DNA of 25,335 nucleotides from a virus. The notes under the pieces are model-generated. The model was not told the DNA's origin. It did no database searches and was given only the letters and a program-made list of their open reading frames with translations. Below, piece after piece: positions 1-25,335 of the stretch (its first letter is position 1; every line of letters begins with the position of its first letter). The position numbers and the translations under genes are program-made. Location: positions 1 to 25,335 of IMG/VR virus record IMGVR_UViG_3300025009_000357. The stretch is one strand, 5' to 3'.

Positions 1-539
1 GTGATTTCAGATTCACAAGTTAATGTCTCTGTTGCCGCCTTTGCGATTGTAGTCGTCAAAAAGTGACTCAGAATTTGTCCTGTATCTACACTTGAAGTTC
101 CGTCAATAAACCATCCGGCTTCCTCAACAGTTCCGGTAAAGTCCGAAGCAGAATAAAAATTGCTCAAGTAAGCGATATTGCTTGCATAAGCCGCGCTCGA
201 AATTGCCTTCCTGAAAGTTTCAGTAGTCAGCGTAGTATCTCCATTCACTGGTGCAGTATTGCTTGAGCCGACAGCGCCGTAATTCACAACGCCGGTATAA
301 GTAGTTGTATTTGCAAATCTTTGTGCGATTACAGACCTCCCGACCGTTGGAATGATATTATGCACGACTTTCTGTTTAACAAGCGTTAAATCGCAAAGTT
401 GTCGGTATAAAAATTTCAGTTCCCAAAATATCTGATTATGATTTTTGCAGGTCTTAATAAGATTTTCAATCTCTGCAATTATCTTTGTTGCCTTTGGATG
501 GCGGATGTCACAAACGGAAATCGTATGAAGCCCAGCCAT
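1..539 (-). CDS. Phage structural protein, probably distal tail or virion surface (partial, C-terminus off the left edge)
   Basis: An open frame of 179 codons starts at the ATG at 539 and runs off the left end without a stop. The N-terminal 60 or so residues look helical (KIIAEIENLIKTCKNH). The rest is a small-residue-rich virion-type domain containing VVHNIIPTVGRSVIAQRF and NYGAVGSSNTAP, then an EEAGWFIDG segment. That pattern is familiar from phage structural proteins of undefined function. It is the next gene after the tail hub in the late operon, so a tail or receptor-binding role is inferred from position. It is the only gene here with a full Shine-Dalgarno sequence (550-557), which fixes the start. 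The frame stays open upstream of this ATG, but no better start is seen there. The family assignment is tentative; the gene being real is well supported. Confidence 0.75.
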   Translation of the reverse strand, partial: MAGLHTISVCDIRHPKATKIIAEIENLIKTCKNHNQIFWELKFLYRQLCDLTLVKQKVVHNIIPTVGRSVIAQRFANTTTYTGVVNYGAVGSSNTAPVNGDTTLTTETFRKAISSAAYASNIAYLSNFYSASDFTGTVEEAGWFIDGTSSVDTGQILSHFLTTTIAKAATETLTCESEI

Positions 540-549
540 AGGTTTTGAT

Positions 550-557
550 ACCTCCTT
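550..557 (-). promoter_or_regulatory. Strong Shine-Dalgarno sequence
   Basis: On the minus strand this reads AAGGAGGT, a full match to the anti-Shine-Dalgarno complement. It lies 10 nt before the ATG at 539. No other gene in the window has a comparable site. Confidence 0.7.
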
Positions 558-582
558 GTGACACAAAAATCCTTCAACCGGA

Positions 583-639
583 TTAGTTAGATTCAGTTTC
601 TTGAGCCGCTTTTTCGGAAACTTTGTTTTGATTTTCCAT
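583..639 (-). CDS. Possible 18-residue peptide between tail hub and the next gene
   Basis: A short frame (MENQNKVSEKAAQETESN) starts at an ATG preceded by an A/T-rich leader (ATTATATTAC) like those of neighbouring genes. It ends 26 nt before the Shine-Dalgarno site of the next gene. The composition is hydrophilic and charged, with no recognisable domain. It is short enough to be chance; its support is only the leader style and its position in an otherwise empty 139-nt gap. Confidence 0.25.
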   Translation of the reverse strand: MENQNKVSEKAAQETESN

Positions 640-678
640 GTAATATAATTATGATTGCAAAATAGAAAAAAGTAAATG

Positions 679-3090
679 TCATCCCCATTGTCCAAGTGAC
701 CATCGAAAATCTGTTGCGTCAGGTTGCCACTTATACGGACTTGATGTTATATCCCTCTCAACAGCAGTTTCCACAGGAGTAAGTGTAATGGTTGGAGTTT
801 CGCTTGCCGTTTCAGAAGCCGTGAATGTATTAACTTCGCTTAGTGTTATCTCAACCGATTCTGCCGTTACCAAGTCAACAGTTTCATCTTCATCAACTTC
901 AATCTGGTCATTCTCTGAAAGTAGTTTTTGAAAAAATTCTATAATACCGAATAGAGTTGAAGCGAAGGTAACTTTGAAATCCATATAATCACCGTACTCA
1001 CCACCCTTGCTTGTAGATGTAACCTTCTGAATTAAGTATTGCTGATCCGTAAGTCCTCTTGCCGTATCGTTTACAGTTATCAGTTGTCCTGATTTTAAAC
1101 CTTCTTGGTCAGTCGTAAATGAGCCGTTGATAATAGCATTCGAGTATTGGTTGATTTCAGCCTCCGCGCGTGCGCGTGCAAGCTCACGACTGTCTATAGA
1201 TGTGTCCGTGATTACATCGCCGGCAAATACACCAGTACCACCGCACAATGCTTTCATCGCAAAGATTGAAGCATTATCTTGATGAGTTACTCTAATCGGA
1301 AATCTCTCTGTGTATTCAAATCTCAAGAATTGAGCCGAGGTCAATGTTGCCGTTTGGGTTGAAGCTCTAACCGATTGAGCATTATAGTTGTACATATAAT
1401 CGAATGAAGCCTCATCATCAAGATTCTCAACGCCGACAGTTTTCGCAGTCGCAAAGAATGAAATCGTATCTCCGTTGGTTTGAGAGGTCACAGCCTCGAC
1501 AGTGAAATTATCATTATCAACTTTCGTGATTTTGCGTACTGCATTACTTCGAGTCCTGTTCGTGATGTGCATTCCTGTAGTCAAGCCGTGTGCTGTAATC
1601 TTTATATTCGTTGTTGTAGTACCGGCTTCCGAGGCATGAGTTGTAGTGTTGTTATCAAGAGTGACTGCAAGATTAACGAATAGATTTTTCATAATCCATT
1701 CCCTAACCGCGCTGTCGCCTTCGACAACCTGTGAATATGTACTGTCCGAATCTTCCGTTCCACCTCTTACGGTCTGTTGATTTTTCAATAAACTTATATC
1801 AGGTTTAATCGACAGATTGTCGAAATTATCACTACTATTAGTTACATCAATTTCAAATGGTGCAGACATACTTTCTATATCGAAAAAATGTATATCTTTT
1901 TCGTAATCGATATACCAAAACTTGCTACTTAAATTCGCCAAGTCTTGAATTACGCGAGTCGGCTTTTTGAATGAGATAGGATAATTCGTAAGCGACAAAC
2001 CTTCTTCAACATTGAACATCGTGAAACTACCCTCGGCTGTAATCCTCAAGTCATCAATCTTAATCGAACTTGTTGCAGTTTCGGCGACTACAATCGCCAC
2101 ATAAGTAATCGCAGTCCATACTGGAGTGCCTGTCATTACGCCATCCTCTAATTGAACACTGTCAAAGGTATATTCACCGGACGATCCCAATGTCACCGTC
2201 GATAATAAGTAATTACTCGAATCGCTACCAATTCTTATCTTGAGTGATGTGATCTTAGTTGTATCAGTCGGATTTGCCCATAGAGTTAGATTGCCTTTGG
2301 TCGGTTGCCCCGAAGTTACACCGACAAAGTCCGAGAAGTCGCGCGCCGTTTGTGTCGTTTCCCATAGCGCCGACCCTGCCGAGTAAGTCCATGCGAATAT
2401 ACCAGCAGAATCTCCTTGCATTTCTGTTGTTATATCAAGCGTTGGATTCGTACCGTCTAAAGACTCAATCCACGCCGTTTGTATCGCACCATCATTCAAG
2501 TATTCCATGTCATCAACTTCCTTGTTGTAGTTGTTATTCTGATTGAGCTGGTCATTGATTATATACCTCGGTTCTCGATTCTCGTAAGCCGAGTTCCAAT
2601 TAGGTGCATCGAAAATCTTTGTGTAATCGTAACAGCTCACACTGTATTCAAGTATCGAGGTGTTGTGATCTATATTCGAGTCAGTTGCAGAAGAAATAAC
2701 GCCACCGAAAACCAGTTTACCCATGCGCTCACCTGTCGAGTGCGCGCTCGTGGGCGTGCTTATAGTAAGCGTTGTCGAAGACGGAACGGCGGTCACCGTC
2801 ACCTTCTCCTCTGTAGCTAATCCGATCCCCAAATACAATTCAGTACCAATCCTAAACTTGCCTGTGTCGCTATAGGTATTCGCAATCGTTATCGTATTTG
2901 CGCTGTAGTTTGCCTTCAAAGCCAAGCCGTCAAATATCTTTATATCTTGCCCTGCTGTCGGTCTTGTAACACCGGAAAGCAACTTGAAACTGCAAGTATT
3001 CGACTTGTTCTGTATCTGGTCGTCTATCTTTATCGATAGGCGGTTGAGATAGGTTGTCGTGTCTACCGAGTTTATGTAAAGATAGTACAT
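679..3090 (-). CDS. Tail hub / baseplate-like protein with inserted beta domains
   Basis: This 803-residue protein lies directly after the tape measure, where siphophages encode distal tail and tail-hub proteins. Residues 1-60 (MYYLYINSVD, with KIDDQIQNKSNTCSFKL) resemble the N-terminus of tail proteins that cap the tube. Three inserts interrupt it: about 62-122 (a small Thr/Val-rich beta module with VTVTAVPSSTTLTI), about 205-352 (jelly-roll, carbohydrate-binding-like, ending SSIKIDDLRI), and about 484-550 (an ITAHGLTTGMHI module common in phage structural proteins). The C-terminal 70 residues are a Thr/Glu/Val-rich low-complexity stretch ending in an aromatic segment (DFRWSLGQWG). The start is the ATG at 3090, adjoining the stop of the upstream gene. 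The hub role is inferred from order and size; a receptor-binding contribution from the jelly-roll insert is possible. Confidence 0.7.
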   Translation of the reverse strand: MYYLYINSVDTTTYLNRLSIKIDDQIQNKSNTCSFKLLSGVTRPTAGQDIKIFDGLALKANYSANTITIANTYSDTGKFRIGTELYLGIGLATEEKVTVTAVPSSTTLTISTPTSAHSTGERMGKLVFGGVISSATDSNIDHNTSILEYSVSCYDYTKIFDAPNWNSAYENREPRYIINDQLNQNNNYNKEVDDMEYLNDGAIQTAWIESLDGTNPTLDITTEMQGDSAGIFAWTYSAGSALWETTQTARDFSDFVGVTSGQPTKGNLTLWANPTDTTKITSLKIRIGSDSSNYLLSTVTLGSSGEYTFDSVQLEDGVMTGTPVWTAITYVAIVVAETATSSIKIDDLRITAEGSFTMFNVEEGLSLTNYPISFKKPTRVIQDLANLSSKFWYIDYEKDIHFFDIESMSAPFEIDVTNSSDNFDNLSIKPDISLLKNQQTVRGGTEDSDSTYSQVVEGDSAVREWIMKNLFVNLAVTLDNNTTTHASEAGTTTTNIKITAHGLTTGMHITNRTRSNAVRKITKVDNDNFTVEAVTSQTNGDTISFFATAKTVGVENLDDEASFDYMYNYNAQSVRASTQTATLTSAQFLRFEYTERFPIRVTHQDNASIFAMKALCGGTGVFAGDVITDTSIDSRELARARAEAEINQYSNAIINGSFTTDQEGLKSGQLITVNDTARGLTDQQYLIQKVTSTSKGGEYGDYMDFKVTFASTLFGIIEFFQKLLSENDQIEVDEDETVDLVTAESVEITLSEVNTFTASETASETPTITLTPVETAVERDITSSPYKWQPDATDFRWSLGQWG

Positions 3091-4701
3091 TTAATTTGCG
3101 AATGAGTGATTCATAAGTTCTCGAATAATTGGATCGCCAATTTTTGCAACTATATCAGCATCATCCAAAACCATAGGATTATTGATGTTGATTGTGATTC
3201 CGCCACCTCGCATTGTAGATTCATATTCTCTATTTTGTGCTACTGTCAAGACTCTCTCCCCCGGAGTAAGCATAGCCGGAACAGTGTCAGTCCCTTTTGC
3301 CTCCCATCCATTCGAAGCATATACGACACCTCCACCAGCGTAACCAGTTGTAGATACTTTACTTGTATTGATTGAAGCATACGCCTCATTCAATGCGTCT
3401 ATTTGAGCCTTTGTAGTATCAACAAATGCTTGCGTTGCCGCCGCTCTAGTATCTAAGAATAACTGATAAGCAGTATTCGCACTGTTTTGAGTCTTCGTAA
3501 TGTTATCCCACATCGTTTGAGTGATAAGTTCGATTTTAACACGAGCCTCCTCATAGGCGAGTTTCTTATCGGCTAATTGCAACATTTCTTCCTCGTAAGC
3601 GTCAATCGATGCTTGGCGTTCCTCATAGAAATTAGAAACAGCCTGCTCCAAATCAGTCATACTATTATACTGTCTAACCGCAGAAACCTCGTTACTCAAT
3701 GCCTCAATCATCTGGGCATTGGCAGTGTAAGCCGCAACCTCGGCGTCAAGTTCCGCCTGCAATTCCGCCATAGTTTCGACTGCTGAATCTATGACATCTT
3801 GGTCTTTGTCTTCCGCCGACTTCGCCATCTCCTCGTTAATTAGCGCTTGCTGTTCAGCGATATCCGCGGCTAGACTCGTTTGTTTTTCTTCCGATTCAAC
3901 TATCGCCGCCGCTAAATCTTCATTCTGCGATTGAGTTTCCTCTTGGAATTGCGCAGTCAATTCCGCCATTTCAGCACTCACATCGGCAATTGATTCCTCA
4001 ATATCAGCCATCGCTGACGAAAAAGAATCATTTAAATCCTCCATCTTATCCGTACCTGTTTTTTGTAAATCAACAAATCCCTTTTCCAAATCAGATAAAT
4101 CAGTAGAAAGGTCTTTTGTTTTTTCGCTTGCTCCTGAAGCATCACTTGAATAACCGCCATAGCTAGACCCGACACCACCAATTGCCGCCGCCGCCTCATT
4201 CGCTTCTGTGATTATATCTTCGGCAGTAGAATTCCATGTTGAAAAAGAGTCTGCGATGTCTTGAAAATCACCCTTGACACTTTCACTTGCCGCATGAGCC
4301 ACATCTCCCAAAGTTACTGAATCACTCCTTATAGCTTCAATTGTACCACCTACCACCGTGCCTAGCGTGCCAGCAGTTAGTTGAGTTATTTCTCTTGCTG
4401 TAACTAAAAAAGTCATCGCACCTTGCGCGGCTTTAATAGCCGCATACGCAAAAGATCCGAGAAATGTCGCCAATGAACTGACTGATGGCACGGCATTCAA
4501 AACCTCTGTTGTCAATACGCTTATTTCGTAAGATAGCCTCCCAACTTCTGGTCTAAGTTCTCCCTCTGAAGTATAAAAGACACTACTTAAAGCCGAAGCA
4601 TTATCTATAAAAGCCTCATTCACTAAGTTTACCGAAGGCAGTAGCAAATTACCAATTGATTCATACATATTATCAATTCGAAGCCATATTTTTAGCACCA
4701 T
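3091..4701 (-). CDS. Tail tape measure protein, C-terminal part
   Basis: This 536-residue frame continues the tape measure that begins in the upstream gene. It contains long Ala/Glu/Gln-rich helical and coiled-coil stretches (about residues 190-430). It ends with the typical tape-measure tail: YAGGGVVYASNG, then GTDTVPAMLTPGERVL, then a Gly-rich turn. Tape measure proteins set tail length and fill the tube lumen. The first codons (MVLKIWLRID) lie in a 29-nt overlap with the upstream frame. The convincing homology starts at MYESIGNLLLPSVN, whose ATG at 4668 lies 4 nt after the upstream TGA, so reinitiation there is plausible. The two parts together give about 757 residues, or a tail of roughly 110 nm at the usual 0.15 nm per residue. 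See the entry for 4673-5368 on the frame break. Confidence 0.85.
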   Translation of the reverse strand: MVLKIWLRIDNMYESIGNLLLPSVNLVNEAFIDNASALSSVFYTSEGELRPEVGRLSYEISVLTTEVLNAVPSVSSLATFLGSFAYAAIKAAQGAMTFLVTAREITQLTAGTLGTVVGGTIEAIRSDSVTLGDVAHAASESVKGDFQDIADSFSTWNSTAEDIITEANEAAAAIGGVGSSYGGYSSDASGASEKTKDLSTDLSDLEKGFVDLQKTGTDKMEDLNDSFSSAMADIEESIADVSAEMAELTAQFQEETQSQNEDLAAAIVESEEKQTSLAADIAEQQALINEEMAKSAEDKDQDVIDSAVETMAELQAELDAEVAAYTANAQMIEALSNEVSAVRQYNSMTDLEQAVSNFYEERQASIDAYEEEMLQLADKKLAYEEARVKIELITQTMWDNITKTQNSANTAYQLFLDTRAAATQAFVDTTKAQIDALNEAYASINTSKVSTTGYAGGGVVYASNGWEAKGTDTVPAMLTPGERVLTVAQNREYESTMRGGGITININNPMVLDDADIVAKIGDPIIRELMNHSFAN

Positions 4702-5368
4702 CGCCGTACTTATTTGTTAATAATTCCAGTATTTTTGTTTGCGCACCAGTTACATCTCCGAGTTCCACCATTGTTTCAATCTCATCTTTTTCTTGATCGG
4801 TTAGCATCACTCCTGCTGACTTTAAAGCCATTGTCGCATTAGTTGGCGATTCCAATGCCTTACCAACAGCCCATGCCGCTGACGACAAATCAGTACCAAG
4901 GATTGAAGCCATATCCATAGCGGCTTGTGTAGCCTGTGGGAATATATCTTTACCGATATTTGTGAATGTCAAAATTAAAGATTCCGCAGATAGAATTTCT
5001 TCATCCGTATAATTAGTAACCATCGACATAGCATTTGCAAAATCCATAGCTGATTCTGCTGTCACTCCTGCTATGCCACCAGTAGCCTCTAACACGGCAT
5101 TAAACCTCTCTTGCTCAATAGCAGACTCGCGAGCGGCATCTATTGCCGTAACTCCAAAATCATAAATTGCAGAAGCTATTTTTTTTGCGACATCAACTGC
5201 TAATTCTAAAGCCTGATTCCATAATGCTGTATTCAATGCTAAATTCGACAAACTGTTTGCAGTTGCTTCCGATTCCTTCCCCATTTCTTCCATACCCTTA
5301 TTTATACTTTCAATTTTTGCAGTAGCTTCGTCTTTCACGGCTACAATAATATCTAGATTTTCTGCCAT
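4673..5368 (-). CDS. Tail tape measure protein, N-terminal part
   Basis: This 231-residue protein starts in the usual way for a tape measure (MAENLDIIVAVKDEATAKI). It carries the conserved tape-measure block around residues 110-220: SAESLILTFTNIGKDIFPQA, GTDLSSAAWAVGKAL, LKSAGVMLTDQEKDEI, then the AQTKIL segment and KYGDGAKNMA. It stops there, in the middle of what is normally a continuous protein. The following residues expected in the family occur in the other frame of the next gene. Joining them needs a +1 shift (or one base fewer) near the A5 run at GCTAAAAATATGG. This could be a true split gene, a decayed gene, a programmed shift or a sequencing error. Leader: GTAAATAATATAAA, with no Shine-Dalgarno. 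Confidence 0.85.
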   Translation of the reverse strand: MAENLDIIVAVKDEATAKIESINKGMEEMGKESEATANSLSNLALNTALWNQALELAVDVAKKIASAIYDFGVTAIDAARESAIEQERFNAVLEATGGIAGVTAESAMDFANAMSMVTNYTDEEILSAESLILTFTNIGKDIFPQATQAAMDMASILGTDLSSAAWAVGKALESPTNATMALKSAGVMLTDQEKDEIETMVELGDVTGAQTKILELLTNKYGDGAKNMASN

Positions 5369-5374
5369 TTTATA

Positions 5375-5596
5375 TTATTTACGGAATTGAGGAGTTGAGT
5401 TTTTACTTTTATTCTTTTTCAGTCCAGCATCTATTGAATCCATGTAGAGGAATGTGTTTAAAACATATTCATCCTGCTCATCTAGTTGCGCTGGAGTCCA
5501 TCCGAACTTTTCACAGAATTTCATATCTATCCATTCCTGTGGCGCTGGGTGATTCTTTGGATAATTAAGGAATTTCTTTAAATCACCCTCTAGGCG
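5375..5596 (-). CDS. Tail assembly chaperone, frameshift-encoded T extension
   Basis: This is the 73-codon -1 frame extension of the upstream chaperone, ending at TAA 5375-5377. It has no start of its own at the beginning. It reads RLEGDLKKFLNYPKNHPAPQ, then EWIDMKFCEKFGWTPAQLDE, and ends STPQFRK. The frame is closed by a TAA shortly upstream of the slippery site, so ribosomes can only enter it in the short window that contains CCCAAAC. The product would be a 183-residue fusion (110 residues of the G part plus 73). In lambda, the equivalent gpGT binds both the tape measure and tail tube subunits, and the order here (tube, G, T, tape measure) is the same. The hydrophobic YVLNTFLYMDSID segment and the FGWTPAQLD motif fit the short helical T domains of such proteins. 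Confidence 0.85.
   Translation of the reverse strand, partial: RLEGDLKKFLNYPKNHPAPQEWIDMKFCEKFGWTPAQLDEQDEYVLNTFLYMDSIDAGLKKNKSKNSTPQFRK
5547..5588 (-). promoter_or_regulatory. Stem-loop downstream of the slippery site (frameshift stimulator)
   Basis: In the leftward RNA, GGGUGAUU (5588-5581) pairs perfectly with AAUCACCC (5554-5547), giving 8 bp around a 26-nt loop; a further U-G pair closes it. The stem begins 7 nt after the end of CCCAAAC, the spacing typical of -1 frameshift stimulators. Confidence 0.7.
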
Positions 5597-5925
5597 TTTG
5601 GGATTTTCTTGCTTGTTATTTTATTTATAGCTTTATATAACTCATCAAAATCATCTGCGAGCATGGTATCGCCATTTAAAAATTCTTCTGTTGGCTTCAC
5701 GATAGATCCATCAAGTAAAGTAAAGTGGTCAACCATATTTATAATAGCCGCTTCTTCCCCTTTGCCTTGCGAAGTCATCTTGAATCCTTTTGCGACATAT
5801 CTTTTTTTAGTATCATCCATCTCCCAAATAACATCGTCATATGTAGCCTCACTTATAAGTTTTTTAGCTTTATGCGTGAGGAAATCTTTGATTGTTGCAG
5901 TTCCGATTGATAATTTGACTTCCAT
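5590..5925 (-). CDS. Tail assembly chaperone, G product
   Basis: This 111-residue protein lies between the tail tube and tape measure genes, the position of lambda gpG. It is mostly helical and acidic (MEVKLSIGTATIKDFLTH at the N-terminus; LADDFDELYKAINKITSK near the end). A central segment (FTLLDGSIVKPTEEFLNGD) is of the kind seen in siphophage chaperones. It is expected to keep the tape measure soluble during tail assembly. Its last three sense codons, CCA AAC GCC, overlap a slippery heptamer that leads into the T extension. Start at ATG 5925; the leader AAAACACACGCAAA has no Shine-Dalgarno. Upstream, a predicted pseudoknot occupies most of the 90-nt gap to the tail tube gene and could influence its translation. 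Confidence 0.85.
   Translation of the reverse strand: MEVKLSIGTATIKDFLTHKAKKLISEATYDDVIWEMDDTKKRYVAKGFKMTSQGKGEEAAIINMVDHFTLLDGSIVKPTEEFLNGDTMLADDFDELYKAINKITSKKIPNA
5596..5602 (-). promoter_or_regulatory. Programmed -1 frameshift slippery heptamer CCCAAAC
   Basis: In the frame of the chaperone this reads C CCA AAC, a perfect X XXY YYZ heptamer. A -1 slip gives CCC AAA, then CGC CTA in the extension frame. It lies one sense codon (GCC) before the TAG stop of the 111-residue product. Confidence 0.85.
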
Positions 5926-5953
5926 TTTGCGTGTGTTTTAAGAATTAAATACA

Positions 5954-6003
5954 GGTGTGTTTCTATAGAGGGGAGTAAGGAACACACCGAAACCCTACTC
6001 CCC
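5954..6003 (-). ncRNA. Predicted H-type pseudoknot in the tail tube / chaperone intergenic RNA
   Basis: Two long inverted repeats interleave. In the leftward RNA, stem 1 pairs GGGGAGUAGGG (6003-5993) with CCUUACUCCCC (5980-5970), 11 bp including one G-U. Stem 2 pairs GGUGUGUU (5988-5981), inside the loop of stem 1, with AACACACC (5961-5954), 8 bp. The connecting loops are UUUC (4 nt), none, and UCUAUAGA (8 nt). No U-run follows, so a simple terminator is unlikely. The G-U pair would be an A-C mismatch on the other strand, so the structure belongs to this transcript. Confidence 0.6.
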
Positions 6004-6015
6004 TTATGCTTAAAT

Positions 6016-7539
6016 TTAATAAGCCGCAGTAATGTTTCTTAGCATAACTTGGATCTCTCTCTTGTCGCTTGTGTCTCTGTAAGCCGTGAAGCTGATCTCC
6101 TCATTACAGATTGCGTCCTCTGAAAGGTTTGCATTGAATGGCTGGAATCTGCAGTCCGGCATATCGAACCTTAATTTCTCAACCTCGTTTGCATCTCTAC
6201 CACCGGAGAATGCGATCTTGTTCGGATTGTCAGTTGTCGTTACATTGCCAGCACCAGTTGAAGTTGCACTAACACCTGTGAGCGCCGTAATCGCAGAAGC
6301 AACTGTCGCGACTGCATTGTTGGCAGGCGTAGCATCGAGAGTGACTGTTATCAGTTTACCAGATACTGCTGCCGCTAATGGAGTCGTACCCTGCACAAAC
6401 TCAACAGCCCAATCGTTGCCAGCTTCACCCACAGCATCAACCGTAACCGTGATTGTACCAACGCCATCGCTTTCAATCGTGCCAGTAGCGGCGGCGGCGA
6501 CATTAGTATCAAGCGTTGCTCCGCAGAACTCGAATCTAATTGCTGTCTGCTCCATCTGTCTTAACACATCAAGGTTTAATGGATTGACATAGAAGTTCGA
6601 GAATGTTCCCGTAACCTCAACGCCTTTAACCAAGATATTGGAAGGCATTCTATCAACAACATCACATCCCGTTGCCGCCCATCTTGCCTCAAGGTCATTC
6701 TTGATTGACAATTTGAAGTCTTCACAGTTCGTAACTGTTGATAGGTTTTGCATCCCGTCAGCTCCGTTGTACATATAAACCGAAGCGCCTCCCGAGAAAA
6801 TCAATTCGTTACTTAAGCTGTAAGTTGGAGTCTGTTTCTTGATGACGGCAATATCACCAACCTCGATACTCACGCCGATCGTAGAAACAACAAGGACTGT
6901 TTCACTTGTGACTGTTGTGACTGTAAGTTCGCAAAGCTCTGTTGTTGGATTATCCTTGTCTAGGATTATGATCGTGTCGCTACCTGCTACAAGTCCGGAA
7001 GTCTGGTCTAAAACAAGAGCCGTGCCACCGGAAGCGGCTGTTGTAACTCTTGCGTTTTGGAATACCTTTTGAGCTGAAAGTGCGATTGCCGCTTGCAATT
7101 TATTATCTGCAATCGAAAAATCAATACCAGCAACTCTCGTTCCAATAAATCTCTGTACATAAGAACTACCTGCTATAGGTATATCCATCGTATAGGTTTT
7201 GAGCGTAGTCGCTGGCGAGAACTTATGCTGATAAGATACTGAAGCTAATAGCGTGGTATCTGTCGCTACACCGAAAACGCCAGTTAACCAGTGACCTAAT
7301 GTCTTTGGCTCTGCAAGAACTGTTACTGAACCATTGAACGGCCCGACTTTGTTCTTGATAGGTCTAAGATTTTTCGACCTATTCCCTGCTATTGTATTCG
7401 CAGGCGTGAAATCCCAATTAGAAACCATACTCTCTGAAAGAAGCTCGTGCGCTACATTAGGATAAAGCGCCGTGCCTGCTGTCGATTCCTTGATAGTCAT
7501 CAAGTACGCCAGTTTCGAGTATTTTGTTGCGTCAGACAT
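6016..7539 (-). CDS. Major tail tube protein with inserted beta domains
   Basis: This 507-residue protein precedes the tail assembly chaperone, as the tail tube gene does in lambda-type phages. The N-terminal part (residues 1-160) has the tube-protein pattern: KESTAGTALYPNVAHELL, NTIAGNRSKNLRPIKNKVGP, TLGHWLTGVFG. It is much longer than a usual tube subunit (roughly 150-300 residues). Two inserts account for the excess: about 168-235, a Thr/Val-rich beta module ending in a hydrophobic GDIAVI turn, and about 350-449, an Ig-like or adhesin-like beta domain (TGTIESDGVGTITVTVDAVG). These probably project from the tube surface. The C-terminus returns to the core (EEISFTAYRDTSDKREIQVML). Start at ATG 7539 after leader TATAACCAAATTCAAAG. 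Confidence 0.8.
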   Translation of the reverse strand: MSDATKYSKLAYLMTIKESTAGTALYPNVAHELLSESMVSNWDFTPANTIAGNRSKNLRPIKNKVGPFNGSVTVLAEPKTLGHWLTGVFGVATDTTLLASVSYQHKFSPATTLKTYTMDIPIAGSSYVQRFIGTRVAGIDFSIADNKLQAAIALSAQKVFQNARVTTAASGGTALVLDQTSGLVAGSDTIIILDKDNPTTELCELTVTTVTSETVLVVSTIGVSIEVGDIAVIKKQTPTYSLSNELIFSGGASVYMYNGADGMQNLSTVTNCEDFKLSIKNDLEARWAATGCDVVDRMPSNILVKGVEVTGTFSNFYVNPLNLDVLRQMEQTAIRFEFCGATLDTNVAAAATGTIESDGVGTITVTVDAVGEAGNDWAVEFVQGTTPLAAAVSGKLITVTLDATPANNAVATVASAITALTGVSATSTGAGNVTTTDNPNKIAFSGGRDANEVEKLRFDMPDCRFQPFNANLSEDAICNEEISFTAYRDTSDKREIQVMLRNITAAY

Positions 7540-7563
7540 CTTTGAATTTGGTTATAGAATAAA

Positions 7564-7701
7564 TTATTTTGTCTTTTTGATTTTCTTCTCCATCGGTTGA
7601 ATCATAATGTCATCCTCGACACTAGGATTGTCATATACTACCGAGGCGACTTCTGTGCCATCCGGCAATACCGATTTTTCAATGTGGTATTTTCTATCCA
7701 T
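7564..7701 (-). CDS. Small hypothetical protein between tail terminator and tail tube
   Basis: This 45-residue protein (MDRKYHIEKSVLPDGTEVAS... ending KKIKKTK) has a short beta-hairpin-like segment and a basic tail. I do not recognise it. The start at ATG 7701 is chosen because the frame's upstream ATG at 7794 would overlap the preceding gene by 68 nt. The ATG at 7701 follows that gene's stop by 25 nt and has an A/T-rich leader (CATTAACAATAATCC). Its position suggests a minor tail or assembly role. Confidence 0.6.
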   Translation of the reverse strand: MDRKYHIEKSVLPDGTEVASVVYDNPSVEDDIMIQPMEKKIKKTK

Positions 7702-7726
7702 TGGATTATTGTTAATGATTAAATTA

Positions 7727-8206
7727 CTATGTTCGATTTGGGCGGTCGTAAGCCGTGAAGGTAACTGTTGCTCTGCCTTTCTTGCCTCCTTCATCTAGGT
7801 ATGTACTGTATTCAACATTCAAGTTGTCTATGTATAAAACCTTTGAGCTTGCCGTAAGATTGTTATTTAAGATTCCGAATACTGTCGGAGCTTTCGCATC
7901 ACCATCGCTTTCTCTTTCTTCAACTAAGTCAACTAATTTCTCCAATACATCTAATTGCGAACCTTGACCAGCCGACATATCCCAATATGTCTTTGCATTG
8001 ATTACGACCTCAACCACGATGTCGTACTCCGCCTGATCACGGACTGTACCGCTTCTCTTTTGACGAGTTGCTTTAGGATAGACTTGTAGCATTGGCATAT
8101 CCGCCTCTGCTATAGCGTCCTGCTTGCCTTTAAAGTAAGTCGTGAAAGGAATAGTGGTAAAGCCTGTCGTAAAGATTGTGATAAGTGAGTCTATAATTTC
8201 ATTCAT
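7727..8206 (-). CDS. Tail terminator / minor tail completion protein
   Basis: This 159-residue protein starts MNEIIDSLITIFTTGFTTIP, runs through MPMLQVYPKATRQ, and has a beta-rich core (YDIVVEVVINAKTYWD). It ends in a beta strand pair (VEYSTYLDEGGKKGRATVTF). This layout (helix, then strands, then a central loop, about 150 residues) is typical of tail terminator proteins, which cap the tail tube at the head end. Its ATG overlaps the stop of the upstream gene by 4 nt (ATGA), so the two are probably translationally coupled. It sits between a gpG/HK97 gp10-type protein and the tail tube, as expected. The function is inferred from order and fold pattern. Confidence 0.65.
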   Translation of the reverse strand: MNEIIDSLITIFTTGFTTIPFTTYFKGKQDAIAEADMPMLQVYPKATRQKRSGTVRDQAEYDIVVEVVINAKTYWDMSAGQGSQLDVLEKLVDLVEERESDGDAKAPTVFGILNNNLTASSKVLYIDNLNVEYSTYLDEGGKKGRATVTFTAYDRPNRT

Positions 8207-8649
8207 GAGAGCGCTGATTTAACGAACTTTCTGAATACTTCGATTATGTTCTGCTTGAGATTCTCATTATTGAGAGTAAGCATTGTGCGTTTAGGATTCC
8301 TACCCATACCGATTTGATGATATTTATAGTAGTCAACTCCTTTGCTTGCGACTGTAACCTTGAACCGGTCTACTACTTTACTGAAACTGTTTTTCAATTT
8401 TCCTGTTCGCTCGAGGATTCCTTTCATCCCATATCCGAGCCTTGTCTTCTGTGCGAGCGTACCTGCTGTGAGTGGTTGCCATGCTCCCGTGAGCCTTGTA
8501 CCTTCTGTCGAGAACTGCTTGTCTATCTCACTCACGACTAGCGTTCCTGTATCTGTTAGAGGCTGTCTTGCGTTCCCGATTGTAGCGATTGCCTTATCGA
8601 GTTTCGCTATAACTCTTTTATCTCCATCGATTGTAAGTCCGAATTGCAT
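8203..8649 (-). CDS. Virion morphogenesis / tail completion protein (Mu gpG, P2 gpS-like)
   Basis: This 148-residue protein shows the family pattern: GTRLTGAWQPLTAGTLAQKT (the 'W-x-pL...T...K' block), ILERTGKLKNSF (the 'iLe-x-TG-x-L' block), then DYYKYHQIGMGRNPKRTML (the 'Y...HQ-G......R-x-fL' block). Proteins of this family act at the head-tail joint or in tail completion. The start codon shares its A with the preceding gene's end (8649). It overlaps the downstream terminator gene by 4 nt. Length and motifs match the family, so the assignment is firm at the family level. Confidence 0.85.
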   Translation of the reverse strand: MQFGLTIDGDKRVIAKLDKAIATIGNARQPLTDTGTLVVSEIDKQFSTEGTRLTGAWQPLTAGTLAQKTRLGYGMKGILERTGKLKNSFSKVVDRFKVTVASKGVDYYKYHQIGMGRNPKRTMLTLNNENLKQNIIEVFRKFVKSALS

Positions 8650-9395
8650 TAAAATTTCTTGTTCATAGTAAATACTCTTTCAACATCTTCACCATTATCA
8701 TCAACCGAACCGGTAGTAGGGAAGAATCGTAGTCGCTGTGTTGTTGACCCAGCCAATTCTGTATCTGAAAAGTCTAACAACTTATCCTTTTTGTCCTGTA
8801 TTCTCTTTAGAAATTCATCAGCACTTGCCAATCTCTTAAAACCATCCTTGTCATTATTTTGCGTTTCAGCACCGTACTCCGCTATGAATAAGTAAGCCGT
8901 TGCAATCTCTACCGCCAAGCCGTCAAGCATTGGTATTGCGACCTCGCTAACCGTTCCGCCTGTTGCTGTTATACCGGAAACTGTTTGAGGATCTGTTGAT
9001 GTTATCGTTACATCAGTCGAATCTTCGGTCTGGTCGTTATTATGAATCGTTACGGTAGCACCCGAACCCAACCCATCAGTGACGAAATTAGTAGCCGAAC
9101 CTGCCGCAGTCCGGAATAAATCAGCCGCCTGTGAAGCCGTCTTGCCGACCGACATCGTGACTGTATAAGCAACACCACCAACAGTCAGAGTCATTACGCT
9201 CGTACCATTTCCAGTACCAGAGAAGACTATTGTATTCTCGTAGAATTTCGGCAAAGGAAGCGCGTACACATCGCCAATATAACTTTTGATATGATTCTCC
9301 GCCCTCGTGATTTGATTCGCTATAAAAGCATCTGTGATATTCGTATTATTAACGAACCCTGCGTATTGCCTAACTTTCGTGACTGTTGTGAACAT
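8649..9395 (-). CDS. Head-tail connector, Mu gp36-like (DUF1320) with a beta-domain insert
   Basis: This 248-residue protein begins like an adaptor: TDAFIANQITRAENHIKSYI then GDVYALPLPKFYE, a pattern of DUF1320 proteins ('I...I..A...I..yl...Y.lPl'). It resumes near residue 153 with AIPMLDGLAVEIATAYLF and a helix that carries FKRLASADEFLKRIQDKKDKLLD. Residues about 55-152 are an insert rich in Thr, Val and Gly (GTSVMTLTVGGVAYTVTMSV, then SGATVTIHNNDQ). Such inserts are common in surface-exposed phage proteins. DUF1320 proteins are usually about 130-150 residues, which fits the length without the insert. It ends abutting the gpG-like gene. Confidence 0.75.
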   Translation of the reverse strand: MFTTVTKVRQYAGFVNNTNITDAFIANQITRAENHIKSYIGDVYALPLPKFYENTIVFSGTGNGTSVMTLTVGGVAYTVTMSVGKTASQAADLFRTAAGSATNFVTDGLGSGATVTIHNNDQTEDSTDVTITSTDPQTVSGITATGGTVSEVAIPMLDGLAVEIATAYLFIAEYGAETQNNDKDGFKRLASADEFLKRIQDKKDKLLDFSDTELAGSTTQRLRFFPTTGSVDDNGEDVERVFTMNKKF

Positions 9396-9406
9396 AAGAA
9401 TTAGAA

Positions 9407-10174
9407 TTAAGAAACTGGAACTCTGTGAGTAGCCGCCGCTCTGTTTGTAGCCGCTACTCTGTTTGCCGAAGCCATCCTTGCCTTAAAAGCAGTATCCGTA
9501 GACCAAGTAGCACCCGCGATTACCCCATTTCTTCCATTGCCACTCGTATCGGCCAACGTAGCCCCCGAACCTTCCGTGAACAGCCATTCGCCTTGTAAAT
9601 TATCTCTTGGCACAACACCATGCCGATATAAATTTGTCACTTCCGTTGGCGTTAGAACGTCGCTCCAAATCCAACTTGCACCGATCTTCCCCGACCAATT
9701 AGTTACAGGATTGTTTGCTGCCAATTGGCAGCCTATCATCACTCGTCTATCATTTTGATGGATTGTAGTAATTGCCGCGTCGGAAGTTTTAACAGGCGTA
9801 ATCTCAACTCCATCAATAAATAATTTAAGCGTTCCGCTATTCCATGTAAAACCTATCATTTGCCAAATATTAGTATCAATTCTATTCGGACTATCATATA
9901 CTTTCCAGTTAGTGATACCGCCATCTTGAGATACAATTACTCTAAACTTATAGGCATTGACAAGTACAGTCCAAGCTCGTTTCGTTACGCCGTAATCAAA
10001 CTTTGACATTGAGCATCCTGCTGCAAATCCATACGGTACTCTAACCCATTGCATGACACTTAAAGTCGCGCCAGCTCCACCGCTAGGCTCAAAGTTAGAG
10101 ATAGCGATAGATTGTGAACCTGTGCCGTTTATATGAATTGAATTTATAAATGGTCGTACCGCTAGTCTTGACAT
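9407..10174 (-). CDS. LamG/concanavalin-like domain protein, probable virion adhesin
   Basis: This 255-residue protein is almost all one LamG-like (Laminin_G_3/concanavalin A-like) jelly-roll. The signs are TLSVMQWVRVPY near the start, DTNIWQMIGFTWNSGTLKLF then IDGVEITPV in the middle, RRVMIGCQLAAN, GKIGASWIWSDVLTPTEVTN, and LQGEWLFTEGSGATLADTSG near the end. Such domains bind sugars or proteins at cell surfaces. The last 20 residues carry a short tandem pattern (NRVAATNRAAATHRV), perhaps an attachment tail. Its gene lies between head genes and connector genes, so it may decorate the capsid or neck. Start at ATG 10174 with leader TTAACCATCTATAATT. The domain call is good; the site in the virion is a guess. 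Confidence 0.75.
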   Translation of the reverse strand: MSRLAVRPFINSIHINGTGSQSIAISNFEPSGGAGATLSVMQWVRVPYGFAAGCSMSKFDYGVTKRAWTVLVNAYKFRVIVSQDGGITNWKVYDSPNRIDTNIWQMIGFTWNSGTLKLFIDGVEITPVKTSDAAITTIHQNDRRVMIGCQLAANNPVTNWSGKIGASWIWSDVLTPTEVTNLYRHGVVPRDNLQGEWLFTEGSGATLADTSGNGRNGVIAGATWSTDTAFKARMASANRVAATNRAAATHRVPVS

Positions 10175-10176
10175 AA

Positions 10177-10479
10177 TTATAGATGGTTAATTTCTTCGAG
10201 TCCTATGCTTGTCAAACTGGAATTTAACGCCTCTAAATCTTTGCTCTCTCGCGCCTCGTAAACTTTTGCGAGATTCCTGAAAAAAGATTCGAGCAATTTA
10301 TCTCCTGTTAATTCGCTCGATTTTATATAATCCGAATGGATTACGCCCTCCGAGAACCCAAAACCACTATTGCTACCCAGCGAAATAAAGAAACCACTAA
10401 AACCAATCGAGCCATCATCGTTATCCCAAACGTCTTGTATTGTGACTTGCGACTTGTCGAATTTGTAAGAGTATTCCAT
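10177..10479 (-). CDS. Hypothetical protein between adhesin genes
   Basis: This 100-residue acidic protein starts MEYSYKFDKSQVTIQDVWDN. It has a Gly/Ser/Phe-rich middle (FSGFFISLGSNSGFGF) and a helical C-terminal half (GDKLLESFFRNLAKVYEARE). I do not recognise a family. It is packed tightly in the operon: 1 nt after the preceding gene and 2 nt before the LamG gene. That spacing suggests a chaperone or partner for the neighbouring surface proteins. Confidence 0.6.
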   Translation of the reverse strand: MEYSYKFDKSQVTIQDVWDNDDGSIGFSGFFISLGSNSGFGFSEGVIHSDYIKSSELTGDKLLESFFRNLAKVYEARESKDLEALNSSLTSIGLEEINHL

Positions 10480-10480
10480 A

Positions 10481-11260
10481 TTAAGCTGAAGTTACGCTGC
10501 TGGCTGTTGATAATCTCTTCCATTCACACATAAGGTCCAAAGCTCCTGCCGTAATATCATCAGCACTTCTTGTTAGATAAATGTTTGCGTTATTTACTAA
10601 TATCCATCCACTTGGTATCGCACAGGCATCATCTTCTGGATTGTTGTCGCACCAAGCGTCTCCGATAGCAAAGTCCGAATTATCAATAGTAGTCGCAGGT
10701 AAACATACGTCTGGGTCAGCCGTAGTACCAACCGATATTGTCGTCGTTCCTGATGTGGAAGTTATAGCTGTTGCCCCAACCGTGCCAAATATTCTAACCA
10801 ATACCGCGCCCATTACCGTGAATACCACACCCGTATCATAACCCGTCATATTAGGAATCGCCTTAATAGCGGTATGTGTCAACTGAAGGTCGCTAATGAA
10901 TCTGATGACTTCAGCCAAACTCACCCCGTCTGCCGCATTGGCTGGCATTGGGAAAGTCGGAATCCCGCCTTCGGCAAGCCAATCTTTAACCTGTTGAACC
11001 TGCTCTTCGTTATTTTTAAGTACGGACATTAAAGATGTGCCGACTTTTGTGTCACTCTTGTTACCGATAACATCTGCTATAACCATATTATTAGCACTAT
11101 CAGCGATTGGCAGATTAAGCCTATTGTTGATTCCTTTCGTCATTGCAACCAAAGATGTTCCAGCCGTTGTATCGCTTTTTTTACCGATTACATCGGATGA
11201 AAATATATCGGAATTTGTGTCTTGCGTTGGAACTACTGGCTGTCCGTATGAACCACTCAT
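10481..11260 (-). CDS. Phage fibre-like structural protein with DVIGNKSDT repeats
   Basis: This 259-residue protein has two copies of a DVIG-[KN]-KSDT-x2-GTSL motif (about residues 23-36 and 62-75). These repeats are common in phage fibre and other structural proteins. A short helical stretch follows (NNEEQVQQVKDWLAEGG). After that comes a Thr/Ala/Val-rich beta domain (GTTTISVGTTADPDVCLPA) with four cysteines in the C-terminal half. The order, repeat then helix then beta domain, fits a trimeric fibre with a globular tip. It belongs to the block of surface proteins between capsid and connector genes. Confidence 0.6.
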   Translation of the reverse strand: MSGSYGQPVVPTQDTNSDIFSSDVIGKKSDTTAGTSLVAMTKGINNRLNLPIADSANNMVIADVIGNKSDTKVGTSLMSVLKNNEEQVQQVKDWLAEGGIPTFPMPANAADGVSLAEVIRFISDLQLTHTAIKAIPNMTGYDTGVVFTVMGAVLVRIFGTVGATAITSTSGTTTISVGTTADPDVCLPATTIDNSDFAIGDAWCDNNPEDDACAIPSGWILVNNANIYLTRSADDITAGALDLMCEWKRLSTASSVTSA

Positions 11261-11287
11261 ATATTTATTTATTAAAGAATAATACTT

Positions 11288-12670
11288 CTACTTAACTCCG
11301 AAAGATACCGTTAGGCCAACTGTCGGGTCGCCATTACCTGTTGGCGTTGTCGTACAAGCGTAAGTAGCCGCTGTCGCAAATGACATCGGGACATCGTAGT
11401 CCTCAATAGTGTTCCCCGTAGGCGGAACGTAAATCACATACTTTGGCGTTGTCGTACCGACTATCACCGAACCTGTAGCCAAATCAAAGAGCTGAATAAA
11501 TACTCCAGCGGCATTACTATTGTACGCATGAAGATGATACAGATTACAGGCTACGGTCTTGCAGGCCTGTGCCGTGTTATCGCCATCGGCATCAAATACG
11601 GTATCAAAGCCTGTGACTGTCGCACTTGCACCTATAATTGCAGTGACACTATCGTCCGTGGCGTTTAAGCCTGTCCCTAAAGAATTAAGAAGATTGCCAC
11701 CGACATCTGCTTGCAATGTACCGCCCTTGCCTTCCGTTCGTGCTGTTGGCGTGGCATTATAGACAGCCCACGGCAAGGTATTTGCCATATTGGCGGCAGG
11801 AATAGCCGGAGTGACTGTGCCGCCCATTATACCTGCTTGCCCTGCAATCAGATTGACCTTCGCCCTATCAGATTCATCCCAGTCGTCCATTATTTGTGCC
11901 GACGTTTTTATGTCAGCTAGGTTTCCGCCTGATTCTTTAGCTATTGTTGCCGTAGAATCCTGTCTGACATAACCTCCGCCCGCGGCAGCCACCAACGGAT
12001 CAGTATTTGTCTTGATCGTACCAGCACTTGTAGCTATATTCCCTGTGTCAGCATCTATCGTAGTGAGAATTGCATTGCCGGTAGTTTGAAGTGCCGCAGT
12101 CGCTAGTCCAGTTCCTGTCAACGATACACTCTCGATATTCGCATCCATTCTATAAAGAACGCTTGGAGTATCGAAGAGGATGCCAGCCAAAGTTTTAGCC
12201 GCACCATCCAGCGTAACCACAAATGACATATAACTCACCGAAGTCCAAGTCACGCCGTTACCTGTAACCGTAGTTGGAGATTTAATTTCGACATCGATTA
12301 AATTCCAGCCTGCCGATAATGAGGCGACTAGTGTTGTGTAGGTATTGCAGTGTGAAGCGCTTTGCCCGATAACAAGCGATATGCTCGTGATGTCGGTAGT
12401 CGCTGAAACATAAGCCCAGTACCTCAAATGACCATCGTAATAATCGACGAGATTGAGTGCTGGAGATAAAGTTTTCGTAATTGAGCCGGCAACAACAGTT
12501 CCCAAACTCTTAGCAAACGAAATCGAGTTAGAACCTTCTTTGTGATTCGTAGATAGAGCGACCGCTGTAACATCAGCCGAGCCAGCCCATCCAGTTATAG
12601 ATTCGCAGTTTTCAAGTACGAATCTATCTTGCTTGACATACGCATAGGTGCGCCTCCTGTGTTGATCCAT
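11288..12670 (-). CDS. Probable head fibre / decoration protein with N-terminal jelly-roll
   Basis: This 460-residue protein has an N-terminal jelly-roll, carbohydrate-binding-like domain (about residues 15-165: FVLENCESITGWAG, HKEGSNSISFAKSLG, DLAVVVTL-type strands). A repetitive Thr/Ala/Gly-rich shaft follows (about 170-340), including IDADTGNIATSAGTIKTNTD. The C-terminal domain (about 370-460: LYHLHAYNSNAAGVFIQLFD, then TTTPKYVIYVPPTGNTIEDY) is a beta-sandwich seen at the ends of many phage fibre and decoration proteins. Start at ATG 12670 with leader TCTAACCTAAAAAACTT. Lying just after capsid genes suggests a head fibre, but a tail fibre cannot be excluded. Confidence 0.65.
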   Translation of the reverse strand: MDQHRRRTYAYVKQDRFVLENCESITGWAGSADVTAVALSTNHKEGSNSISFAKSLGTVVAGSITKTLSPALNLVDYYDGHLRYWAYVSATTDITSISLVIGQSASHCNTYTTLVASLSAGWNLIDVEIKSPTTVTGNGVTWTSVSYMSFVVTLDGAAKTLAGILFDTPSVLYRMDANIESVSLTGTGLATAALQTTGNAILTTIDADTGNIATSAGTIKTNTDPLVAAAGGGYVRQDSTATIAKESGGNLADIKTSAQIMDDWDESDRAKVNLIAGQAGIMGGTVTPAIPAANMANTLPWAVYNATPTARTEGKGGTLQADVGGNLLNSLGTGLNATDDSVTAIIGASATVTGFDTVFDADGDNTAQACKTVACNLYHLHAYNSNAAGVFIQLFDLATGSVIVGTTTPKYVIYVPPTGNTIEDYDVPMSFATAATYACTTTPTGNGDPTVGLTVSFGVK

Positions 12671-12706
12671 AAGTTTTTTAGGTTAGACAATCAGACAGTT
12701 ATATAA

Positions 12707-12751
12707 TGACCTTATGGCGACTCACCTCGTAAGATGAGCCGCGTAAGACCA
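12707..12751 (-). ncRNA. Long RNA hairpin directly after the stop codon of the 85-residue gene
   Basis: In the leftward RNA, GCGGCUCAUC (742-733 of 12xxx) pairs with GGUGAGUCGC (726-717) over a UUACGA loop, 10 bp with two G-U pairs. After a 1x2 internal loop, the outer arms UGGUCUUA and UAAGGUCA pair for 8 more bp, two of them G-U. The hairpin starts at the base after the TAG stop. No U-run follows. Confidence 0.55.
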
Positions 12752-13009
12752 CTATTTCTTAACCTTTTCTACAGATGGCTTGTCGCCTTCTGTAGGAATT
12801 TCTTTCGCCTTGTTTTCAAGTGCCGCGTCTTCAGCTTCGACCGCTTGTAACTCCTTTAAGTTCAAAGGACTGCGAAGTATTGAAACCGTATTCAACATTT
12901 GAGTTGCGCCGGCTGTCCCCCTTACGCTTGTTACATTTAAACATTCGAGGAGAAACCCGACCATCTCATTCGTTAGCTCATATTTGAGCAACGGTTTTTG
13001 TGCTTTCAT
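12752..13009 (-). CDS. Small hypothetical virion-region protein
   Basis: This 85-residue protein has a predicted helical N-terminal half (LTNEMVGFLLECLNVTSVRG and TQMLNTVSILRSPLNLKELQ). The tail is charged and probably disordered (EDAALENKAKEIPTEGDKPS). I recognise no family. It lies between two fibre genes. Start at ATG 13009 follows the leader AATATAAAACACAC, shared with three other genes. Its stop is followed at once by a long RNA hairpin. Confidence 0.65.
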   Translation of the reverse strand: MKAQKPLLKYELTNEMVGFLLECLNVTSVRGTAGATQMLNTVSILRSPLNLKELQAVEAEDAALENKAKEIPTEGDKPSVEKVKK

Positions 13010-13036
13010 GTGTGTTTTATATTAAGAAATAAAAGC

Positions 13037-14800
13037 CTAATCAACTCTCAAGCAAGTAACAAAAATCTCACAATCTAATGTGCCACCTGCATCCGGTACG
13101 ATAGAAAGACTGCCGTTTTGAGCAATAGTCCTATTGGCAACTGACGCAATACCAGCAACCATATCATCTTTATCGCCATCCGAAGCGGCAACCGTGATAG
13201 CGGAACAGATATCTGTACCTGCTCCCAATGCGCCGTTATTCAATTTCCAAGTTCCACCATCGGCAGAAGTTGAAAGTGAATACGCACCAATTACTTTGAA
13301 TTTGAATGGAGCATTTGCATTGAAGATGTTTACAGCCGCCGCCTGATTTGTAAGCAAATAACTGACAACAAATGGAACACCATAGGTATTGCCAGTTATG
13401 CTATCAAGTTCATTCGCATTAACATTCGTGATTACATTACCTGCGCCATCACAATCAAGAGTCTTGTTCGTGAATACATCCGCCGTAGCTTTGCCGACAA
13501 GAGTGTCCGTAGCATCCGGAAAGGTGATCGCCCTGTTATCCGTATGCACGAATGTAAGCGTAGCTATCTTATCTGCGGTTGCGCCTGTATTGCTAAATTT
13601 AACAGCTTTCGTAAGCGCACCAGCCGCGCCGATAACAGTTGTCGTGTCGCTCAATGTCTTATTCGTCAATGTGTCAGTTGTAGCCTTGCCTACCAATGTG
13701 TCAGTAGCATCTGGGAATGTGATCGCTACGTCATTCGTATGTAAGAATGTCAATGTGGCTATCTTTGTCGCAGTTGCGCCAACAGCACTAACCGCAACCA
13801 TCTTTGTAGGAGTCACAGAATCACAGAAGGTTACATTACCAGCCCCTTTGCCGTATAATCGGAGTGAGACATTTGCATCATCACCAGTCGCTCTAACAAC
13901 AGGCGAGCCAGCCGCATCAGCATTTTGGACTTCAACATAATTGATTGGAGTCGCTGATTCAACGAACGCCAAGAACTCATCACCGCCACCATCTGCGATA
14001 TAACCTGTTGTCACGATCTTTGGTAGGGTAAGCGTCTTGTTCGCAAGAGTAACTGCCTTTGTCTTGAAGACAAATTCATCGGCAACACCAGCGAAATCAG
14101 GAATTGTCAAAGCACCTGCTCCAACAGTTTGGGTTGTCGTTGTTACTACGATGTCATTTGTACCGCCTTCAATTCCCCAAGATTGAGTTACGCTACTCGC
14201 GACTCCCATTGGAAGAGTAGCAGGATCAACCCAAACTGGATTTGCCGCCGCACCTTGTGCCTTCAAAATATAGCCAGTTGTTCCAGCCGACAAAGCATCC
14301 CAAGTAGTAGCGCCCCTGTAGAGTATAGCGCCTTGTGCCTCACCTGCGATTGTAAGATCCGTCACTGTAAATACACCAGCCGCCGACATATCCGCATCGC
14401 CACTCACATCAACAAACTCAAGAGCAGTTGCTCCTGTATTGACCTTGACTATTTTATTGGCCGCCGCCGTGTAGTTTGCAGGGACATCCGTAAGCCCCGT
14501 AAATGCAGTTGCGCCGGCTGTGCCGACATCGACTTTATCAAAATTACAAGATGTGGTTGAGCCGACATTCTGATAGAGACCACCTGTACCCGCGGCGACA
14601 TCTGTATCTATATATAGGCAACCCTTGGCATATCCTGAACCAGCGTCAGTCACAGTTACCGTGCCGGTAGCAAATAACACGTTGCTATCTGCATCTTCTT
14701 GAAGTACGGTAATAGCCTGACTGTTGATGGTTTTCGGATATCCAATAAAGTGAACCGCCTTCATAACGCTTTTGGTGCGTTTTCCTGTTCGATTAGGCAT
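13037..14800 (-). CDS. Probable head fibre or decoration protein with internal repeats
   Basis: This 587-residue protein is rich in Thr, Ala, Val and Gly. Two copies of a repeat with core ITFPDATDTLVGKAT followed by TNKTL occur about 65 residues apart (roughly residues 348-385 and 413-450). A third, weaker NKTL unit lies near residue 255. Such repeats form beta-helical or triple-stranded shafts in phage fibres. The C-terminal 100 residues form a beta domain (FKVIGAYSLSTSADGGTWKL... SLSIVPDAGGTLDCEIFV) likely to be the tip. The N-terminal segment is basic (MPNRTGKRTKSVMKAVHF) and may anchor the protein. It directly follows capsid genes, which favours a head fibre. Confidence 0.65.
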   Translation of the reverse strand: MPNRTGKRTKSVMKAVHFIGYPKTINSQAITVLQEDADSNVLFATGTVTVTDAGSGYAKGCLYIDTDVAAGTGGLYQNVGSTTSCNFDKVDVGTAGATAFTGLTDVPANYTAAANKIVKVNTGATALEFVDVSGDADMSAAGVFTVTDLTIAGEAQGAILYRGATTWDALSAGTTGYILKAQGAAANPVWVDPATLPMGVASSVTQSWGIEGGTNDIVVTTTTQTVGAGALTIPDFAGVADEFVFKTKAVTLANKTLTLPKIVTTGYIADGGGDEFLAFVESATPINYVEVQNADAAGSPVVRATGDDANVSLRLYGKGAGNVTFCDSVTPTKMVAVSAVGATATKIATLTFLHTNDVAITFPDATDTLVGKATTDTLTNKTLSDTTTVIGAAGALTKAVKFSNTGATADKIATLTFVHTDNRAITFPDATDTLVGKATADVFTNKTLDCDGAGNVITNVNANELDSITGNTYGVPFVVSYLLTNQAAAVNIFNANAPFKFKVIGAYSLSTSADGGTWKLNNGALGAGTDICSAITVAASDGDKDDMVAGIASVANRTIAQNGSLSIVPDAGGTLDCEIFVTCLRVD

Positions 14801-14824
14801 CTTAATTGGAATTAAAAAATAGAA

Positions 14825-15022
14825 TTATGAAACAAATTTCTTCTTCTTGAAAACCTTTAAAATCTCTGCGTCCTCAATGACTTCCCCTTTCATGTACTCT
14901 TTACCGTCGTGCCAAACATGAAATAGCATTGTGTTCTTTGTGGTTGGTTTTTCAGCCTTTATTTTACGAAGGTCTGTTAGCCTCATTGATTTGTGTGGAG
15001 TTGGATCTGATATGATTCTCAT
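14825..15022 (-). CDS. Small hypothetical protein after the major capsid gene
   Basis: This 65-residue basic protein (MRIISDPTPHKSMRLTDLRK ... VFKKKKFVS) contains a short beta-hairpin-like segment (MLFHVWHDGKEYMKGEVI). I recognise no family. Its place directly after the major capsid gene suggests a head accessory role. Start at ATG 15022; the leader holds both recurrent motifs of the window, AAAACACAC and CTAACC. Confidence 0.65.
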   Translation of the reverse strand: MRIISDPTPHKSMRLTDLRKIKAEKPTTKNTMLFHVWHDGKEYMKGEVIEDAEILKVFKKKKFVS

Positions 15023-15051
15023 AGAAAAAGGTTAGTGTGTTTTTAAATAAA

Positions 15052-15999
15052 CTAGGCGATACAAGCGTAGATAAGATATGCACATTTTACATCGAGTAAA
15101 ACCATGTCATACTTATCTGAACATTGTATGTAGTCAGATTTTCTTTGTACTGATTCCAAACCACCTTGAGCGGCTGGGATATATTCAACCATTCTGCCAG
15201 CTTTCTGTCTGTATGTAGCGGCAAGAGTCCTTGACTTCAATTTTGGTTGACCTTCGATGAAAGCAACGATACAAACTTTTGACCAGATGTCTGTCAATGT
15301 ATCTGTGCCTCCAGTATTGCTGTTGTTGTATTGAGCCTCACCAACAACCAAATTCTGTAATCCGAATATGCGAGCCAAGTTACCTTGAAGCATATCTTTT
15401 GTTACAGCAGGTGCGCCCGGAAACAAAGCGATGATATCAGGATGGTAGCAAAGAGTCTGCAAAGCATCCCAAGAGATTATCATCGTGTTTGGTTTCTTTC
15501 CGCTTCCTGATCTAACTGTTGTGATAGCAGTCTTGATGTTCGAAATAGGATCGGAATTGTCGTAGTCACTCCATTGATTCGTACCTGATAGAGTTGTGTT
15601 CTGTGTGATTGTACCTGTCGATGTGATTACATCAGCAAGAGCCTTCTCTTTGTCAACCAACATTCTGTCAGTTAGAGCTTCTGTAACATCAACACGAGCA
15701 TCAATTGGGTCTTCTTGGTTGTCATAAACTTCTTCAGGTATGAACTCACCAAGTACATGGTCTTCCAAAGAATAGTGGTCAGCAGATGATACAGTTGTTT
15801 CAACTACATTTGGTTTGCCACCAACTGCTCTGTAAGTATTGACGATTCTCAAATTCTCCATTCCATAGGAGTAGATTTTGCCGGAATCTTTAACGACCTG
15901 AACATTTGGAGCAATTATTTCGTTAACATAATTCTCGTTCTTGTATGCAAGTGATACCTTGGTTAGCGGTACGCTTGTATATACAGTAGATTTTTGCAT
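15052..15999 (-). CDS. Major capsid protein
   Basis: This 315-residue protein follows the decoration gene and the protease/scaffold gene, the usual capsid order. Its pattern fits HK97-fold capsid proteins of the group with LTKVSLAYKNENYVNEIIAP near the start. Next come EDHVLGEFIPEEVYDNQEDP (the spine and E-loop region) and KKPNTMIISWDALQTLCYHP in the peripheral domain. GRMVEYIPAAQGGLESVQRK and the hydrophobic DMVLLDVKCAYLIYACIA end the protein. It has no scaffold domain of its own; that is supplied upstream. Start at ATG 15999 with leader TCTAACCTATACAATTTTTT. The subtype is uncertain. Confidence 0.85.
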   Translation of the reverse strand: MQKSTVYTSVPLTKVSLAYKNENYVNEIIAPNVQVVKDSGKIYSYGMENLRIVNTYRAVGGKPNVVETTVSSADHYSLEDHVLGEFIPEEVYDNQEDPIDARVDVTEALTDRMLVDKEKALADVITSTGTITQNTTLSGTNQWSDYDNSDPISNIKTAITTVRSGSGKKPNTMIISWDALQTLCYHPDIIALFPGAPAVTKDMLQGNLARIFGLQNLVVGEAQYNNSNTGGTDTLTDIWSKVCIVAFIEGQPKLKSRTLAATYRQKAGRMVEYIPAAQGGLESVQRKSDYIQCSDKYDMVLLDVKCAYLIYACIA

Positions 16000-16026
16000 A
16001 AAAAATTGTATAGGTTAGAAAATAGA

Positions 16027-16419
16027 TTAAAACGCTGAATACTTGACTGTTGGGTTGATGATTCTTACTTCGCCGTATTCAGTTGCAGATACGGTGTCCT
16101 CTGCAATAGCGCAAACCTTGTCGCCTGCCGTTGTGGTAGTGATAAGAACGCCTGCTGTGGATGGAGTAAGTTTATCTCCTCTAGTCCAACCTCCTGACCC
16201 TGCGAGTGCTAATGTGTAGCCTGATGTTTTGACTGTTACAGCTTCGCCTGCGGCGGCTGTAGCGACTTGCGTGAAACCAACAACCTCATCGGTTGCTGCG
16301 GTTGCAACAACGACATAATTATTCCCAGTGTCGTTTTTAACCGGAAGATATTGACCTAGCGTCGAGGCAGTTGCTCTGAATGAAGCCTCTGGTGTTTGAT
16401 GTACAGCTCCTGAACTCAT
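16027..16419 (-). CDS. Capsid decoration protein, DUF2190-like
   Basis: This 130-residue protein lies between protease/scaffold and major capsid genes, where decoration proteins are usually found. The sequence is Ala/Thr/Val/Gly-rich and beta-strand-like: YLPVKNDTGNNYVVVATAAT, then GEAVTVKTSGYTLALAGSGG, then WTRGDKLTPSTAGVLITTTT. The 'TSGYTLALAGSG-WTRGDKL' block is typical of DUF2190-type small capsid proteins. These stabilise the shell at trimer sites in related phages. Start at ATG 16419, leader CATAACCTAAACTTTT. Confidence 0.75.
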   Translation of the reverse strand: MSSGAVHQTPEASFRATASTLGQYLPVKNDTGNNYVVVATAATDEVVGFTQVATAAAGEAVTVKTSGYTLALAGSGGWTRGDKLTPSTAGVLITTTTAGDKVCAIAEDTVSATEYGEVRIINPTVKYSAF

Positions 16420-16444
16420 AAAAGTTTAGGTTATGAAATAAAAA

Positions 16445-17581
16445 TTATTGATTCTTGCTTGCTCTGACTTTCTTGTAGGCATCCTTGTAAGAGATTTTTT
16501 CAACCTCTGCTAACTTGGTAGCCTCAACATCGATTTGTTCTTCCTCGGAAAGCTCGACATCAGCACTTTTGCCGTGTCCTAATTCTGAAACATCTTCCTC
16601 TGAAAGAACTGTTGCAACTCCGATCAACTCTTTGAACTGACCATACTGTTCGTCTGAAAGAGTCTTCACGAAAGCCTCAACTTTCTCGACATTCGTTTTC
16701 GAGATTCCGACTTTGCCAACTTCGCCGAGAGTTACCTCTGCAACGCGTTCTGCCAATTGCTTTGTAGCTTTCTCTGCTTTCAATTCAGCGAGTTCCTTGC
16801 TAGTTTCAGCAAGTTTTAACTCTGCCGCTTGAACTGCATCAGGTGCTACTTCTTTCTCCTCAACTTTTTCTTCGACTTTCTCCTCTGGTTTTGCTTCGAC
16901 CTTCTCCTCGACCTTAGCAACGCCATCTTTTGCTTCTACTTGCTCATCCTCTGATAATTCAGCGAACATAGCTTTCAAAGTTGTAACATCTTCTGTTGTT
17001 ACCTTCTCTTTTGCGAGAAGACTGTCAGCATAAATACGGTATGCTTTCATACTTGAATTGTTAGGAAATAATAAAGTGTCTGGTTGATAATCTTTTAATG
17101 GCGCGTCTTCACTCAAGAAAGCCGGTTGCATCCCTTTGATGACCGGTCTGTTGGTGAGCGCAATCCCTCTCAATACATTCTTAATCGTACATTTCTTGCC
17201 ATCTTTTACAGTTTCAAAAGGTGAGTATTCAACGCTAAAATACTTGAAGACTTTTTGCGTCAACATCTCTTTTGCCTTCTCGGAATAATCTTTAAACTGT
17301 GCAAATAAAGACTTGCCTTCAACAGCAAGTTCTTTCACCCAAGCGTAAGCACCCTTCTCCGGCTCGTGTCCTACATCAATTCCAATCTCCACGCCAAGAA
17401 CATTAGCGTCGAAATTGTCTTTGAGTTCCTGCAATAGTTTCGGAGTAATCTCAAACTTGCCATAACGCCTGTCGTAATAAGTTCCGCATTTGAGGATCTC
17501 ATACTTATGGCTATCCAAATCAATCTTATCCTCGGCTAGAGTTATTGATGAAAGCACCCTTATAAGATTTTCACTGACCAT
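16445..17581 (-). CDS. Prohead protease with scaffold domain (Mu gpI-like)
   Basis: This 378-residue protein has an N-terminal protease domain like Mu gpI. Its signature includes IGIDVGHEPEKGAYAWVKEL (D69-x2-H72), FKYFSVEYSPFE (S120 region), and LRGIALTNRPVI (142-146). From about residue 195 on, the sequence is Glu/Lys/Val/Ala-rich with a VEEKVEAKPEEKVEEKVEEK run and long helices. That is the expected scaffold part, which is cut and removed as the head matures. In Mu, protease and scaffold are produced from one gene in a similar way. An internal start giving scaffold alone (e.g. Met178, SSMKAYRIYADS) is possible. Start at ATG 17581, leader AATCAAAAACAAA; 22 nt after a strong hairpin. Confidence 0.85.
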   Translation of the reverse strand: MVSENLIRVLSSITLAEDKIDLDSHKYEILKCGTYYDRRYGKFEITPKLLQELKDNFDANVLGVEIGIDVGHEPEKGAYAWVKELAVEGKSLFAQFKDYSEKAKEMLTQKVFKYFSVEYSPFETVKDGKKCTIKNVLRGIALTNRPVIKGMQPAFLSEDAPLKDYQPDTLLFPNNSSMKAYRIYADSLLAKEKVTTEDVTTLKAMFAELSEDEQVEAKDGVAKVEEKVEAKPEEKVEEKVEEKEVAPDAVQAAELKLAETSKELAELKAEKATKQLAERVAEVTLGEVGKVGISKTNVEKVEAFVKTLSDEQYGQFKELIGVATVLSEEDVSELGHGKSADVELSEEEQIDVEATKLAEVEKISYKDAYKKVRASKNQ

Positions 17582-17602
17582 TTTGTTTTTGATTTTAGCA
17601 AA

Positions 17603-17631
17603 TAGAGACCCGGAATTATTCCGAGCCTCTA
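17603..17631 (-). terminator. 13-bp hairpin whose triloop is the Com-like gene's stop codon
   Basis: In the leftward RNA, UAGAGGCUCGGAA (17631-17619) pairs along its whole length with UUCCGGGUCUCUA (17615-17603), with two G-U pairs. The loop is UAA, the stop codon of the Com-like gene. Only UUU follows the stem before GC, so it is a weak intrinsic terminator at best. A translational or RNA-processing element is as likely. Confidence 0.55.
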
Positions 17632-17762
17632 AGAGCTTCTTGGTCGAGTGTGTTTAACTTATTGATTTTTTTGCATCGACTACACTTCACTTCTATTATG
17701 CTCTTTTTTGCCAAAAAGCACAAGCACAAAAGTTTACCACACTTACACCGGAACTCACTCAA
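17616..17762 (-). CDS. com: Mu Com-like zinc-ribbon protein
   Basis: This 48-residue frame is too short to be obvious but is clearly of the Com type. It reads (TTG)SEFRCKCGKLL near the start, then IIEVKCSRCKKINKLN, matching Mu Com (a 'RCK..KLL' knuckle and a 'E-[IV]-[RK]-C-x-RC' knuckle). The four zinc ligands would be Cys6/Cys8 and Cys27/Cys30; the first knuckle has C-x-C instead of C-x2-C. In Mu, Com binds the mom mRNA and turns on its translation. No mom gene is seen here. The start is a TTG overlapping the upstream stop (TTGAGTGA), so translation is probably coupled to the membrane-protein gene. The stop codon is the loop of a strong hairpin, which could allow autoregulation. The start codon is less sure than the gene. 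Confidence 0.75.
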   Translation of the reverse strand: MSEFRCKCGKLLCLCFLAKKSIIEVKCSRCKKINKLNTLDQEALRGSE

Positions 17763-17973
17763 CGATTGTCGTGTTGTTAATAACCCATCGTGCAAAGTAG
17801 TGAATTGTTAAAGGCATTACGAACATCGCACCGATGATAGTCAAAGACGCTAGCAGATTGATTAAAGAGAACAGTGCCGTCCACAAGAACAAGTGCCAGT
17901 AGTTACCGTTATACTGTAACTTGGCTACGCGAGGGGCTTTGACTTCGCGCGATTGGTGGTTTTGTGCCTCCAT
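17755..17973 (-). CDS. Small membrane protein
   Basis: This 72-residue protein has a basic N-terminus (MEAQNHQSREVKAPRVAK) and two hydrophobic segments (about 26-46, WHLFLWTALFSLINLLASL, and about 47-63, IIGAMFVMPLTIHYFA). The ending, ARWVINNTTIVE, faintly recalls DUF898 proteins. The frame's earlier ATG at 18036 would overlap the upstream gene more. The ATG at 17973 has the leader TTAACACCAAAAAA and overlaps it by 49 nt. A holin would have a similar size, but the site between portal and protease is not usual for lysis genes. The function is unknown. Confidence 0.65.
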   Translation of the reverse strand: MEAQNHQSREVKAPRVAKLQYNGNYWHLFLWTALFSLINLLASLTIIGAMFVMPLTIHYFARWVINNTTIVE

Positions 17974-18290
17974 TTTTTTGGTGTTAAGGATGAAATCTGT
18001 ACTAATATATCCGAATAAGGAACTGATACACGACACGACTTCCCTTCGCCTATATCCGCATCACACATCACATGAAGTACATCCGTATGCTGTTGCCTGC
18101 CGTTCATTATCTTGAGTTCCTTCTTGTAGAATTTATGGAACTTCGACTGGTCACTATTGCCACACTCGCAAACGAAAATCTTGCCTCCCTTGGTCTTCTC
18201 ACCTGTCGTCATATTCTCAATGTCAGGAATTATAATCTTAATCCCTACGCACTTCGGAATGAGCATATTGTATTGAGTTTCTTTAGTCAT
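17925..18290 (-). CDS. Hypothetical protein with cysteine pairs, zinc-ribbon-like
   Basis: This 121-residue protein starts at ATG 18290 (MTKETQYNMLIPKCVG), with leader AATAAAAAAAACACAC. The frame is open further upstream, but that region is inside the portal-MuF gene and lacks this leader. Residues 42-45 (VCECG) and a later pair (VMCDADIGEGKSC) suggest a metal-binding ribbon. Basic helices lie between them (KFHKFYKKELKIMNGRQQH). I recognise no family. It could bind nucleic acid. It is the first of three small overlapping genes between the portal and protease genes. Confidence 0.6.
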   Translation of the reverse strand: MTKETQYNMLIPKCVGIKIIIPDIENMTTGEKTKGGKIFVCECGNSDQSKFHKFYKKELKIMNGRQQHTDVLHVMCDADIGEGKSCRVSVPYSDILVQISSLTPKKWRHKTTNRAKSKPLA

Positions 18291-18306
18291 GTGTGTTTTT
18301 TTTATT

Positions 18307-20790
18307 TTAAATTTTACCGTCATCAATTGCTTGTTGCGCTCTGCTATCCTTTGTAATCTGTGGAGATTTAAGAGGCGCGGCAGAGTTCTGCTGTGGTACA
18401 TCGCCAACCGTATCAAAGTGCGCTTGTATCGAACTTGGGATGCCTTTAATCGCTGGCAGATTAGCATCCGTCTTGAGTATCGTTACCCACTCGCCTCGGC
18501 AATTGTCGTGAACCATAGACATATTCGCAAACGGATCATTCTTGTCTATTATCCTACCGTCAAGGCTCAAGCACATATCGCAAGTCTTCTCATCTAAAAT
18601 CTCACTTCTCTGCAACGCATAAATCTCTCCATCAAAATAACCAATTGAGATACTCCTTCCGGTATTATAAGCATCCCCGATTAGGCTTCCGGCTATATGG
18701 CTATTTGCAACCGATACCGCCGAATCGAACACATCTTTCGCCGCGTCTATTGCCACAATCGCACCGACTCCGGTCGTAAGGCTTGAGGCTATGCTCGATT
18801 TCACCGCCTGTGTTGCGGCTACGCTTCTCTCATCGACATAAGTATCAACCTTTAATTTTACAATCTCTTGCTCAAGAGGTGATGGTGCTGGCGCTAACTG
18901 GTCAATCTCACCTGCGAGTTGTTCTTTGCCGAAAGCAATTGCGGCTGTGGCTTCGGTCAGGAGTTCCTGTCGTAATTCCGTAGCAATCGTATCAGTGATA
19001 TTGCGTACAGCCTGCAAATTGCCTCCATTAACTGCAACCTCAATCTGTCTAAATAGCGCTTCCTTCTGTTGAGCCGTGTACTTATCTAGAATGTTTCGTA
19101 CTTTTTGATCGTGTGTATTCCAAAATTCCTCTTGTTCTGCGAATGCCACTCTCAACTCGCAATCTGTTAACGGTCTGCTGTTCTTGTAATTTGAGCTTTT
19201 TTTTTCTGCCATCTTCTTTTTCTCGGTATTGACATCAGCAACCGGAGGTACTCTGCCAACCTTCTTGTTTAATCCCTCAACAATCGCATCAATGTTAGCC
19301 TCTGGCAATAACGGGAACGCTGAATTGATAACCGCCTTCGCGTTTTCTATTGGCAATCTACCCTGCAAGATGAAGTCAATTATTGTCAATAATCCTTGTA
19401 CTTGCGCACCATTCAATGCGCTCGCCTGTACATCTGCACCATTCGCAATCTCTTGAGATGCACTTGGCTTATTATCTGGTATTTCCTTCTCTCCTTCTTT
19501 TGGCTTCTCGATTACGGATGGCTCAACTACATCCGTCGCTAGGTCTTCTTCTGTAAGTTTCGGTAGTCTGAACTGGTCATGCGTCCATATCTTCATTTTG
19601 TCGTTATTCACTACCAAGCCTGTATTGATTAGCTTCTCAAGTGCCGCCGACATCTCGGTATAATCTATTTGACCAACATCGCTAAACAAGAACTTCGGAT
19701 AATGCTTTTGTTCACCATAGTTCCTATCGATTAAATCCTTAATCATCTGCTGATTGATAACGCTTGCGATATACTTCGCCTTTGCGCGTAATGAAAGCGT
19801 AAAGAAGTCCGTCTGGTCAACACTCAACGCGTATGAACCGCTTGTTTGTGAACCGAGGTCTATGAATTGCGCGAGTACATTCGTGGCAATCATTCTATTG
19901 TGATGGCTCACCTGCTCTGCCATCGTACTACCCTTGCCGTCATTCCCGACCTGCAAGAACTCGAACTGCCATTCTGTATTAGGTGCGATTATGTAAGATT
20001 TCTCATTAAGCGTAAACTGTTGAGCCATCGTTTCAGCGTCATCCATGTCAACTTCCTTGTGTCCGACCGGAGGCTTAACCACTAACACACCAGCACCACG
20101 CTCTGATTTTATTGCATCAATCTTGTACAGCTGATCCTTGTAAGTCCAATGCTTATAAGCCGAGCGCAAAATAGACATACCGTCATAGTTGTCACCCTGC
20201 TGATTATTCACGAACAAAACCAACTTCTCCATTGGAATTTCAGGCGATGCTGTCTTGACTGGTACGCCATTGTATTCACTTGCCGGAAGGTATTGCGTAA
20301 CTCCTCTTGTTGTCTTGTCGCTATCCATCTCCCATTTCGCGTGCGCTGTAGGTACGCGTGAAGCCAGCTTGTCGAAGACTATCTTGCCATCCCTATAACC
20401 GTAAATCTTTTCAAAATAATAAAATCCATACGGCAAATAATCAAGCGCCTCGCTTGTAAAAGCATCATTATCAAGATACTCGAAAAGACACTCTCGGATA
20501 AATGCAGTCATACCTTTCGAGTCCGCCGCGTCATCTTCCGGTGGTACGATATTCCTTTCGGTTGCTAATATCGGATATTTAATCGCGTCAACCGTGGCGC
20601 GTATCATAGCATCTGTTCGCAACATCTCGTCATAAATAATTACACCTCTCGAATTATTGAAATCAGTATTGAAATCCTGCGCTATATAACCGCCATAAAT
20701 CTTTGTTCCTGACGCACCTATCTCCTCACCGACTTTGATTCGTACTGTCTTCTCTGCAAATAATCTCTTGATGTTCTGAAGTAATCCCAT
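18307..20790 (-). CDS. Portal protein fused to Mu gpF-like head morphogenesis protein
   Basis: This 827-residue protein joins two proteins that are separate in Mu. Residues 1-480 are a DUF935/Mu gp29-like portal: LRTDAMIRATVDAIKYPILA, LDYLPYGFYYFEKIY, VLFVNNQQGDNYDGMSILRS, TVELAKAIIDL-type clips and VGQIDYTEMSAALEKL. Residues about 527-790 are a MuF/SPP1 gp7-like minor head domain. Its zinc-type signature is EKTCDMCLSLDGRII then VHDNCRGEW (Cys737, Cys740, His761, Cys764). The linker holds Met527 (19212), with A-rich leader GAGAAAAAGAAG, followed by a run of nine A (19197-19205). A separate 301-residue MuF could therefore be made. The portal forms the DNA channel; MuF proteins are packed or help connect. 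Start at ATG 20790, leader TTAAAAACAAAAGAT. Confidence 0.85.
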   Translation of the reverse strand: MGLLQNIKRLFAEKTVRIKVGEEIGASGTKIYGGYIAQDFNTDFNNSRGVIIYDEMLRTDAMIRATVDAIKYPILATERNIVPPEDDAADSKGMTAFIRECLFEYLDNDAFTSEALDYLPYGFYYFEKIYGYRDGKIVFDKLASRVPTAHAKWEMDSDKTTRGVTQYLPASEYNGVPVKTASPEIPMEKLVLFVNNQQGDNYDGMSILRSAYKHWTYKDQLYKIDAIKSERGAGVLVVKPPVGHKEVDMDDAETMAQQFTLNEKSYIIAPNTEWQFEFLQVGNDGKGSTMAEQVSHHNRMIATNVLAQFIDLGSQTSGSYALSVDQTDFFTLSLRAKAKYIASVINQQMIKDLIDRNYGEQKHYPKFLFSDVGQIDYTEMSAALEKLINTGLVVNNDKMKIWTHDQFRLPKLTEEDLATDVVEPSVIEKPKEGEKEIPDNKPSASQEIANGADVQASALNGAQVQGLLTIIDFILQGRLPIENAKAVINSAFPLLPEANIDAIVEGLNKKVGRVPPVADVNTEKKKMAEKKSSNYKNSRPLTDCELRVAFAEQEEFWNTHDQKVRNILDKYTAQQKEALFRQIEVAVNGGNLQAVRNITDTIATELRQELLTEATAAIAFGKEQLAGEIDQLAPAPSPLEQEIVKLKVDTYVDERSVAATQAVKSSIASSLTTGVGAIVAIDAAKDVFDSAVSVANSHIAGSLIGDAYNTGRSISIGYFDGEIYALQRSEILDEKTCDMCLSLDGRIIDKNDPFANMSMVHDNCRGEWVTILKTDANLPAIKGIPSSIQAHFDTVGDVPQQNSAAPLKSPQITKDSRAQQAIDDGKI
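19197..19205 (-). repeat. A9 homopolymer just after the internal Met of portal-MuF
   Basis: The minus strand reads ATGGCAG then nine A then GC, coding MAEKKSS. Nine As is long enough for RNA polymerase or ribosome slippage in many bacteria. Confidence 0.6.
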
Positions 20791-20801
20791 ATCTTTTGTT
20801 T

Positions 20802-22271
20802 TTAAAATTTTTTGTTTCTGATATTGCCGAAGATAGTCGCCTGCCTTTCGGTATTTAAGCGCCTATTTGAACCGGACTCATCGAGCATCTGCATAGCATA
20901 AAAAAACGCATCAGCCGTGTCGTCATGCTCACCGTTCGGGAATGTAATAAGTTCGTCATAGAGCGTCTGATGTGATGGTAGAAATTTGACCTTACCTGCT
21001 TCGACTAACGGCTCAACATAACTCGACCTTGTAATCTTGTCCTTGCTTCTCGGATTCAACTCTAGCAATCTCATCTCTCCGCTTGCGCGTGACATATCGT
21101 ATAACGCGCGCTGATTCATTACGCACTCAATTCCACATAAGCTCGGATTCCATCTATCGTATACCTCTTTGATTATACTTGTTTGCTTATCAATCGTCAA
21201 TCGAATCGCCAAAGATTCAAGCACATATCGGAGTTGCGTTCTCGTGTCTAATCCCATTACGCAAATACCCATAGCGTCAGCGGAAGCTCGCTCTGAAGCG
21301 TTCGGGTCAACAGCCATAACAACTCTGAACCATTGTTGCCAGTTCGCCGGTAGTTGGCTTTGTTCGTAATAATTCTTCTCAATCCATTCGCGCTTATATC
21401 TTGAAGTCGCATCATCAATCGGATTATTCATGTACTCTTGATTAAACTTCGCCGTGCCTATCGCCTCGCGCTCTGCGATTAGCTTCTCTCTTGTAAACTT
21501 GCCTTTCCATAACGGCTCATCGACTAGAATATCACCACCGTTTTTTGTTGCGGTCTTGAATATACCTCCGAACTTTTTATAAAATTTAAGCACTTCAACC
21601 TCTGGGTGTATCACCGTGCCAATCCATTTCACGAATCCTTTCTCGAAATCCCTTGAAGGATAGATAACGCCATAAAACCAGTTGTGCAATTTCTCTCGGC
21701 GGTCAGGACTTCTTACTTGATCGTCTTCTTCTATATCGTCAAGAATAATTTTAGAAGGTCTTTTGTTTTTGATGTTCACGCCTCTACCCTTGCACGCACC
21801 ACGAGCCACGACATTCACGCCGTTGTTAGTTTCAAAATGTGTATTAGTCCATTTCCTACTCTCGGAATTAGTAGCCGGAACGAGGTCGCCATATACACTA
21901 CGAAGCAACTCGTTATTCTCCAGCTCCATCTTAATTGACTCAAAATGCTTCTGTGCATCTCCGAGTGTATTGCCGACATAAAGTATAACAGGCTCAAGCG
22001 AGTACACGATGTCGTGGATTGTATCAATCTTCTCCCAAGTCGTTTTACCGTGCGCTCTGGGAAAGATAATTGCGCTATCCTTGCGCCTGCCAAGCTCCTC
22101 TGTAAGTTCACTATGACATTCCTCTGTGAATCCTTGAAGTATATGCGGAAAGAAATACATACCGAAAAGAGGCAACATCTGTTTCGGTTTTAGCGTAGAA
22201 AGAACCCATGCCTTTTGCTCAAGCTCTGGTATTTTCTTGAGGTCTTCAAGCCACTGGTTGAATTGAATCAT
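20802..22271 (-). CDS. terL: Terminase large subunit
   Basis: This 489-residue protein is the packaging ATPase and nuclease. It has a Walker A variant, PRAHGKT (residues 71-77), and a Walker B, ILDDIEEDD (about 176-184). It has an RNase H-like nuclease with AVDPNA (D322), GIECVMN (E382) and HDDTADAFF (about 449-456). These motifs are in the usual order and spacing. The start is set at ATG 22271 (MIQFNQWLEDLKK). A longer frame goes back to 22343, but its first 24 residues lie inside the small terminase gene in another frame and look like shadow coding. The gene then overlaps the small subunit gene by 26 nt. Leader CCAAAAAATACACAG. The portal follows 11 nt downstream. Confidence 0.9.
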   Translation of the reverse strand: MIQFNQWLEDLKKIPELEQKAWVLSTLKPKQMLPLFGMYFFPHILQGFTEECHSELTEELGRRKDSAIIFPRAHGKTTWEKIDTIHDIVYSLEPVILYVGNTLGDAQKHFESIKMELENNELLRSVYGDLVPATNSESRKWTNTHFETNNGVNVVARGACKGRGVNIKNKRPSKIILDDIEEDDQVRSPDRREKLHNWFYGVIYPSRDFEKGFVKWIGTVIHPEVEVLKFYKKFGGIFKTATKNGGDILVDEPLWKGKFTREKLIAEREAIGTAKFNQEYMNNPIDDATSRYKREWIEKNYYEQSQLPANWQQWFRVVMAVDPNASERASADAMGICVMGLDTRTQLRYVLESLAIRLTIDKQTSIIKEVYDRWNPSLCGIECVMNQRALYDMSRASGEMRLLELNPRSKDKITRSSYVEPLVEAGKVKFLPSHQTLYDELITFPNGEHDDTADAFFYAMQMLDESGSNRRLNTERQATIFGNIRNKKF

Positions 22272-22584
22272 CTGTGTATTTTTTGGCGAGTTTGATAGCA
22301 ATCTCCGAATAAAGAATAGGCTTCCCTTCCTCACCGCCGTCAAGTCCTATGCTCTGCCTAGCCTTTCCGAAGATTTGTTCAAGCACAAACTTCAAGAGAT
22401 CCGATTTATCAAGAGATTGGTCTTTAGCGGCTTGCACAAGTTTATTCACTTCTTCCTGCGAAACATAGTCAATAAACCTAACCTTGCTCAAACTTCCTTT
22501 CGGTCTTCCAGCACCTTCCCTAATGCCTCCGCGTCTTTCCTTGACTTGTTTTGATTTTATTTGATTTTTTTTCAAAATAGCCAT
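22246..22584 (-). CDS. terS: Terminase small subunit-like DNA-binding protein
   Basis: This 112-residue protein starts MAILKKNQIKSKQVKERRGG and carries the GIREGAGRPKGSLSK block, a basic arm common in phage small terminase subunits. A helical middle follows (VNKLVQAAKDQSLDKSDLLK and FVLEQIFGKARQ). The protein probably recognises phage DNA and loads the large subunit, whose gene overlaps its 3' end. It is the first gene of the leftward operon, about 15 nt after the predicted transcription start. It is small but has the right size and place. Confidence 0.75.
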   Translation of the reverse strand: MAILKKNQIKSKQVKERRGGIREGAGRPKGSLSKVRFIDYVSQEEVNKLVQAAKDQSLDKSDLLKFVLEQIFGKARQSIGLDGGEEGKPILYSEIAIKLAKKYTDDSIQPVA

Positions 22585-22605
22585 AGTGTTTTTATTTCAT
22601 GCTTA

Positions 22606-22634
22606 ATTGTAAATCATCTCGCCACGATTAGCAA
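22606..22634 (-). promoter_or_regulatory. Predicted promoter of the leftward late operon
   Basis: On the minus strand, TTGCTA (22634-22629) and TACAAT (22611-22606) are 17 bp apart. They match the sigma-70 boxes at 4 of 6 and 5 of 6 bases. Transcription would start near 22599, about 15 nt before terS. Confidence 0.5.
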
Positions 22635-22698
22635 GTTTGTAACTCTCGCGCCCTGTGAGGATAGAGAGGACGGAAACGAAGTAATGTTATCTAGTTAT

Positions 22699-22712
22699 GG
22701 CTTAAGTAAGCC
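22699..22712. repeat. Short dyad GGCTTA-AG-TAAGCC
   Basis: Six-base perfect arms around a 2-base centre, lying between the two operons. It is compact enough to be a repressor half-site pair, but short enough to be chance. Confidence 0.3.
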
Positions 22713-22768
22713 TTCAAGCGGTTCTACCCTTGTTTGTAAATACATTATCTTGTTGGCGTTATAATGTT

Positions 22769-22799
22769 TGTGACACATAGTTGGCAAGTTGGTGTCACA
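22769..22799. promoter_or_regulatory. Spaced palindrome TGTGACAC-N15-GTGTCACA, candidate operator
   Basis: Perfect 8-bp arms separated by 15 bp. The left arm begins 3 bp after a TATAAT hexamer (22760-22765). It has the form of a dimeric regulator site for early-late control, or of a 5' RNA hairpin. Confidence 0.45.
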
Positions 22800-22805
22800 G
22801 ACTCG

Positions 22806-22842
22806 ACGGTTATTCCAACGGTGATTCCAAAGTTAAAACGGT
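22806..22842. repeat. ACGGT direct repeats upstream of the early promoter
   Basis: ACGGT occurs at 22806, 22818 and 22838. The last two extend to ACGGTGA and are 20 bp apart, about two helical turns. ATTCCAA also occurs twice here. The cluster ends 16 bp before the predicted -35 box, so it could be an activator site or short iterons. Confidence 0.4.
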
Positions 22843-22858
22843 GAAAGTAAATAAAGAC

Positions 22859-22887
22859 TTTACTTTTGGTTTTGTATGGTCTATACT
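22859..22887 (+). promoter_or_regulatory. Predicted promoter of the rightward early operon
   Basis: TTTACT (22859-22864) and TATACT (22882-22887) are 17 bp apart, matching sigma-70 boxes at 4 of 6 and 5 of 6. A start near 22894 would leave a 33-nt leader before the ATG at 22927. Confidence 0.4.
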
Positions 22888-22926
22888 CCTGTCGTACATC
22901 CAATTTAGTTTTACTTTACCTAACCT

Positions 22927-23100
22927 ATGGAATCAACCCTTCCGACACGCACAGAAATACTCACGGCTCTTACTTTCTATTACGAGCAAGGAGATTTGTC
23001 GTTTATAGAAACGGTAAATAACATTAGTTATGGATATAAAGTAGAAATGAAAAGGAACTATACTAAACCTAACCAAACCAACAATGACCAACGAGAATAG
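22927..23100 (+). CDS. Small early protein of 57 residues
   Basis: This frame starts at an ATG right after CTTTACCTAACCT, which carries the TAACC leader motif of other genes here. It reads MESTLPTRTEILTALTFYYE at the N-terminus and ends in a polar Asn/Gln/Lys tail (NYTKPNQTNNDQRE). The stop lies 17 nt inside the next gene, so the two are probably coupled. It is the first gene after the predicted early promoter, a common place for a small regulator, but there is no recognisable helix-turn-helix. Function unknown. Confidence 0.55.
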   Translation: MESTLPTRTEILTALTFYYEQGDLSFIETVNNISYGYKVEMKRNYTKPNQTNNDQRE

Positions 23101-23911
23101 AAAAAGACCTTCCTTCCAATTTTATCCAAGTGATTGGCTCGCAGATCCGAATGTTATAGCCATGACGGCAACTCAACGCGGAGGATATATACAACTACTC
23201 GCGACAATGTGGACAACAGCAGAATGTGAATTGTGGAATGACGACGCTTATTTGTCGAAAATATCAGGATTAACAGATATAGAATTAGGATTGGTAAAAC
23301 GATGCTTTGTTAAAAGTCCTATACAAGCCGAAAACATAACTCATAAACGATTGATATACGAGCGACATAAACAAGATAACTTCAAAGATAACTGCTCACG
23401 CGCCGGAAAGCAGGGTGGAGGCAACCCAGCCTTTAAAAAAGGTAAGCCGAACCCATACTATTCGGCTCTGGTAGCGGGGAAAGATAAACATAAAGGTATG
23501 GATAAAGGAGAGGATAAAGGTAACATAAACTCTTCTTCTCCTTCTTCTTCTCCTTCTTCTTCTCCTTCTTCTAAATCTCTTAAGAAAGAGATACACTTAG
23601 GCGTTTATGAATACTGGAATTCTAAAGAAATAATTAAACACAAACAATTCACGGATGGTATGGATAAGGCTATTGGCAAGGCGTTAAAGACCTATACAGA
23701 TACTGACTTAAAGACAGCCATAGACAAATACGCGCTGGTTTTATCTAGTGATTTGTATTTCTGGACTCATAAGTGGACTCTTGAAGATTTCCTCAAGCGT
23801 GGGCTTACGCGCTTTGTGGATTCACCCATTGAAAGTTTTTTAAAAATCAAAGACGACAACGGACAACCGAAGCATGAGATATGGAAGCAAGAAGGTTACT
23901 ATGACGACTAA
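23084..23911 (+). CDS. Replication protein with DUF1376 N-terminal domain
   Basis: This 275-residue protein starts with the DUF1376 pattern: FQFYPSDWLADPNVIAMTAT then QRGGYIQLLATMWTTAECEL, followed by LSKISGLTDIELGLVKRCF. Residues about 150-166 are a Ser/Pro linker (SSSPSSSPSSSPSSKS). The C-terminal part (KTYTDTDLKTAIDKYALVL, WTLEDFLKRGLTRFVD) resembles the end of phage replisome-organiser proteins. Such proteins bind the origin and recruit a helicase loader, which is encoded next. Its start overlaps the small gene before it. The leader is CCTAACCAAACCAACA. The role follows from its neighbour and domain; the DNA target is unknown. Confidence 0.75.
   Translation: MTNENRKRPSFQFYPSDWLADPNVIAMTATQRGGYIQLLATMWTTAECELWNDDAYLSKISGLTDIELGLVKRCFVKSPIQAENITHKRLIYERHKQDNFKDNCSRAGKQGGGNPAFKKGKPNPYYSALVAGKDKHKGMDKGEDKGNINSSSPSSSPSSSPSSKSLKKEIHLGVYEYWNSKEIIKHKQFTDGMDKAIGKALKTYTDTDLKTAIDKYALVLSSDLYFWTHKWTLEDFLKRGLTRFVDSPIESFLKIKDDNGQPKHEIWKQEGYYDD
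23531..23572 (+). repeat. In-frame 12-bp tandem repeat coding SSSP
   Basis: TCTTCTTCTCCT is repeated three and a half times, coding the Ser-Ser-Ser-Pro linker of the replication protein. All units keep the frame, so copy-number change would only alter linker length. Confidence 0.8.
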
Positions 23912-23928
23912 TTTTTAACCATAAAAAT

Positions 23929-24846
23929 ATGATAATCGGAAAATGTTTCAAAACATCAGAGGAGAATGGAGCGCGTATATATTCCAGCCTTATGGATGAG
24001 AATAATGGGTTTGAACATCCAAGGGATTTTCTTTTAAAGACAATTGTTAAAGGCTTGGGATTGCGCCAGATAGAATTTACAGATGGTGTTGTTGAAGAAA
24101 GTTTTTGTATAACTTGTAATGGCAAACTTGGATATGAGAAATTTATGCTTGGTGATTATGGCGAAATAGAGGCGTTGAGAAGTGAATGTAAGCCTTGCCG
24201 TGATAAGGCTTTACTTGACTGCGAAGCAATAAAAAAAGAACAGGAGTATATTGTCAAACAGTGCAAGTGCAGTGGAAGACAGAATAAGAAGATTAAACAC
24301 ACCGGAATCGAAGTGGGTTGGTCTGACATACTAGATGGATTTGAATTTCAAAAACAGTTTCTTGATTATGCCGAAAGGATATTGGATGGCAAAGAGGAGC
24401 TGGGTGCTTATGTTTTCGGTGGGTCTGGCACTGGAAAAACATTCCTTGCGAAGTTATTGAATAACGAACTTGTAGAATCAATGCGCGATGTTGTGTTTTT
24501 CAAAGCTGTTGACTTGGCGATGGTATTACGCACAGTCTCAATGGCAAACCGAAGGGATGAGGATGTCATGGGAAAAATTATAAACGACTTACGCTCGGTA
24601 GATGTATTGATTGTTGATGATTTGGGTACACAGAAAAACACGGATTTTGTGAAAGAGATTATGTTCTCAATATTCGATACGAGATACGACAACAGGAAGA
24701 AAACAGTTATCACGACAAACCTAACGGCTGATGACATAGGAGATGATCGGTTGGCTTCAAGATTCGCGGATGCTGGATGGATGAGGAAGTTTAATTTCAA
24801 AAAACACGACTTAAGACAATTAAAATTTAATCAAAAAAATCTATGA
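23929..24846 (+). CDS. DnaC-like AAA+ helicase loader with N-terminal zinc site
   Basis: This 305-residue protein has Walker A GGSGTGKT (residues 164-171), Walker B VLIVDDLG (about 226-233), sensor-1 TTNL, and an arginine-finger region (DDRLASRFAD). These mark it as a DnaC/IstB-type ATPase that loads a replicative helicase. Before the ATPase are two Cys pairs, CITC (60/63) and CKPC (87/90), which probably bind zinc. More cysteines lie near 100-120 (DCEAI and QCKCSG). DnaC itself lacks such a zinc knuckle, but DnaI of Firmicutes has one. It follows the DUF1376 replication protein by 17 nt, with leader TTTTTAACCATAAAAAT. No helicase gene is seen in the window, so a host helicase is the likely partner. 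Confidence 0.85.
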   Translation: MIIGKCFKTSEENGARIYSSLMDENNGFEHPRDFLLKTIVKGLGLRQIEFTDGVVEESFCITCNGKLGYEKFMLGDYGEIEALRSECKPCRDKALLDCEAIKKEQEYIVKQCKCSGRQNKKIKHTGIEVGWSDILDGFEFQKQFLDYAERILDGKEELGAYVFGGSGTGKTFLAKLLNNELVESMRDVVFFKAVDLAMVLRTVSMANRRDEDVMGKIINDLRSVDVLIVDDLGTQKNTDFVKEIMFSIFDTRYDNRKKTVITTNLTADDIGDDRLASRFADAGWMRKFNFKKHDLRQLKFNQKNL

Positions 24847-25103
24847 AAAAAACAATCAACACAGATAAAAGATCAGATGATGCAATTTTTATATTCGACT
24901 ACATGATGAGTAAATTCCAAGCGTTCTATAAAACAAGTGATGTCAAATATGGTACGCTTGACTATTTTTATATCGAGGAAAAATTCACGGTAATGGCAAG
25001 AATGATTAAAGAAAAATTCAATGGAGATTTTGACAACTTCACAGGAGCGATTCTTAATGCGCTTGCTTCAGGAAAATATGACGACAAGGATTTATCTGCT
25101 TAA
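24843..25103 (+). CDS. Hypothetical early protein
   Basis: This 86-residue protein overlaps the helicase loader by 4 nt (ATGA), so it is probably translationally coupled. It is helical and acidic (DAIFIFDYMMSKFQAFYKTS, then KFTVMARMIKEKFNGDFDNF, then TGAILNALASGKYDD). I recognise no family. Its place beside replication genes hints at a replication or recombination helper. Confidence 0.7.
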   Translation: MKKTINTDKRSDDAIFIFDYMMSKFQAFYKTSDVKYGTLDYFYIEEKFTVMARMIKEKFNGDFDNFTGAILNALASGKYDDKDLSA

Positions 25104-25121
25104 ATCATAACCAATACAAAA

Positions 25122-25335
25122 ATGGAATCAATCGAAATCTGCCAATGTTGCGGTCACAAGACTACAATCTACAAGCATACGCTCAACGCCTCGATGGTAT
25201 CGGCTCTCGCCAAGCTGGTGGAATTTTACGAGAAGAACAAGGCAAGAGCCAATCTTCAAAAGGATTTGGCACTTACGAAAAACCAGTACAATAACTTTCA
25301 GAAATTGCAGTATTGGGGATTGGTACACAGGAATA
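25122..25335 (+). CDS. Zinc-finger phage protein, partial at the right edge
   Basis: The frame starts at ATG 25122 and runs open to the end of the window (71 codons). It begins MESIEICQCCGHKTTIYKHT with a CxxC pair (C7, C10), then LNASMVSALAKLVEFYEKNK, then KNQYNNFQKLQYWGLVHRN. The 'NFQKL-x-Y-x-GLV' pattern is one seen in phage proteins of unknown function with a zinc ribbon and a winged-helix-like part. Leader CATAACCAATACAAAA. It may regulate or assist early functions; that is a guess. Confidence 0.7.
   Translation, partial: MESIEICQCCGHKTTIYKHTLNASMVSALAKLVEFYEKNKARANLQKDLALTKNQYNNFQKLQYWGLVHRN

Follow-up and report, generated by a model that had tools for sequence, protein, structure and literature searches.

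A conserved pseudoknot upstream of phage tail assembly chaperone genes, with a possible second partner for its loop strand at the start codon

A 25,335-nucleotide stretch of viral DNA (IMG/VR record IMGVR_UViG_3300025009_000357, hereafter the window) encodes an H-type pseudoknot in the RNA between its tail tube and tail assembly chaperone genes. Comparison of related and of cultured phages provides good support for this fold as real and conserved: stem 1 (S1) has 9-15 bp in most members and stem 2 (S2) has 5-10 bp, and the pairing is kept while the sequence changes. As to its role, we lean towards an element of the chaperone leader that controls translation in cis; its loop strand would choose between an upstream partner and a copy of that partner near the start codon. 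Phages need many tail tube subunits and few chaperones. The tube:chaperone ratio, beyond the known frameshift, is unexplained in these phages, and a conserved RNA at the chaperone start is a direct candidate for setting it.

Results

The minus strand of the window is a late operon with neck and tail genes, the tail tube gene, a 90-nt gap, the chaperone gene and the tape measure gene (Table 1). The 507-aa product of the upstream gene has no match in PHROG or Pfam and is named tail tube because of its position and a weak profile match to annotated tail tubes (hhalign probability 36.8%, E 0.00036, 64 columns). Its stop codon occupies 6018-6016 on the minus strand, and the gap to the chaperone gene runs over 5926-6015. 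The 111-aa ORF that follows is also without a match in PHROG and Pfam and is taken as the chaperone because of its place and its -1 frame extension with a slippery heptamer. This extension is open in 8/8 homologous chaperone loci, and a heptamer lies in the overlap in seven of them, L030 being the one without. The tape measure gene of the window is split at 4679 (genes 3091-4701 and 4673-5368) by a 23-bp deletion, called against the otherwise identical relative IMGVR_UViG_3300025073_000104.

Table 1. Features of the tube/chaperone junction in the window
Feature	Position	Strand	Description	Basis
S1 5' arm	5993..6004	-	AGGGGAGUAGGG	Sequence; covariation in relatives
L1	5989..5992	-	UUUC	UUUC before or at the S2a start in 4/5 window-group members
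S2 5' strand (S2a)	5981..5988	-	GGUGUGUU, in the S1 loop; two possible partners	Sequence, pairing scores, duplex energies
S1 3' arm	5969..5980	-	CCUUACUCCCCU	Sequence
L3	5962..5968	-	CUAUAGA, 7 nt	Sequence
S2 3' strand (S2b)	5954..5961	-	AACACACC, upstream partner	Sequence, pairing scores
Leader copy	5931..5938	-	AAACACAC	Sequence, duplex energies, repeat test
Upstream gene	6016..7539	-	507 aa	Tail tube by position and weak profile similarity
Chaperone gene	5590..5925	-	Tail assembly chaperone, short (G-like) form, 111 aa	Directly precedes the tape measure gene; -1 frame extension
Chaperone AUG	5923..5925	-	No Shine-Dalgarno sequence upstream
Slippery heptamer	5596..5602	-	C CCA AAC, close to the short-form end	Sequence
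Open -1 frame	5375..5620	-	Would extend the chaperone (G-T like form)	Sequence

Read from the minus strand, the leftward (coding) RNA can form an S1 of 12 bp (6004-5993 with 5980-5969, one G-U pair) whose loop, 5992-5981, consists of UUUC and the S2a strand; the latter pairs perfectly over 8 bp with S2b (5988-5981 with 5961-5954). The loop lengths are those of an H-type pseudoknot, with 4 nt in L1, none in L2, where S2a directly abuts the 3' arm of S1, and 7 nt in L3, and the entire element lies 3' of the tube stop codon, inside the gap. The first-pass annotation, made from the window alone, had described two interleaved stems with an 11-bp S1 and a single pair that is G-U in the leftward RNA only. 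Both descriptions hold: 11 bp is the length of S1 if the outer A-U pair is left out, and G5995-U5978 is the sole wobble of the stem and becomes A.C on the plus strand. Plain secondary-structure folding returns S1 only, as expected because the program used cannot draw pseudoknots. The element is present as a single copy in the window, which rules out a repeat or mobile element.

To ask how often such a fold arises by chance, we used a scripted score that sums a hairpin and the pairing of its loop to a downstream strand. The 90-nt gap of the window scores 50, against a mean of 26.9 (sd 3.7) for dinucleotide shuffles, and the junction is the best of 1052 segments of 96 nt along the minus strand of the window.

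Relatives were sought by tail-tube peptide scans of IMG/VR, which yielded 10 contigs besides the near-identical one; L026 and L029 stop short of the junction, 8 reach it and, as L030 and L031 are alike, 8 distinct junctions are available with the window included. The tubes of these relatives are 45-67% identical to that of the window (L036 over 92 residues only), and 45-78% identical within this window group. The near-identical relatives L002, L003 and L005 are uninformative for covariation, and L004 was rejected as a false match to a terminase-like region. Scans of genome contigs found no relative, nor did tblastn searches of cultured phages with the tubes of the window, L025, L028 and L030, with the L035 chaperone or with the window ORF 679-3090.

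The pseudoknot is kept with changed letters in five of the eight distinct junctions (Table 2), and each of the five outscores every other pseudoknot site on the contig stretch scanned (204 to 1052 segments). The other three have a hairpin only: L028 combines an 11-bp hairpin with an S2 of just 5 bp (1/300 shuffles, z 1.9) that is not convincing, L036 has a junction hairpin without a partner strand, and L030 has a different hairpin with no convincing S2 (2/300 for another geometry). When S2 was scored alone, with S1 fixed and the upstream segment shuffled, L025 was the one member not significant. In a swap test the own S2b was the best partner of each loop strand in all five rows. Covariation in relatives had been set beforehand as the check that could refute the fold; compensatory changes that support both stems were found, those in S2 coming mainly from the window group through the swap test, and the structure survives.

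Table 2. Pseudoknots of the window group, with shuffles scoring as well and energies of the two pairings of the loop strand
Member	S1 (5'/3' arm)	S2 (S2a/S2b)	Whole pseudoknot, of 300	S2 alone, of 5000	S2 / loop:leader duplex (kcal/mol)	Leader copy	Repeat reached, of 3000
Window	see Table 1	see Table 1	0	69	-10.4/-9.0	8 nt	25
L024	GGGGCUGGA/UCCAGCCCC	CGUGUUUU/AAAACACG	0	44	-7.0/-6.4	8 nt	100
L025 (record G003)	CGGGGGAGGA/UUCUCCCCCG	GUUUGGG/CCCAAAC	0	927	-8.6/-8.3	5 nt only, ending 6 nt before AUG	1720
L027	AGGGUGGUUGGG/CCCAGCCACCCU	UGCAUGUUUU/AAAAUAUGCA	0	52	-8.7/-9.7	11 nt	0
L035	bulged stem, ~14 bp	AGUGUGUU/AACACACU	2	123	-8.7/-8.9	10 nt	6

The tubes of L024 and L027 are sisters (78% identical, bootstrap 97) but stand next to chaperones from separate families (no match at E 1), a combination that suggests replacement of the chaperone gene. 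Loop, S2b and leader also differ jointly between the two. No history is drawn from the remainder of the tube tree because its other branches are poorly supported (bootstrap 16-40). The fold spans two chaperone families without convincing mutual similarity.

We extended the comparison to 30 cultured-phage records, reached through capsid, terminase, tube and chaperone matches, of which 27 have a readable junction (those of L037, L050 and L056 are unreadable). The fold is found in 13 of the 27: Roseobacter CRP-6, Dinoroseobacter R5C, DSS3_MAL1, Erythrobacter XM05 and L02, Brevundimonas Papperlapapp and Bajun, Sphingobium Lacusarx, Citromicrobium RXM, and Caulobacter Ccr29, phiCbK, CcrBL1 and CcrBL10. 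We take the hosts of all 13 to be Alphaproteobacteria, that of MAL1 not being named in its record. Tested on the 130 nt that precede the chaperone, 11 of these 13 phages score above all 200 shuffles. The two weak cases are MAL1, where 20/200 shuffles are as good, and Papperlapapp, whose fold lies 101 nt from the start, beyond the 130-nt test stretch. For L02 this test picked another S1, and the fold described here is the top one when L3 is limited to 14 nt. A scan for short L3 places the top site at the junction in 13/13 cultured stretches; in R5C that site uses a different S2b from the 8-bp GACCCGAC partner 57 nt away, and apart from this phage (57) the cultured L3 measures 5-11 nt. No fold was found in the other 14 readable junctions: Pasteurella AFS-2018a (a U-tailed terminator hairpin), FP_Mushu, VPv64, PMBT14, Vibrio 033B, Epa19, BUCTT11, ST16-OXA48phi5.1, DMCA (where the gap is that to the tape measure gene), SLUR25, VBv52, RcTitan (hairpin only), PW916 and lambda, with its 15-nt gap between V and G.

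Pairs of S1 were counted by script, since MAFFT placed the arms of ten S1 hairpins out of register. The count covers 12 distinct cultured junctions, phiCbK being omitted because it duplicates Ccr29. All pairs are standard except one outer pair in CRP-6, and the numbers of standard pair types at positions 1 to 10 from the loop are 3, 4, 4, 5, 3, 3, 2, 4, 2 and 3. Because the cultured phages share the loop core UCGGG together with its partner CCCGA, the stem that covaries among them is S1, and the evidence for covariation of S2 comes from the window group, from CRP-6 and from R5C.

Under strict thresholds, 41 loci were scanned, amounting to 357,520 bases per strand with some overlap. Of 19 matches on the coding strand, 16 fall at the tube/chaperone junction, or 15 of 18 if the near-identical L005 is set aside. 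The three matches away from the junction are in L028, L047 and L055, and L035 and RXM fall below the thresholds. The scan also matches the opposite strand, in some cases over the same junctions. Further strong hairpins or pseudoknot-like sites occur near the junctions of alphaproteobacterial phages, in L047 (2661-2704 region and 3109-3164) and, far upstream in the gap, in L049 and L065 (Ccr29 and phiCbK).

The wobble pairs identify the strand. Those in the stems of the window, L025, L027, L028, L035 and CRP-6 pair as G-U in the coding RNA, whereas the opposite strand would have A.C mismatches there, which indicates that the coding RNA is the molecule under selection and rules out an antisense-strand structure. 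The spacing in turn points to the gene. In the window group S2b ends 24-28 nt before the AUG in 5/5 members, though L3 varies from 5 to 17 nt, and S1 starts 6-11 nt after the tube stop in the five pseudoknots. For 11/13 cultured phages, S1 begins 57-82 nt ahead of the chaperone start, and the distance from the tube stop to S1 in the cultured set ranges, by subtraction, from about 15 to about 234 nt. Because the spacing is held to the chaperone start and, in the cultured phages, is variable to the tube stop, we assign the element to the chaperone start.

Of the five window-group pseudoknots, four have a copy of S2b close to the start codon, as do 8 of the 12 distinct cultured junctions. In the window, AACACAC (5937-5931) can form 7 bp with the loop strand and ends 5 nt before the chaperone AUG (5925); in the window, L024, L027 and L035 the copies end 2 to 5 nt before the AUG. 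In L027, loop, S2b and leader copy are all unlike those of the window yet match one another, in an exact 11-nt repeat that no dinucleotide shuffle reached. The two pairings available to the loop strand differ by no more than about 1.4 kcal/mol in 5/5 window-group members. In four of the five phages the loop finds its best match, among the leaders of the contig, in its own chaperone leader. In the window that leader ranks second of 23, behind the one of a 65-aa ORF (start 15022), which pairs slightly better (-9.8 versus -9.0 kcal/mol). Against shuffles the window copy is modest (362/5000 by pair score, 40/1000 by energy).

Leader pairing of at least 5 bp is seen in the cultured phages CRP-6 (where it ends at the AUG), XM05, Papperlapapp, Ccr29, CcrBL10, Lacusarx, L02 and RXM, with modest shuffle fractions of 0.054, 0.006, 0.033, 0.10, 0.10, 0.024, 0.051 and 0.23, respectively. 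No pairing of this length was found in R5C, MAL1, CcrBL1 and Bajun (fractions 0.97, 0.87, 0.93 and 1.0). In Lacusarx, L02, RXM and CRP-6 a Shine-Dalgarno-like AGG lies between the two copies. The first-pass annotation had proposed that the loop strand could pair with the AACACAC leader instead, as a switch hiding or exposing the start. The joint change in L027, the near-equal energies in 5/5 members and the copies in 8/12 cultured junctions speak for such competing partners, and the absence of the copy in 4/12 and the modest statistics of single phages speak against them.

Discussion

How the two pairings might be used can be outlined in a model in which we infer both the switch and its trigger. 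The loop strand would by default pair with S2b, which is made first and is nearer, leaving the start region open. Were that pairing lost or outcompeted, the loop strand would pair with the leader copy and the start would be covered, and chaperone synthesis could in this way be kept at a low, fixed level compared with that of the abundant tail tube. The balance might be tipped by ribosomes finishing the tube gene, by a virion protein or by plain equilibrium. We favour a general trigger, based on structure or on the ribosome, over recognition of a sequence by one protein, because the letters of stem and loop and the chaperone families vary and the layout stays.

Among other readings, an operator bound by tube, chaperone or another virion protein, which would repress chaperone translation, has a phage precedent in T4 gp32, which represses its own mRNA in this manner (PMC3014915). 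The tube product is conserved in the window group and the element adjoins its gene, and the direct repeats could be two binding sites, the leader copy then being the second site or a chance match. Stem and loop letters that differ widely next to unrelated chaperone families are a poor fit for a sequence-specific binder, so we regard this operator as unlikely; a protein might recognize shape alone. We give a little less credence again to a pseudoknot that raises translation of the chaperone through coupling to that of the tube gene, the leader copy serving only to tune it. What recommends this reading is the repZ gene of plasmid ColIb-P9, whose translation depends on a pseudoknot upstream of the ribosome binding site (PMC8383071), together with the start of S1 6-11 nt after the tube stop in the window group, roughly where a terminating ribosome would presumably touch it. 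That contact is not constant, with S1 about 15 to 234 nt after the stop in cultured phages.

The same spacing weighs on the suggestion, made in the first-pass annotation beside translational control, that the element governs stability. Read thus, the hairpin would stabilize the 3' end of the abundant tube mRNA or serve in its processing by RNase, and S2 would add stability only. Strong hairpins exist even without S2 (L028, L036, L030 and RcTitan), and no hairpin followed by a U-run was found in 5400-6600, which rules out an intrinsic terminator there. We judge stability control less likely, indeed improbable, because the spacing of the cultured folds follows the chaperone start and not the tube stop; moreover, S2 is kept by compensatory change, and an element of this kind needs no S2b copy at the start codon. 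That the tube gene ends in a signal for frameshifting or stop-codon readthrough is scarcely credible. A candidate AAAUUUA does end 6 nt before S1 of the window, but it lies partly over and partly past the stop codon, outside the tube frame; more in-frame stops come after (TAA ATT TAA in the window and in L024, TAG TAG in L035), and the tube C-terminus falls at the same residue in relatives. With the heptamer beyond the stop and not in the zero frame, a -1 frameshift signal at this position is rejected. The control element with a choice of partners is the reading we carry forward.

Known systems resemble the junction pseudoknot in part. The pseudoknot of T4 gene 32, which gp32 binds, is located within a region 67 nt ahead of the start (PMC3014915). 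The present fold resembles it in being of the H type, in standing in the leader of a phage mRNA a few dozen nucleotides before the start and, in the window group, in having an A+U-rich stretch from the pseudoknot to the start. It differs in its place at the tube/chaperone junction, in the start-codon copy of the partner strand and in having GC-rich members, and its downstream ORF is a frameshifting tail chaperone rather than a single-strand binding protein. Translation of repZ of IncI-alpha plasmids needs a pseudoknot with which an antisense RNA competes (PMC8383071). Common to both are the position upstream of the ribosome binding site and the competition for a loop strand, but the repZ competitor is an antisense RNA whereas the competitor proposed here is the leader itself. 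We know of no antisense RNA at the tube/chaperone junction pseudoknot. The rpsO (S15) pseudoknot, named as a translational operator beside gene 32 in PMC3014915, shares the role proposed here. It belongs to a bacterial ribosomal-protein gene. To our knowledge the rpsO operator is without a duplicated partner strand.

The programmed frameshift of phage tail chaperones (G/GT) concerns the same gene, in which extension and heptamer are found as given above; its signal lies at the 3' end of the short form, unlike the pseudoknot, which is upstream of the start. The window group is without Shine-Dalgarno sequences, like Bacteroidetes, in which mRNA structure tunes initiation (PMC6847099).

A search of Rfam 15 (4227 families, gathering threshold) gave no match in the window, in 7 window-group loci and in 6 cultured loci. 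For the position, the gene, the spread and the duplicated partner strand, we found no description in Rfam or in the literature searched, subscription journals and bioRxiv lying mostly outside it, in keeping with the first-pass statement that such an element is not described. Leader pseudoknots themselves are known, and what appears new here is one with a putative competing copy at the start. We tentatively suggest, with less than even confidence, that such folds could form a widespread class of cis-regulatory RNA in phages that has yet to be described. Its members would be pseudoknots with two states, metering the chaperone in phages of very different hosts and with any chaperone family. If true, it would be a second phage leader pseudoknot and one present in many phages. 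The fold occurs in phiCbK, a laboratory phage of Caulobacter crescentus, and is thus directly testable.

Other features of the window concern its leaders and small ORFs. A short TTG-start ORF on the minus strand (17616-17795) has paired CxC and CxxC cysteines and, in our estimation, resembles a small zinc finger such as Com of phage Mu; Pfam gave no match to it at E 0.01. AACACAC recurs on the minus (coding) strand at 13010-13016, 15035-15041, 18291-18297 and 17648-17654, twice inside leaders of non-chaperone genes; the two strands of the window together have 9 matches against 3.26 expected. The leaders of the genes starting at 7539, 12670, 15999 and 16419 (minus strand) are short A/T-rich gaps with a recurring TAACC about 15-20 nt before the start codons, which may be a promoter or initiation element. 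Another structured-looking gap, at 12671-12751, has a long imperfect hairpin in the coding RNA.
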